A DNA stretch of 64,000 nucleotides, taken from an uncultured euryarchaeote (lineage in GTDB: Archaea; Thermoplasmatota; Poseidoniia; Poseidoniales; Poseidoniaceae). Positions 1 to 64,000 of this stretch are shown piece by piece (position 1 is the stretch's first letter; each line of letters starts with the position of its first letter). The notes below the pieces were generated by a model. That model saw only the letters and a list, made by a program, of their open reading frames with translations, was not told the origin of the DNA and ran no database searches. The stretch is from NCBI GenBank assembly GCA_937892945.1, contig CALBIL010000038.1, positions 1 to 64,000 of the forward strand. Direction: 5' to 3'. Position numbers and translations under genes: made by a program.

Positions 1-279
1 GCTAAAGCATGGAATGCAGATGCAGGATTGGATGAAGAAGTCACAGTTGAAGACACCGTTGAAGAGTCGGAAGTTGAGGCGGCTGAAGAAGTCACAGTTG
101 AAGACATCGTTGAAGAGTCTGAAGTTGAGGCGGCTGAAGAAGTTGCAGTTGAAGACACCGTTGAAGAGTCGGAAGTTGAGGCGGCTGAAGAAACAACCGA
201 AAAGGGTTGTCCGATTTGTATGGCAGTGAATGCATCTGATGCTGCTGCTTGTGCTGTTTGTTCATTCACGTTCGAGTGA
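1..279 (+). CDS. C-terminal part of an acidic-repeat protein ending in a CxxC...CxxC zinc-ribbon-like motif (5' end outside window)
   Basis: Frame 1 is open from base 1 to TGA at 279; three EEVTVEDTVEESEVEAA repeats, then GCPICMAVNASDAAACAVCSFTFE. Confidence 0.7.
   Translation, partial: AKAWNADAGLDEEVTVEDTVEESEVEAAEEVTVEDIVEESEVEAAEEVAVEDTVEESEVEAAEETTEKGCPICMAVNASDAAACAVCSFTFE
34..186 (+). repeat. Three tandem in-frame 51-bp units (17 aa each)
   Basis: Units at 34-84, 85-135 and 136-186 (gaagaagtcacagttgaagacaccgttgaagagtcggaagttgaggcggct) with only a few substitutions. Confidence 0.95.
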
Positions 280-365
280 TACCATCAAAGTACGCTTTGA
301 GTGATTCTTTCTGAACGTCTGTGCTCAGGATCGATGGTTCTGTTTGAACGTTCGAACACGAACCT

Positions 366-806
366 TCATTCAGGCAAGACCCATTGAGGCCAATTTTCAT
401 TATCTGAAGAGTTGCTCACGAGAATGAGGACCGGTCTGTCGACTCTCGAAAGTACCAGATCCAACGGATTATGGAGAGATGGTGGAATTACACCGTCTCT
501 TAGGTCGACAGCCAACCATGCGCCGGGATACTGTTCCATCCATGCTTCGAGTTCTGCCTCGATACCTTCGGGTGGAATACCTTGCCGAACACTGGCAATA
601 AATCCCCATCCAGGTGGACAGCGACGTTCTGCATCGGTCCACAAAAATATACGACGCTCACCGGGTAAGCGTTCCAATTGTGCATCAGCCTCATCCAACG
701 TGATGCAAACAGGTCGATTCGGCATTGGCATTGGCAATGAATGACGCCAAGTTCGGTCCAAATCCAACGGTTCTCTCCGGCGCATGGAAGACCGTTGCCG
801 CCCCAT
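366..806 (-). CDS. Hypothetical protein
   Basis: Minus-strand ORF; likely start at MGRQRSSMRR rather than 932, which avoids overlap with the downstream + gene. Confidence 0.55.
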   Translation of the reverse strand: MGRQRSSMRRREPLDLDRTWRHSLPMPMPNRPVCITLDEADAQLERLPGERRIFLWTDAERRCPPGWGFIASVRQGIPPEGIEAELEAWMEQYPGAWLAVDLRDGVIPPSLHNPLDLVLSRVDRPVLILVSNSSDNENWPQWVLPE

Positions 807-845
807 CGTTTCAATCTCTCGGCACTGCGTGTATGAAGTGCGTCG

Positions 846-1817
846 ATGACAGAGGAATTCAAGCGAACCTTCATGCCCTCTATGCACCGCCCTCAATACA
901 TGTCCAACGGGAATGCACCCCCGCCACCTCAACCCCCAGGTGGGTCAATGTTGATGATGCTTGGAGTTATGGTCATGATGACGCTCTTAATCATGAACCC
1001 AAGTATTCGTAATACGCTCGGTGATGTTGCTGACCCAATCTTATCTCCGATACTACCTGAAGAAGCCTACTTTGTCCTCACTGTACTGATCTTGGGAAGT
1101 TTTTCAATGACGATGAATACTGTTCTTCGGAATTTCTTTACCGACCCTATGGCTCAAGCCCATATCGGCCATCGACAGGGCCAAGTACGAAAAATGATGA
1201 ATGATGCCAGAGTATCACGTGACCCGATCTTGCAGGAAAAAGCAACGACGCTCCAACAACAAATGATGCCTGAGCAATTGAAAGTTCAGATGGGTGCGAT
1301 GAAGCCAATGATGTTCACGATGGTCTTCATCATCGGCATTTTTGCTTGGTTGACAAGTGCTGTCGAAAGTTTCAGAGTCGACTATGTATCCCTCCCATGG
1401 GCGTCAGAATGGAACTTGCTTGAAGATAAGTTCCTCTTCTTCCCAGCATGGATTTGCGCATACATCTGTATGAGCGCTCCACTTGGCAGGATTATTGACC
1501 GTCACATCAAACTTTTCCGATACCGCAAGCACCCCTTGGTGACTTCTGGCGAGACCCTCAAAGAACCACTCCTTCATCTGGTAGTCTCTTCAACATCCTC
1601 CGTAGACAATGATGCCAAGCGTCGAAAGCAACGCAATCAACGCAACAATCCAAGTAATCGCAGTAAGGCAAAGATTTGGCCAAAGGATGAAAGTACCGAA
1701 AAAGCGGTGAAAATTGAATCAAAATCAAATGAGTGCCCAGAATGTGGCCTCAGCATGATTACGAAACTCGGAGCCCGAAGTCGGCGTTGTGACGTTTGTC
1801 GACACGAGTGGGTGTAG
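846..1817 (+). CDS. DUF106/EMC3-family (YidC-like) membrane protein with C-terminal zinc ribbon
   Basis: Several hydrophobic segments, MxxMMFTMVF..., position directly upstream of cmk and cbf5 as in archaeal gene order; C-terminus CPECGLSMI...RRCDVCRHEWV; start codon uncertain. Confidence 0.75.
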   Translation: MTEEFKRTFMPSMHRPQYMSNGNAPPPPQPPGGSMLMMLGVMVMMTLLIMNPSIRNTLGDVADPILSPILPEEAYFVLTVLILGSFSMTMNTVLRNFFTDPMAQAHIGHRQGQVRKMMNDARVSRDPILQEKATTLQQQMMPEQLKVQMGAMKPMMFTMVFIIGIFAWLTSAVESFRVDYVSLPWASEWNLLEDKFLFFPAWICAYICMSAPLGRIIDRHIKLFRYRKHPLVTSGETLKEPLLHLVVSSTSSVDNDAKRRKQRNQRNNPSNRSKAKIWPKDESTEKAVKIESKSNECPECGLSMITKLGARSRRCDVCRHEWV

Positions 1818-1819
1818 AT

Positions 1820-2356
1820 ATGCCACGTATTACCGTGTCAGGCCATCCAGGCAGTGGTACAAGCACCTTGGTGAAAGGACTTGTAGCGCACTTTGGGTGG
1901 ACATCACTCAATGGCGGTGATGTGTTTCGAAACGAAGCTGCTAATCGAAACATGAGTCTTCAAGAATTTGGAGAATTATGTAAAGGAGACCTTGAAGTGG
2001 ACAGGGCATTGGATAAACTGTTGCAAGAAAAAATGCTTGCAAACTCCGCAGATATTGTAGAATCAAGATTGGCGGGCTGGTGGGCATACCGGTTGGAAAT
2101 TCCTTGTGTTCGGCTCTGGTTGGAAGTTGATGAACACGAACGAGCAACGAGAGTCTCTTATCGCGAAGGCAATTCTATAGAACAGGCTCTTGCAGAGAAT
2201 AAGAAACGCTCGGCGGTTGATGCTGAGCGCTTTATGGAACTCTACCAACTGTTACCTGAACAGCGCGAACCCTATACATCATCACTTGACGCAACAAACC
2301 TTGGCAGTGAAGAAGTACTTGCTGCCACCATCACAATTTTGGAGAAATACCTATGA
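1820..2356 (+). CDS. cmk: Cytidylate kinase, archaeal type
   Basis: MPRITVSGHPGSGTSTLVKGL P-loop; archaeal CMK-like; overlaps next gene by ATGA. Confidence 0.9.
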   Translation: MPRITVSGHPGSGTSTLVKGLVAHFGWTSLNGGDVFRNEAANRNMSLQEFGELCKGDLEVDRALDKLLQEKMLANSADIVESRLAGWWAYRLEIPCVRLWLEVDEHERATRVSYREGNSIEQALAENKKRSAVDAERFMELYQLLPEQREPYTSSLDATNLGSEEVLAATITILEKYL

Positions 2357-3321
2357 CACTACACATTCTTGATGCTGCTGCCTCTACCAACCCTGCCATC
2401 GGTGGAATCCCAGATGACCGAGATGTTGAGGAGCGTCTTGCCTCCGGATTTATTCTTTTGGACAAACCTGCAGGCCCGACCTCTCACCAACTTGCATCGT
2501 GGGCTCGTGACCTCTTTGGTCTCGAACGCTTGGGCCATGGAGGCACACTCGACCCGTTTGCCACAGGTGTCCTTCCTTTGATGGCAGGGAAAACTATGAA
2601 ACTCACCAAAAAAATCCTTACGCACAAGAAGACCTACATCTGCGTCTTCCGTTTTGCAACAGTTCCTGATGAAGCACAACTCAAGAAAGTAATGAAGCAA
2701 CTCACAGGACGAGTTTACAATGTACCACCGGAAGTTTCTGCAGTCAAAGTACAGGTTCGAACCCGTAAAATCTTCACTTTTGAAAATATTGAGATGAAAG
2801 GAAACGATATGATCGCTCGGGTTTACTGTGAAGCAGGCACCTACATCCGTACCATGGCTCGTGACCTTGGATTGCTCTTGGACATGAAAGTACAATTGAA
2901 GGAATTACGTCGTGAAAACACTGGTGTATTCAAATTAGAAGATTGTATTACCATGCAAGATTTAGCAGATGCTGTTTGGCTCTGGAAAGAATGCAACCAA
3001 CCTGAAGCCTTGCTCCGTGTTATTCACCCAATTGAAAAGTTACTCCTCGATTTACCAATGGCAACTGTAAAAGACAGTGCGGCTGCTGCTTTAGCCCATG
3101 GTGCGCCGTTATTGCGACCTGGACTGGTTAATATTTCTGCAGGAGTTAAAGCTGGAAAGGAAGTTGTCATTCAAACCTTGAAAGGCGAGGCCGTTGGAAT
3201 TGTATCGCTCACGCTCGGGACGGATGAAATCGCTGCTATTAACGAAGGTGAAGTTGCTCGACCAAGTATGGTCTTGCTCGATGAAGGATTATACCCTCGT
3301 CGCTGGAAGTCTCCAGAGTGA
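2353..3321 (+). CDS. cbf5: tRNA/rRNA pseudouridine synthase Cbf5 (TruB/dyskerin family) with PUA domain
   Basis: GFILLDKPAGPTSHQLASW, HGGTLDPFATGVLPL, AGTYIRTMARDLG motifs; PUA-like C-terminus. Confidence 0.92.
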   Translation: MTLHILDAAASTNPAIGGIPDDRDVEERLASGFILLDKPAGPTSHQLASWARDLFGLERLGHGGTLDPFATGVLPLMAGKTMKLTKKILTHKKTYICVFRFATVPDEAQLKKVMKQLTGRVYNVPPEVSAVKVQVRTRKIFTFENIEMKGNDMIARVYCEAGTYIRTMARDLGLLLDMKVQLKELRRENTGVFKLEDCITMQDLADAVWLWKECNQPEALLRVIHPIEKLLLDLPMATVKDSAAAALAHGAPLLRPGLVNISAGVKAGKEVVIQTLKGEAVGIVSLTLGTDEIAAINEGEVARPSMVLLDEGLYPRRWKSPE

Positions 3322-3555
3322 ATCAATTAAGATTCTCAAGCTTCAACGTATTCTTCGTAAATATATTCGTCTGTTTCTATTCGTATTTTTAATACTGACA
3401 TAATTCCCACATCCACTTTGTCAACAGGTGTTGAACGGCCCCCACAGCCTCAAAGCAATTTTTTGTGAGACGGTCCCCCTATCAAGTTTGAGGGTGTATT
3501 TCGCGTTATCCGTCAAACCGGATTGTTTTCGCTCACGAATGCGAAGAAAGCATAT

Positions 3556-6000
3556 TCATTCCAGTTTTTTGATTTTTGCTGGAGTTAAGAAGAGGAAGAT
3601 ACCACTGATTATCAAGATTGTAACTCCTATAACTCCCCAAAAGACCCCGTCAGAAACTTGACCTGAATTCGGATTGATCGTATCTGATGTAAGAGCGGGT
3701 TCAATAGCAACTGCAAGTAATCCCTCATTGTTATCTTCTTGACCTTCCTTTATTTCGAGGCCTCGGTCAATAATCGCACGAATCTGAATCTGTTCCTTGT
3801 CGTCAGGAACTTGCCAATCACACGTCACATAAGCAACTGTGCCAGGCTGAAGTGAAGGTAATGTCTCAAAATCAATCAACTCGGAATTTGCCTCACAGCG
3901 AACTGAAATCATACTTGCTTCAGCTTGTCCAATGTTTCGAACAAGAACTCGAATTGAAACAATATCACCTGAACGAACGGTATCCGTTCCAATATCGATC
4001 TCTTCAACATAGAGGTCAGGAAGTGCGAGAACTTCAAGATCCAAGATTCTCTCATGACACGAGGTTTGGTCACACAGTGAAATTAGAACTGAAGTGAAAC
4101 CAGGAGTGGGTGCATTCACGTTCAATGTTTTGTTGAAGACATCAACGGTAACCCATGAACGATTTGACGATGCTGTTAAGCCAGAGGAATCAACGTCTGT
4201 ATAATCAAAAGCAATCTCAGTCGGGATGGACAACTCAACAGGTACCAAAGATTGGAATTCTTGCAGTACGGGAGTATCGTCAATGTTTTCCACATTAACG
4301 ATAAAAGTCTCGACCCAAGTATTTCCTGCAACATCTGTCACCGTTGTTTGAATGGTGGCTTGTCCAGAAGATTCAGATTGAAGTGATAAACGGACATCAC
4401 CTTCTGTTAAGTCAACTTCAACTAAATCCGGATTCGAGTTTGAAAAAGCGACCTCAAGGTTTTCGTAAGTCGTTCGGTCATCGGTACATCGATACAAAAA
4501 TGGTAAAATGCGACCGCCACCATCTTCAGTCAAGAATTGGTCTCCAACTGGGAGGCAGACCGGGTCTTCATCCCAATCCACTTCATAGCCGCCCGTAACC
4601 GTCATCGATGTAACCTCAAAGGCGGTTGTACTGGCATTTCCAAGTGAATCCCAAGTAAACCATGTTTTCAATTCTACTTTCAATGATGTATCCCCTGCAG
4701 CCATGTGCTTACCGATTGGGAAGGAAAGGGCCAATGAGGGAGACAGTGTCACGGGTTGGTTGGTTACCAGTTCGTCATTGACAAAAAGAAGCCAGCGAGA
4801 GTAAACCGAGTCCAAACCATCGACATCACCAAAGATTCGGCCTTGGAAAGACAATGTTGGATCATTGACATCAACGGTGAATGTAGAAATGCACGCATCG
4901 ATGGTGGAGATTCGAAGTTGAGTGAAAGGATAGTCGGGAAGAAGGAGGTGTTCATCCATCGATGCAAAGTCGGAAAAGGTTACACCGTCATCTGAAAAAG
5001 AATACTCCAATCCAACATCATCCAGAGATTCATTTTCCAAAGTGTAGTGGACTCTTCCAATACGTTGGTTTGGAGGAGTCTCAATAATTTCACTGGTCCA
5101 AAGACCGGTTGAACCCGAAAGACTCGATTGGAGGCCACAGTCAGCCAACGCCATGTTATCAGATGTTCCAGACATGAAGTCAAGACCAATCACTGGCATT
5201 TCATGCCCTGTAAATTGAGCTTGCGCAGAACCGTATTCACCACCATACCATGGAGTTTGCATGGTGACTTGTATGCCAACAGCATCAACATTGAGTTGAG
5301 AATCATCGGTTGAGCCTACAGAAACATAATCCAATGTGACCACTGCGTTTTGAATGATGCTCCAATCCCAAGTGGTGAGGTCTGATACATTGTACGACCA
5401 TGTATTTGAAAGATAATCCAAAGAGGCTTGTGTGTGGGAGAAGGTCGTTAAGGATTCATATTGACCGTCATAATTGAGTGAGATTCGAACTGAATCTTGG
5501 TACAACTGGTCGGGCACTGAAAAAGCAACAACAACATCAACTGCAAGAACCTCATACTCTGTTGAACCAAAAGCATTGAACGATGACAATTGAATCTCCG
5601 GGCCAGTTGACCAAGAGGTAGCCCCATCTGGCGTGCCGATTGAGTTATTGGAGTCGGTAGGCGATGATTGCGCCCAAAAAGTCATACTGTCTTGATTCAA
5701 TGGGCGTTGGTGTACCATGGTCAGGCGTTGATCGGCGACCATTGCATCAGTGTAGGTTGCAGGGTCTTCAGAAAAAGAGGTAAAGGCACCAAGTGTCCAA
5801 TTTGAAGCTTGGGTGAAGTCGCCTTCGGGAAATATTTCAACAATGTTCGTTTGGTGCACTGAACGAGCAGAAACTGCACTGAATGGCGCTAAGAGTAACA
5901 AAAACAACAGAAAAAGAACGACGGAATGACTCGACTTTGATACTCGCATGTATTGACGAGGCCAGCGAATACACTTGAATAAGAGGGTGGCTTGTTCCAT
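3556..6000 (-). CDS. Secreted/membrane-anchored surface protein with CARDB-like domain and C-terminal TM
   Basis: N-terminal hydrophobic signal (VVLFLLFLLLLAPFSAVSA), LPDLYVEEIDIGTDTVRSGDIVSIRVLVRNIGQAEAS CARDB-like segment, C-terminal TM VIGVTILIISGIFLFL. Confidence 0.75.
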   Translation of the reverse strand: MEQATLLFKCIRWPRQYMRVSKSSHSVVLFLLFLLLLAPFSAVSARSVHQTNIVEIFPEGDFTQASNWTLGAFTSFSEDPATYTDAMVADQRLTMVHQRPLNQDSMTFWAQSSPTDSNNSIGTPDGATSWSTGPEIQLSSFNAFGSTEYEVLAVDVVVAFSVPDQLYQDSVRISLNYDGQYESLTTFSHTQASLDYLSNTWSYNVSDLTTWDWSIIQNAVVTLDYVSVGSTDDSQLNVDAVGIQVTMQTPWYGGEYGSAQAQFTGHEMPVIGLDFMSGTSDNMALADCGLQSSLSGSTGLWTSEIIETPPNQRIGRVHYTLENESLDDVGLEYSFSDDGVTFSDFASMDEHLLLPDYPFTQLRISTIDACISTFTVDVNDPTLSFQGRIFGDVDGLDSVYSRWLLFVNDELVTNQPVTLSPSLALSFPIGKHMAAGDTSLKVELKTWFTWDSLGNASTTAFEVTSMTVTGGYEVDWDEDPVCLPVGDQFLTEDGGGRILPFLYRCTDDRTTYENLEVAFSNSNPDLVEVDLTEGDVRLSLQSESSGQATIQTTVTDVAGNTWVETFIVNVENIDDTPVLQEFQSLVPVELSIPTEIAFDYTDVDSSGLTASSNRSWVTVDVFNKTLNVNAPTPGFTSVLISLCDQTSCHERILDLEVLALPDLYVEEIDIGTDTVRSGDIVSIRVLVRNIGQAEASMISVRCEANSELIDFETLPSLQPGTVAYVTCDWQVPDDKEQIQIRAIIDRGLEIKEGQEDNNEGLLAVAIEPALTSDTINPNSGQVSDGVFWGVIGVTILIISGIFLFLTPAKIKKLE

Positions 6001-6077
6001 TGATTCATGGTTTGAATGTATGATACGCTCTACGGATTATTGAAATACCACGCCAATGACCGCGACTTACCTCTCAT

Positions 6078-6150
6078 GGCTGTGATGGTGTAGGGGTTAG
6101 CACGGCAGATTGTGGTTCTGCCAGCCCGAGTTCGATTCTCGGTCACGGCC
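6078..6150 (+). tRNA. tRNA-His (GTG)
   Basis: Cloverleaf: G-1 at 6078 with C73 at 6150, acceptor gctgtga/tcacggc, anticodon arm gcaga-ttgtggt-tctgc, T arm ccgag-ttcgatt-ctcgg. Confidence 0.95.
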
Positions 6151-6153
6151 CCT

Positions 6154-6795
6154 TTAGTTTCCATCCAGTTGAACTTTGTCAATTTCATGACCCATCCGTT
6201 CAACTTTCGTCTCCAAATAGAATCGGTTTTGTTCACTCACACCGACAACAAGTGGAATGGAATCAACCACATTAATACCATGTTGTTCGAGTTGCTGACG
6301 CTTATTTGGGTTGTTTGAGAGAAGATTAACTCGAGTAATATTCAAAGCAGTGAGCATGCTTGCTGCAATGCTGTAGTCTCGACCGTCAGCAGGTAAGCCA
6401 AGCATGAGATTTGCATCGAGAGTATCGGCGCCTTTGTCTTGAAGGTGGTATGCCTGAATCTTAGCGTGAAGTCCGATACCTCGACCCTCTTGACGCAAGT
6501 ACAGTAAACATCCCCAGCCGCGTTGAACGATTGCTTTCAGAGCGGAATCGAGTTGTGGACCGCAGTCACATCGCAGGCTACCTAAGACATCGCCAGTGAG
6601 ACATTCAGAATGCACTCGGACAACCACTGGATCCGGTCCATTCATGTCGCCGAGTGTGAGTGCTACATGGTCAAAGCCGGTTGAGGCTTCGTGAAAAATT
6701 CGAATTTGAAAGTTACCGTGGACCGTTGGAAGTTTTGCTTCACTCGGAACTGAATCGTTTTCAACTAATTCAACTGCAGGGGGGAGTGCGGTCAT
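6154..6795 (-). CDS. ribA: GTP cyclohydrolase II
   Basis: VHSECLTGDVLGSLRCDCGPQL zinc site, RQEGRGIGL, LLSNNPNK motifs. Confidence 0.93.
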   Translation of the reverse strand: MTALPPAVELVENDSVPSEAKLPTVHGNFQIRIFHEASTGFDHVALTLGDMNGPDPVVVRVHSECLTGDVLGSLRCDCGPQLDSALKAIVQRGWGCLLYLRQEGRGIGLHAKIQAYHLQDKGADTLDANLMLGLPADGRDYSIAASMLTALNITRVNLLSNNPNKRQQLEQHGINVVDSIPLVVGVSEQNRFYLETKVERMGHEIDKVQLDGN

Positions 6796-7058
6796 TCAAC
6801 CACCTCAATCAAAAAACGAAGTTCGCCTGCGATTTCCTCGATGGAGAGAATGTTGTTCTTCCCACGAGCCGTCAGTAAGGGCATATCATACACCGTTTCT
6901 GGGTCATCTGCTAAGACTTCGAGAATTTGCCCTGCGTCCATATTCGAAAGAGCCTTTTTTGCTTCAGCGACTGGTACTGGGCAAAAAAACCCGATCACAT
7001 TGAGACGGTGTGTTGGCGAAACAATTGGCGCGTCTCCAAGAGAAACAGCCTCGACCAT
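6792..7058 (-). CDS. TusA/SirA-like sulfurtransferase
   Basis: LNVIGFFCPVPVAEAKKALSNMDAGQILEVLADDP; overlaps ribA start by 4 nt. Confidence 0.87.
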   Translation of the reverse strand: MVEAVSLGDAPIVSPTHRLNVIGFFCPVPVAEAKKALSNMDAGQILEVLADDPETVYDMPLLTARGKNNILSIEEIAGELRFLIEVVE

Positions 7059-7100
7059 GGCATACCCTAGTCATCATCCTTTTCAAGGCCTCCGAAAAGG

Positions 7101-8315
7101 ATGGAGGTGGCTTTGATTCTGAAACAGACATTGAGGAAAGATAAACCGCAACTTGATGAGGAGGAACACCTACGCAAAGCCATGAGCACGAATGCTAAGT
7201 CCTCCTCTAGCAAAGAGGATTTGGATTGGTCAGAAGTGGCTCAACTCGGGCTTCGGTATGCTCGAATTCCTTTGGCGTTACTCTTTGTTGAAGCCTTTTA
7301 TTGGTTTTTAACTCAACCTTCTGATACGTTAGCACCTTTACAAGTGACTGAAGCATGGTTATGGAATGCAATTACGAACTTCTTGTACAGTGATGGCGAA
7401 TATGTGGCCTCGACGTTGTCAACACACAACGGGTGGATGACAAGGATTGATTTCCTCCATCGCGATTTCCCTGGGAATTTCAATTCCGTAGGTCTGTATG
7501 TATCAGATGAATGCGCAGGTGTGCATGAAATGATTTTCTTATCGACCCTTGTTGCTATGACTGAAGGAGTACCGCAGCGTCTTAAAATCCGTTCGATTCT
7601 CGTCATGTGTAGCATCATCTATGTTCTCAACATCATGCGTCTTGTGATGTTCTTCCCTATTGCCGTCAATGACTGCACCTCGAATCCAAACCAACCCGAA
7701 TGTCTTTCTGGAATGTGGGATTATCACACCGCGGTCTATGAGTGGGGGTTTTTGCTCGTACTTGTGACCATGTGGGTCATCTGGTTTTGGAAAGTAGGAG
7801 GACCTGCACGAACGCTCAATGCAAGTGTATCCAAACATGCAGGTGATGAAAAGTGGCGCTTGAAGTTCCGAAACCAATGGTCTTCCAAACACTATTACTT
7901 TCTTGCAGGTGCGGTGATGTTGTTACTCTTCGCTGCTCATAACGTAACTTCAAATGAAGAAGCAATGGCGGCAAAAGAAACCCTTGACTTCTGTTATTTT
8001 TCTGAACTTGTATCTTCGGAATGTGGCCAAGCTCAAAATCGATGGGATGATGCAATAGGATATGCTTGGTCTCTCTCAGCCATTGGCTTGGTGGTCGTTG
8101 GTGCAACCTCTCTCATGATACAACGGCCTGACGAAGAAGGTAATTGGCCCCAACCGAAGCGCAAAGAAGAAACGGTGATGGTCGTTGAACCCGAGGAAAA
8201 GATTCCTCGCTCACGTCATAACAAGAAGAAATCGGGTTCTTGGAAAAAGAACAGTGAGTCAGCGACAATGAAATCAGTTGTTGATGGTGAAGAATTAGAA
8301 GCCGAGGAAGAGTAA
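7101..8315 (+). CDS. Archaeosortase/exosortase family protein with basic C-terminal tail
   Basis: Multi-TM; YVSDECAGVHEMIFL (Cys), YVLNIMRLVMFF (Arg), WDYHTAVYEWGF (His) triad-like motifs; start could be 7182 (MSTNAK). Confidence 0.8.
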   Translation: MEVALILKQTLRKDKPQLDEEEHLRKAMSTNAKSSSSKEDLDWSEVAQLGLRYARIPLALLFVEAFYWFLTQPSDTLAPLQVTEAWLWNAITNFLYSDGEYVASTLSTHNGWMTRIDFLHRDFPGNFNSVGLYVSDECAGVHEMIFLSTLVAMTEGVPQRLKIRSILVMCSIIYVLNIMRLVMFFPIAVNDCTSNPNQPECLSGMWDYHTAVYEWGFLLVLVTMWVIWFWKVGGPARTLNASVSKHAGDEKWRLKFRNQWSSKHYYFLAGAVMLLLFAAHNVTSNEEAMAAKETLDFCYFSELVSSECGQAQNRWDDAIGYAWSLSAIGLVVVGATSLMIQRPDEEGNWPQPKRKEETVMVVEPEEKIPRSRHNKKKSGSWKKNSESATMKSVVDGEELEAEEE

Positions 8316-8337
8316 TATTCCTTGTTTGAAGTCGACT

Positions 8338-9759
8338 TCACTCAAACACAGTTCCGGTGACTCTTTGGCCAGCCATGTCGTGCTTTTGAAGCGCCTTAAT
8401 TGCAAGTCCAACCTTACTGGTATGAATGCTGATGAAGGTTGAGCCATTATCGAAATGAACATCACCAAGAGCCATTTCATCGCAGCGAAGTGCACGCTGG
8501 AACCAAGAGGCTACTGAGCGAGACGACCCTGCCACTGAAGGATCGATATCGAGTTGAAGCGTCACAAATCCGAAAACATCTGCAGTTTCTCCGAAGTCAT
8601 CTTGACGAGCAACGGGGTCACGGTCAATACCGTCTGGAAGTTCAGGAGCCTCGCTATCAACGATGTCCAATCCATAGGTAGCCATAATATTCGAAAGTTG
8701 AGGAGCGTCATCTCGAGAGACTAAACTCCAAGCCTCCCCTTTACGGCCAATGCGGCCAGTTCGACCAACACGGTGAATGAATGAATCCAAATCCACTGGT
8801 AAGTCATAATTGACCACCAAAGTAATTCCATCGACGTCAATTCCTCGAGCGGCAACATCCGTTGCAACAATTGTCTTGACTTCACCCTCTTTGAAACGGT
8901 TGAGAATCTTTTCACGTTGGTTTTGACTCAAATCACCATGCAATCCTTCGACGACAAAGCGATGCTTGTTCAATCTCTGGACCGCGAGGTCGACCATTCG
9001 CTTGGTGTTACAGAACACAATCGTTTGGTCTTCGTCACTCATTCTGCACATCAATCTTCCAAGTGCCCAAAGTTTGTTTGTACGACCGATATTAATGCTG
9101 TACAAATCAATTGGGGGAATGTCCAACTCTTCTGTATTGGTAAGAATAAATTCAGGTTCATTCATGAACTCATGAGCCGCATCAATAATTTCTTGAGGGA
9201 ATGTAGCTGAAAAGAGAAGCGTTTGGTCACGATTCTTCATGCGTTCAGTAACCCACATGATGTCTGGGAAGAAACCCATGTCAAGCATGCGGTCTGCTTC
9301 ATCCAGACAGAACAAAGTTGGTAATTCGAGGTTGATGTGTCCACGTTCGGCCATGTCCATCACACGGCCAGGGGTTCCAACAATGATATCGACACCATTG
9401 CTGAGGGATTTTGCTTGCTTTTCTAAGTCGGTTCCACCGTAGACCGTTTGAATCAGAAGTCCACTTTCACCCTGAAGGGTTTGGAATTCTTCTGCAACTT
9501 GATTTGCAAGTTCACGGGTAGGTGTAAGAATCAATGCTTGAAGTTCGCCTGTTGGTTGGCAACCTTCGAGAATCGGCAAACCAAATGCTGCAGTTTTACC
9601 GGAACCAGTTCGAGCTTGTCCGATCACATCTTTACCGGACCGGGCGAGAGGAATCGTGTCTTTTTGGACTTGGGTTGCACATTCCCAGCCAATCTTTTCA
9701 AGGCTGTCAAGTAAATGTTGAGGAAGGTCCCAAGAGTCGAAGCGAGTATTGGTAAACAT
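8338..9759 (-). CDS. DEAD-box RNA helicase
   Basis: ARTGSGKTAAFGLPIL, PTRELANQV, CLDEADRMLDMGF, FSATFP, HRVGRTGRIGRKG motifs. Confidence 0.95.
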   Translation of the reverse strand: MFTNTRFDSWDLPQHLLDSLEKIGWECATQVQKDTIPLARSGKDVIGQARTGSGKTAAFGLPILEGCQPTGELQALILTPTRELANQVAEEFQTLQGESGLLIQTVYGGTDLEKQAKSLSNGVDIIVGTPGRVMDMAERGHINLELPTLFCLDEADRMLDMGFFPDIMWVTERMKNRDQTLLFSATFPQEIIDAAHEFMNEPEFILTNTEELDIPPIDLYSINIGRTNKLWALGRLMCRMSDEDQTIVFCNTKRMVDLAVQRLNKHRFVVEGLHGDLSQNQREKILNRFKEGEVKTIVATDVAARGIDVDGITLVVNYDLPVDLDSFIHRVGRTGRIGRKGEAWSLVSRDDAPQLSNIMATYGLDIVDSEAPELPDGIDRDPVARQDDFGETADVFGFVTLQLDIDPSVAGSSRSVASWFQRALRCDEMALGDVHFDNGSTFISIHTSKVGLAIKALQKHDMAGQRVTGTVFE

Positions 9760-9824
9760 GTAATCATCTCCGTCTCGGTATTTCGAGCAGGTCACCGAGA
9801 CGGTGGTAACCCAATCGAGTGGAA

Positions 9825-10040
9825 TCAGTAATTATCGCGCTCTGCGATTTCTGCTTGAAGGATACCCATCCAGTACTTACGAGCATTGTCACGGGTAAGA
9901 GGACGGCGGGTTTGTCGAACATGTTCCAAAATGTATTGACGGAACTTTAGGGATTTGTTTCTATTAATGCCTTTTGGGGTGATTCCATCCCACAAGCGTT
10001 CGAACTGCTCAGCCTTATCATTGAATGCTTCAACCATCAT
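9825..10040 (-). CDS. Small hypothetical protein (71 aa)
   Basis: MMVEAFNDKAEQFERLWDGITPKG... ; start internal to listed ORF. Confidence 0.55.
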   Translation of the reverse strand: MMVEAFNDKAEQFERLWDGITPKGINRNKSLKFRQYILEHVRQTRRPLTRDNARKYWMGILQAEIAERDNY

Positions 10041-10131
10041 AGTCACCTCTAAGCAATCGGTCCACTGACGCTCCCTTCTTAACCATACCGACATGGGTCT
10101 TGACAAAATGGAAGAAAGATTGGATAGAATT

Positions 10132-11520
10132 TCAGAAATAATCGGCGTCTTCATCGGCGTCTTCATCTTCAAAATCATCGTCATAGCCCATCATTTCATC
10201 TTGGCTTACTGCACGATATACCGGCGCAGTGGTTGGTGCAGCAGTTGATTCGGTTGTCGGCGAGTCTGGGCCCTTGACTGGATTCTTATCTGCCGAAGCC
10301 GGAGCGTCTTTCGACGTCAGCGGAGTTTCTGTTGAACGAACGGGTTCCAAACCAACACGATGGCCGTGAGCCTCTGCGATCTCTCGGTCCAAAGTGGGAA
10401 CGGGAGCGGCAGGAGCCAGTTGTGCATTCTTTTGTGCTTCAGTTCCATCCAGTGATGCGTCAAAGACCATTTCTTTGAGTGAAGCAATAATCTTCACGTC
10501 CGTTTCAGAATTGAGCAACTCTTCAGCCATTGAACGAAGTACTTCTTCACCGAACAGACGGGGTAGAAGTTCCACACATGCCGAGCGAACTTTGAGGTCT
10601 TTCGAGGTCGTTCCACGAACAACAAGGTCACGAGCTCGGCCATTGTCTGTATCCAAGACTTGAATCGCTTTGATCGCACTCAATCGAACATCTGAATCTG
10701 AATCTGCCAAGGCACGTTCTGCGAATAAGGTCGCCATTCGTGATTCCTTACGGGCAAGGGCTGGAAGGTTTTTCGCAGCTACGCGTCTGACTTCAACTTC
10801 CGCGTCATTTAAAGACCATGAAATAAGGTCCCAGACAGCTGAATCTCCTTTGTTGACAATCTTCTTGAGTAAGGCGGTAGCTTTCTTTCGAAGTTGCATA
10901 TCCTCTTCGAGTAAGAGCGAGTCAACATGGTCGACGACGACTTCTGGCCAGGTATCACACAACCCTGACAAACCCGCCCAAGCCGCATCCATTCGATACC
11001 GTACAGGTGAGCGGAGTTCATTGGCTAGAATAGATGAAACTCCAGATGGGAAGATGGGAGAAGTCAATGTCAAACATCGGCTTGCTGCTTTACGAACATT
11101 CACATCTTGATCATCGAGCATGACTGAAAGCCAATCAAATAATTCATCGGATTTGAGAATTGCGACTTCTGGAAGTACTTCCAAAGCAGCAATACGGAGT
11201 TCTGGTGCATCGGATTCAAAAGTTGCCAGAAGGAGGGAATGCGCTTGGTGGACTCTGGCACCATGAAAGCGTCCGAGTGCACGTATTGCATTTTCACGGC
11301 CAAGCAGAATTGTCTTGTCCTTCCAACGAACTGATGCCGAGTCTATTTTACCCTCGATCAAGGAGAAGATATCATCATCCAAAAGTGCGACCCATGGACC
11401 TGTTTCTACTTTCGCTTTCTTCACCGACTTTCGTGATTTTGCAACAGCAATTGGGAGGCCAGTCCTCGGGTCTCGAGCGATGTATTCACGTGACAATGTA
11501 ATCTCCTCCGTAGGGCGCAT
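10132..11520 (-). CDS. HEAT-repeat protein with acidic C-terminus
   Basis: Repeated helical units such as SDSDVRLSAIKAIQVLDTD and DAEVEVRRVAAKNLPAL. Confidence 0.8.
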   Translation of the reverse strand: MRPTEEITLSREYIARDPRTGLPIAVAKSRKSVKKAKVETGPWVALLDDDIFSLIEGKIDSASVRWKDKTILLGRENAIRALGRFHGARVHQAHSLLLATFESDAPELRIAALEVLPEVAILKSDELFDWLSVMLDDQDVNVRKAASRCLTLTSPIFPSGVSSILANELRSPVRYRMDAAWAGLSGLCDTWPEVVVDHVDSLLLEEDMQLRKKATALLKKIVNKGDSAVWDLISWSLNDAEVEVRRVAAKNLPALARKESRMATLFAERALADSDSDVRLSAIKAIQVLDTDNGRARDLVVRGTTSKDLKVRSACVELLPRLFGEEVLRSMAEELLNSETDVKIIASLKEMVFDASLDGTEAQKNAQLAPAAPVPTLDREIAEAHGHRVGLEPVRSTETPLTSKDAPASADKNPVKGPDSPTTESTAAPTTAPVYRAVSQDEMMGYDDDFEDEDADEDADYF

Positions 11521-11645
11521 CCCCCCAAAGCGAATGAATCTATGCTTGATTCAGTATGGATTTCATTCCACCTGTATTGAACTCTCCTATCGGTTATCGG
11601 TCGTCAAAGGGTAAATGTATTGAAGCGACAGCATCAGCAACACTC

Positions 11646-14600
11646 ATGCACAGCAGTAGGTTTCGCGCAAGATTCACTGCGATTATGATGATGACCATCA
11701 TGTTCCTCACACCCTTACAAACTGCATTTACCTCTCAAGAGGGCGACTCGATTCTTGTGGAAAATGAGATCTCATCGAGCCTCCATATGGATGTTGATTT
11801 TAATGAGTCAGATGGATTTACTCAAAGTAATGTATCCATTGAACAGGCAACGGGAGAAGTTCTTTTAGACCGTCCAACAATATCTTGGCAGGCGACCAGT
11901 CCAGGTTTAATGTACGCAAGGACCGGTGCCTGTGCTGTACATCTTGAATCGTCAAATGAAGTCTTACTCATCGGAGGTAGACTGGACCTTAATCCATCAC
12001 AAAGTGGTGATGAAACACCAACTGATGGTGTCGAAATCTATGACATTACGAATGCCAGTTGGGAACAGAGCGATAATCAAATGAGCTTAACACAGATGTA
12101 TTTTGGATGCTCAACGGTTAATGATAAGGTCTACACAATCGGAGATTACCATCCGTTTGAATCACCCGAAATCCGTTCCGAAGGAATTGTACAAATCTTC
12201 AATACCGCCAATGACACTTGGGGTGAAGGCACATCAATGCCCAGTGGAGATGGAGTCGGTCTGGCTGGAGTCGATAATGTTGGAGATTTCATCTATGTTG
12301 CAGGAGGTGTGAGCCGTAAAGACCGCTCAGATACATCCAATCAACTCATGCGCTACAACACCAACACCGATACGTGGGACAGTATGGCGAATATGAGTCT
12401 TGCAAGGCATTCGTTTTCTCTTGTAGAATACCATGGTAAATTGTATGCAATGGGTGGAATAGCGACATATTTCAAACCATCACTCAATCAAACCGTCACA
12501 GCCCCAACCAACCACACAGAAGTGTATGATGTTTTGACGGACACTTGGATGAATTCGTCCGTATTACCGTTTGAGGTTGCAGCCTATGGAGCCACGATTC
12601 ACAACGATGAAATTATTATTTCTGGAGGAATTACCGGAACCGGATTCAATTCATTCTCAAAAGATGTCCATGGTTACAATCCGCTCACTGGAGCCATAAG
12701 TGTCCATTCCCAATTGCCGGTTAACATGTACGACCATACGATTACAGGCACGAATGGTACGATTCTCTATGCATCTGGAGATTCGTCGTACAACCGTTTC
12801 TCTTCATGGAGCATCAATTACCAGAGCCGTTCCGAATATTTCACGAATCCTTCCTCTTATGACGGATGGGTTTCATCAGACATCTTAGATCTCCGAAAAA
12901 CGGTATTGGGATCTTCTTCTCCAGTATGGTTACAATTATCAGGACTCACTTCTGCTGATACTTCACTGGAATTGCAATACAAGTATGGTGATGATTCGAC
13001 TTTACTCAGTACTTCCGACTGGCTCCCTATGGGCCCTCAAAACATTTCTGAATACTTTCAAGTGGGTAACCATTCATTGATGCTTGTCGGGCAAGATCAA
13101 TCCTTCTTCCAATACCGAGTAAAGCTCAGTACTGATGAACTTAATAATTGGAAGATACCAAATTTGGACAATGTCAAAATATACTCCGAAGAATCAACGC
13201 TTCTTGGACAACATCCCATTTCGCTCCATCCAAATGCAGCGCCAATTGATTTGACGACTTTCCATTCATCCTACGGAGCAAACTCAAGTTATTCCCTCCT
13301 GTTGCATTCAACGAACAGTGAAGGATTCAACCAAGCGAACAGCAATGCTGCACGCATTACATGGGATGCTGGAACCCAAACATTTAGCATCGATGATTCC
13401 GATGGGATATTGAAACAGAGCGAGGTTACTGTTATCGAACAGTCATCAACACCAGATGGTGATGAAATCAAATGGAGTATTGCCATTCAGGAAGGACTAC
13501 CGAGTGATTACCTTGCTCTTGAAATTCAAACCAATGGCCTTCATGAGACAAAATATAGAAGTCCCGTTACCATCAACATAGAAAATATTCTTGATGTTCA
13601 TGTCATTGACTATTCATCTTCTTTTTCCAGTCAAGGCGGGCCAGATGTATCAACAGGAGAAGTCTATCCCGATGGAGCGCAATTCGAAGTCACAATCGAC
13701 CATAGTTTCAATTCCACTGCCACCCGACTCCTCTATGGTGTGATTGAAGGGCGCTTACACGTCGATGTAGAACACTCAAACTTTGGATGGTTTAATTCGA
13801 CTGGAGAGTGGTTTACATTGCAAACAGGCTTGGAAACGGTCACTACGCATACGCTTCCAAACTCCAGTTCGGGTGATGCTCGAATATGGCTAGAAGCACG
13901 TACACAAGATGACTTCATCCTCAATGTGAATCCCTCTTCAAAAGAATTCAGACTGAATGTTGATGCTCCACTTCAGACTTCAACCACGCCTAGTACTGGC
14001 GATTATCTGAATGAAAAGACGATGCGGAATGTTGAATTTGAATTCTATGATGTTGGTGGATTCAACGATGAAACTCTACAAGCTTTTGTATGGATTGAAG
14101 CCCTTCATGACAGTGATGAAGATGGCCAATATTCAAACGATGAAGCAATTCAATCACCTCTTACATTTACCCACACAGGTGATTCATGGCTGCTTAATCT
14201 GACGGTTAATGATACGGCAAACTCAGACCACCAAATGGTCTATGTCACACTCGAAGGCACGAACTTAGCTGGCAAAGACATTCGAAATGCTGAACTCACC
14301 CCGACCAATGGTTTGCTTTCTTGGATGAGCCGAACGCCGGAGAAGGCAAATGTCTCTTTGGTCGAACCTTTGTTTGAAACATTGGAAAGTGGGGCTCAAC
14401 TTCTCGAACCGACTGGACTTGTCGGATGGAAGGTCGTTGTAAGTGACAGTAATACCCTCACTGACATCGCTCATGTTCGAATTGAACTTGGTAACGATGA
14501 AAGTCTTGGAATGCGATACAATACCAATTTGAATACCTGTGAAGAAATGGATGCTCGAATTCAAGTGGAGGGTTCATGCTTCGCAACAACAGAGAATGAG

Positions 14601-16211
14601 AGTTTAGTCATCCGTTTCATCGGTAAAGTCGATTGGACTTTTGTCGATTCGAATATTGATATCGGCCATCTCGAAATCCAAATTGATGATTATGATGGCA
14701 CCAGTATACACACGTTAGAAGGCCAATGGACCTTAGAGCGGCAAATGTCCATCATCGTCGAGCCACTTCAAGATGTTGATGGGCCAGTCCAAGGCGAACT
14801 TACCACGGGGTGGAATATGATCTCCGGGGAATATGTACAATTGAATGCCACGGTGAATCACCTGGTCAGCAACACATCGTACAACGGATACGTCTCGGTA
14901 TTTTGGAGAGGAAAGATTCAGAACGAATTCTTTTCCAATAGTTTTTCTGCAGAAGTGATTGATGGGCAATTGTCTGCCCAGATTCAAACCCCAATGGGGT
15001 CTGGACTCTGGCACCAAACGGTCTTGGAAATCTGGGACCCTTACGATTCTGAAAACCTTTATTCCACTGATTTACCAACTATGAAATTAGATGGGAATGC
15101 ACCAGTCCTCTTACCTTCGACCTTGACCAGCGGCATTTCTCGTTACCATCTAGACAACGTAGAAATCGGCGTCAATATTGCTGAAGCAAACTCGTGGACT
15201 GATAACCTCACCCTGAATTGTCAAATTCAGTCGCTGAACTTTGAATGGCCGATTCTTACCCTTAGCCGTGAATCATCGACTGTTTTTGATGGGAAAACAA
15301 TGTTCAGTTTTATCTATAATTTCGCAGAACAAGGAAACCCTTCGACACTCTCAACTCAATCAAACATCGCATGCTGGGCAAGTGGAAGTGATGATGCAGG
15401 GTGGGAACTTACTGCATCAAATGGAAATTCGGCCAATAACCCTTGGCTGATTTCCGCTCTCAATGACATCGGCCCTGACCTCGAAATTCGTTCAGTTAAA
15501 TTTGAAGGCGATACGAACAAAGGCTCTACACTCCGAATGGAAATACAGATTATAAGTTCTGGAGAACAAATTGATGTCCCATTCAACGTGACAATCAGTA
15601 TTGTTCAAAAGGAAATTTCTACCGTCGTAGGCCGAGAACGAATACCACCGATTACAGGAAATGCTGCAGTGAATATTCGGACTGCCGTCACTGTTCCAAG
15701 CGGGGACTGGACTCTTGTCATTGAAGTCGATGCTGAACAAGGCATTTGGGAACTGAATGAGATGAACAACAAGTGGTCTGATAATTATTCTCAAGAAAGT
15801 GAAGGGATGTCAGGGGCTCTCGTAGTCGTCTCTGCAAGCGGAGGAGTGCTTGTCTTGATTGGACTCTTCGCCATCATCCTGCGTAAGAGAAACCCAGATG
15901 AACGCATCTCAACCGAGTCGACACCTGTAAAGCCGCTCACCGGCCCACCTTCACGAACTGATGGAACAAAGAAGGTTCCTTCGAACCTCAAAGGCCCACC
16001 TCCAAAAGCACGAGTCGATACACCTTCTTCAGAAATTGAAACAGCTGCGTCATTACCTGAATCGCCAGAAATCCGTCTTTCGGTTCCTGACTACACACAA
16101 CTTCCAGGAGGTGGCGACTATCACTACGAGGGAAGTCAAACCTTCTATTCTGGAACACACTGTGGTAAATGGAAACAAAATACTGACCAATCCTTCACTC
16201 GGATTGAATAA
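11646..16211 (+). CDS. Giant secreted Kelch-repeat surface protein, C-terminal TM and cytoplasmic tail
   Basis: Signal-like MHSSRFRARFTAIMMMTIMFLTPLQTAFT; Kelch-like units (GKLYAMGG...TEVYDVLTDTWMNSS); CARDB-like region near 15480-15770; TM GALVVVSASGGVLVLIGLFAIIL; start chosen inside ORF 11556..16211. Confidence 0.8.
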   Translation: MHSSRFRARFTAIMMMTIMFLTPLQTAFTSQEGDSILVENEISSSLHMDVDFNESDGFTQSNVSIEQATGEVLLDRPTISWQATSPGLMYARTGACAVHLESSNEVLLIGGRLDLNPSQSGDETPTDGVEIYDITNASWEQSDNQMSLTQMYFGCSTVNDKVYTIGDYHPFESPEIRSEGIVQIFNTANDTWGEGTSMPSGDGVGLAGVDNVGDFIYVAGGVSRKDRSDTSNQLMRYNTNTDTWDSMANMSLARHSFSLVEYHGKLYAMGGIATYFKPSLNQTVTAPTNHTEVYDVLTDTWMNSSVLPFEVAAYGATIHNDEIIISGGITGTGFNSFSKDVHGYNPLTGAISVHSQLPVNMYDHTITGTNGTILYASGDSSYNRFSSWSINYQSRSEYFTNPSSYDGWVSSDILDLRKTVLGSSSPVWLQLSGLTSADTSLELQYKYGDDSTLLSTSDWLPMGPQNISEYFQVGNHSLMLVGQDQSFFQYRVKLSTDELNNWKIPNLDNVKIYSEESTLLGQHPISLHPNAAPIDLTTFHSSYGANSSYSLLLHSTNSEGFNQANSNAARITWDAGTQTFSIDDSDGILKQSEVTVIEQSSTPDGDEIKWSIAIQEGLPSDYLALEIQTNGLHETKYRSPVTINIENILDVHVIDYSSSFSSQGGPDVSTGEVYPDGAQFEVTIDHSFNSTATRLLYGVIEGRLHVDVEHSNFGWFNSTGEWFTLQTGLETVTTHTLPNSSSGDARIWLEARTQDDFILNVNPSSKEFRLNVDAPLQTSTTPSTGDYLNEKTMRNVEFEFYDVGGFNDETLQAFVWIEALHDSDEDGQYSNDEAIQSPLTFTHTGDSWLLNLTVNDTANSDHQMVYVTLEGTNLAGKDIRNAELTPTNGLLSWMSRTPEKANVSLVEPLFETLESGAQLLEPTGLVGWKVVVSDSNTLTDIAHVRIELGNDESLGMRYNTNLNTCEEMDARIQVEGSCFATTENESLVIRFIGKVDWTFVDSNIDIGHLEIQIDDYDGTSIHTLEGQWTLERQMSIIVEPLQDVDGPVQGELTTGWNMISGEYVQLNATVNHLVSNTSYNGYVSVFWRGKIQNEFFSNSFSAEVIDGQLSAQIQTPMGSGLWHQTVLEIWDPYDSENLYSTDLPTMKLDGNAPVLLPSTLTSGISRYHLDNVEIGVNIAEANSWTDNLTLNCQIQSLNFEWPILTLSRESSTVFDGKTMFSFIYNFAEQGNPSTLSTQSNIACWASGSDDAGWELTASNGNSANNPWLISALNDIGPDLEIRSVKFEGDTNKGSTLRMEIQIISSGEQIDVPFNVTISIVQKEISTVVGRERIPPITGNAAVNIRTAVTVPSGDWTLVIEVDAEQGIWELNEMNNKWSDNYSQESEGMSGALVVVSASGGVLVLIGLFAIILRKRNPDERISTESTPVKPLTGPPSRTDGTKKVPSNLKGPPPKARVDTPSSEIETAASLPESPEIRLSVPDYTQLPGGGDYHYEGSQTFYSGTHCGKWKQNTDQSFTRIE

Positions 16212-16254
16212 GGTCAATGCTTAACTTCTTCAAGAGGGACTGAGTGTTTACTCT

Positions 16255-16839
16255 ATGGCGAGTGAGGATATCGAAGATATTCGGCGCGTACTTGCCATCT
16301 GCTTTCGAGACGGTGAAACGCTTAGTGCACTCGATATTGAGCGAATTATTTCATTTGATATGGAATGGGTTGCACCGGATGAAGCAGAGAAAGTGGTTCA
16401 GGCATTTATTGGCCAAGGTTGGCTCACAGGCGAAGAAGAGTCGCTTACTCCAACCGTCCCACTCACCGACGTCCAATCACCCCTCGGCTGGTTTCCTCGG
16501 CCGTCTCGATTGCTTCATCCAGTTCACCCCGAACAGCAACAACCAAGTTCAAACAAAACCAGTGATTTTAAATCGACGCCTCCAAAGGCAACTGTGCCTG
16601 CTGCAAGTCATGAACCACTCCATATTTCAGATTCCAAGGACCCGCGAGCAAAACTCACACAAAGGTTGGCCAAGTTCATTGCGAAGTCTTCTGAAATACC
16701 ACTTGATGAAGTCGAACGCAGAGCAAAGCGCAAACAACAGGCATTAGGATATGTCAGTACGTGGATGTGCCTTGCATTAGTTGCAAGAGAACAGAACCTT
16801 TCTATGAAGGAAATCACTGACGCATTAACAACTCGGTGA
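16255..16839 (+). CDS. Conserved hypothetical, possibly DUF2240-like
   Basis: MASEDIEDIRRVLAICFRDGETLSALDIERIISFDMEWVAPDEAEKVVQAFIGQGWL resembles archaeal DUF2240 (from memory, not searched). Confidence 0.6.
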   Translation: MASEDIEDIRRVLAICFRDGETLSALDIERIISFDMEWVAPDEAEKVVQAFIGQGWLTGEEESLTPTVPLTDVQSPLGWFPRPSRLLHPVHPEQQQPSSNKTSDFKSTPPKATVPAASHEPLHISDSKDPRAKLTQRLAKFIAKSSEIPLDEVERRAKRKQQALGYVSTWMCLALVAREQNLSMKEITDALTTR

Positions 16840-19431
16840 TCATCCCTCGATAACCGTTCCATCGTCTTTCTCAAGAACTTCTTCTTTATTGCGTGCTGAA
16901 AGTTCGATCAATACTGGTAAAAGAAGTAAAGCGAGTAAGAGAGAAAAGAAAACGGTAACAGCAGTAATTAATCCGAAATCTTGGATGACTGGCATCGGTG
17001 AAAACATCAGAACAAGGAAACCGAAAGCAGTGGTGAGTGCACTCATAATCAAAGCAACACCAGTGGTTGAAAGAGCGGCACGCAAAGCCTCCCAATGGGA
17101 ATCTCTTCGTGCGAGTTCAACTTCAATCCGCCGCCACATGTGAATCGAGTAATCAATACCGATACCGATGGTTAGCGCAGTCACCATCACGGTCAGAACA
17201 TTCCATTTCAAACCAAGCATAAACATTGAACCCGCAACCCAAAGTGAAGCCAACGCAACAGGCAAGAGTACGGCTAACGCTGGAACAACACGTCGTGTCA
17301 ATACCAACAGAACGACCATTGAAACGAAGAGTGAGATGACTGTTGACTTGATTTGAGAGGTATTCAAGCCATCAAGCACGGTTTGCAAAATGACAAGATC
17401 ACCAGTTACATACAAGTTCGCATGGTTATCGAGATTGTAGCGAAGCGTACCTTGCTCAGAAGTACTTCCAAGTTGTTCTTCAATTTTGCTAATGACAAGT
17501 TGAGATTCTGCTGAAGTCGATGCTTCAACACGGACTTCTGTTCTGAAATAGGTGATTTCACCATCGGTCAAGTGAACCGTTTGTTCAATACGCTGCGCCC
17601 AAGTTTCACCCGTCAATACATCCGCTACAGTTTGGTTGGTAGAAAGTTCAGAAAAGGCGGAAGCCAAATTGAGTTGTATTGAGGTGTTGACGACATAGAC
17701 ATCACCTGCATAAACTTCGATATTATGAGCCTCACCGAAAGAGGCATCTCGCAAAATCGCATCTCGCAAAACGACATATGGCCCTTCATATGAAGGCGAA
17801 GGCGGTGAATTATCAGTTCCTACAACGTCATGGTTCGCTTCGAAGTCTTTGTGTAAACCCCTGAGTTCATCCAGCATCAATCCGTCACCGGGTATACTTG
17901 AAGACAGATCAAGTGGTTCAAACAGAATGTAAATTAATTTCCACCCTGCACTGTCATAACTTGTTGCCATATCCTCTCGAACTTGCATAATTTCCATATC
18001 TGGGTCGACAAAGTCTGCGAGATCAAAATCAGTTTCAAGCGATGCTGCGCCAAAAATAGAAATGCCGGAAATCAGAATTGTCACCAGTATCACTGTAACT
18101 TGCTGCTTTTGTTGAACGGCCACAATACCACCAACAAGACGGGGCATGGTAATGGCTTGACTCTGTTGAACATTGAAGGCCTTGTTTCGGACGACATGCA
18201 GTGCACCTACCACAACTGTGGATGATACAAAAGCACACAAAACTCCGAAGGCGAGCGCATAACCAAATGTTGCTAATGGTGGCAAGGGTGAGATCACATT
18301 GGCCAAGAAAGCGGCTACTGTTGTTACAACTGCGAGTGAAAGAGGTATTGAAAGTCGAGCGCAAGCTCGTAACCACGCTTCAGCAGCATCATCCTGCTCT
18401 TTACGAATTGCTGAGAACGCTCGTTGCAAATGGATTGCATAATCAATACCGAGTCCAAGTACCAACGGAGCAACTGCAACTTCAAGAGCAGTAAACCGAA
18501 TTTCGAGATAATTCAAAACTCCGTAGGTCCAAATCAAAGCAAACGATAACCCAATCAACGGGAAGGCAATATCGTTCATCGACCGGAAAGCAATGGCAAG
18601 AAGTATGATGACCACCAATAAAGCAAGGACTACTAACAAGGCCAAATTATCAAAAGTGCCTTGGTCGATGTCATAGGAAATAAGGTCAAGAGAGGCCACA
18701 CCGTAATTTAAATCAGAAGATTCGGAAAGTTGTGCGAATTCAGTTCGAAACTGGTCTTGAATCACTTTGCGAGTCTCGACATCCAAATCAGGGTCAATTT
18801 CGAGCACCCAAAGCGTAGAAGAAGCTGTTGGGGCTGCATCACCGGTTCCATACTCGAGGTATTCACAACTCGAATCTACATTCAAATCACTGTGGAGGAG
18901 TGCGGCTGAAGCATAACGTGCCGCGGAGAGAAGTTGGTCGTCAGCAGAGAGTGAACAAACCGTGTCCTCATCAAACAGAAGGTTGAGAATTTCACTCCAC
19001 GATTCGATTGAATTCAATGAAGTACCATTGGCTTCTTCATCAAGTGCCAATTGTACAATTCCTGGCGTTGTAGTCCAAACGGCTACAGCATCTTGACGCT
19101 TAGAGGATTCGTTCTGCATGTGTGCAAGGTGGTCATTCATGGTTTGCAGGTGTTCTATAGAAAGTATACTTGAACCGTCTTTGACAGAAACATCAACAAA
19201 CATTGGCCTTGCTTCATTTGGAAAATGTTCATGGATCCGTTCATGCGCATCACTGGATTCCGAGTCAGGTGCAAAATCGGCGAGGTCGGTATTGAACGTC
19301 GGTGGTGAAGCGACAAGATGCACACTCAGTGTAACTGTAAACAGGAACACAACGACAAGCAGAACCGGGGCCATACGTTTGAACGATGGGGCCCAACTGG
19401 CCATTCGTTCTTCCAATGACACAGTATCCAT
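16840..19431 (-). CDS. RND/MMPL-superfamily membrane transporter
   Basis: 863 aa, two 6-TM sets with GIDYAIHLQRAF and GIGIDYSIHMWRRIE motifs flanking large extracellular loops. Confidence 0.88.
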   Translation of the reverse strand: MDTVSLEERMASWAPSFKRMAPVLLVVVFLFTVTLSVHLVASPPTFNTDLADFAPDSESSDAHERIHEHFPNEARPMFVDVSVKDGSSILSIEHLQTMNDHLAHMQNESSKRQDAVAVWTTTPGIVQLALDEEANGTSLNSIESWSEILNLLFDEDTVCSLSADDQLLSAARYASAALLHSDLNVDSSCEYLEYGTGDAAPTASSTLWVLEIDPDLDVETRKVIQDQFRTEFAQLSESSDLNYGVASLDLISYDIDQGTFDNLALLVVLALLVVIILLAIAFRSMNDIAFPLIGLSFALIWTYGVLNYLEIRFTALEVAVAPLVLGLGIDYAIHLQRAFSAIRKEQDDAAEAWLRACARLSIPLSLAVVTTVAAFLANVISPLPPLATFGYALAFGVLCAFVSSTVVVGALHVVRNKAFNVQQSQAITMPRLVGGIVAVQQKQQVTVILVTILISGISIFGAASLETDFDLADFVDPDMEIMQVREDMATSYDSAGWKLIYILFEPLDLSSSIPGDGLMLDELRGLHKDFEANHDVVGTDNSPPSPSYEGPYVVLRDAILRDASFGEAHNIEVYAGDVYVVNTSIQLNLASAFSELSTNQTVADVLTGETWAQRIEQTVHLTDGEITYFRTEVRVEASTSAESQLVISKIEEQLGSTSEQGTLRYNLDNHANLYVTGDLVILQTVLDGLNTSQIKSTVISLFVSMVVLLVLTRRVVPALAVLLPVALASLWVAGSMFMLGLKWNVLTVMVTALTIGIGIDYSIHMWRRIEVELARRDSHWEALRAALSTTGVALIMSALTTAFGFLVLMFSPMPVIQDFGLITAVTVFFSLLLALLLLPVLIELSARNKEEVLEKDDGTVIEG

Positions 19432-19597
19432 TGCTCTTGCGAAACAAAGGCACTAAAAAAGAGAGAGGGGTGGATTTCCTCAAAGAAGTGCCTTTCTACG
19501 GAAATTGAGTTCTGTTCAATGATGCATTCCATCCGTTTTCAAGGAGAATGGAGGGAGAAGGTTCAAAACAAAGTGGCAGGTCGCAAGAACGATTACA

Positions 19598-19855
19598 ATG
19601 CCAGTTAAAGTCCTCCTCAATGAAAAGAACGAACTTCGCTTGCGTGTCATTGGTGAAAGTCATACCGCTTTGCAAATGCTCCGAGAACGACTTAATATGA
19701 GCAAAAAAGTCGAATATGCAAATTATTTCCCAGGCCATCCTGAACTCGATGACCCTGAATTTTACATCCGTATCGCTGGAAAAAACACCTCTGACAAAGT
19801 ATTGAGAGAAATTGTTTCTGGACTGGCAAGTGAATTCGCTAGCATCAGCCTCTGA
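19598..19855 (+). CDS. rpoL: DNA-directed RNA polymerase subunit L (Rpb11-like)
   Basis: LRLRVIGESHTALQMLRERLNMSKKVEYANYFPGHPELDDPEFYIRI. Confidence 0.88.
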   Translation: MPVKVLLNEKNELRLRVIGESHTALQMLRERLNMSKKVEYANYFPGHPELDDPEFYIRIAGKNTSDKVLREIVSGLASEFASISL

Positions 19856-19868
19856 ATGGTGTATTCGA

Positions 19869-21272
19869 ATGACCACATGGACAGATTCTCTCGCAGAATC
19901 TATTGGACTTGACGGCTATGCCACGAACACACTCGGCATAGGGGGCGTCTTGAAAGCACGAGTTGCTGATTTTCGTGTCGAAGAGATTTCGACTCCTGTT
20001 CATCTTGAAAACCGTGGCCGATTTACCGTTGCTCGGATCATGCTCACCAACTGGGAAACCAACCGTTTCTGCAACACATTGGCAAAAGCTCTCTCGATTC
20101 CTCGTAACCGTATCTTTTTTGCTGGGACTAAAGACAAGCGAGCGGTGACACAACAGCTGTTTGTCATCGATGCGCCACAAGCCAAAGTTGCTGCAGTTGA
20201 AATCCCGGATGTCGAGATCGAAGTACTTGGCCGAACCCATCAAAAAATTGGCTTTGGCAACCACCGTGGCAATCGATTCACCATTGTTATTCGAGGCTGT
20301 GCTAACGAAGACGGAACACCGATGGCTGTTGAAACTGCATTGGAAGAAGTCGAAAAGATTCAAAAAGAAATGGCGTCCAAATTAGGAGAAGATACCTTTC
20401 CAAATTGGATTGGGCCTCAACGGTTTGGAGCAGGACGACCAGTCACTGCAGAAGTGGGAAAACACGTCATTGCTGGAGATTGGAAAAAAGCAGCACTCAC
20501 CTACATCGCAATGGCAGGTGAATCCGAAAACCTTGATGTTGCTGCCTTCAGAAAACATGTTCGTGAGAATGGTCCATCGGAAGAAGGGCTCGAATTGGCA
20601 CCGAAATGGCTCGGTTTTGAACGGAAAATGGTTGAACATCTCCTTCACAGACCCGAAGATTATATTGGAGCGTTCCGCAAACTACCAGGTAATTTACAAT
20701 TGATGACCGTTCATGCTTTACAATCGGTCGTGTTCAATAAATCACTCCATGCACGACTCGTAGCAAACCATCCAATTAGTTCCCCAATTGCAGGAGATTT
20801 TGTTGGACGTATTGATGAAAAGGGTCAACTCGACGCACCAAGTTGTGTATTGGTTGAACAACGAACACTCCCCCGTATCATCCGAAACTGTCAACTTGGC
20901 CGACTTGCTCCAACGGGGCCATTGCCAGGTACTGAAATCAAAACCTGTGATGGCTTGAGTGGCGATATCGAAAAAGAAATCGTTCACCAAATGGGCTTAA
21001 CAGATGTAAGTTGGGAAGTTGAGGCGATTCCTCGGCTTTCAACACGAGGGACTCGACGATCATTAGTAACCGGCTTCAAGGAAATGAGTGTTGACACCGT
21101 ACCTATTGCCAACGATGAGTCAATGGGTGAGCGGTGGAAGGCAGGACCCGTAAATAACAGCCGCTGGCATCCAGATGGAGCTTGCATACGATTCAGGTTC
21201 ACCCTTTCTTCAGGAAGTTACGCAACGACACTGTTGAGAGAGTTCATGCGATGCCCATTGCATCAATTGTGA
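19869..21272 (+). CDS. truD: tRNA pseudouridine(13) synthase TruD
   Basis: FRVEEI, RIFFAGTKDKRAVTQQLF, HRGNRFTIVIRG, NWIGPQRFGAGRPVTAEVGKHV motifs. Confidence 0.93.
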   Translation: MTTWTDSLAESIGLDGYATNTLGIGGVLKARVADFRVEEISTPVHLENRGRFTVARIMLTNWETNRFCNTLAKALSIPRNRIFFAGTKDKRAVTQQLFVIDAPQAKVAAVEIPDVEIEVLGRTHQKIGFGNHRGNRFTIVIRGCANEDGTPMAVETALEEVEKIQKEMASKLGEDTFPNWIGPQRFGAGRPVTAEVGKHVIAGDWKKAALTYIAMAGESENLDVAAFRKHVRENGPSEEGLELAPKWLGFERKMVEHLLHRPEDYIGAFRKLPGNLQLMTVHALQSVVFNKSLHARLVANHPISSPIAGDFVGRIDEKGQLDAPSCVLVEQRTLPRIIRNCQLGRLAPTGPLPGTEIKTCDGLSGDIEKEIVHQMGLTDVSWEVEAIPRLSTRGTRRSLVTGFKEMSVDTVPIANDESMGERWKAGPVNNSRWHPDGACIRFRFTLSSGSYATTLLREFMRCPLHQL

Positions 21273-21354
21273 AGTATCAACATATCAATCGTGAGCGATG
21301 CATATCGTGTTCGAATCAACGCGATGCATTCATGCTCTCAAAAAAAAAACATCA

Positions 21355-21390
21355 CTTGAGTCGAGTGAGACAAAACTCACTGTACTCAAG
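21355..21390. terminator. Hairpin with adjacent A/T homopolymer between convergent truD and EF-1beta genes; candidate terminator
   Basis: cttgagt-cg-agtgag-acaaaa-ctcact-gt-actcaag; on the minus strand it is followed by a T10 run (A10 at 21340-21349 on +). Confidence 0.5.
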
Positions 21391-21400
21391 ATGAGTGAAC

Positions 21401-21673
21401 TCAAAGAAGACCCATTGAAAGGACTTCGATTTCGCCAACGCCTGGAATATCGGAAATCTTTCCTTCCAAGGCATCTGCAAGACCTTCGCCATCATTCATG
21501 ACAACGTGAATCTGAACAAACTTGAGTCCGAAAGCCAAGGGCTTTACTTCAACGGACTGAATGTTGTAGGTATCGTCACTGAGACCTTGAACTGCTGTAG
21601 CGATTGCATCAGCATCCACGTTCTCAACATCCGAATCAGGATTGAGTTTGTATGTCATTGCTACCATACCCAT
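21401..21673 (-). CDS. Archaeal elongation factor 1-beta
   Basis: MGMVAMTYKLNPDSDVENVDADAIA...KPLAFGLKFVQIHVVMNDGEG..LADALEGKISDIPGVGEIEVLSM. Confidence 0.92.
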   Translation of the reverse strand: MGMVAMTYKLNPDSDVENVDADAIATAVQGLSDDTYNIQSVEVKPLAFGLKFVQIHVVMNDGEGLADALEGKISDIPGVGEIEVLSMGLL

Positions 21674-21682
21674 AGAATCACC

Positions 21683-21850
21683 TCAGGGCCCCTGGTATTG
21701 GCAGGTTGGGCAGATGTAAATGACACCTTGATTGCGGCAACGAGGACTACGTCCAATCGGTGTGTCGCATCCAGGGCATGGGAATGAGGTTGAACCGGTT
21801 TCAACAAGTGGAACTCCGGATGATGTGCAGTTAGCGGCTCTTTCAGTCAT
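21683..21850 (-). CDS. Zinc-ribbon microprotein (HVO_2753-like family), 55 aa
   Basis: Own translation: MTERAANCTSSGVPLVETGSTSFPCPGCDTPIGRSPRCRNQGVIYICPTCQYQGP*; immediately upstream of EF-1beta; absent from ORF track because of length. Confidence 0.88.
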   Translation of the reverse strand: MTERAANCTSSGVPLVETGSTSFPCPGCDTPIGRSPRCRNQGVIYICPTCQYQGP

Positions 21851-21970
21851 AATAGGTCCTCAGGAACAAATGGCCCACGCCCTCCCCTTCTTTATGCTTG
21901 CGTGCTGAATCACCTCAGTTTGGCAACGAAACTCAATCTAAGGCTTCCGCCAATGACGGTGATATCGAGT

Positions 21971-22315
21971 TTATCGCCCAAGTATGTTCAAACGTCCATG
22001 ACGGCCAGTGCTTACGACCAATTCCCCATTCCGTTCTCGGCACCATCCCGATTCGAGAACAAGAATATCACCGACTTGGGTGCGTTGTATTTGGTCACCC
22101 CATAATATGAGCCCGACGATTCCAGTTTCATCACGGCCACATGCAGCAGCAACTGGGCCGACATAGTGTTCTGAATAGACCATACGTCGAGGATAGATCC
22201 GAAGTAAAACAACTTCAAGACGATGAACCGGTTGGTCCACTTGTAAGTCAGTGATTTTTTGACGGTGGCTGGTGACTTTCTTACTCTTCTTCAGTGCTGC
22301 GTGATGTTTTACCAT
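21971..22315 (-). CDS. OB-fold nucleic-acid-binding protein (SOSS-B/RPA-like)
   Basis: GIVGLILWGDQIQRTQVGDILVLESGWCRERNGELVVSTGRHGRLNIL. Confidence 0.72.
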   Translation of the reverse strand: MVKHHAALKKSKKVTSHRQKITDLQVDQPVHRLEVVLLRIYPRRMVYSEHYVGPVAAACGRDETGIVGLILWGDQIQRTQVGDILVLESGWCRERNGELVVSTGRHGRLNILGR

Positions 22316-22345
22316 GAGGTGAGATTCACCTCAATGCACATCAAT

Positions 22346-23083
22346 CTATTCGCCTTTCTTTTTCCGCATGGAGAAGGACGAGGTGATGATGTCTGGGGCT
22401 TCAGCAATGTCATCCCCACTGAGCTTGAGATTCAATGCGGCTTCATATTTTTTCAGAACAGATACTTTACGGAATTTCCAAGGCATGAAGTTTATGCAAA
22501 TGAGGTAGACTTCCGATGATGAATTTCGTGAGGCATGGGGTGAATAGCGACGAACGTCGTAAAAAAACGGCCTGATGACTTCGATTAATTCCTCAACACC
22601 AACGCCCTGAAACAATTTGGTAACGAAAGATCCGCCTTTCGTTAACAGTGGAAGTGAAAAATCGAAGACAAGTGATACCAAGTTCATGGCAATAGCCTGG
22701 TCCATATCCCATTTACCAGTGATGTTTGGCGAGATGTCCGAGATGATTGAATTCAAAGGGCGGTCATTTAATTCCAGAAGAACACGTTGTTGAACATGGG
22801 GTTCTGTGATGTCTCCGACCATCAGAACTGCACCTTCTATGCGTTGACAGGCCTCTAAATCAACTCCAATGACCCAGCCATCTGCACCAACCAATTCAGT
22901 TGCAACTTGAGCCCAACCCCCTGGATGACAACCGACATCGAGAATAACATCACCTTTGCTAATCAAATTAAAGCGTTCTTGAATTTGCTTTAACTTGAAC
23001 GCTGAACGGGACCTGTAACCACTGGCCTTGGCTTGCCTACGCCAAGAATCACGCTTGTGGTTTTCAATCCAGTGGTCAGCCAT
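22346..23083 (-). CDS. rlmE: RlmE/FtsJ-type rRNA 2'-O-methyltransferase
   Basis: RSRSAFKLKQIQERFNL, VILDVGCHPGGWAQVA, SDISPNITGKWDMDQ, FVTKLFQG motifs. Confidence 0.88.
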   Translation of the reverse strand: MADHWIENHKRDSWRRQAKASGYRSRSAFKLKQIQERFNLISKGDVILDVGCHPGGWAQVATELVGADGWVIGVDLEACQRIEGAVLMVGDITEPHVQQRVLLELNDRPLNSIISDISPNITGKWDMDQAIAMNLVSLVFDFSLPLLTKGGSFVTKLFQGVGVEELIEVIRPFFYDVRRYSPHASRNSSSEVYLICINFMPWKFRKVSVLKKYEAALNLKLSGDDIAEAPDIITSSFSMRKKKGE

Positions 23084-23166
23084 ACTCATTCCTCCTAACT
23101 GCCCTTCGCCACGCACCTGTTGATGAAACCTCGCTTTAATTCAACTCCGAAACAAAGAGATGAAGG

Positions 23167-24150
23167 GTGTCGGCATGCTCGGCGAAGCATGAGGGGAGGG
23201 TGTTTGAGTTGAAGTCCCCGATTTTTGTGATCTCGTGCCTTGTATCGCTACTCCTTATGGTGTCCTGCAGTGCTTTGGTTCAAGCACAAGTGATTGACCC
23301 ATCCAATACACTTCTCACACCTGTTGCAACCGAATCCATGGGACGCAGTCTTCTTGTTGAAGAAGTGACCACCACATGGTGCCCAACATGCGCACAAATA
23401 GATCCTTACCTGCGAGGAGTAGCAGATTCACACGGGTCGCGTATTACCATGGTCGCCTATCACCCTTCTGACGGTGAAGATGCTTTCCAACCTCCTGCGG
23501 CTCAACACCGTATCGATCGACTTGGACTTCTCCATGGTGGCGCAATACCTTCACCCACCTTCTTCGTCGAAGGGAAGAACCCTCGTTCTGGTACCGAGGC
23601 GTGGAATGATGTTCAACGAGACATACTCGACCTTGAATTAACTCGCCAAGAAACAAGTCTCTTGCAGTTTGAAGTGTTCCGTACTTCCGAAGGTATCACA
23701 GCTCGTGTGCTTTCATTTACCAATATGAGTGTCGAACTCAACAACACGCAATTGACGTTCCTTGTTCTTGAACATCAGAAGACAGTCCCGGATGGTTTTG
23801 TCAACCCAGGTGAAGAAACCCGTGACCGTGTAGTGGTGGCAACGGCTGAATGTGACTTCAACACTTCAACCATCCCAACTCAACTTGGACTCATAGCCGT
23901 GGGCGTCAATCAAGGGTGCGACAATGATTTTGAAATTTCATTTGAAGACATGGATGAATTCAGTATTGTTTTACTTCATGAAAGTACTGTAGATGCAATT
24001 GTAAATTCTGAGGCATCGCTTGGAACCTATGGTGCAGTTGAATTTGCATACCGTTCACGTGACATCCCAGATTCATGGTCACTTGCCAGCGTAATGCTGG
24101 TGGTCGCAGCAGGCGCGGGACTCATTGCGATATGGCCGCGTAAAAACTAA
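23167..24150 (+). CDS. Membrane-anchored thioredoxin-fold protein
   Basis: N-terminal hydrophobic segment, EVTTTWCPTCAQIDPYL CxxC motif, C-terminal TM; start uncertain (a later TTG at about 23209 is possible). Confidence 0.7.
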   Translation: MSACSAKHEGRVFELKSPIFVISCLVSLLLMVSCSALVQAQVIDPSNTLLTPVATESMGRSLLVEEVTTTWCPTCAQIDPYLRGVADSHGSRITMVAYHPSDGEDAFQPPAAQHRIDRLGLLHGGAIPSPTFFVEGKNPRSGTEAWNDVQRDILDLELTRQETSLLQFEVFRTSEGITARVLSFTNMSVELNNTQLTFLVLEHQKTVPDGFVNPGEETRDRVVVATAECDFNTSTIPTQLGLIAVGVNQGCDNDFEISFEDMDEFSIVLLHESTVDAIVNSEASLGTYGAVEFAYRSRDIPDSWSLASVMLVVAAGAGLIAIWPRKN

Positions 24151-24218
24151 AATCGCTCGGATACGGACGTAATCTTCCAGATTCATACCTTGATACGTCA
24201 TAAAGCGGCAATACGGCG

Positions 24219-24536
24219 ATGCACAACTACACAGATTTAATAACCCTCACCGACAATGAAGGTGTAATGGCAGAAACATGGGAAGACGTAACCAAAGATA
24301 GGACGCAACCTCTCAAAGAGTGGGTTGTCGAATACACAGTAGTCGTGAAACAAGAAACGAATCAACACCTGAACATCATGTATGGTGAAGACCTTGCTGA
24401 TGTTCAAAGAAGGTTGTTGCATGAGCTTCGAAAAAACTATGCTGAAAATGAACGGATTGATGTGACTGTTCAGAGAATGGAAGAAATCAAAGGCACTTCC
24501 GATTCGATCACCTTTGAAGGGTGTTTCACACCTTAA
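24219..24536 (+). CDS. Hypothetical protein
   Basis: 105 aa ORF in a gene-sized slot, no recognised domain. Confidence 0.5.
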   Translation: MHNYTDLITLTDNEGVMAETWEDVTKDRTQPLKEWVVEYTVVVKQETNQHLNIMYGEDLADVQRRLLHELRKNYAENERIDVTVQRMEEIKGTSDSITFEGCFTP

Positions 24537-25111
24537 TTGGCTTTCACACGGTAATGGACTTCAATCACTTCACCGTTTTGTAAAAGATAGTCGTCAAAGG
24601 AAGTAATACGGTTTTCCTCAGTGGCTCCTTCCCCAGAAGCACGAACGTGCATGACCATTTCATGTGTTGCATTGACACGGTAATCAAAAATTCCAGTTTC
24701 GTTAAAGTGATAACCCCAGATGTCAAAAAAGACACCTAACGAGATATCCCCGGCCTCATTGAGTTCGATGTGAAGTCTCCCAGTCTCATCGTGAGTGTGT
24801 ATCGTGTGCATGTAATCCTCTTGTCCGTTACAGATATCAGTTCGGATTCCAATTTCGGATTCAACTTTATACGGGCTAGCATCAATGAAGATTTCGAGAT
24901 TGACGTGATCATGGCGAGTTAAGGCCGTACCGTGTTGAACACAATCCGAGGCTAAAGGGTCAGGTGAGTCTGCAGTTGATGAGAGAGGTTCTCGTGAGGC
25001 AGATGGTGAATCATCTTGTTCGAAAAGTCCAGCGTTTTGAGCGTAAAGAACAACGATACCTGCTAAGGCCAATGCAGTCACGATGCCCCAGAAAGTCGTC
25101 TCTCGGTTCAT
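24533..25111 (-). CDS. N-terminally anchored extracytoplasmic protein with HTHDxTGxxHIE...LGxFFDIWG signature
   Basis: One N-terminal TM; YMHTIHTHDETGRLHIELNEAGDISLGVFFDIWGYHF. Confidence 0.65.
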   Translation of the reverse strand: MNRETTFWGIVTALALAGIVVLYAQNAGLFEQDDSPSASREPLSSTADSPDPLASDCVQHGTALTRHDHVNLEIFIDASPYKVESEIGIRTDICNGQEDYMHTIHTHDETGRLHIELNEAGDISLGVFFDIWGYHFNETGIFDYRVNATHEMVMHVRASGEGATEENRITSFDDYLLQNGEVIEVHYRVKAN

Positions 25112-25124
25112 AGACTCACCTGAT

Positions 25125-25715
25125 CTAGATCGTGTTCCAATCTTTCGATTCGTTCATCCGCATTAAACGATAGAACCCAATAAACGCAGCGATATTAGCA
25201 AAGTGTGCCGTAGTACAATATTGGCATATTTTCTCCATTTGAATTTCATAATAGACGAGCATTCCGATCACAAAGAAGCCTGCAAAAGTAATGTAAGTTC
25301 CGTATTTAAGGTAGGAAGAAACCCAATCTGCGTTTGGTTCTTTAGAAGATGAATACACCAAATACAAAAGAACACAGAAGACAAATGCACCAATTCCGCC
25401 CCATGGAATCCCAAAAATAGGGTCGGTGTTGTACTCCGGATTTCCGATGACGTCATCACATGAAAGTATGCTGTTGGAGGCGCAAAAGTTTCCACCTTCA
25501 CTTATTTTCGAAGAGATCCAAAGGGTTTGGAAAGAGACAGCCACACCTGCAAGACAGGTGAGGAGTAGTCCAGAAAAGACTCTGCCTCGTTCACTGGCTA
25601 ATGAAGGGTATTTCTCGGTAAGCGGAGTGACCAATGAACGGCCAAACGGAAGAATCAATAAAAAACCCAAAAGAGTTGGAATGAGGTAAAGCATCAATTG
25701 AAGATTCGAGTCCAT
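25125..25715 (-). CDS. Vitamin K epoxide reductase (VKOR) family protein
   Basis: Multi-TM, CASNSILSCDDVIGNPEYN and KICQYCTTAHFANIAAF (CxxC) motifs. Confidence 0.85.
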   Translation of the reverse strand: MDSNLQLMLYLIPTLLGFLLILPFGRSLVTPLTEKYPSLASERGRVFSGLLLTCLAGVAVSFQTLWISSKISEGGNFCASNSILSCDDVIGNPEYNTDPIFGIPWGGIGAFVFCVLLYLVYSSSKEPNADWVSSYLKYGTYITFAGFFVIGMLVYYEIQMEKICQYCTTAHFANIAAFIGFYRLMRMNESKDWNTI

Positions 25716-26396
25716 TCAAGCACTCTCCCTTGGGACCAATGTCAAAATGGCATCTCTCAAATTTTCACCTGGATTTGCTGAAGAACTCCATGCAATGATA
25801 CCATCGGGTTGAATGAGGTAATAACTTGGAGTTCCACTGACTTTCCATTTCTTCATGTTTTCCTGGTCAAGGTCATCGATATACGGGAAGTTGTGAGCAG
25901 CACCAGGCCGTGAACCGCAATCTGAACTTGCACATTCTTCACCTGCGGTTTTGTCCCGGAAGGCGATTATTTCTGCGCGGCTGGAATCGTGCCCGCTAAT
26001 ATCAAGTTCAGTTGCGCTTGCAATAAAGTTGACAACAGCCCCATCCCATCCAGATGAGGCATCGCCTCCAAAGTCGTTGGCGTCCACAGCCATCTTTTCA
26101 GCGGATTGAACACAATAAGGGCAGTCGGTATCCATGAATTCAATCGCCACCCATTGGCCAGTGATATCCCCTTCAACCCATCCTGCATCCCAGTAGGATT
26201 CCAAATTGAAATCTGACCAACCACTGCCGTTGTAAAATTCACCTTCAAGCGCAGGAGCACGTTCTCCTTCTTTTGTACCTGTAGCAATCGGACTGGTTGT
26301 AGCAGCAATAATCATGATGCCAACAAAAAAGAGCGCTAAAACTCGAATCAAAGTAGTCGTCCGTACATCTGCTTCATCGTCGTAAGTATACTTCAT
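25716..26396 (-). CDS. Membrane-anchored thioredoxin-like (TlpA/redoxin) protein
   Basis: N-terminal TM; IEFMDTDCPYCVQSAEKM; VSGTPSYYLIQPDGIIAW. Confidence 0.82.
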   Translation of the reverse strand: MKYTYDDEADVRTTTLIRVLALFFVGIMIIAATTSPIATGTKEGERAPALEGEFYNGSGWSDFNLESYWDAGWVEGDITGQWVAIEFMDTDCPYCVQSAEKMAVDANDFGGDASSGWDGAVVNFIASATELDISGHDSSRAEIIAFRDKTAGEECASSDCGSRPGAAHNFPYIDDLDQENMKKWKVSGTPSYYLIQPDGIIAWSSSANPGENLRDAILTLVPRESA

Positions 26397-27355
26397 ATGC
26401 TCATCTCCTCATTGATTCCAATTTCTTGAATAAGTGCTTTGGTCGTATGACGGATAGCAGCCTCGCTGTTAAACCGGACATCGTAGCCTGTTGACATCAT
26501 CTTATCAATCCCCAGCATTGCTCTTGGGATATCACCTGCCCAACCTCGGTCTCCACCGGTGTACTCGATTGTTGCATTGTTGCACCCCGTTTCTTCAACG
26601 ACAATTTCTGCGATTCTACGAACTGAAGCGGTGTCATGTGAGCCAAGGTTAAACAAATTAAGAGGTTCATCTGTCTGTTGCATGACATGGAGAATACCAT
26701 CAACGCAATCTTCGACTTCCATGTATGATTTTTCTTGCAAGCCATTGCCAAGAACTTCGAGTCGAGTAGGGTCTGCTTTGAGCTTGTGAATGAAATCAAA
26801 AATTACGCCGTGAGTTCCTCGCGTCCCGATAATATTGGCAAAACGGAAAATCCAGGCTTGTAATCCGAAGGTCCCAACCCAACTGCTGATTAATCCTTCA
26901 CCTGCTTGTTTACTTGCACCATACAGCGAAATTGGCATGCATGGCCCATGATTTTCCGGTGTTGGAAGTGGAGCATCTTCTCCATAAACTACAGATGAGG
27001 AAGCAAAGGCGATTTTCTTTACATCGCAACGGCGCATGGCTTCAACGATGTTGTATGTTGCAAGTGTACCTTGCTTCAAGTCGGTATCCGTGATACGGGT
27101 GCCGAGACGAATATCAGGATTTGCGGCAAGGTGGAAGACACAATCTATGCCATCCATTGCATCCAAAACATCTGCGAAATGAGTGATGTCACCTTGAATG
27201 TGAGTAACGGTTCCAGCGTCAAGATGGGGTTGAATGAATTCGAGTTTACCACTGGAGAGATTATCCAATGCTACGACCGTATCACCACGGGCAACCAATC
27301 GGTCAATCAAATGTGACCCGATGAACCCTGCACCACCAGTGACCAATGCTCGCAT
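26393..27355 (-). CDS. NAD-dependent epimerase/dehydratase (UDP-glucose 4-epimerase-like)
   Basis: MRALVTGGAGFIGSHLIDRL Rossmann motif; SLYGASKQAGEGL (YxxxK). Confidence 0.9.
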   Translation of the reverse strand: MRALVTGGAGFIGSHLIDRLVARGDTVVALDNLSSGKLEFIQPHLDAGTVTHIQGDITHFADVLDAMDGIDCVFHLAANPDIRLGTRITDTDLKQGTLATYNIVEAMRRCDVKKIAFASSSVVYGEDAPLPTPENHGPCMPISLYGASKQAGEGLISSWVGTFGLQAWIFRFANIIGTRGTHGVIFDFIHKLKADPTRLEVLGNGLQEKSYMEVEDCVDGILHVMQQTDEPLNLFNLGSHDTASVRRIAEIVVEETGCNNATIEYTGGDRGWAGDIPRAMLGIDKMMSTGYDVRFNSEAAIRHTTKALIQEIGINEEMSI

Positions 27356-27512
27356 GGCCGAATCAAGAAACACCCATGTATGAGTCTTTGGTAATGTTGA
27401 TGATACCAGCCTCTCGAAGTCGAGTTTTCAAGCAGTGATGTCTTTGATAACCATTAACGAGATATTCATTGGTTACCGCCAAGGAACAATCCTGGCGATG
27501 GAGTTGAAAAAC

Positions 27513-27767
27513 ATGCCAAAAAAGAATAAAGATACGATGCCTGAAACCCAAGATGAAACAACAAACCTACTGGTCGGTTATGTCCGGAGGAGCAATGCTG
27601 GTGGAGCACTAAAAATCTCGATCAATACTGCAGCCTTTTCCGACTGTTCGACCTATGTAACAAGTGATGGGCAATCCTATGTCCCCTTGGTGATGTCACT
27701 GAACGCCCTTGAGAAAGTACTCAACGGTGAGCGTGCTGTTACAACTGTTTCACAACTTCAAGATTAA
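27513..27767 (+). CDS. Small conserved-looking hypothetical protein
   Basis: MPKKNKDTMPETQDETTNLLVGYVRRSNAGGALKISINTAAFSDC...; start internal to listed ORF. Confidence 0.6.
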   Translation: MPKKNKDTMPETQDETTNLLVGYVRRSNAGGALKISINTAAFSDCSTYVTSDGQSYVPLVMSLNALEKVLNGERAVTTVSQLQD

Positions 27768-27929
27768 GGATAAATCTTCTTGATGTTTTTACGAATCCCA
27801 TGTGGATTTGATGCCGCTCACTCAGGAGTTTCGACCCTTGGGTGAGCCTTTACTCACAATGCACCAAAAATATGTTCGAATTGCTATATTACTAAATAGA
27901 ACAGGAAACCGCGAAGAGATGGTGGAATC

Positions 27930-28865
27930 ATGCAAGAACATACCGAAGCGGTGAAAACTTTCATCGTGGCTGGCATGCCAATGTACAATGAAGAAGAAAC
28001 CATTGGAACCGTGGTGACAACAGCATTACGTCATGTCGATGCCGTCATTTGCATCGATGATGGTTCATCTGATTCAAGCGCTCGTATTGCAGAGGCATGC
28101 GGTGCTACAGTGATTCGCCATCGAGTCAACAGAGGCTACGGTGGAGCGCTCAAGACACTGTTCATCAAGGCGAAGGAACTCGATGTCGATGCATTGGTTG
28201 TCCTTGACAGTGATGGCCAGCACCGTTCAGAGGACATTCCAAAACTCTTGAAACCAATTCTTTCTGGAAAAGCTGACTTTGCGATCGGTTCACGGTTTGT
28301 TGAAGGGGGAGGGGGAACGGATATGCCTGCATACCGTCGACTTGGCATTAAAGTCATCACCGCTGCGAGTAATCTTTCAAGTGACCTTGGAATCAAAGAC
28401 ACTCAATCGGGATTCAGAGCATTTTCACGCACGGCACTTGAACGTCTACGATTTGATTCTGAAGGCATGGAACTTTCCTTAGAAATGCTTGAAGATGCCC
28501 GCGAAAAGCAACTCGAAATTGTGGAAGTTCCAACAGTAATACGCTATGACGTGCCAAAAGGATCGAATTTTACTGCAGTATCTCATGGATTCACCGTACT
28601 CACTTGGGCCATGCTTTCGCTCTCACAAAAGAAACCCCTCCTTGTTCTTGGCATCCCAGGCGTAGGACTTTTGGCAACAGGTGCCGCAATGGGAATGAAT
28701 ACTGCACGAGGAGTTACAACGCACATTGATAGTTTTGTTGGACCGGGCCTCTCAGCCATTTGGATTGGAGTGTTAGGACTCGCGCTTATGGCCACTGGAT
28801 TAGTTCTTCAAAGTGCTCGTGGCTTTTTACGTCACTTGCTGGTTCGTGAATTCGGACTTGATTGA
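27930..28865 (+). CDS. GT2 family glycosyltransferase (DPM-like) with C-terminal TM helices
   Basis: AGMPMYNEEETIGTVV, ICIDDGSSDSSARIAE, VLDSDGQHRSEDIPKLL; GFRAFSRTALE. Confidence 0.9.
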   Translation: MQEHTEAVKTFIVAGMPMYNEEETIGTVVTTALRHVDAVICIDDGSSDSSARIAEACGATVIRHRVNRGYGGALKTLFIKAKELDVDALVVLDSDGQHRSEDIPKLLKPILSGKADFAIGSRFVEGGGGTDMPAYRRLGIKVITAASNLSSDLGIKDTQSGFRAFSRTALERLRFDSEGMELSLEMLEDAREKQLEIVEVPTVIRYDVPKGSNFTAVSHGFTVLTWAMLSLSQKKPLLVLGIPGVGLLATGAAMGMNTARGVTTHIDSFVGPGLSAIWIGVLGLALMATGLVLQSARGFLRHLLVREFGLD

Positions 28866-28937
28866 AACGATTGCTTTTACGCCTCTTCTCCTAATTCATG
28901 GAGTATCATTCAAGACCTGCCTCTCTATCGCATCACC

Positions 28938-31802
28938 ATGGTGAAGGGGAGCGGGAGCGATAATCTTCTCGACAAACTTTCGGTGTATCGCAAGAAAGCG
29001 AACGAATTGACAATGCGCCGGGTTGACAGTGCATACAGCAGCATTCTTGCATCACCTGCTACTGTGGTCATACTGTTGGTCATTGTTGCAGCCTTTTTCG
29101 CGCAACAAGGACTCTCTTTCCAAGAACAAATAGATGGAGATGTCGAAATATTTCTCCCTGATGGGGCTGCTTCAACAGAACTATTGAAAGAAGTTCGAAC
29201 TGAATGGTCGACTGATATTGCAATTATCTATGTTCAAACACCCAATGCCTTTGACACATCAAGTACGTTAAACATTACCAATGAAGCATATTTACGGGAA
29301 ATGAGTTGGGTTGAAGGGGATGATGAAAATGCCAATGGGGCAGGTTTCACCGGTCGAGGTATTGATTACAGCAAAGATGACCAAGGGCGTGATGATGGAG
29401 TTCTTTGGATAATATCTCCTGCGCAAGTGATCAAAGAAATTAATTCAGCCGATGGTCGATTTAACAATTCGATGTGTGCAAATGGCATCAACACCCGTAT
29501 CCCACTCGACTTTGATTGTGAACTCATACCTGGTGGAGGGGCATATGCGATTCCGAATCAGGAGACTATCGACCGAATCATTGAGGAATCTGAGGGTGGA
29601 TTTGATGCTCTGTTCAAAGATACCAACGATATGGACCTCGATGTCGATAGTGATGGTGATGGAAACACGACCAACGACATTGATGGCGATGGGATTTGGG
29701 ATACTGCAGCGATTGTAATCGGTATGCATCACGACCCAACGGAAGCGAAGTTTCGTGATTTTAGCCACCTCCATGACCATTTCCAAGATGTGATTGACAA
29801 TCGTTCACTCGACATGCAAAATACCGAAATGACGGTTACGGGATTAACGAAGGTTCTTGAAGACATTTCCGATGCGATTTATGAAGATTTACTCAAAATA
29901 CTCCCTTACTCAGTTCTCTTCACCATCCTCATCATCACCTTACTCCATCGCTCACTCAAAGTCGTAGTAATCACTGGCACTCCGATTGTCATGGCTCTTG
30001 CGGTGACGTTTGGTTCATCGGTTCTTTTGGACATTACTTTGACACCGATGATTGTAGCAACGTTCCCCATCCTCATAGGGTTGGGTGTTGACTATGCCTT
30101 ACACATGGTGAATCGAATCGAAGAAGTTCGACGGAAAGAAATCGACAAAGCCCATGATGAAAATGAGCGTCGCCGACGTCAAGGAAAAGCTCCAGAAGAA
30201 GTACCTGATTTGTGGGACCCAGAATTCTATCGCGAATGTGTTCTTGAAATGACGCGCTCAACTGGTGTTGCTGTATTCCTTTCAGCACTGACCACGATTG
30301 TAGGTTTCTCGGTATTGATTGCTCCACAAATTGTAACCATCTCACCAATTCGCTCAGTTGGTGTAACACTCTGTATTGGTATTCTCTCGACACTTGTATT
30401 CAGCATAATATTGGTACCAACATTGGCTTGGATGCTCCGTTTCAATAAAAGAACAAATCCTTCACTTTGGAAGAACATTGGTACTTGGCCGGTTCGAGGA
30501 TTTGTGTTCATACTTGTCGGTGCAATGGTCGTCACCAGTTGGGGAGTTCTCAATATTGATGAAATGAATGAACCGATCACCGGTTCTTCCGAAGCTCCCG
30601 ATGGCATTGCATCGTTGAATACCCTCGCAAAATATTCCAGAGAATTCAGTGGTGGACAAACCTCACTGTTCATTTTTGATGCCGAAGAACGGACCATTGA
30701 GGCTGAACAGAATAATACTCTTCCCATTCGAGACCTCCCTGTATTAGATGCGATCGATGCCTTGGAGTACAAAATCGATAACATCGATGAAACCAATACG
30801 ACAAGTATCGTCGCCTTTTTGAAAGCGATACCCGTCTCAATTTCGCTTGCCGATGGCGTGAATTTGTATGAAGGAAGTCTTTGGGATTTACTCCATGAGC
30901 CATGCTGGGAGAGTAACGATCCAATCGAATGTAATGTTTGGCTCAGTCTCGAATTGACTGGTCCAGAGGGGCGTCAAGGTTTGAGAAAGGATATGGTTAA
31001 TGCTGCGTTAGATACGCTTTCCGATGAAGTTCGTTCGATGTTACTGAATGAACAGCAAACCAAAGCGATTGTCTATGTGACTCAGCCTTACATGAATCTC
31101 AATGTCGCTGGTGAGTTACGTGATGAAATTGATTCCTTATTAGTGAATGAACCACCGGTAGATGGTAAAACACGCACATCACTGTTGACAGGAGGCCTAC
31201 CGGTTTCTCTCGACATTAACGACGGAATACATGATGCACAAACTTTGACAACGATCATCACTTTACTTGTACTCACAGTCCTTCTTGCCATTGTATTCCG
31301 TTCACCACGACTTGGAATTTATACGATGATACCTGTCGCCATTGTCATCTTATGGCAGCCATTATTGATGAAAAGTGGTGATGTAAATGTAAACATATTT
31401 ACTGCGATGATTGGAACAATTGTATTCGGAATAGGCGTCGATGATTCGATTCACGTCATGCATCGTATTCAGGAAGAAGGAGAAACGCCAACGGGCATTG
31501 CCAATGCAATCGAAGAAACAGGTCAGACGATCTTTGAAACAACTGCTACCACCGTCTGTGGCATATCTGCAGGGTTTATTGCTGCCTTCCCTGGTCTTGA
31601 GAATTTCTTTATGATTATGTGTCTCTTAATATTCTGTGCTTTCATCACGAGCGCATTCTTACTTCCGGCGATAATTACTGCTGAACATACCTTGCGTGCA
31701 ATGATACGAGGAGATGAAGCATGGGCAGATTATGGTGATGGTATCGCCTTAGCATCACCGCTATCCATGAAACCACTTGAAGCGGTACTCCTTGAAGATT
31801 AG
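28938..31802 (+). CDS. RND/MMPL-superfamily transporter with Asp-rich Ca-binding-like loop
   Basis: 954 aa; GLGVDYALHMVNRIEE and GIGVDDSIHVMHRIQEE motifs; DLDVDSDGDGNTTNDIDGDGIWD insertion. Confidence 0.88.
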   Translation: MVKGSGSDNLLDKLSVYRKKANELTMRRVDSAYSSILASPATVVILLVIVAAFFAQQGLSFQEQIDGDVEIFLPDGAASTELLKEVRTEWSTDIAIIYVQTPNAFDTSSTLNITNEAYLREMSWVEGDDENANGAGFTGRGIDYSKDDQGRDDGVLWIISPAQVIKEINSADGRFNNSMCANGINTRIPLDFDCELIPGGGAYAIPNQETIDRIIEESEGGFDALFKDTNDMDLDVDSDGDGNTTNDIDGDGIWDTAAIVIGMHHDPTEAKFRDFSHLHDHFQDVIDNRSLDMQNTEMTVTGLTKVLEDISDAIYEDLLKILPYSVLFTILIITLLHRSLKVVVITGTPIVMALAVTFGSSVLLDITLTPMIVATFPILIGLGVDYALHMVNRIEEVRRKEIDKAHDENERRRRQGKAPEEVPDLWDPEFYRECVLEMTRSTGVAVFLSALTTIVGFSVLIAPQIVTISPIRSVGVTLCIGILSTLVFSIILVPTLAWMLRFNKRTNPSLWKNIGTWPVRGFVFILVGAMVVTSWGVLNIDEMNEPITGSSEAPDGIASLNTLAKYSREFSGGQTSLFIFDAEERTIEAEQNNTLPIRDLPVLDAIDALEYKIDNIDETNTTSIVAFLKAIPVSISLADGVNLYEGSLWDLLHEPCWESNDPIECNVWLSLELTGPEGRQGLRKDMVNAALDTLSDEVRSMLLNEQQTKAIVYVTQPYMNLNVAGELRDEIDSLLVNEPPVDGKTRTSLLTGGLPVSLDINDGIHDAQTLTTIITLLVLTVLLAIVFRSPRLGIYTMIPVAIVILWQPLLMKSGDVNVNIFTAMIGTIVFGIGVDDSIHVMHRIQEEGETPTGIANAIEETGQTIFETTATTVCGISAGFIAAFPGLENFFMIMCLLIFCAFITSAFLLPAIITAEHTLRAMIRGDEAWADYGDGIALASPLSMKPLEAVLLED

Positions 31803-31812
31803 ATTCGAAAAG

Positions 31813-32116
31813 TGGAGGGAGTAGGGAGTAAGCCCCTTTCTGTTACCTTTCGGTGACCGCATTCAACTTAGCATCCTACCTGCCCCTCGACGTGCCGCGT
31901 CAACGGGGCTGTTTGGACTTGCTCCTACGGGGTTGCTCGTCTCATCGACCACAAGGCAATCTCTGTTTTTCAACGTCATTGTACACACCTTGTATCGTTC
32001 GTTTCTGCAGCATTGACCTGACCATTTCTGTTCTCTTACTTGTGTAAGCCGTATGCACTATGGAGAGGGGACTTTCCTCAGAGTCGAACTCTGTCAGCGG
32101 CCCTCCTACTCCCTCC
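31813..32116 (-). ncRNA. rnpB: RNase P RNA (archaeal)
   Basis: Minus strand: P1 ggagggagtaggaggg pairs with 3' ccctactccctcc; CR-I gaggaaagtcc (32069-32079); CR-V acagaaaggggcttac (31828-31843). Confidence 0.93.
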
Positions 32117-32164
32117 ATGCTGCGGTTAGCATCACCGCTTCAAAGCCTTCGGATAGCGAAAGGC

Positions 32165-35100
32165 TCACTTGTAGGGGTTTTCACCCGGCGATGCGATTTG
32201 CTCCGAAGTACCATAAGGCCCTGAAACTGGTTGAGGTGATGGTTTACTTTGATTCAGTGCAGGGAGTGCTTTCTCGACCACTCGTTGTTGATTCTGACTC
32301 CATTGCTTGGATTGCGGAGATTTCAATCCAAAGATGAGTAAGCCGACTAAAGATACCGTCAACAAAAAGATGATAATCAAAAGCACGGGGTTGACCGAAG
32401 CGATTCCTGAAAAGAGACCTTCAGAGCGTTGTTCATCAATATAGACTGTTTCAGATTGAGCAAGAGGCCCGTTAATGATTTGATATTCAATCCACATAGT
32501 TCCTGCTCTGTCTGGAATCCAATCTTTTGAATAAACATAAGTTCCACCGGCTTCAATTTGAATACCTCGTGCATCAATTCGTGTCCGAGCTCCGTTACTT
32601 TCAACTAATTCAACAAAAATCTGGGCATCACCATCGGCTAAGCCCGAGTTCGTAATCGATGTCCCAAGACGAATCGTATCACCTGCTGCAATGTTATCAT
32701 TTGGCTTCATTTCCGGTGTGCTGAAAGAATATTCGGCAATACGTTGTTCAAGAACCCAAACGGAGAGGGGTGCATCGATGTCGTTGAACACTGGATTTAT
32801 GTCATGACCAGCCATATCCTTTCCAGTAACCCAAATTCGAAGTTCGAGGGCATCGTTTCGCATTGAAGAAGTCAATAATTCGTCTAAATCTAAAACCGTA
32901 GCACAAGGAACCTCATTGCCAAATGCTCGACCACCAATAACTGAAAGTGGTTGACTTCCATTGATAATGAGTTGACTGGAAAGGCCAACACCTGCAGGAT
33001 GAACTGCCCAATTGAGAAGTAATGTATCTTCATCCAATCGATCTTCTTCCAGAATAAGAACTTCAAGTTGAAGAGTTGACCATGTTGATTCGGAGAGAAC
33101 GATCGAGTCAACTGGGGAGGCTACACCTACAAGCCCAGGCACTTGGTCATCAACGATGAACCAGGCTGCAGGGGAGGTTAAAGTCCTGTCAATAGCTCCG
33201 TTTGGTGGGTTACCTAACGAACTGTGGATTCCATAGGAACCTGACGACAAGGGTGCTGTAATCATGCCGAAGAAAGTACCGTTCACTGATTCGGCTTGTG
33301 CTTCATTGTTACCAAGTGAGATCTCTACTTCAAGAGGTTGAATGACTAAACGTGATGAACGGTACCATGTCAGTTCACCGACCACATCAATTTCTTCACG
33401 TGGTTGGACCCAGGTACCGAGAGTATCGACAACATCTCCTTGAAGAGAATAAGAGATTGTTTGTGGGTCTACGATCAATTCTCCTGAAAACTTCCAACTA
33501 AGTTCAGGGACTGAAAGCGTATTTGATTGGCCTCGGAAATCTTGCACGAATACGGTTGGAATCCGGGTAAGGCTAACGTCTGGGTCAAAACCCCATTCAA
33601 GTGAAAAGTTGACTTCAAGTGTACCTTCGGATGCAAACAGTTGGTTGTTCTGTGTTGGCACAAACCTGCAGGATTCAAGATCGATGTATATATTGAGAGT
33701 TGTACATCCCTCAGTTACCGAATCCCATTGAATGAGAACAGGTTCATTTTGATTCCCTGCCAAGTTTAATTCAATCAAAGAGATATCGGAAATACCATTC
33801 AAATCCCATAACGGAAGATGCAACACATTCGACTCGCCCGGATGAATCCACGCGGAATCGTCAATGTTCCAACTTGCCGGTGCTGAACCGAGTTGAGGTG
33901 AACCATCGTTGCTGATTTGAACATTAAACAACGGTTGGTCAAATGTACCGGAAGATTGCATCATATTCCCTGCCGGGTCTGCAATTTCCAACCAACCACT
34001 GAAAAAGGAACCACTGTAAGCACTTGAAGTATCCAATTCCAACGAATAAGTACCTTGGATTGAACCCAAATCATCTGGTAGTTGTAATGGATGTACCTGT
34101 ATTTCAGTGATCTGCATGGTACCATCAAGGTTGACATCATCAATCCAAGAACGCCAAAGATGTACTTTAGCATGTGAAGGCAAGATGGGTCTGTCCGCTA
34201 CAATAAATTCGAGACTCGTCATGGGCATAGCATCGACATGGTCGAATTCAGAAACACTTGCATCCAATAATTCAGGAACGATCGTATCGAATTCAAAGAC
34301 GACACTGTTTGAAACATCATAGACAATGTTTTGCCCATTAAGCGGTGAAACATCAATGCTCAGTGTAACACTTTCTTTTCCGACTGGAATCGTCCAAGGG
34401 AATGTTACCAAGCCATTGGTAATGATGGAAGAGGATTGCACTTCACTTCCATCAACCAAGAATCGAACTAAAGTTGAACCTGAACGAGGTGATGAACTCG
34501 AAGGCACATTTTCAAACCCAAGTTCAACTTCAACCTGAACATCATCTCCTGGTTGGAGATAAGGAGCTGAAAGCATAGATTGGACCAGGTTTTGATTCAC
34601 AACTGCCCAATTCTTCACCGAAATATCATTTTCAACACCATTCGAAGACCCAAGTCCGAAATTCATACTTATGGGAAGCATAGGTCCTGAAGGGGCAATG
34701 AGGTTCACCGAAACGGAAAGAGATTCTTCATCGTTCCATTGTTCGGTGAATTTGAATCGGTGGTCGATTTGTAAGAAAGCACCGCTTCCAAGCATACGGA
34801 CTTCGCCATTTACTCCATCTTTAACCCAGATCATTGGAGTTGCTTGGTTGAGACAACCGTTAACAGCGGAACCAAAGAGAGGGAGTGAAAGCATTTGGCA
34901 GCGGGTATGAGATTCAGTAGTTTGGCCTTGAAGATGGAGTTCTACAGACCAACTGTTTGATTTGACATATGCTTCGGCATCGGTGACACCCAAATTCGAG
35001 AAATCAAACGTACTGGTAACTTCAATCCAATCGGTCGAAGGAGTGAATGTGTCGGTTACATTTGAGACAACGATTGAAACAGGTTCAATCGAACTTTGCG

Positions 35101-37228
35101 TGGTTTGTTGGACAACTGTCATTCGAATGGCACCAGAGGAAGTCATGCGGATAGGCAAATGCACTTCCTTTGTTCCACCCACGGCAGTGACTGACTGTAA
35201 AGCTGCATTGAGAGCAATAACCACCGCATCGGCCGAGGAGAACTGTAAGGCAAACGAGGCATCATATGGTGCAAAAAGTCCACCGAACAAGACTTCTGAT
35301 GAAGAGGAGGATGAACCAATGCGAACCATTACTTCAACCATCGGAAGACCTTCAACGCCTTCCGAAGCAGATGCTTGAGATAAGGCATTATTCATCGATA
35401 AGAGTTCGGTTGGAGAAAGTTGTATGACTTGCATATCTTGGAGATTTGATAATGATGATGACATGAAATCTTGACCGTTGATTGACATGGTAACGAAGGG
35501 TGAGTTCATTTGCTGAAGAGGTGATGCAACACCGAATTCAAACGCATCAACACCTGCTGCTGGAAGAAGAAGAGAAAACGCTGCAGCATTGGAAGGTGTT
35601 GAGGCATGAGTCTGCCATATTGAACCGTCCTTCAATCGATCTTGGATTCCCAAGCGGCCAATGCCGTCTCCTTCGAGTGACCAATCACTGACACCATCCA
35701 TACCAATATCAATACGGAGACCGTCGGCTACGCTGGTCCGAATCAGTTCCACATCGAACGTATCCAGTGTCCAACTTCCGCCCGTTGATTTAGCTCGGAA
35801 TTGGACGGTGAAGTGAGGCGAAGTAAGCCATTGAGTCCCCGAGTTGAGAGTCATCCATGTCGCCCCCTGGTCGAGTGAATATTCCATTTCCCCATTTCCA
35901 GAGAGTGAACAATTCGAAGTAAAGCCTGCAAAACCTGAACGCAGATTAAATGGGGTGGTTAGCAATGTTCCGGAACCGGAGACTTGCCCATTTGACCATC
36001 CAACATTTTGTAATTGCCAACCCATTCCTGTTGGGTCTTCTCCAAATTCTTCGATGACTTTGCCTTCGAAGTGCATACCATGAACGACAGGAACTCCTCC
36101 GGACTGGCTCTTCATGTGAATACTGAGACGAACACTCGGATAGGACTCCCAATCAATCAGTCCTAAGTCGACTGATTTGGAGATTGAGTGTTCGAAACCA
36201 GGAACTGGTTGACTCGTCGAAGCATCGAGTAGCCGCCATTCAAGAACCTCACCTGATGGGACTTCTGCATCGAGATGAAGATAACCAAACGTTCTCATTT
36301 CACCTTGGCCAAGTGTAGCAGGACTGAAAGGTGCTGATGTCCAATTCCCTTCACCAGAAGAGACACCGGAGCCACTTGGCATAACAGAAACGTCATCAAC
36401 GTTCCAACCCGTATATGTAACTGAACCATCGGTCGTTCCAATTCCGAAGCGAACCTGAAAATTCGAGTTCCCTGCTACGTAGTTCGTAATCGATATTGTT
36501 TGTTGAGTCATCGAACCGTCATTGACCGAACCTGGATTGGAATAGACCGTAACCCAATTTCCATTGGTGCCCTTCACAGCCACATAGGCATGGTCATAGA
36601 AGTTGCTTTCAACACCTAAGCGCTTCATGAACTCAAGTTCCCAATTTCCGGAGCATGAGGAGCAATCCATCACGGGGGACGTTGCCCAAATGGTCGTACT
36701 CATCGAATTTGGATAATTCCCATTGTACGTGTAAAGGGCTTTGACGCCACTACTCACTCCACCAGTTTGACCAAGACCAGTGTCAAAGCCCCAAAGCCAA
36801 GAAGGAGAACCGAGTGTCCAGCCGTGCGTACTGCTTTCAAAATCCCAATCCCAACCTTGTGGTAAAATGGTAAGTGATGAACCGTTAACATCTACGCCAT
36901 CATACACTGTATTTCTCGAAAAATCAAGTGCCTCGGTGAGTGAGTATCCGGTTGAGGACGGGAGACGAGCAGATTCGATATTCAGGTCAAGGGATTGAAT
37001 TGCCTCACCGTCAAGGACACCGAGACGGGTGTTTGTATTCGCTCCATCCGGGAATGAACCAATCGAAAGTAAATGTGATTGGCCCATTGGCGTTGATGCT
37101 TCCATTGAGGCATCCGAATCGAGGGCTGGTTCTTCGGGAAGTAAGGTATAGCCCTGCAAAAGGGTGGATAAGAGGAACAAAGTCACTACAGCAAAGCAAC
37201 GAAGTGGCATGGCTCGCACTGACCCCAT
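32165..37228 (-). CDS. Giant secreted/membrane-anchored surface protein (MAM-like N-terminal domain, CARDB-like C-terminal domain, TM, Pro-rich cytoplasmic tail)
   Basis: Signal-like MPLRCFAVVTLFLLSTLLQGYTLL; DFESSTHGWTLGSPSW...GWNVDDVSV; TM PVLLIIIFLLTVSLVGLLIFGL; start within listed ORF (37228 or 37210). Confidence 0.78.
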   Translation of the reverse strand: MGSVRAMPLRCFAVVTLFLLSTLLQGYTLLPEEPALDSDASMEASTPMGQSHLLSIGSFPDGANTNTRLGVLDGEAIQSLDLNIESARLPSSTGYSLTEALDFSRNTVYDGVDVNGSSLTILPQGWDWDFESSTHGWTLGSPSWLWGFDTGLGQTGGVSSGVKALYTYNGNYPNSMSTTIWATSPVMDCSSCSGNWELEFMKRLGVESNFYDHAYVAVKGTNGNWVTVYSNPGSVNDGSMTQQTISITNYVAGNSNFQVRFGIGTTDGSVTYTGWNVDDVSVMPSGSGVSSGEGNWTSAPFSPATLGQGEMRTFGYLHLDAEVPSGEVLEWRLLDASTSQPVPGFEHSISKSVDLGLIDWESYPSVRLSIHMKSQSGGVPVVHGMHFEGKVIEEFGEDPTGMGWQLQNVGWSNGQVSGSGTLLTTPFNLRSGFAGFTSNCSLSGNGEMEYSLDQGATWMTLNSGTQWLTSPHFTVQFRAKSTGGSWTLDTFDVELIRTSVADGLRIDIGMDGVSDWSLEGDGIGRLGIQDRLKDGSIWQTHASTPSNAAAFSLLLPAAGVDAFEFGVASPLQQMNSPFVTMSINGQDFMSSSLSNLQDMQVIQLSPTELLSMNNALSQASASEGVEGLPMVEVMVRIGSSSSSSEVLFGGLFAPYDASFALQFSSADAVVIALNAALQSVTAVGGTKEVHLPIRMTSSGAIRMTVVQQTTQSSIEPVSIVVSNVTDTFTPSTDWIEVTSTFDFSNLGVTDAEAYVKSNSWSVELHLQGQTTESHTRCQMLSLPLFGSAVNGCLNQATPMIWVKDGVNGEVRMLGSGAFLQIDHRFKFTEQWNDEESLSVSVNLIAPSGPMLPISMNFGLGSSNGVENDISVKNWAVVNQNLVQSMLSAPYLQPGDDVQVEVELGFENVPSSSSPRSGSTLVRFLVDGSEVQSSSIITNGLVTFPWTIPVGKESVTLSIDVSPLNGQNIVYDVSNSVVFEFDTIVPELLDASVSEFDHVDAMPMTSLEFIVADRPILPSHAKVHLWRSWIDDVNLDGTMQITEIQVHPLQLPDDLGSIQGTYSLELDTSSAYSGSFFSGWLEIADPAGNMMQSSGTFDQPLFNVQISNDGSPQLGSAPASWNIDDSAWIHPGESNVLHLPLWDLNGISDISLIELNLAGNQNEPVLIQWDSVTEGCTTLNIYIDLESCRFVPTQNNQLFASEGTLEVNFSLEWGFDPDVSLTRIPTVFVQDFRGQSNTLSVPELSWKFSGELIVDPQTISYSLQGDVVDTLGTWVQPREEIDVVGELTWYRSSRLVIQPLEVEISLGNNEAQAESVNGTFFGMITAPLSSGSYGIHSSLGNPPNGAIDRTLTSPAAWFIVDDQVPGLVGVASPVDSIVLSESTWSTLQLEVLILEEDRLDEDTLLLNWAVHPAGVGLSSQLIINGSQPLSVIGGRAFGNEVPCATVLDLDELLTSSMRNDALELRIWVTGKDMAGHDINPVFNDIDAPLSVWVLEQRIAEYSFSTPEMKPNDNIAAGDTIRLGTSITNSGLADGDAQIFVELVESNGARTRIDARGIQIEAGGTYVYSKDWIPDRAGTMWIEYQIINGPLAQSETVYIDEQRSEGLFSGIASVNPVLLIIIFLLTVSLVGLLIFGLKSPQSKQWSQNQQRVVEKALPALNQSKPSPQPVSGPYGTSEQIASPGENPYK

Positions 37229-37355
37229 AGTATACACTACGGCCCCTCGTAGGTCAAAAGACTTCGGCCAACAAATCCTCATCCCGTAGGGATGGAGAAA
37301 AAGAGATGTGGCTCTTGGGGCAAGGCTCAAGGGCTTTGGCCACCGAACATTGAAC

Positions 37356-38060
37356 ATGACCGATGTCGAAACACTGAAAAGAGATGCTGGAATTGCTGCT
37401 TGTGCTTATGTCAAGAGTGGTATGAAGGTTGGATTGGGAACCGGTTCAACTGTCAAACATACGGTCGTTGAGTTAGGTCGTATGATTACCGAAGAAGGAT
37501 TAGAGATAGTTGGAGTCCCAACATCATTGGCAACTGAAAAACTCGCTCTTGAAGTTGGAATCCCCCTCGTCAAACTTTCTGAAATTGATGGATTGGATGT
37601 TGTCATTGATGGAGCCGATGAATATGACCCGCAGTTTCAACTGATTAAAGGCGGCGGTGCTGCTCTTTTGAGAGAGAAAATTGTGGCGCAAGAATCGAGT
37701 GGTATGGTTGTAGTGGCCGATGACAGAAAGCGTGTCGAAACACTCGGTGCATTCCCTTTGCCAATCGAAGTCACACCCTTTGCTCACCAAGCAACGATTC
37801 GGGCTCTTGGCCGTGTTCTAAATTGCCGAGTGAATTGCCGAATGTCAGGTGACCACCCCGTCATCACCGACAACGGCAACATGATTGCTGATGCGCATTG
37901 CGGTCCTACAATTCAAGATCCCGTGGGCATGGAAGCAGAGATACTCAATATTGCTGGAGTCGTACAAGTTGGTTTATTCAACAATATGTGTGATGTTGTC
38001 GTACTTGCTGGCGCAAACGGTGTTGAAACGTTCGTCAACCCAAATGGGCGTCTCAAGTGA
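37356..38060 (+). CDS. rpiA: Ribose-5-phosphate isomerase A
   Basis: VGLGTGSTVKH, DVVIDGADEYDPQFQLIKGGGAALLREKIVA. Confidence 0.95.
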   Translation: MTDVETLKRDAGIAACAYVKSGMKVGLGTGSTVKHTVVELGRMITEEGLEIVGVPTSLATEKLALEVGIPLVKLSEIDGLDVVIDGADEYDPQFQLIKGGGAALLREKIVAQESSGMVVVADDRKRVETLGAFPLPIEVTPFAHQATIRALGRVLNCRVNCRMSGDHPVITDNGNMIADAHCGPTIQDPVGMEAEILNIAGVVQVGLFNNMCDVVVLAGANGVETFVNPNGRLK

Positions 38061-38107
38061 AGTTCAATCTCTCAATTGTTAAATACGGGTGGTTAAGACC
38101 GTTGGAT

Positions 38108-38184
38108 GGGCCTGTAGCTTAGTCAGGTAGAGCGATGGACTCTTAATCCATCGGTCGCGGGTTCGAACCCCGTCAGGCCCGCCA
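38108..38184 (+). tRNA. tRNA-Lys (CTT), 3' CCA encoded
   Basis: gggcctg/caggccc acceptor, anticodon loop ctcttaa, T arm cgggttcgaaccccg, then G-CCA. Confidence 0.95.
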
Positions 38185-38185
38185 C

Positions 38186-38491
38186 TCAATCATTGTGTTC
38201 TTCTCTTGGAACACAAACACCCAGAATCTCATGGAGAGGGACGCTTCCGAAATTATGAGAATCCTCACTGGCTGTCGGGTCAGGGTTGTCTCCGACCAAG
38301 AAAACCAATCCTTCATCAATCGATTGGATTCGTTTTACAATCTGTAGGTTGGAATGAAATGGATGCTTGGTAAGAACCACATCTCCAACAGTTGGAAGAG
38401 TTGAATCATCCGAGTGTAAATCAAACTCAGTGCCATCTGGGTAGGTAGGCCACATGCTATCGCCCGAAATTCGAACACGGACTGCCGTCAT
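38186..38491 (-). CDS. S26-family signal peptidase-like protein; probable NiSOD maturation protease (SodX-like)
   Basis: RISGDSMWPTYPDG (Ser), VVLTKHPFHSNLQIVKRI (Lys), LVGDNPDPTASEDSHNFGSVP; adjacent to sodN. Confidence 0.82.
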   Translation of the reverse strand: MTAVRVRISGDSMWPTYPDGTEFDLHSDDSTLPTVGDVVLTKHPFHSNLQIVKRIQSIDEGLVFLVGDNPDPTASEDSHNFGSVPLHEILGVCVPREEHND

Positions 38492-38500
38492 GTTTGGACC

Positions 38501-38977
38501 TCAACTGGCTCGGATCCAAGGAACTTCCCGGCCCTTGATGGACCAGAACATGGTGTGAATCGCTTCGATTGCATCCATAAGTTCTTGCGCGTGTTGAGCT
38601 GAAACTTCGACCTTGCAAGCACTGCACAATTTTGCAGCAGTCCAGAAGGTGTCATGAAGTTCAGGGTGAGCATCAAGGTGGATTGGTTTGAAGAAATCAG
38701 TCCAAAGAACCAATAATTCTTTCTTACACTTTTGTGCTTCTTCTTCCTTAATTGCAGCATAACGGCTCATTGTATTCATGTACGTTGCCATTGATTGTGA
38801 ACTGAAGACTTGAGGGTATTCGAGGGCGAGCATTTTCTTAGTCATCGATTGAACTGCTTCACCTGCAACACGGGCGCTTGCTGGGTCGTAGACTCCACAA
38901 GGTCCATCGCAGTGTGCTGAGGCTTCAATCAGTGTATATGGTGTGTCTTCCATACCATGGGGATTGAGAACAGGCAT
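38501..38977 (-). CDS. sodN: Nickel superoxide dismutase precursor
   Basis: HCDGPCGVYDPASARVAGEAV Ni-hook motif after a short propeptide; helical remainder typical of NiSOD. Confidence 0.93.
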   Translation of the reverse strand: MPVLNPHGMEDTPYTLIEASAHCDGPCGVYDPASARVAGEAVQSMTKKMLALEYPQVFSSQSMATYMNTMSRYAAIKEEEAQKCKKELLVLWTDFFKPIHLDAHPELHDTFWTAAKLCSACKVEVSAQHAQELMDAIEAIHTMFWSIKGREVPWIRAS

Positions 38978-38999
38978 ATCAATATGTGCTTGTCGAACA

Positions 39000-40007
39000 T
39001 CACACGACGATTGTAGTGCCTGCTTCTCCACGTAATGCGAGAAGTGCATCGCCAGGCTGGCATAGAATCGCACTCAACCCTGGACGATGTAAGGCGGCTT
39101 CCATCAAACTACCGATTTTGGGTGCCATTGAACCGGCTGGGAATTCTCCTTGCCCCATAAAACGTTCACATTCATCCAAAGACAAACGATGATGAATCAT
39201 TTCGTTCTCACCACCGAAATCAGTTCGCACAGCATCAATAGCGGTTGAAATAATCAGTGCATCAGCATCCAGTTGGATTGCGAGCAGTGCCGACAATCGA
39301 TCTTTATCGATGACTGCGGGAACACCGACGAAATGGTCACCTTTCGCAACGATTGGAATCCCGCCTCCACCTCCACAAATCACAACTGCATGCAATTCTA
39401 CTAATTTTTGAATCACGGGTAAATCAATTACTTTCATTGGAAGAGGACTGGCTACTACTCTTCGAGGGCCTTGGATGGTCTCTGCGATATCCCAATCTGC
39501 AGACATCACAACTTCCGGAGAAAGAATTGGTCCCACAGGTTTGGTTGGATGTTTGAATCCCTCATCATCCCCGTTCACCAAGACTCGCGTAATCACACAG
39601 GCGGTTCGTTCAGGTCGTTTTCGGCGATGGAGTATCGAATCAAGGTTGAGCGCAAGTGCATGCCCAATCATCCCTTGTGTAGCTGCCACCCAACTGTCCA
39701 TGGATTGTGTATGAGCTGAATCCAATTCCATCAGATGCCCTACTTGTGGACCATTTCCGTGGGTGAGTACAACGCCCCAACCTGCCTCGAGCAAGTCGAT
39801 GACATCCGACATGACATGAGCAAGCACTTCAGCGCTTTTATCCTCTTTTTCGGGATTCGGAGATGATAACGCATTGCCTCCAATGGCATAGACTGCAATT
39901 CGCGACACACTTGCTATCCAATGTACAAAGGGTTTGACCCTTTGCCTACCAAGTATCAGAAACACGGAGATTTCTCTGGTGAAACCAAACCTCCAATGGG
40001 GTGACAT
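39000..40007 (-). CDS. arcC: Carbamate kinase
   Basis: YAIGGNALSSP, GWGVVLTHGNGPQVGHL, VICGGGGGIPIV, AVIDKDRLSALLAIQLDADALIISTAIDAV; true start probably downstream of 40007. Confidence 0.9.
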   Translation of the reverse strand: MSPHWRFGFTREISVFLILGRQRVKPFVHWIASVSRIAVYAIGGNALSSPNPEKEDKSAEVLAHVMSDVIDLLEAGWGVVLTHGNGPQVGHLMELDSAHTQSMDSWVAATQGMIGHALALNLDSILHRRKRPERTACVITRVLVNGDDEGFKHPTKPVGPILSPEVVMSADWDIAETIQGPRRVVASPLPMKVIDLPVIQKLVELHAVVICGGGGGIPIVAKGDHFVGVPAVIDKDRLSALLAIQLDADALIISTAIDAVRTDFGGENEMIHHRLSLDECERFMGQGEFPAGSMAPKIGSLMEAALHRPGLSAILCQPGDALLALRGEAGTTIVV

Positions 40008-40045
40008 TGAATTAGAGAGGGTGCCAGCAACGGACAGGTGCGAGC

Positions 40046-41398
40046 ATGGTAAAGACCATTTGGATTGGAGATGTTCAGTCAGGAAAGTACGACGACCAAG
40101 AGGTCGAACTGAAAGGATGGATAAAGCGCGAACGTGGAAGCAATAAGATGCGCTTCATTGTTCTTCGCGACTCTACCGGCACCATTCAATGCGTCGTCAA
40201 AAAAGATGCCATTGGAGAAGAATTGTTTCTCGAAGTCAAGAACGTACTCATCGAAACTTCCGTGATCATCAACGGTATTGTCAACGCCGATGAGCGTGCA
40301 GACGGAGGGCATGAACTGATTGCGACCTCATTCGAAATCATCGGACCAGTCAATCCTGACCGTCCGTTTCCAATTAACAAAGAAGCATTGGATTCTGCAG
40401 TGGATGAAGACGGTGAACTCATGCCTGGTGGTTCTGAATTCCTTCTCGACAACCGACACCTCTACCTGCGAACAAGTCGCATGACCTCAATGCTCAAACT
40501 TCGCAGTTCTGCTTTTGGTGCCATTCACAATTATTTCCGAAATGAAGATTTCATTGAATACCAAGCACCAAACTTCGTCACAGGTGCTGTTGAAGGCGGT
40601 TCTACCTTGTTCGAAGTACCTTACTTTGGTCGTACTGCTTACCTTACCCAGTCGTGGCAATTGTATGCAGAAGCGGCCATGCCCGCATTGGAGCGCCTCT
40701 ACACAATTGCACCTTCGTTCCGTGCTGAAAAGTCACGCACACGACGCCATCTAACGGAATTTTGGCATGCTGAAATGGAAATGGCTTGGGCGACCAACGA
40801 TGAGATCATGGCGCACGGCGAAGGTGTTGTTCGACATGTTGCTCGTACACTGCTTGAAGAACAAGAAAAAGAACTGACTTCACTCGATCGAGACTTGGAT
40901 TTAATCGCTCGGTATGCAGACAATCCATACCCTCGCATGCGATACGATGAGGCTGTGGAAATCCTTCAAGCGAAGGGAGACGATGTTGAATGGGGTCAAG
41001 ACCTTGATTATTCCAAGGAAAAGATTCTCACCCAAGATTTCGACGTACCTCACTTCCTCACCCATTATCCAAAGATTGCAAAACCGTTCTATCACCGAGT
41101 TGACCCGGATGATGACAACTATGTCCTTTGCCACGATTTGCTAGCGCCAGAAGGCTATGGCGAAATTATTGGCGGTGGAGAACGAACCTGGTCAGAAGAA
41201 GAAATCTTAGCACGACTCGAAGAAGAAGGAACTGACAAAGAACCTTACCAATTCTACATCGACACCCGTTCATACGGTGGGGTACCTCACGGTGGATTTG
41301 GGCTCGGTGTTGACCGAGTTGTCAGTTGGTTGGCTGGAGCAACTCACATTCGTGAAGTCATTCCGTTCCCACGAACATCACGGCGCGTAACTCCTTAG
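40046..41398 (+). CDS. asnS: Asparaginyl-tRNA synthetase
   Basis: OB-fold N-terminus; TGAVEGGSTLFEVPYFGRTAYLTQSWQLYAEAA; RTRRHLTEFWHAEMEMAW; GGVPHGGFGLGVDRVV. Confidence 0.92.
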   Translation: MVKTIWIGDVQSGKYDDQEVELKGWIKRERGSNKMRFIVLRDSTGTIQCVVKKDAIGEELFLEVKNVLIETSVIINGIVNADERADGGHELIATSFEIIGPVNPDRPFPINKEALDSAVDEDGELMPGGSEFLLDNRHLYLRTSRMTSMLKLRSSAFGAIHNYFRNEDFIEYQAPNFVTGAVEGGSTLFEVPYFGRTAYLTQSWQLYAEAAMPALERLYTIAPSFRAEKSRTRRHLTEFWHAEMEMAWATNDEIMAHGEGVVRHVARTLLEEQEKELTSLDRDLDLIARYADNPYPRMRYDEAVEILQAKGDDVEWGQDLDYSKEKILTQDFDVPHFLTHYPKIAKPFYHRVDPDDDNYVLCHDLLAPEGYGEIIGGGERTWSEEEILARLEEEGTDKEPYQFYIDTRSYGGVPHGGFGLGVDRVVSWLAGATHIREVIPFPRTSRRVTP

Positions 41399-42451
41399 GT
41401 GGATCTCATGGCTTCAGTAATCGCTCTCGGGTGTGGACTGATTGGACAATTTGTTATTGAACGTTTACTTGAATACGGCCATCATGTTACTGTTCTTGAT
41501 TTGAACATACCAGAACACTTGGCATCTCAACCCAACATCGATGCACGCCAAGGTGATGTATTCCAACACATAGCCGACTTACCACCTCAATCGGTCGTCA
41601 TCAATATGCTCCCCGGTAGAATTGGAAACGGTGTTCGACCGTTGCTGTTGGAAGCAGGCCATCAGGTTGTAGACCTTGCCTTCACTGCGGAAGACCCTCA
41701 CCAATATCAAGCGTTAGCAGTCCGGAACAATGCCGTGTTGTTGTGGGATGTCGGAATCGCTCCTGGAATGTCGAACATGCTTGCCAAAAAAGCCCAAGGA
41801 ATACTCGGCGATTTGGAGAACCTCACCATCAAAGTTGGAGGCAATCCAACACAACCAGATTCAGAATGGTCTTACATGGCGCCCTTTTCACCTTCTGATG
41901 TCATTGAAGAATACACTCGACCTGCCCGAATTAAGGTAGAAAATCAAATCTGCGAAGTACCTGCAATCACAGATCGTCACATGATTGAGGTCGAAGGTTA
42001 TGGGCAAATGGAGGCGTTCCTAACTGATGGTTTGCGGAGTGTACTCACAACAATTCAAGCAGCCAACATGAAGGAATACACTGTTCGGTGGCCCGGACAT
42101 ATCGATAAATGGCTCGATGAATCGAAAACGTTGGACGAACAAGTACTTCTTGACGCGTGGAAATATGATGTATTACGAACGGAATTCACATGGCTGGAAG
42201 TCATTGCTGAATCAAAGAATCAACGAAAACGTTGGGTGGTTCAAGATTCTGGCATGAACGGTGATGGGTCGATGGCTCGAACCACAGGATTGGTCACCGT
42301 TGCATGTGCTTTACAATTCCTCGAACATGGCCCTCTGAATGGTTGTGGATTAGCGCCAGGCATCCACCCTCCTGAAGCACTTAACGAACAAGCCATTGAC
42401 TCAATCATCGAGTTGATGGAACAACACGGTGTTGTGTTTACCGAAGATTAA
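41399..42451 (+). CDS. Saccharopine dehydrogenase-like / Rossmann-fold oxidoreductase
   Basis: SVIALGCGLIGQFVIERLLEYGHHVTVLD; ATG at 41408 is a likely start. Confidence 0.82.
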   Translation: MDLMASVIALGCGLIGQFVIERLLEYGHHVTVLDLNIPEHLASQPNIDARQGDVFQHIADLPPQSVVINMLPGRIGNGVRPLLLEAGHQVVDLAFTAEDPHQYQALAVRNNAVLLWDVGIAPGMSNMLAKKAQGILGDLENLTIKVGGNPTQPDSEWSYMAPFSPSDVIEEYTRPARIKVENQICEVPAITDRHMIEVEGYGQMEAFLTDGLRSVLTTIQAANMKEYTVRWPGHIDKWLDESKTLDEQVLLDAWKYDVLRTEFTWLEVIAESKNQRKRWVVQDSGMNGDGSMARTTGLVTVACALQFLEHGPLNGCGLAPGIHPPEALNEQAIDSIIELMEQHGVVFTED

Positions 42452-42555
42452 AGAAGAGGTTCGCCACAACTTGGACACGGAATCCCGGGTATGAATTCTC
42501 CGAGTAAAAAACCGCAATTTGGGCACAGAGAACTTACCATATCGAATCCGAACAT
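42448..42555 (-). CDS. 35-aa double-CxxC zinc-ribbon microprotein
   Basis: Own translation: MFGFDMVSSLCPNCGFLLGEFIPGIPCPSCGEPLL*; not in ORF track. Confidence 0.6.
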   Translation of the reverse strand: MFGFDMVSSLCPNCGFLLGEFIPGIPCPSCGEPLL

Positions 42556-42580
42556 GCTCTGCCATACGGGTGATTGTTCA

Positions 42581-43369
42581 TCAAGATGATGATTCAATCG
42601 ATGAAAAATAAGTATCGATCAGTTCGCCTATAGGAAGCAGGTCTTTTTCGTCAATCACAATTGCGGCATGTTTTTTTGGACGTTCGTCCCATGGATTGAA
42701 ACAGATCGGGTAACCTGATTCTTGGAACATAGCGATATCACCAGCTGAGTCACCTACCGATGCCGTATTTTCTTTCGTCACACCTAAACGCCGTTGAAGC
42801 ATTTGGACCACTGAACCTTTTCCATCCATTTGAACTTGATATCGCCCAAAGTCATCCAACTCGTATTCACCACGAGACATTTGCTTGCCTAAGAGCCAGC
42901 CATTGGTGAAAACATGCAATCGAGTATCGTTACCATCGGCAAAACGTTGTGCGGTAAAACGGTCAATTCCACCCCAGCGACGAGACCACGTTTTCTCACT
43001 TGGAAATTGGGCTGCTACATCACGGGCTGTTTGTTGTAAGCCACCACTTACAATAGCCACATGATAGCCTTTATCGAGTAAACCTTGAATGAACGGTTTC
43101 CAGTTTTTCATCATCGGCATCCCTTCCATACACGCACGTAAATCCGAATCTGAAACAGGAGGGAGTTCCGAGGAACGGCTTTCTTTGATGAGAGCAATAT
43201 CGAGTTTTATCCAGTCCCATTCATCGAGTAAACCTTGGTTGTACAGTTCGAATGATTCATCATTTGAAATACCTAATTTGTCATACACAAACTGCCAAGT
43301 CGAGAGGTGGTCGACCAATACTCGGTCCATATCTAAGCAAACAAGGCGTTCAATATTTTCTTGTGACAT
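42581..43369 (-). CDS. HAD-superfamily (phosphoserine phosphatase-like) hydrolase
   Basis: LVCLDMDRVLVDHLSTW, AIVSGGLQQ, SVGDSAGDIAMFQESGYPICFNP. Confidence 0.85.
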   Translation of the reverse strand: MSQENIERLVCLDMDRVLVDHLSTWQFVYDKLGISNDESFELYNQGLLDEWDWIKLDIALIKESRSSELPPVSDSDLRACMEGMPMMKNWKPFIQGLLDKGYHVAIVSGGLQQTARDVAAQFPSEKTWSRRWGGIDRFTAQRFADGNDTRLHVFTNGWLLGKQMSRGEYELDDFGRYQVQMDGKGSVVQMLQRRLGVTKENTASVGDSAGDIAMFQESGYPICFNPWDERPKKHAAIVIDEKDLLPIGELIDTYFSSIESSS

Positions 43370-43389
43370 GTTGTTCAATCTCCATTCGA

Positions 43390-44229
43390 TCACTGTGACT
43401 TGCGAGACGGCCAATCATATTGTGATTGCATTTGCTCCACTTGTTTCCCCATAATATAGAGTATGAGAGCAACCATGATACCAAATAAACCAACGAGAGT
43501 CATTGCGATTGTCGCCAAAGTAACACCAATCGAAGTGGAATTCAGTTCATCCAATGCACCGACAACATTACCGGATAATTTGTATCCGAGAATAAACAAG
43601 ACAATTCCTGGAATTCCAAACAAAAGAAGAGGGTGTTTGGTTTGCAGCATCCAATAGAACAGTTGGGCAAAACGTGAGGCTGTGGCCAGCGATTCTCGTT
43701 GTGGCACACCAAGCACCTCAGGTGCTTCGACAATACGGACTCGTAGAGTCTCATCCAAATCGGTAGTTCGTGCCAAGGGACCCAAATAGGCAAGTGCTTG
43801 CATTCCTTCATTCGTAAGAACCGCGTGTTGAAGGTTTGCAGAGCCAAGAACAAGGTCATCGACAGAATCCGGTTGAGTTTCTTCAACACGGTGTGAAAAA
43901 TGAACATCCCAATCTTCAAGGGCCCGGTTTATAGAAAGTGGAAGGTCACGCAATTTCCATTGGTCAGTGATTGAAAGAACCAAAGTCGAGTCAATAGGCT
44001 CGAGATTTGAATCCAAAAGGAATGAGGCAATGTTTTGAAGGTTCACTTCATTGTTAAAGTGGAGTACTTCGCAACCAATCTCCTGAGCATATTCAACCGT
44101 AGAATCATTTGAACCAAGGTCCATCAACACAACTTCATCGGCACCTTCTCGGGCACGAACAACAAGTGAGACAAGTCTCAACTCGATGTCCCGAGCCATC
44201 AATATAATGCGCAACGATTGACGAGCCAC
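43390..44229 (-). CDS. GT2-related membrane protein, apparently degenerate catalytic domain
   Basis: VVLMDLGSNDSTVEYAQEIGCEVL and C-terminal TMs with KHPLLLFGIPGIVLFILG like the GT2 at 27930. Confidence 0.65.
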   Translation of the reverse strand: MARQSLRIILMARDIELRLVSLVVRAREGADEVVLMDLGSNDSTVEYAQEIGCEVLHFNNEVNLQNIASFLLDSNLEPIDSTLVLSITDQWKLRDLPLSINRALEDWDVHFSHRVEETQPDSVDDLVLGSANLQHAVLTNEGMQALAYLGPLARTTDLDETLRVRIVEAPEVLGVPQRESLATASRFAQLFYWMLQTKHPLLLFGIPGIVLFILGYKLSGNVVGALDELNSTSIGVTLATIAMTLVGLFGIMVALILYIMGKQVEQMQSQYDWPSRKSQ

Positions 44230-44349
44230 ATGACTTGTCCGTGGCCTACTTCATATCAAACCCTCGTCCATTCACTGGTCAACAACCCCCTTTTCAATTC
44301 CAATAGATTTAGGCCACATGTTCATGGCCTATGACAAAATGGAAAACAT

Positions 44350-45306
44350 GTGAAGGGTGAATACCGTATTGGAGTTGTCATCCCAGCAAGAAATGAGGAG
44401 CGCTTCATCCAAAAAGTGATTGAGACACTTCCTGCTTTTGTTGACTTGGCAGTCATCATCAATGATGGGTCGACAGATGAAACTCAATCGATTCTCGAAG
44501 CAATGGAACCTTCCGGGAAAATCCATTCCATCAATTTGAACGGTGAAGGCGTTGGTGCAGCAATTGATGCTGGCCATCGATACTTGCTTCAGCATTGGCA
44601 CGACCAGTTGTTCATCAGCGTGGTGATGGCAGGTGATGGACAAATGAATCCAGATGATATGGAAGCACTTCTTCAACCGGTACTCGAGAACAGTGCCGAT
44701 TATGCCAAAGGGAACCGTTTTGCTCATGAAGAAGGTGTTCAGGCTATGCCCATTATACGTCGGCAAGCAAGCCAAATCCTTTCATTCTTCACTGGACTTG
44801 CATCGGGTCAAACAGTGCCCGACCCCCAATGTGGCTATACGGCAACTCACAGTGACATTTTGCGGGAGTGGAATTGGAAAGACTCGTGGAAAGGGTACGG
44901 ATACCCGAACTTCTGGCTCATACGACTTTCAACACTTGGTTGTCGAATAGCACATGTCCCGGTTGAATCGATTTACGGTAATGAAAAGTCAGGAATTCGC
45001 CGATTGTCCTTTTTCACGAAAGTTGGCTTGATGATGGCATATCAACATCATCATCGAAACATATCATGGATTTTCAGTAGCAGAATTACGCCGCACACGA
45101 TTTTTGCCGCAGTCGCTTATGCAATTGGTTGGATTGCTCTGCTTCCAACGGTTAGCACCGATCTTGAACGAGAATTGGTGACCCGAGGCGTTGCACCATT
45201 GTTCATCACCATCGTTGCTTGGTCAATAGCACATGTTTTTGATAAGGGAGCCACTCGAACAGTACAGGAGTTGAGAATGAATGCGAAGGCTCGACAAAAG
45301 ACGTAA
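44350..45306 (+). CDS. GT2 family glycosyltransferase
   Basis: IGVVIPARNEERFIQKVIETLP, IINDGSTDETQSILE, VMAGDGQMNPDDM; GTG start. Confidence 0.9.
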   Translation: MKGEYRIGVVIPARNEERFIQKVIETLPAFVDLAVIINDGSTDETQSILEAMEPSGKIHSINLNGEGVGAAIDAGHRYLLQHWHDQLFISVVMAGDGQMNPDDMEALLQPVLENSADYAKGNRFAHEEGVQAMPIIRRQASQILSFFTGLASGQTVPDPQCGYTATHSDILREWNWKDSWKGYGYPNFWLIRLSTLGCRIAHVPVESIYGNEKSGIRRLSFFTKVGLMMAYQHHHRNISWIFSSRITPHTIFAAVAYAIGWIALLPTVSTDLERELVTRGVAPLFITIVAWSIAHVFDKGATRTVQELRMNAKARQKT

Positions 45307-45610
45307 ACCTCGAAAAGCCCATGTTCGGCACATCTTGGTTGCTTCAAAGCCCGATGCTCGTGAAATCCTTGAGCAGATTCAATCAGCTCGTAATCCATTG
45401 AAGGTATTCAAAAAAATGGCAAAGAAATATTCCAACTGTTCCAGTGCATCAAAGAAAGGTGATCTTGGAGAGTTTGTCGAAGGCCAAATGGTTCAGAAAT
45501 TTGAAGAGGCGGTTTGGGCTATGGTCCCAGAGACGGTCCCTGAGTCATATATCAAGACACAATTTGGATATCATTTACTTTGGGTACATGAAATAATACT
45601 ACCAGAGTGA
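45281..45610 (+). CDS. Parvulin-type peptidylprolyl isomerase
   Basis: KAHVRHILVASKPDAREILEQI...KKYSNCSSASKKGDLGEFVEGQMVQKFEEAVW...TQFGYHLLWV. Confidence 0.9.
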   Translation: MRRLDKRRKPRKAHVRHILVASKPDAREILEQIQSARNPLKVFKKMAKKYSNCSSASKKGDLGEFVEGQMVQKFEEAVWAMVPETVPESYIKTQFGYHLLWVHEIILPE

Positions 45611-45627
45611 ACCACTCTAACGAAGTA

Positions 45628-45705
45628 TGGTGGGCGATCCAGGATTTGAACCTGGGTCCAAGCGTCCCAAACGCCCGAGTATAGGCCAAGCTAACCCAAT
45701 CGCCC
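45628..45705 (-). tRNA. tRNA-Pro (TGG), 3' CCA encoded
   Basis: Minus strand gggcgat...atcgccc acceptor, anticodon loop tttggga, T arm ccagg-ttcaaat-cctgg, then A-CCA. Confidence 0.93.
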
Positions 45706-45740
45706 CTGCAGTCCTCGCCACGGCGTCTCACCTATGAAGT

Positions 45741-46181
45741 TCACTCAAGGAGTTGCCAGCAATCGTCTGTGAGCCGAACCAACATACCTTGTGATTCAGC
45801 CATATCAATGAGGTCATGTGCATCGAGGGAATCCCCATTACCATCCAAAGCCGGTTGAAGAGTTTGGACTGTTAGCATGCCCTTTTCATCGGTTGCGTCA
45901 AGAAGAATTCGGGCAAGACCTTGAAAAGAAACCGGCTCATCTTGCTGGATTAAGGTCTGATTCGATTGAAGACGCTTACGAAGAGTCTCGCGAAGTTCAT
46001 CTGGTGTGTTGGCAAGAGCAACTTCAATTCGCAATTCTGATGCAGTTGACACCGAAAGGACAATCTCGGCATCGGATGGTAACTTCTGGCCACAGTGAGG
46101 ACACATACGTCCAATTCCGCGATGACCATGGCAAGTCAAACAAGCGCCGCAACGAACGACATTCCATCCGCTACCAGACAC
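45741..46181 (-). CDS. Hypothetical zinc-ribbon protein
   Basis: CGACLTCHGHRGIGRMCPHCGQKL then an acidic/helical region. Confidence 0.65.
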   Translation of the reverse strand: MSGSGWNVVRCGACLTCHGHRGIGRMCPHCGQKLPSDAEIVLSVSTASELRIEVALANTPDELRETLRKRLQSNQTLIQQDEPVSFQGLARILLDATDEKGMLTVQTLQPALDGNGDSLDAHDLIDMAESQGMLVRLTDDCWQLLE

Positions 46182-46216
46182 AGTTCGGCTTCAAGCCAAG
46201 AGTACTTCAAGACTTC

Positions 46217-46822
46217 TCAAAGAGAAAAGTCAGTGTCTGATTTGCGTGAACCTGGGCGAAGTGCTGGTGCCGCTGGTGCTTTCACATCAACTCGCTTTGG
46301 AGGTGTTTCTGTTGCCTTTCGCGTCAATGCACCGCGGACAGGACCTGTTCCTGTTCGTGCTCCAAGTGAGAGTGAATTCGGTAAGATCAATGCCGCCATA
46401 GCCACACCATGGTGGTCAGCAGCTGCAGTCACTTCATCGACAGCAACATCGAAGGAAATGACTTCCAAGTCACGGCTTGCTAATTTACGTTGCAAATGCC
46501 GACGGAGAATGAGCGTTGTTTCCTCATAATCCAGTTCGGTCGATACAGTGGCGACAATCGCACATTCATCTCCTTCTGGGGTGACGCATGCAGCCCATGC
46601 CACACCTGCACAGGCAGAGGATCCATTCCAAGCAAAAGCAGTTGCAAGATGGCATTCAACCAGTGAACCCATTGGAAGTGGTTGAGGTGGGGTTGCGCCA
46701 AAGCCAAGAGGAAGCATAGCCCCCTTCATTTCAATTAAACGTGAATCTCCAAGTCCAAGTTCAACCAAGCCTTGGTCATATGCATCTTCTGCGTTTTCGC
46801 CCCATGGAGCTACGGCAGTCAT
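46217..46822 (-). CDS. Pyruvoyl-dependent arginine decarboxylase (PvlArgDC)-family protein lacking the Ser-Ser cleavage site
   Basis: ENAEDAYDQGLVELGLGDSRLIEMKGAMLPLG...PLPMGSLVECHLATAF resembles the PvlArgDC pattern ...[25 protein letters not shown]...LPMGALVPT (recalled). Confidence 0.7.
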   Translation of the reverse strand: MTAVAPWGENAEDAYDQGLVELGLGDSRLIEMKGAMLPLGFGATPPQPLPMGSLVECHLATAFAWNGSSACAGVAWAACVTPEGDECAIVATVSTELDYEETTLILRRHLQRKLASRDLEVISFDVAVDEVTAAADHHGVAMAALILPNSLSLGARTGTGPVRGALTRKATETPPKRVDVKAPAAPALRPGSRKSDTDFSL

Positions 46823-47234
46823 GAGCCAGCCAGGACATGCGACAGATGCCGAACGCTCTCCTTTTGATGTGTACATAGTGTGGATACAGAAGCAACGGGT
46901 TCATGAAGAACATGGTCGTAAGAATGCTATGGCGGCAGTTTCTCGAAGGCTACTCTTACTGACAGCCTTCATTCTTCTCATCGCTGGCGTTGGTCTGAAA
47001 ATTGCGAGTGGAGGAAGTACCTTATTGGCCGTGGCATCAGGACTTGGATTTATCTTGGTTGTACTTGCATGGTCTCTTTTTGACGATACCTCGAAACCTT
47101 CAACGCTCAAGGGTTCAACTCCCATCAAAGCAAATTACTCATCAGGAAAAGCTCTTCAGAACTCACAAGCTGAACCCCAAGAACAAACCCTACCAGATCC
47201 TCTCGAATCTGGTTTTGAGATTCCGTTAATGTGA
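46821..47234 (+). CDS. Small membrane protein
   Basis: Two hydrophobic segments LLLLTAFILLIAGVGLKIA and LLAVASGLGFILVVLAWSLF. Confidence 0.6.
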   Translation: MSQPGHATDAERSPFDVYIVWIQKQRVHEEHGRKNAMAAVSRRLLLLTAFILLIAGVGLKIASGGSTLLAVASGLGFILVVLAWSLFDDTSKPSTLKGSTPIKANYSSGKALQNSQAEPQEQTLPDPLESGFEIPLM

Positions 47235-49139
47235 TCACATGAGACGTATCGTCTCAAGGTTTTGTGGAGCATAGGTTCGACACTTGTAGCGTTCACGCAA
47301 GGTCTTTCCGAGTTCATTACACTTGTGATAATCACCGTGATGGCAGATAATGTTTCGAGGTGTAGGGGAAATTTGGTCGACAAAGTCGAGAAGTTGACGA
47401 CGGTCAGAGTGGCCAGAGAATCCATCGATGGTCACCATTTCACAGCCAATCTTGACAATTTCTGTTTTCCCATTAATCACCATTGGGACTTCTCCGAATC
47501 CTTTCTGTAGACGACGGCCAAGTGTACCTTCAGCTTGGTATCCTACAAAACAGAGTGAGTTACGGTCTTCATGTGCCCAGTTCTTGAAATATTCCATAAC
47601 TGGTCCACCATTGAGCATCCCGGATGTTGCCAAAACAATACATGGGGAATTATCCATAATGATACTTTCACGCAATTCACGTCCCTTAACAGGTCGGAAC
47701 CATTCACTCGTGAATGGGTTTTCTCCGTCATCCTTGAGCAGAGACTTTCGTAGACTGCTGGTCAGATAATCCGGGTGGGATGCGTGGATGGCTGTGGCTT
47801 CTTGAATCATACCGTCTAACCATACAGGGACTGGTTTCACCGTACCTGAACGGAAGAGTTCATCGATAGCAATCATCACTTCTTGGCTTCGGCCAACAGC
47901 AAACACTGGACAGATGACTTTACCGCCACGTGCCATGGTTCGAGAGATAATGTCGTGCAACTCTTGGTTTGCTTCTTGGCGAGATGGTTGGTAGTCACCA
48001 GAAGCACCGTATGTCGATTCAATAACGAGAGTTTCCACACGAGGGAAACGAGTATTTGCTGCATCAAAGAGCCAAGACTTCTCGTACTTTTGGTCTCCAC
48101 TGAAGACAATGTTGTGTTTGCCATCACCGATGTGAAGGTGTACAGCAGAAGAACCAAGAATATGCCCCGCATTGGAAAATGTGAGTTTTATGTCCGGTGC
48201 AATGTCTGTCGTTTCATCCCAGTCAACATCGACAACGTGCTTCATACAGGTACGGATATCTTCCATGCTGTAAGGAGCTCGCTTTCCTTCTGAACCGCCA
48301 ACTTTGAGGTAGTCGGTTTGCAACAACAGCATCAAATCTCTGGTTGGAGGCGTACAATAGACAGGCCCTCTGTAGCCATACTTGAACAAAACTGGAAGCA
48401 TTCCAGCGTGATCTAAATGTGCGTGAGTCAGAACAACCGCATCGAGCTTTTCCAAAGGAAGTGCCTCTGGTGCTGTGAAGTAGGGCATTGGGTCAGTATC
48501 GGATGCGATGTTAACACCAACATCAATCATAACTCTGGATTCATTGGTCGTGACGAAGTGGCAAGCACGGCCAACTTCACGGTACGAACCGAGTGCAGTC
48601 ACTCGTGCCCATGCGGCACCTGGGCGTACAGGACGATGCATGTTAAGTCCGAAATCCTTGAGTAATTTTCTGCGTTCCTCGGCGTGGGCGTGTCGGTAAA
48701 GACGAATGTCGTGGACCGTTTTTGAAACCAAAGGAGCGGTTCGTTCAACGGTAATTAGCCAACCGCATTGGTCGCGAATTTCTTGCAAATTAATTCCACG
48801 TCGGCCCACTGCTTCACCAGGATTGTCGCATTGTACGGTTATTTCTCTATAACACGCATCGAAGTAAATTTGATTGATCCCAGCGGATTCAGGAATAATT
48901 TCTCGAACTATCTTTGTAGCATCTATTTCAGATTTCATAATGGAGGTATCAGGACGAAGTACAATCTTTCGCTTTACTTTGTGAGAGATCTTTGCAAGTA
49001 AACCATCTGTAGCAAGTATTCGATTTGGTTCTGGAGTTACTAAAGCGATGTTACCTGCTTCCAATTCAACAGTATAAGGGATCTCCTTAGGAACTATCTT
49101 TTGCACTTCATCTTTTAATTCTTTAAACGTTAAACGCAT
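47235..49139 (-). CDS. fttA: FttA/aCPSF1 beta-CASP ribonuclease (KH domains + metallo-beta-lactamase)
   Basis: KH region PGEAVGRRGINLQEIRDQCGW; VVLTHAHLDHAGMLP; FSNAGHILGSSAVHLHIGDGKHNIVFSGD; SGHSDRRQLLDFV. Confidence 0.95.
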   Translation of the reverse strand: MRLTFKELKDEVQKIVPKEIPYTVELEAGNIALVTPEPNRILATDGLLAKISHKVKRKIVLRPDTSIMKSEIDATKIVREIIPESAGINQIYFDACYREITVQCDNPGEAVGRRGINLQEIRDQCGWLITVERTAPLVSKTVHDIRLYRHAHAEERRKLLKDFGLNMHRPVRPGAAWARVTALGSYREVGRACHFVTTNESRVMIDVGVNIASDTDPMPYFTAPEALPLEKLDAVVLTHAHLDHAGMLPVLFKYGYRGPVYCTPPTRDLMLLLQTDYLKVGGSEGKRAPYSMEDIRTCMKHVVDVDWDETTDIAPDIKLTFSNAGHILGSSAVHLHIGDGKHNIVFSGDQKYEKSWLFDAANTRFPRVETLVIESTYGASGDYQPSRQEANQELHDIISRTMARGGKVICPVFAVGRSQEVMIAIDELFRSGTVKPVPVWLDGMIQEATAIHASHPDYLTSSLRKSLLKDDGENPFTSEWFRPVKGRELRESIIMDNSPCIVLATSGMLNGGPVMEYFKNWAHEDRNSLCFVGYQAEGTLGRRLQKGFGEVPMVINGKTEIVKIGCEMVTIDGFSGHSDRRQLLDFVDQISPTPRNIICHHGDYHKCNELGKTLRERYKCRTYAPQNLETIRLM

Positions 49140-49226
49140 AATTTCACCGTATACCGCGCTCGCACAAGAATTGTGCACAAACTCACCCTAAGGAGAGTGC
49201 AGTGTTGAGCTGCGGGAAAAAAAGAC

Positions 49227-49853
49227 TCAAGAAAGAAGTTTAGCAATTTCTGCTTGAGTAAGGGAAACAAAGCCGTCTTTAGCAGTGATTACTGACAAAT
49301 CCATGCCGTTTCCGGAGGCTGCATCACGCTGCCCCGATGCGTAAAGGGCACGGGCCGCGAGTTTCAATGCATCGGTCTGAGTCATTCCTTCACTGAAACC
49401 ATCTTCGAGCACACCATACATGTACGGAGAGCCTGAACCTGTAGCACAGTATACATCAGGTATTGAACCGCCTGCGGAATCAATCGAGTACACGTGACCA
49501 CCTTCATCGTCAACGCCGACAATGAGCAATTGAACCCAGTGAGGACGGCCAGAAAGAATGTTTGCGGTGAGGGTTGCTGCGCCACGAACGGTCATTGGCT
49601 GTTGTCGGCGAAGTTGAAACAAAGCAACTTCAGCAGTAAGGGTGCGAGACAAAGATTGGGCGTGTCCGACCAGACCGGCAGTCGTCAAAGCGAGGTTATC
49701 GCCGATTTTGAAGAGTTTCTGGACATTTTTATTTGCAATAAAATGGCCCATTGTAGCACGATGGTCCGCACCTACGACGACTCCGCCATCAAAGGTGATT
49801 CCAATTGTGCTTGTTCCGGTTTTCAATACATTCTGCTGCGCATCCATTGTCAT
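49227..49853 (-). CDS. psmB: Proteasome subunit beta
   Basis: MTMDAQQNVLKTGTSTIGITFDGGVVVGADHRATMGHFIANKNVQKLFKIGDNLALTTAG. Confidence 0.94.
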   Translation of the reverse strand: MTMDAQQNVLKTGTSTIGITFDGGVVVGADHRATMGHFIANKNVQKLFKIGDNLALTTAGLVGHAQSLSRTLTAEVALFQLRRQQPMTVRGAATLTANILSGRPHWVQLLIVGVDDEGGHVYSIDSAGGSIPDVYCATGSGSPYMYGVLEDGFSEGMTQTDALKLAARALYASGQRDAASGNGMDLSVITAKDGFVSLTQAEIAKLLS

Positions 49854-50024
49854 CAATCCCTTGTTCCAGTCGACACCTCTTGAACCTTGAGGCGCAAATT
49901 CTCGGTAACAACGGACCCTTATCAACCCGACGAATGCACGGCAAGAGCGAACCGGCCTAGAAAAGTCATCATCGTCTGAACTTCTATGCGAGCGTTCTTG
50001 AGGTGACTGGCATCAGCCATTGCT

Positions 50025-50660
50025 ATGCGCCGAGGCAAAAAAGGAAAAAGAGACGAAGCCCAGTCTTCGCTCGATGCCTTTAGCAAGGTACAATCTGAAC
50101 CAGAGGAAGGAACTGCACCTGAACCAATCATTCCATCAATGCCCGATCTCGATGCACTTGCACGGGCAGATGAAAAAATTCGTGAGCAAGAAGAAAACAT
50201 CGCAGCTACCGAAGAAATTAAACAAGAAATGAAGCCTCTTCGGACCTTTGATATGCCCAGTATGGAGATGACGCAGTCACAAGCGACACCCTCTACAGAA
50301 GTCATCTACCACGACCTCGGGGTGTTATATCCAAATCCTCCTCTTCTTGACTCTTCAAGTGGAATGGTCCTACACCGAGCTGTACTGAATGACATCACTG
50401 GATGTGGTCAATTGATGGATTGGGTAGCAGATGACCATGCAGTTATTGTTGAAATGAACCGATTGATGAAAAAAACGGTCGAATTCAATGCTGCAATCGC
50501 ACAACTCAACACGTTCATTGACAAAGATCTCGGTGGGCAAATTATTCAAATGGCTGAAACTCGATTAATGCTCCTCCCACCTGGCTGCCGAGGTGTCCGT
50601 GGTGTGGAAATGGAAGCCTTTGCTGTCGATGCCCACGAACTCGGGAGACGGCGAATATGA
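50025..50660 (+). CDS. Hypothetical protein (coiled-coil-like)
   Basis: Overlaps the ZPR1-like gene start by ATGA; no recognised domain. Confidence 0.6.
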   Translation: MRRGKKGKRDEAQSSLDAFSKVQSEPEEGTAPEPIIPSMPDLDALARADEKIREQEENIAATEEIKQEMKPLRTFDMPSMEMTQSQATPSTEVIYHDLGVLYPNPPLLDSSSGMVLHRAVLNDITGCGQLMDWVADDHAVIVEMNRLMKKTVEFNAAIAQLNTFIDKDLGGQIIQMAETRLMLLPPGCRGVRGVEMEAFAVDAHELGRRRI

Positions 50661-51286
50661 TGGAAGAACAGCCTATTGACATTCCTTGCCCGATTTGTGC
50701 TGTAGAAGGAAAACTCGGAATGGTTGCGAATGTGGATGAGATTCCCTATTTCGGTGAACACACCCAAGTAACCGTATTGTGTCACGCCTGCGGGTGGCGG
50801 CAAACTGATTTTATTCCGGCTGAAGGGAAGAAGGCTGGTGCCTGGTCACTCGTTTTGGATGATGTCGCAAAACTCAGATCTCGTGTTGTTCGCTCATCTT
50901 CATGCACCGTCAAAATTCCGGAGTTGGACCTTGAAGTCATGCCGGGAACCAATTCCACGGGCTATGTGAGTAACATCGAAGGAGTACTGAATCGCTTTGT
51001 CGACATCATCAATATGGTTCGACGTGATGTTGAAAGAGACCTCGAACTTGATTCGGAAGATGACCATGAAGAGAGTAAAAAATCACTGGGGATTCTCGAT
51101 TCGTTACTCACATCAATTGAACAAGCAGGTGAAGAAAGTACGTTCACTGTGGAATTCTTAGACCCCCATGGTCACTCAATGATACTCGACGCAGATGCCT
51201 CTGAAAGAGAATTAACAACCGAAGAACTTGAAGAACTTCCAATCGGACCTGACCCTGCTGTCTTTTCACCCGATGATGCTCAATGA
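50657..51286 (+). CDS. ZPR1-type zinc-finger domain protein
   Basis: CPICAVEGKLGMVANVDEIPYFGEHTQVTVLCHACGWRQTDF; IPELDLEVMPGTNSTGYVSNIEGVLNRF. Confidence 0.9.
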   Translation: MMEEQPIDIPCPICAVEGKLGMVANVDEIPYFGEHTQVTVLCHACGWRQTDFIPAEGKKAGAWSLVLDDVAKLRSRVVRSSSCTVKIPELDLEVMPGTNSTGYVSNIEGVLNRFVDIINMVRRDVERDLELDSEDDHEESKKSLGILDSLLTSIEQAGEESTFTVEFLDPHGHSMILDADASERELTTEELEELPIGPDPAVFSPDDAQ

Positions 51287-51299
51287 CGACTGTGCATCA

Positions 51300-52700
51300 T
51301 TACTGTGCATCTGATGCCAAGAAATCCTTGACAAGATGGGCCGTTTGATCTCGCATCTCATGCAAATCACCCAACCAAGCAGTTGCTCGGTCAACGCACA
51401 ATTGCTTCATTTCACCCGCCAAAATCTTACCAGCACGGTAATCAGCATTAATTTCAGCCAAGTAAGAGTCATCGTCTTCAAAGAAATACATCATGTAGCG
51501 ATAAGCAACATCGACATCGGGGTTGCCACCAATTCGCCGATGCTCTTCAACAGTAGCTTGACCACCTGAAAAAGCCCGTTTAATCTTCTTTTCAACCGTG
51601 GCTAAATCATCTCTGAGGAAGATCGTTGTTTTCGGTTTACTGCTACTCATTTTTTCACCAGTGAGACCAACCGCAAAATGATGGTATGTCGAAGAAGGAG
51701 CAAGCAAACCCATTCCTCCGAGAGAACGTTCATACTCGAGTAATTTGAGTTGAATTCGAGATTTATCCCTTGCCGTTGCACTCGGGACGGTGATTGTACC
51801 CTGCTTCGGACTCGAAAGGATGTCTGAGAAACCAAGGTGTTCGAGTGAGGCAACCATGCCTGCAAAGACGGTATTGAGGCGGTTTTTGTCGAGACGTCCA
51901 TTTGGCATTTGACCGAGGACTTCAGCGTTATCCTCTTGAACAGAAAGACCGATGACGACACCCGATGATTTCCCATCTTTGACATTAAACCAATTGGTTT
52001 TGGCGGCCAGTCCACGTGTTAAGCGAAGGTGCGGGTCTTGGTCGACACCTACAGGAACGACAATCGGACGAAGCCCCCCGTATTCCTCGGTTTGCGGATG
52101 TAAGATATCACCGACTTGTACCAGCGGAGCTTGAACATGAGCCAGATTGGTTTCCCCATTGAAACCATAGATCGATTCAAATTCATTCAAGTTGGTCCGC
52201 TTGCCGAGTTGAAATCCTAACCGTTGTACAATCGGACGCGAGGATTGAAAATATACATTTGTTTTCTCAGGGTCAATTCCAAGAGCGGCATAATGTGAAA
52301 TGTATTCTTCTAAAGCAATTTTACGACCCTTTTCCAATGAAACTCCTCGCGTTGCTTGGCTTTCTAAATCAGCAACTGCAATCGTGACATCTCCACCAAG
52401 TTGTTGGAACCATTTGACTTGGTCAATAACCATCGAGTGGCCCATGTGCATTTGACCACTTGGCATGAGTCCTGTGAGGACACCAAAGGAATCTCCTTGT
52501 TTTTGTGCATCGAGAACACGTTCTAAATCACGATGTGCAAAGACAATACCGCGACGATGAAGCCGAGACGGTGAAGGAAGCGTCATCTGGTCCATTGACG
52601 AAAGACCGAACTGATCTATAATGCGAGAATAATCGGTTGATTGAGCACTCCCCCAAGGGTCTATGACAACATCTTCGTCACCCATATCCATATCCTCCAT
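51300..52700 (-). CDS. trpS: Tryptophanyl-tRNA synthetase, archaeal/eukaryotic type
   Basis: VLTGLMPSGQMHMGHSMVIDQVKW; EKMSSSKPKTTIFL (KMSSS). Confidence 0.93.
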   Translation of the reverse strand: MEDMDMGDEDVVIDPWGSAQSTDYSRIIDQFGLSSMDQMTLPSPSRLHRRGIVFAHRDLERVLDAQKQGDSFGVLTGLMPSGQMHMGHSMVIDQVKWFQQLGGDVTIAVADLESQATRGVSLEKGRKIALEEYISHYAALGIDPEKTNVYFQSSRPIVQRLGFQLGKRTNLNEFESIYGFNGETNLAHVQAPLVQVGDILHPQTEEYGGLRPIVVPVGVDQDPHLRLTRGLAAKTNWFNVKDGKSSGVVIGLSVQEDNAEVLGQMPNGRLDKNRLNTVFAGMVASLEHLGFSDILSSPKQGTITVPSATARDKSRIQLKLLEYERSLGGMGLLAPSSTYHHFAVGLTGEKMSSSKPKTTIFLRDDLATVEKKIKRAFSGGQATVEEHRRIGGNPDVDVAYRYMMYFFEDDDSYLAEINADYRAGKILAGEMKQLCVDRATAWLGDLHEMRDQTAHLVKDFLASDAQ

Positions 52701-52738
52701 TCGGTCGGTGACAACCTTATGGCATCAAGTCTTCGCCC

Positions 52739-54022
52739 TTATTCACCATCAAACGACGATTCGGTAGAGTCTTCGTAGGAACCAAGAGAGGGCTGAGAAC
52801 TTTTGTTAGCAAACGGACCGAGTCCTTCTTTCTTCAAAATAAACATCATTCCAGTAATGGTTGATACTGCTACAGTCAGTGCCAAAAAGGGGAGCCAACC
52901 TGCATCACTCAACCCCTCTCGTGGTTGAACTAACCATGTGAAGACGAGTTGCGAATCACCCGTAAATCGCTTCGACCATTTGAATAAGTCCGTTGTATCG
53001 TGGGCTGCAATAGTAACTGCTGAGGAGTAATTATTCCAAAACTGAGAACGGCCAAGAATGTCATAGTCAACCGTACCATTCACTACAATCGAGACATTAT
53101 GACCGCGGATGAGTGAGAGATGGAGGGATTCATTCAAAGAACTCGTATAGCCTTCAGCCGTTTTCCTCACACCGTCCAGAAGCGACAACGAAGCATTTGA
53201 ATCTCGTATATCGACAACTTCCTTTCCTTCGAGGTCAAGAATCCAAGTCATTGGGACATTCCAGGCAAGTGGTGATACAGCAGTACATTGTTCGGTAACA
53301 AGTGATTCAAATTCGATGATGGTTTGATTGTCAACGGTGCGACTCGAATGAGTGATTTCATGGCAATCATGAACTGTCCAATATGACCACGCTTCACCCC
53401 AGGTAGTCATCCAAGCTTGTGCATCATCATTGAGATAAGCAGCAATTTCTGCATCGTGTCGAATCGTTGCATCATTGACTCTTCCAACCCAATACAAATT
53501 GACCAAGCCTCCTTCTTCAACTGCTGATTGGACCTGGTCTTTGGAACCGATTAATTGTTCGAGACTCCCTCCCCGACGCCCAAGATTATACCAATCCCAA
53601 TCATCTGCTGGTGCGTCTGTTGCATTGTGCCAAGCAGAATATGGCAATGCATTCACATCACCATGTACAGCAAAACCTTGAGACGCAATCGTGTTGTGCT
53701 GACTCATCGTAAGGCCAGAGGGAGTAAAGGTAGAAATTGGATTGTCACCCCATTGGTTCGCAACGACACGGTCCGAAATATACTGATGGCATTCAAGAGC
53801 AACTGCCCCAGGGTCTGCAGCCCATTCGATGTTCGGCATACCATAGCATCCAAATTCATCACCAGAGTCAATTCGTTCCTGGGCCAAAGCCGTACGTAGC
53901 CATCCGTCTTCTTTCCAACCGACCTCTGCAACTGCAACTGGACTGAAGGTTGAAGAAAGAAGGCAAAGAAGAATTGACAATGTCATGGCTCGGCCGAAAC
54001 GAACATGTCGTTGTGGAGCCAT
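52739..54022 (-). CDS. Secreted protein with C-terminal TM
   Basis: Signal-like FGRAMTLSILLCLLSSTFSPVAVA; TM WLPFLALTVAVSTITGMMFIL. Confidence 0.7.
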   Translation of the reverse strand: MAPQRHVRFGRAMTLSILLCLLSSTFSPVAVAEVGWKEDGWLRTALAQERIDSGDEFGCYGMPNIEWAADPGAVALECHQYISDRVVANQWGDNPISTFTPSGLTMSQHNTIASQGFAVHGDVNALPYSAWHNATDAPADDWDWYNLGRRGGSLEQLIGSKDQVQSAVEEGGLVNLYWVGRVNDATIRHDAEIAAYLNDDAQAWMTTWGEAWSYWTVHDCHEITHSSRTVDNQTIIEFESLVTEQCTAVSPLAWNVPMTWILDLEGKEVVDIRDSNASLSLLDGVRKTAEGYTSSLNESLHLSLIRGHNVSIVVNGTVDYDILGRSQFWNNYSSAVTIAAHDTTDLFKWSKRFTGDSQLVFTWLVQPREGLSDAGWLPFLALTVAVSTITGMMFILKKEGLGPFANKSSQPSLGSYEDSTESSFDGE

Positions 54023-54155
54023 GACACGGGGTAGGTTCGGAGTGATTTGATACTTCGCACGCATTCATTTGGTTCCTTCAATGCAGTCGGAAATTCGCTG
54101 CCTGCCGGATAAATAGACGGCAACAATCAAAACAGTGTCGAAACTCGATTTTTTT

Positions 54156-54941
54156 ATGACCGAGACGGATTCACTTGTTGATGCATGGCAATCCCTCGAA
54201 CAGCATTGGTTGATTCCAACCACTGGCAAACAACTACCACGCACACCAAGTTATGCTTTCCTACGAATGTTTTTGTCCCCTTTTTTACGCCCTTCATTGA
54301 ATGCTAAAATGAATGGCTTGCATCACATCCCCCGGAAAGGCCCTGTGATCCTTGCAGCCAACCATCTCTCCCATGTCGACCCAATCTTCGTGATTGCATC
54401 AGCACGCCGAACAACACACTACTTGGCGAAAGATGGTCATTTCAAGAATGCCGTAATGCGCTTTGCAATGCGTGCAACTGGCCAAATCGAGACAAAACGG
54501 GACGAAGGTGGTGAAGGGGCACTTTCCAGTGCAGCTGATGTATTGGATTCTGGCCAAGCCCTGGGAATCTTTCCAGAAGGCACTCGTTCCAAGCGTACCG
54601 AACAGCCTTACTTGCTTCCCGGGAAAACAGGAATCGCTCGCCTTGCAGCCTCCTACCCGGATACAGTCGTCGTCCCGATGGCACTTATGGGTACTCGAAA
54701 GATGATGAAGCCACAAGACCACAAAGTGCCACGCCTTTGGCGACAGATTGCACTCTCTGCGGGTCAAGGCGTGACTTGGATGGAATGGCTCGAAGACCCG
54801 AACGGTGGCAACACAAATGCTCAACAGTTGGTTCAACTTTCAGCCAAAGATGAACACGAAATCAGGGCATCACTCGCCTCACTCTATAGAAAGTTTACGG
54901 ACCAAATCATGGGGAGTATTTCTGCCCTTGGGGCTCCTTAG
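54156..54941 (+). CDS. plsC: 1-acyl-sn-glycerol-3-phosphate acyltransferase (PlsC)-like
   Basis: AANHLSHVDPIF (HxxxxD), GQIETKR, LGIFPEGTRSKRTE motifs. Confidence 0.88.
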   Translation: MTETDSLVDAWQSLEQHWLIPTTGKQLPRTPSYAFLRMFLSPFLRPSLNAKMNGLHHIPRKGPVILAANHLSHVDPIFVIASARRTTHYLAKDGHFKNAVMRFAMRATGQIETKRDEGGEGALSSAADVLDSGQALGIFPEGTRSKRTEQPYLLPGKTGIARLAASYPDTVVVPMALMGTRKMMKPQDHKVPRLWRQIALSAGQGVTWMEWLEDPNGGNTNAQQLVQLSAKDEHEIRASLASLYRKFTDQIMGSISALGAP

Positions 54942-54970
54942 TTCAAGTAGAGTCGAATGATCAACCCTAC

Positions 54971-55645
54971 GTGGAGCGTATCGAAACTCAACTCGGGACA
55001 CTTCATCTCGAAGAAGGCTACAGCGAGAGGAGGTTGAAGGCTGAACTTCGAGGCATGGAGTTGTTGTGTTCCATTGTCAATTCAACTCCAGTCTGGAGTT
55101 TTAATCTCAGTTCAGATAAACCGTTCCTCTGTTCAAATGATGATGGGCCAACAATTTTAATCGACATATTCGGCTGTATTCGAAAGAACTGTGAAGATTT
55201 CGACCCCCATCTTTCGCTCTACATGTCACAACGACCGGTGTGTGTTTTGAAAGATGAAAAAAGTATCGATACGCCGACTACAGACTCCATCATCTCACTT
55301 GTTTTACTTGGAATGGCAGGGTGGCCAATTGAATCTACACCCGAAACACTCAGAGAAAAAGCACTCAAAAGTGGTCAATATGAACTTCAAGATATAACCA
55401 AGATGCTGCCAATGGATTATGAACAATTTCAAAGAGCAGTGGGCTTGTATGAATCGGGTGTAGTGATGGAATCAATTTCGGTTCTTGCCCAAATGGCTCG
55501 TCGATGGTATGTGTGTCGGTGTTGGAATTTCGAGAAGATTCAAGAAACATTACAACCCATACTTGAACGGTATCAGCGTGAAGAGATCGAACGGTATATT
55601 CAAACTCCAGAGGAGGCAAGTGATGTCCTTTTCATCTCTGTTTGA
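54971..55645 (+). CDS. Hypothetical protein
   Basis: 224 aa ORF directly upstream of thyA; no recognised domain. Confidence 0.6.
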
Positions 55646-55704
55646 GATGGAGTCGCTCAAGAATGCTCAAGTGCTGTCGGTTGCGACAAGCAGATGGTGA
55701 GTCA

Positions 55705-56499
55705 ATGAAGGTCTATCACGAACTCATTCAGCGTATTCTCGATGAAGGGGAAGAGAAAGGTGACCGTACCGGCACTGGAACGCTCTCTGTCTTTGGCCAC
55801 CAAATGCGATTTGACCTCTCTGAAGGCTTCCCAATGGTAACCACTAAAAAGTTGCATTTGCGCTCCATTGTTCACGAACTTCTTTGGTTCCTTAAAGGTG
55901 ATACTAACATCCAGTATCTGCAAGAAAACGGTGTTCGCATCTGGAATGAATGGGCTGACGAAAACGGCGACTTAGGACCCGTATATGGCAAGCAGTGGCG
56001 CAGATGGGAAGCCAAGGATGGCCGCATCATTGACCAAGTCGAACAGGCCATTGAAATGATTCGAACCAATCCAAACAGCCGACGGATCATCGTCTCAGCT
56101 TGGAACGTTGGTGAACTTGATGAGATGGCCTTGATGCCTTGCCACGCTTTCTTCCAGTTCCATGTTGCCAACGGAAAACTCAATTGCCAATTGTACCAAC
56201 GAAGTGCGGATGTCTTTCTCGGCGTTCCATTCAACATCGCCTCGTATGCGCTTCTCACCCACATGATGGCACAAATCTGTGGACTCAAAGCTGGAACATT
56301 CGTACATACTCTTGGCGATGCCCACCTGTATACCAACCACCTTAACCAATCTCAATTACAGATTTCACGTGAACCAATGCCTTTGCCACAACTCAAACTC
56401 AATCCTGAATGCACAACCATTGACTCGTTTACATTTGAGGACATCGAAGTGGTCGGATACGAGCACCATCCGCATATTTCTGCACCGATTGCTGTATGA
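55705..56499 (+). CDS. thyA: Thymidylate synthase
   Basis: [62 protein letters not shown]. Confidence 0.96.
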
Positions 56500-56506
56500 G
56501 GTTGAT

Positions 56507-56977
56507 ATGATGTTCACAATGATCTTTGCATGCGATTTGAACGGAGCCATTGGCAAAGATGGTGATTTGCCTTGGCGTCAATCATCTGATCTTCAACATT
56601 TCAAGCGCATCACAATGTCAAAAACCATCGTCATGGGAAGAAAAACCTGGGACAGCCTACCCGGGAAACTACCTGGACGAAGGAACATTGTCCTCTCGAG
56701 AACACCTCGTGAAGATGTTGAAGTGCTTTCCTTTGAAGAAGTTCTCGAACTCGGTGATTCTGAAGAAGTACTCATTATCGGTGGTGGAGAGATTTACCAA
56801 TTGTTTTTCGAACATGCAAAAGAGATTCACAAAACAATTATCGCAACAGAAGTCGAAGGGGCAGATGCATTTGCTCCATCGATGGAGGGAGAAGGATTCC
56901 ACATGATTGGTGAACGGTTTGTCGATGCCGGACCACGTGACGAGCATTCGATGATTTTCCAACACTGGATTCGATGA
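56507..56977 (+). CDS. folA: Dihydrofolate reductase
   Basis: MIFACDLNGAIGKDGDLPWRQSSDLQHFKRIT; VMGRKTWDSLPGKLPGRRNIVLSR; IIGGGEIY. Confidence 0.94.
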   Translation: MMFTMIFACDLNGAIGKDGDLPWRQSSDLQHFKRITMSKTIVMGRKTWDSLPGKLPGRRNIVLSRTPREDVEVLSFEEVLELGDSEEVLIIGGGEIYQLFFEHAKEIHKTIIATEVEGADAFAPSMEGEGFHMIGERFVDAGPRDEHSMIFQHWIR

Positions 56978-57349
56978 TCATTCATCTGGCTTGTATTCAG
57001 TCACTCGTAATCCCAAACGCCCTTGTCGCGATGGGCGTTGCATAATCCTAGCATATTTTGCCTCAAAGGCTGCTTTCAAATCAATTTCCATGGCCAAGGA
57101 GTGGCCCATCAGCAACAGTAGGATATCAGCCATTTCTTCGGCACAATCAGCAAGAGGCTTACCTTTGGTCACCGCTGCTGCAAACTCGCCTAATTCTTCG
57201 ACGGTAAGGGCAATACGGTAGCCCATGTCATGCCCGTTGTTTTCTTCGAACTTATGCTTATCATGAAACACTGCAATTTTCTTCATCATGGTTTCCCATT
57301 CATTCTGAGCCTCATGGGCCATCCACTGGTCGACGGACATTCCTTCCAT
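56978..57349 (-). CDS. MazG-like nucleotide pyrophosphohydrolase
   Basis: LTVEELGEFAAAVTKGKPLADCAEEMADILLLLMGHSLAMEIDL (EExxE...ExxD). Confidence 0.8.
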   Translation of the reverse strand: MEGMSVDQWMAHEAQNEWETMMKKIAVFHDKHKFEENNGHDMGYRIALTVEELGEFAAAVTKGKPLADCAEEMADILLLLMGHSLAMEIDLKAAFEAKYARIMQRPSRQGRLGLRVTEYKPDE

Positions 57350-57424
57350 GCACGGTGTTCCGTGAGACCAGACATTAGACCTTCCGTAGACTCTGAGAAC
57401 TCGGTCTGTGATGAGTCCATTCCC

Positions 57425-58564
57425 TCAGTTACCATCGATGACGAAGTCTTTCCAGCGCTTCATGTATTCAACAAAGACTGGACTTAAGTCTGCATCCATT
57501 AAATGCTGCTCACTAAACGGTGGACGGTCGGGTGAATAATCGGGATCTCCAAGGTGCATTGGCCAATCGGGGTGGGCAATCGCTACGCGGGCCACGCCAA
57601 CCAAATCTGCACCTTCATTCATAAGCCATTCCGCATCTATAGATGACCATATTGCGCCTGTCGAGACGAGAGGAATATGTGCAGGCATTACATCACGGAA
57701 TCGTTGAGTGAGACTCGGGCCATCTTCATCATTCTCAACGTCTTGGAACACATCCCAGCAAGAGATGTGGAGCATATCGATGTCCATTACGCATAACATC
57801 TCAGCAAGTTCGAGACTTTCATGTAAGAAGATGCCTGCCTTTTCGATGATGGGTGAGATGCGAACTGCAAGAATAAAGTCTGGGCCTGTTGCTTGACGAA
57901 CAGAAGTGATCATGTCACGCAAGAACTTGCTTCTCCCCGCCAAATCGCCACCCCAGTTATCTTCACGTCGATTGGTTACGCTTCCGAGGAATTGACAGAT
58001 GAGATACGAATGAGCACCGTGTAATTCAATACCATCAAAACCTGCTTTTTGGCAACGGACTGCTGCATCTGTAAAGGATTGAATCATCCCAAGCACTTCA
58101 TCATGAGTTAATGCTCGAGTGTATAAACCATCCATTCCTGCTTCGGTGTTTTCGCTAGCAGAGACGGGCTGAACCTGATTGAGGGATTGTGGAGCACGCA
58201 TACCACCGTGAAATATTTGAGCCAAACTCAAGGTTCCGGTCGCTTTCAATTGCGTAGCCATCTTAGTAAGACCTGGGAGTTGATGGTCGCCCCATACACC
58301 CATTTCGCCTTCCCAACCACGTCCGTGTTCGGTAACGTTAGCTGCCGCAGTTGTCGTGATGGCGAATCCATCTTTAGCTCGTCGAACCAACCATCTTATT
58401 TCTTCATCGGAAAGCGTGCCGTCTTCATGGCTTTGCTTATTGGTCATCGCAGCGAGTACGCTCCGATTCGCCACGACATGACCCGTTCGAGGAAGTGTGA
58501 ATTGACTCGATGGGTCCATGCTCAAAGCAAGAACTGCACCTTCTTGATGCTTCGCATCCTTCAA
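57425..58564 (-). CDS. NADH:flavin oxidoreductase (Old Yellow Enzyme family)
   Basis: GFDGIELHGAHSYLICQFLGSVTNRREDNWGGDLAGRSKFL; GADLVGVARVAIAHPDWP. Confidence 0.93.
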   Translation of the reverse strand: MKDAKHQEGAVLALSMDPSSQFTLPRTGHVVANRSVLAAMTNKQSHEDGTLSDEEIRWLVRRAKDGFAITTTAAANVTEHGRGWEGEMGVWGDHQLPGLTKMATQLKATGTLSLAQIFHGGMRAPQSLNQVQPVSASENTEAGMDGLYTRALTHDEVLGMIQSFTDAAVRCQKAGFDGIELHGAHSYLICQFLGSVTNRREDNWGGDLAGRSKFLRDMITSVRQATGPDFILAVRISPIIEKAGIFLHESLELAEMLCVMDIDMLHISCWDVFQDVENDEDGPSLTQRFRDVMPAHIPLVSTGAIWSSIDAEWLMNEGADLVGVARVAIAHPDWPMHLGDPDYSPDRPPFSEQHLMDADLSPVFVEYMKRWKDFVIDGN

Positions 58565-58622
58565 ACTGAAGGCTCAACCTAATCGGCTTTATCAATTGGC
58601 ACCGGCAACGAAAGGAGGTGAA

Positions 58623-60980
58623 TCATTCGGAATCTTCTTGTTTTGGATGACCAGGTTCTGCTTTGGCTGGGAGCATGCGGTCAAGCCATTTTGGCGACCA
58701 CCAGTTCCACTTACCCATCAAGCGCATGGTTGCAGGAACGACGAGAGCACGTACAATCGTTGCATCGAGCAGAATTGCAAGTGCCAGACCGAAACCAATT
58801 TGCTTCAAAATAATGATTGAAGATAAGCCAAAGGCGCTGAATACGACAACCATAATGGCTGCTGCTCCAGTAATCAGGCGGCCTGTCTTTTGTAATCCAT
58901 TGGCTACAGCAAGGGTGTTGTCACCAGTGCGCTCCCATTCTTCATGAATACGTGAAAGCATCAAAACTTCATAATCCATCGACAATCCAAAGACAATACA
59001 GAACATGATGACTGGATTTGTAGCCTCAATTGGCTGGGGAGTAAAGTTGAGCAGATCAGCTCCATATCCCCATTGGAATACAAAGACCAGCATTCCGAAC
59101 GATGCGGAAATCGAAAGGATGTTCATTACAATAGCCTTGATTGGAATAATGACACTGCGAACTTGAATGAAAATCAAGACAATAGTTGAGATGAGAATAA
59201 AGGCCAATGCTATTGGGAGACTGTCCTGAATGGCACCTAGCGTATCGAGGCTGTAGGCAGAGAAGCCGGCAACCTTGAGTGAGGAATCATCACCAACAAG
59301 TAAGAGACTCGTAAAGTCACCTCGGTCTTCACGCATGTCTGCTACAAACTCATGGCTTTCCCTACTGGTACTTGGCCCATCAATTGCGTACACCACATAG
59401 GTAACATCACCAGAGATAAATTGTTGACGAAGATATTCACGTGTGGTGTTTTGCTCTGGTGTGAGGTATTCGGCAGGTGTTGTCCAGAACTGAACCACGC
59501 TTGATTCGTTCATACCAATCTGTGGCAATGCATAGCCAAAGGCTTCGACAATCCGTTCATCTTCCACTTGCGAGACCATCCAACGATGCATTTGCCGTAG
59601 ATTCGATTCATTCAACGGGTCAGTCCCATCAAAATCAATCACGACAATTGCAGCATTCGAGGTGCTTTGAGGCCAGAGAGAGTCAATATGGTCAAGTCCA
59701 AGCCGTGATTCATCATCCGGTGGAAGGGCATCACGGTTCGCAAGAGAGAACTCGGCTTGGAAGAAAGGCAACCCAGCACCAAGCAAGATGATGAGCGTAG
59801 GAATCAAGACCGCCCATGGCCTGTCCATCACGGTGTTTGCAATACGAGACCATATACCGTCTTCCCCGTTTTCTTCAATCTTAAACGAGAAGGGGAGTTT
59901 ACGACCGGTATTGATTCGAGGACCAAGAAGAGCCAGAACTGCTGGTAAAACGAGGAGAGAATAGATCATTGCAATGGTAACGGCTAAAGTCCCACCAATG
60001 CCCAGGCTTGGCAAACTGGTATTGGTGAAGAATAACATCCCCATCAACCCAATGGCAACGGTTACACCGCTGAAAAACACCGCTTTACCTGCAGTAGCAA
60101 CCGTCATCGCTGTAGCAGTGCGGATATCATCCGGATTACGCCCCATCTCTTCACGGAACCGATTGACAAGGAAAAGAGAGTAATCAATCGAGACACCAAT
60201 TCCAATCAGTGAAATGATATTAACTGCATATTGAGTGACATCTGTGACGTTTGACAACCAAATCGTTACGCCCATGGCAGAGAGAACGGTGAGAATACCG
60301 ACACCAACAGGTAAGAGAGCTGCGATGAGTGTTCCGAAAACGATGGCAAGAATAATCAGTGAAAGTGGACCTGAGACAAGTTCAGCCTTGACGAGATCTT
60401 CTTGGATTCGATTATCAAAAGTGAATTCAATAGCGGTTTTATCGGTTCTCCATGCATCAAACTGGCTATCAATTTCTACCGATTCCCAATGCTCGGAATA
60501 AAGGATTTTGGCATCTTTACGTGACATGTTGAACACGACCTTGTTCTGTGCCCAAAATCCATCATCACGCTCTAAAGTAAATTCATTACGCTCATCACCT
60601 GAAGTCTCCCAAGAGTACTCTATAGAAACGTCTGCTAATTTAGCAAAACCAGCAAGGGCATCTTGTACTTCTTGTTGCCAGAGTTCGGAAGTATCATTGA
60701 GCGTCGAATGGCGAACAAGATAAACAAAACCTTGAGCACTTTCAGAATCGCCTCCATCCTCGCTAAAGGCATCGTTCATGGTCGAAATCGCTTCGACCGA
60801 TTCAAGGTCGCCCTCTCCCCAAGCCTCAGACCAATCAGGTCCCATAGCCATCAGCGAAGCCATCCCTAAACAGGCGAGAATTCCAAACGCAAGAACTTGT
60901 TTTCGGTAATCATGCGTGAATTCTCCAAGTTTGTAGAAGGCGCGGCCTTCGAACATCCGAGCGTCAGTCGAGGATTCCAT
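58623..60980 (-). CDS. RND/MMPL-superfamily transporter
   Basis: GIGVSIDYSLFLVNRFREEMGR and FGLSMDYEVLMLSRIHEEWERTGD motifs. Confidence 0.9.
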   Translation of the reverse strand: MESSTDARMFEGRAFYKLGEFTHDYRKQVLAFGILACLGMASLMAMGPDWSEAWGEGDLESVEAISTMNDAFSEDGGDSESAQGFVYLVRHSTLNDTSELWQQEVQDALAGFAKLADVSIEYSWETSGDERNEFTLERDDGFWAQNKVVFNMSRKDAKILYSEHWESVEIDSQFDAWRTDKTAIEFTFDNRIQEDLVKAELVSGPLSLIILAIVFGTLIAALLPVGVGILTVLSAMGVTIWLSNVTDVTQYAVNIISLIGIGVSIDYSLFLVNRFREEMGRNPDDIRTATAMTVATAGKAVFFSGVTVAIGLMGMLFFTNTSLPSLGIGGTLAVTIAMIYSLLVLPAVLALLGPRINTGRKLPFSFKIEENGEDGIWSRIANTVMDRPWAVLIPTLIILLGAGLPFFQAEFSLANRDALPPDDESRLGLDHIDSLWPQSTSNAAIVVIDFDGTDPLNESNLRQMHRWMVSQVEDERIVEAFGYALPQIGMNESSVVQFWTTPAEYLTPEQNTTREYLRQQFISGDVTYVVYAIDGPSTSRESHEFVADMREDRGDFTSLLLVGDDSSLKVAGFSAYSLDTLGAIQDSLPIALAFILISTIVLIFIQVRSVIIPIKAIVMNILSISASFGMLVFVFQWGYGADLLNFTPQPIEATNPVIMFCIVFGLSMDYEVLMLSRIHEEWERTGDNTLAVANGLQKTGRLITGAAAIMVVVFSAFGLSSIIILKQIGFGLALAILLDATIVRALVVPATMRLMGKWNWWSPKWLDRMLPAKAEPGHPKQEDSE

Positions 60981-61117
60981 GTCTCTTGCCGGACATGGCC
61001 TGTTTATCAATGAATGTTTTCAACAGATACTGAATGTTCGTACTGCCTCTTCACATGGATTCCTTTTCAAATATTTCACCACGATAAGCAAAAATACCAT
61101 CATAGGCAGGGTGAATT

Positions 61118-61303
61118 ATGGCAAACACGAATACTTTGATAATTGGCAGTGTTCTGTTGATTGGTGGCATTCTTACAATCCCAATTCTAATTGGTCTTTT
61201 TTGCGCTCCGGTAGGGTGCTTAGTGATGTTGATCGGTCTTGTATCGTCAAACCCAATTCCTCAACAACATGTTACCTATGTTCAACACCCACCTCGGTAT
61301 TAG
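61118..61303 (+). CDS. Small (61 aa) two-TM-like hydrophobic protein
   Basis: MANTNTLIIGSVLLIGGILTIPILIGLFCAPVGCLVMLIGLVSS... Confidence 0.55.
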   Translation: MANTNTLIIGSVLLIGGILTIPILIGLFCAPVGCLVMLIGLVSSNPIPQQHVTYVQHPPRY

Positions 61304-61451
61304 TTATTGAAAGATCAATTCAAAAAACTATCTGAATGTATTTATTGTTTGAATGGGCTTTACATGGGACCCTTGTGATCGCATATTCCTCAGCGGTAGC
61401 GTCTGTCACAAGAATTGAAAGTTTTCTAAGTAATGACAACAAGGCCCTCAT

Positions 61452-64000
61452 ATGCAAGAGAGGTCAGGTTTCAAAATCGGCCTGGCTGTTCTTCTCGCAG
61501 TCTTGGTTGCATCCAGCTCCTATGTCATCAGCGTAAAACTGATTACATCGGAAGAAAAAGAAGAACAAAGCCTCGAATGTACCGGTGTACAAATTCAAAC
61601 CGATCAGGGATGTATTGACCCTATACCAGAACCTCCTAAACCAGAAGATTGCACATTCACAGAAATGTGGCGAGACGGGAATTGCGATGAAATGATTGCT
61701 CCAAGTAACCTCACGTATGGGATTGAAAGTATTCAATGGCGAATTGGTGAGAACCATACTTTAACCCCTTCATTTGACGGTGATGGACCTGACACATGGT
61801 CGGTTTTTCCGGAATTTCCTTCCTTTATGATACTCGATGAAGAAAGCGGTGAAATAACCGCATCGCCTCTGCAAGAACATGAAGCGTCCACTCACACCGT
61901 TATTGCAGCAAACAACGCTGGAATGACCATGACCAACCTTACACTCTCAGTCATAAATATTGCTCCATTGTTCCATTATCCAAACCCACAATGGACGTTT
62001 GTTTTAATGGAATATGAAATTGTACCTGTTCCTGTGATCGGAGGTATGAGCATTGATTCTTGGTCTGTTTCACCTGAACTCCCTGCTGGAATATTCATTG
62101 ATTTTAACGGGCGCATCGGCGGACAAGCGAGCGTGTTAGGGACAACAGTGCACCAGGTGACTGCAACGAATTCCGGAGGATCCATGCAAATGGCGATTGA
62201 ACTTACGGTGGTCGATGAAGCTCCTTCTCTCTGGTACGGTGCACTCGGAGATGCAGGAATTGTACTAACCAAAGAGAGAACAATGGAGACTTTGGTTGCC
62301 ACAAGTGCTGATGGAGCGATTGTCAATTGCAACAGTCAACCCCTCTTGCCCAGTGGGCTAACGCTTGATTCGGATTGTAGCATTCATGGCAGTCCAGAAG
62401 AACTCCTTACAATGACAACATATCTCATCATGGCTGAAAACAGTGGAGGGGCTGCACAACGAAATCTCACCCTTACCATCAACGATCAACCGTTGGCCAA
62501 TATCTCGTATGGTGTTGGAATCTATGTGTTTGCCAAGCAAGTCGATGCTGTTGATCTCGAACCGTCATATGATGGTGGATTTCCCTTAACATGGACGATT
62601 CAACCGGCACTCCCCTTTGGTATCGAAATGAACACAAGTTCAGGAGCGATTACCGGTATTGCGGAACTTGCCCATTCGATGACCATCTACACAATTACAG
62701 CAACAAACTCGGGTGGAACTGCAAATTCACAACTCATGTTGGCCTTTGTTGACACCACGCCGAGTGGAATCAGTTATACTGAATCTGAACTGGTTGTAGA
62801 ATCAAACCAGAGTTCAGTCAATATCTACATCACCAATAGTGGTGATACCGTCGATACATGGGAAAGTCAACCTCCACTCCCATCTGGCCTTAGCTTAGCC
62901 AGTGATGGAACCATTTATGGCAATCCAAACACACGGGTTCCACGCACAACATTCACTATTTATGCGAATAATTCTGGTGGTTCATTCGAAGTCGAACTGA
63001 ACATGACCATTCACGACTTAGACACCGATTGGGAAATGATTACCAAAGAAGTAACTACCGTAGATTACGGTGGCTCTTGGCCTTCTCTGATTCTACCGTT
63101 TGGAGAATGGTCGTTTCCAATTCTCTCCGATTGGGACCAACGACCCATTGCCTCAGCAGCCCATGTAGGGCAAGGCAGAATCGTTGGCTATGGGCACGAA
63201 TCGTTCGTAGCTCAATCAAATGGAGAAGAAATGCGATTGTCACTCAATGCCATGAAATGGGCGTGTGGTGATGGACGAGTCATCGGATTATGGAATGACT
63301 TCAATCACTTTGAAAATGAATTGATCAATGCAGGTTTTACCGTACTCACTTCAGTAGGGCCAGACCAATTAGCAGGCTTGGATTGCTATGTAGGAGAGTT
63401 TTGGAACGGCTGGTCAGATGCTCAGAACAGAGGTATTGAGGACTTTTTGACATCGGGGCATGGATTGGTATTAGGAGGGCATTCGTGGTACTGGTCGTAT
63501 TCGAATACAGATGTTGCCCATAATTACCCTGGGAATAAAATTGCACCAACAACCGGACTGTTTGTCTCTTCAAATTCAGGCTCGGTTCAAGTGACCATTG
63601 GTAACACCCCACCTGAACGAATGCTCAGAACACTACCTGCAGTAACTGCTTTGGAAAACCATTTTACAGCAGGACCTCTGATTCCAACTTCAGATGCAAC
63701 AACCGTCGAAAAAACGATTGCTCGAAGCACGGCTATGCTCACTTTGGACTTTCTCGACTTTTGGAGTCCGCTGCGAAGCATGGTGAACATGACGGGATGG
63801 ACTGAAATTGCCACGGATAACAAATATGACTTGGATGCAGACCCAATTGCAGATGTTCTACTCGCTATCGAAGAAGGCCTCTATTTGAGACTTCCAGCAA
63901 ACCAATTAACCGCCCATCCAAGTGCTGTTGATTTTCCTGGAGCCATTCCCATGAATGCGCCAAGAGTTACCGAAACCGTATCGGTGAATGGGAACTACAT
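61452..64000 (+). CDS. Large secreted protein, 3'-truncated by window: five Ig-like (He_PIG-type) repeats, then M60/TCAF-like region
   Basis: Own translation from ATG 61452, sampled along its length: MQERSGFKIGLAVLLAVLVASSSYV... repeats like TWTIQPALPFGIEMNTSSGAITGIA...TITATNSGGT; later IEDFLTSGHGLVLGGHSWYWSYSN...YPGNKI. Confidence 0.82.
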   Translation, partial: MQERSGFKIGLAVLLAVLVASSSYVISVKLITSEEKEEQSLECTGVQIQTDQGCIDPIPEPPKPEDCTFTEMWRDGNCDEMIAPSNLTYGIESIQWRIGENHTLTPSFDGDGPDTWSVFPEFPSFMILDEESGEITASPLQEHEASTHTVIAANNAGMTMTNLTLSVINIAPLFHYPNPQWTFVLMEYEIVPVPVIGGMSIDSWSVSPELPAGIFIDFNGRIGGQASVLGTTVHQVTATNSGGSMQMAIELTVVDEAPSLWYGALGDAGIVLTKERTMETLVATSADGAIVNCNSQPLLPSGLTLDSDCSIHGSPEELLTMTTYLIMAENSGGAAQRNLTLTINDQPLANISYGVGIYVFAKQVDAVDLEPSYDGGFPLTWTIQPALPFGIEMNTSSGAITGIAELAHSMTIYTITATNSGGTANSQLMLAFVDTTPSGISYTESELVVESNQSSVNIYITNSGDTVDTWESQPPLPSGLSLASDGTIYGNPNTRVPRTTFTIYANNSGGSFEVELNMTIHDLDTDWEMITKEVTTVDYGGSWPSLILPFGEWSFPILSDWDQRPIASAAHVGQGRIVGYGHESFVAQSNGEEMRLSLNAMKWACGDGRVIGLWNDFNHFENELINAGFTVLTSVGPDQLAGLDCYVGEFWNGWSDAQNRGIEDFLTSGHGLVLGGHSWYWSYSNTDVAHNYPGNKIAPTTGLFVSSNSGSVQVTIGNTPPERMLRTLPAVTALENHFTAGPLIPTSDATTVEKTIARSTAMLTLDFLDFWSPLRSMVNMTGWTEIATDNKYDLDADPIADVLLAIEEGLYLRLPANQLTAHPSAVDFPGAIPMNAPRVTETVSVNGNY

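Follow-up and report, generated by a model that had tools for sequence, protein, structure and literature searches.

The locus

The window analysed here is a stretch of 64,000 nucleotides from an uncultured member of the Poseidoniaceae (contig CALBIL010000038.1). One gene on its reverse strand encodes a relative of pyruvoyl-dependent arginine decarboxylase (PvlArgDC), and we use the denomination pseudo-PvlArgDC for this protein and its close homologues. The gene, its 3' part and its neighbour are located as follows.

46217..46876, (-) strand: pseudo-PvlArgDC gene, 219 amino acids, ATG at 46876, stop at 46217
46220..46363, (-) strand: C-terminal extension (residues 172-219), predicted disordered (pLDDT <50), basic, Pro/Ala-rich, ending in DFSL
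45741..46181, (-) strand: downstream gene of the candidate partner, GTG at 46181, 146 amino acids, N-terminal zinc ribbon (4 invariant Cys) and C-terminal winged helix, DUF5817-like

An earlier note on this DNA had delimited the open reading frame to 46217-46822. The frame itself is real but not its start: the ATG at 46822 is internal (M19), the upstream ATG is found at 46876, and as the GWLMT motif is conserved the true N-terminus has to lie upstream of M19. The basic, Pro/Ala-rich tail that was also noticed is real, predicted to be disordered and under purifying selection, with residue F217 invariant in the homologue alignment. The C-terminus usually reads DF(S/G/T)(L/F), and forms from the order's second family (f2; N-termini of L032, L033 and L035-L039) also start with MDF; a short linear binding motif at these ends is possible, judging from their sequences. 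On the opposite strand and upstream of the gene a small ORF with a hydrophobic stretch is found (46821-47234, (+) strand), and 70 of 80 loci conserve it at this position. As the start given for it overlaps with the 5' end of pseudo-PvlArgDC, translation probably begins at a more internal site. Apparent insertions and deletions in the homologues of G032, G047 and G056 turned out to be runs of masked or unknown bases.

Homology and predicted fold

Searched alone, the window protein has no match in Pfam, PF01862 included, and the top two matches of a single-sequence phmmer search against the PDB are 1n2m (E 0.025) and 2qqd (E 0.047). The profile of its family reaches PvlArgDC at E 5e-5 and the Ser-Ser-containing active PvlArgDCs of other Thermoplasmatota at E 1e-12 to 1e-16, and the Pfam family PF01862 is matched by 16 of 25 homologues (best E 2.7e-10). 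AlphaFold2 places 153 of the 219 residues at a pLDDT of at least 70 and leaves the termini disordered. All 12 PDB matches obtained with this model in Foldseek at E <0.001 are Methanocaldococcus jannaschii PvlArgDC (best E 7e-13, TM 0.79-0.88 on target length), and the next match is pyruvoyl histidine decarboxylase at E 0.026. The resemblance to the PvlArgDC family that had been proposed from the letters is borne out by the PF01862 model, the profile searches and the predicted-fold overlay (E ~1e-12), and at the level of profiles and predicted structure these establish that the product of ORF 46217-46876 keeps the PvlArgDC fold. Viral relatives were searched for and none were found.

Replacement of the active-site residues

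Residues were counted over 94 distinct pseudo-PvlArgDC sequences with the numbering mapped from the M. jannaschii enzyme. In this mapping Asp35 corresponds to D34, Asn47 to R46, Ser52-Ser53 to either K51-G52 or G52-A53, and Glu109 to T110 of the window protein.

46775..46777, (-) strand: D34, equivalent of Asp35 (Asp in 94/94, conserved in the dead and the short active forms)
46739..46741, (-) strand: R46 at the position of Asn47 (Arg in 94/94)
46718..46726, (-) strand: K51-G52-A53 at the self-cleavage pair Ser52-Ser53 (G52 in 94/94, A53 in 94/94; position 51 K, Q, E, H or R, never Ser)
46547..46549, (-) strand: T110 at the catalytic Glu109 (T in 76, K in 13, S in 5 of 94, never E)

Asp35 of PvlArgDC has a role in binding the guanidinium group. 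The Ser-Ser pair can be placed in two ways, owing to a single additional residue ahead of the LP motif in the dead clade. The alignment of Ser-Ser with Lys-Gly, as given in the earlier note, is therefore one of two possible placements and not the only one, and neither of them offers Ser, Thr or Cys. Conservation of this Lys-Gly across homologues, which had been proposed as a check, holds for G52 and not for the variable position 51. The cleaved Ser is replaced by Gly, or by Ala under the other placement, in all 94 distinct sequences. As no conserved relocated Ser-Ser and no universally conserved Ser, Thr or Cys occurs between residues 46 and 71 of the homologues, a shifted cleavage site is not apparent. 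The pairing of LIMEYEG with IVATVST was correct and brings Glu109 opposite T110. In PvlArgDC the cleaved residue is the counterpart of Ser53 and Glu109 facilitates the cleavage (PMC2720952); the PDB entries 2qqd and 2qqc represent the N47A and E109Q mutants of the M. jannaschii enzyme. Judged by these replacements, the product of ORF 46217-46876 is almost certainly not a pyruvoyl arginine decarboxylase. The idea of a non-decarboxylating pseudoenzyme has thus gained strong support, since Ser-Ser, Asn47 and Glu109 are replaced in every homologue while the fold is kept under strong purifying selection.

Constraint, phylogeny and distribution

Between close relatives dN/dS amounts to ~0.02-0.04 in the core of pseudo-PvlArgDC and to 0.02-0.12 in the tail (residues 172-219). 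The low core values mean strong purifying selection on a gene that is not decaying. A decaying gene or an artefact with chance resemblance to PvlArgDC could be read from the missing Pfam match of the window protein and its marginal single-sequence PDB matches; set against the fold match, the profile evidence, these dN/dS values and the presence across a whole family, its probability is practically negligible.

The dead proteins form one clade (support 100/100) that adjoins the short active type of Thermoplasmatota via a stem branch with a length of 3.4 changes per site and shows short crown branches, which reads as one burst of change followed by stasis. Pseudo-PvlArgDC is best explained as descending from the archaeal "short" PvlArgDC with loss of catalysis; the very long joining branch speaks against this. 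Between the active short type and the dead clade several positions were fixed differently (N to R46, V to H76, D to T99 and I to A88). Such refixation after a long stem is a pattern of neofunctionalisation, and it would fit a new enzyme in which the old pyruvoyl site was rebuilt from the invariant D44, R46, E74 and H76 with the retained D34 and catalyses a different reaction. Position 110 tolerates T, K or S and position 51 K, Q, E, H or R, a latitude that does not fit an old catalytic pocket tied to a single new chemistry; moreover there are no metabolic genes in the neighbourhood, where the constant element is a zinc-ribbon/winged-helix gene. We therefore regard a new enzymatic activity as unlikely.

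A scan of genome contigs identified the carriers of pseudo-PvlArgDC as Candidatus Poseidoniales / Poseidoniaceae (Marine Group II). Relatives occur in 68 of 100 sampled relatives. Among 293 genomes of the phylum 57 gave profile matches; these comprise every Poseidoniaceae (f1) genome in the sample (43), four f2 genera and, from outside the order, four active PvlArgDCs. The f2 genera g2, g3, g4, g6, g8 and g10 (genomes of 1.2-1.6 Mb) have kept the zinc-ribbon gene and lack the PvlArgDC homologue: upstream of the zinc-ribbon gene none was found in the 16 of 17 genomes that are readable there (one contig ends early). A possible divergent copy in G091 was rejected as noise, a weak match of 15.9 bits inside a 389-aa ORF elsewhere. 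The retained zinc-ribbon gene (L246-L262) lies mostly downstream of an aCPSF1-like gene, with another upstream gene in two cases and too short a contig in one.

Arginine decarboxylation in the host

A PF01862 search of the own genome for an active PvlArgDC was empty with positive controls. The protein is the sole member of its family there, and its earlier description as a paralogue is not supported. Arginine decarboxylase activity was measured for SpeDA, an enzyme derived from SpeD, of Ca. Poseidoniales (DAC51064) and of marine group II/III (AIF02979), where it clusters with speB and speY (PMC10407285). In the own genome (G000:C27, L189:4312-6830) agmatinase speB, a SpeD homologue and a speY-like gene follow in a row as in the tested Poseidoniales cluster, and the SpeD homologue carries the ESHVSAH...TCG motif. 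The AdoMet_dc family is present in 75 of 79 Poseidoniales. TiaS was detected in 56 of 60 Poseidoniales, so agmatine is presumably still needed. From synteny and family membership the arginine decarboxylase of this genome is most likely the putative SpeDA of the speB-speDA-speY cluster. Non-orthologous replacement by SpeDA most likely relieved PvlArgDC of catalysis, if the events occurred in this order.

Dead relatives of pyruvoyl enzymes that activate a live enzyme are known (PMC5201418), and by analogy with trypanosome prozyme pseudo-PvlArgDC might regulate the SpeDA of its own cell. Prozyme, however, acts on its own paralogue, whereas SpeDA belongs to another fold family and is unlinked to the pseudo-PvlArgDC locus; SpeDA also works in vitro without pseudo-PvlArgDC (PMC10407285), and genera without the pseudoenzyme have the SpeD family too. 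Such a regulation is very unlikely.

The zinc-ribbon/winged-helix neighbour

The downstream gene begins 35 bases past the pseudo-PvlArgDC stop. It follows directly and on the same strand in 102 of 104 pseudo-PvlArgDC loci, the other two being contig ends, and in L220 and L221 the pair is intact while the nearby synteny is broken. Besides the four Cys its product has invariant N58, P60 and R64. The model (mean pLDDT 83) shows a C-terminal winged helix, with winged-helix proteins such as the MCM8 WH domain and Fur among the top Foldseek matches, none at E <0.001. An MqsA-like identity was considered and rejected, the matches being below the cut-off and confined to the zinc ribbon. Poseidoniales members reach PF19134 (DUF5817) only at E 3e-4, below the Pfam cut-off, and their profile finds the DUF5817 neighbours of active PvlArgDC at E 1e-9.

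Active short-type PvlArgDC loci have a zinc-ribbon/winged-helix protein encoded by the next gene as well, either overlapping or adjoining. Two of four such neighbours pass the PF19134 cut-off (33.7 and 31.6 bits) and the other two come close; in 19 of 25 short-type loci of other Thermoplasmatota the DUF5817 domain starts 12-23 bases after the PvlArgDC match (positions of PF19134 versus PF01862). Pairs with an active short type include L192, L193, L206-L208, L210, L211, L213-L215 and L217-L219. No DUF5817-type neighbour was seen in the long-type PvlArgDC loci examined, and a plasmid search for haloarchaeal PvlArgDC-DUF5817 pairs gave nothing useful; Haloferax volcanii does carry both families (PF01862 and PF19134). 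Since the same neighbour follows active short-type PvlArgDC, the pairing predates the loss of catalysis.

The first zinc knuckle is CxC in all 17 genomes without the pseudoenzyme (one reads CKCG) versus CxxC in 100 of 102 with it. This change fits co-adaptation, but it may well represent one event in one clade.

Proposed role

With moderate confidence we favour the reading that after the takeover by SpeDA the pseudoenzyme was kept for the sake of the zinc-ribbon/winged-helix protein, as its scaffold or as a partner that senses a ligand. In the lineage of Poseidoniales SpeDA would have taken over arginine decarboxylation and freed PvlArgDC from catalysis, and the PvlArgDC shell would have been retained because it was by then also serving a second purpose, that of partnering the product of the next gene. 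Pseudo-PvlArgDC would assemble, probably into a trimer as its relatives do, and bind the zinc-ribbon/winged-helix protein as a scaffold in a physical complex; the winged helix or zinc ribbon of the partner would then act on DNA or RNA. That the protein works through this partner is on balance probable, and the "regulatory" role suggested in the earlier note is plausible when anchored by the invariant neighbour. The adjacency of the two genes may reflect co-transcription only, and the zinc-ribbon protein, persisting in several genera without the pseudoenzyme, is not always dependent on it.

The retained Asp34 pocket could possibly sense arginine, agmatine or a similar cation. Sensing of a guanidino or polyamine ligand is nevertheless doubtful, for the idea rests on one conserved Asp that may have a structural role instead. 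Alternatively, the protein might sense no ligand at all and only stabilise the structure of the zinc-ribbon protein or assist it like a chaperone. In favour of this, the gene pair was conserved through the loss of catalysis, and the zinc-ribbon protein can stand alone with a remodelled first zinc knuckle. Against it, Asp34 and other positions conserved in active enzymes are strictly retained, though possibly for structural reasons; we regard this alternative as possible, yet clearly short of probable. A broader reading of the scaffold or partner role is held quite tentatively: archaeal PvlArgDC might be bifunctional, a decarboxylase and at the same time a trimer that partners a DUF5817 nucleic-acid-binding regulator and links arginine/agmatine status to gene expression, of which the Poseidoniales kept the regulatory half only after SpeDA took over. 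Their protein would then be a natural separation-of-function mutant.

Comparison with known systems

With PvlArgDC (PF01862; M. jannaschii 1n2m/2qqd; short archaeal type) the pseudo form shares the fold over ~150 residues, Asp35 and the LPMG motif, and with the short forms of Thermoplasmatota also the downstream DUF5817 gene. It differs by the replacement of Ser-Ser, Asn47 and Glu109 in every member and by the added disordered tail, and with these residues self-processing by the known chemistry is not expected.

The kind of protein is already known, both as dead pyruvoyl-enzyme relatives (PMC5201418) and as inactivated PvlArgDC alleles (PMC2720952). The aaxB of Chlamydia trachomatis is likewise a PvlArgDC with lost activity (PMC2720952), but it comprises recent nonsense and missense pseudogenes, whereas we describe an old and strictly conserved pseudoenzyme family. 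The trypanosome AdoMetDC prozyme is also catalytically dead and related to a pyruvoyl decarboxylase that acts in polyamine metabolism (PMC5201418); it activates a live paralogue, in contrast with pseudo-PvlArgDC, whose genome has no live PvlArgDC and whose fold family is different.

What is new is the pairing of a zinc-ribbon/winged-helix gene with both dead and active short-type PvlArgDC, older than the catalytic loss. The pairing suggests that PvlArgDC has long had a second role that is not enzymatic. Searches of the open literature, which covers few subscription journals, turned up neither a PvlArgDC pseudoenzyme family nor the PvlArgDC-DUF5817 gene pair, and no function for any DUF5817 member. 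DUF5817 proteins (PF19134) have the zinc ribbon and the winged-helix C-terminus in common with the partner, of which the Poseidoniales member has diverged below the Pfam cut-off. If the proposed role is true, it opens a first way into DUF5817 and presents a classical polyamine enzyme with a second role that outlived its own chemistry and that can be tested by studying the dead form beside the active one.

The activity that pseudo-PvlArgDC has lost is provided in these organisms by SpeDA, which belongs to an unrelated family and has a separate locus (PMC10407285). The fate of PvlArgDC would thereby be explained in dominant archaea of the surface ocean, where SpeDA is already established as source of arginine decarboxylation.
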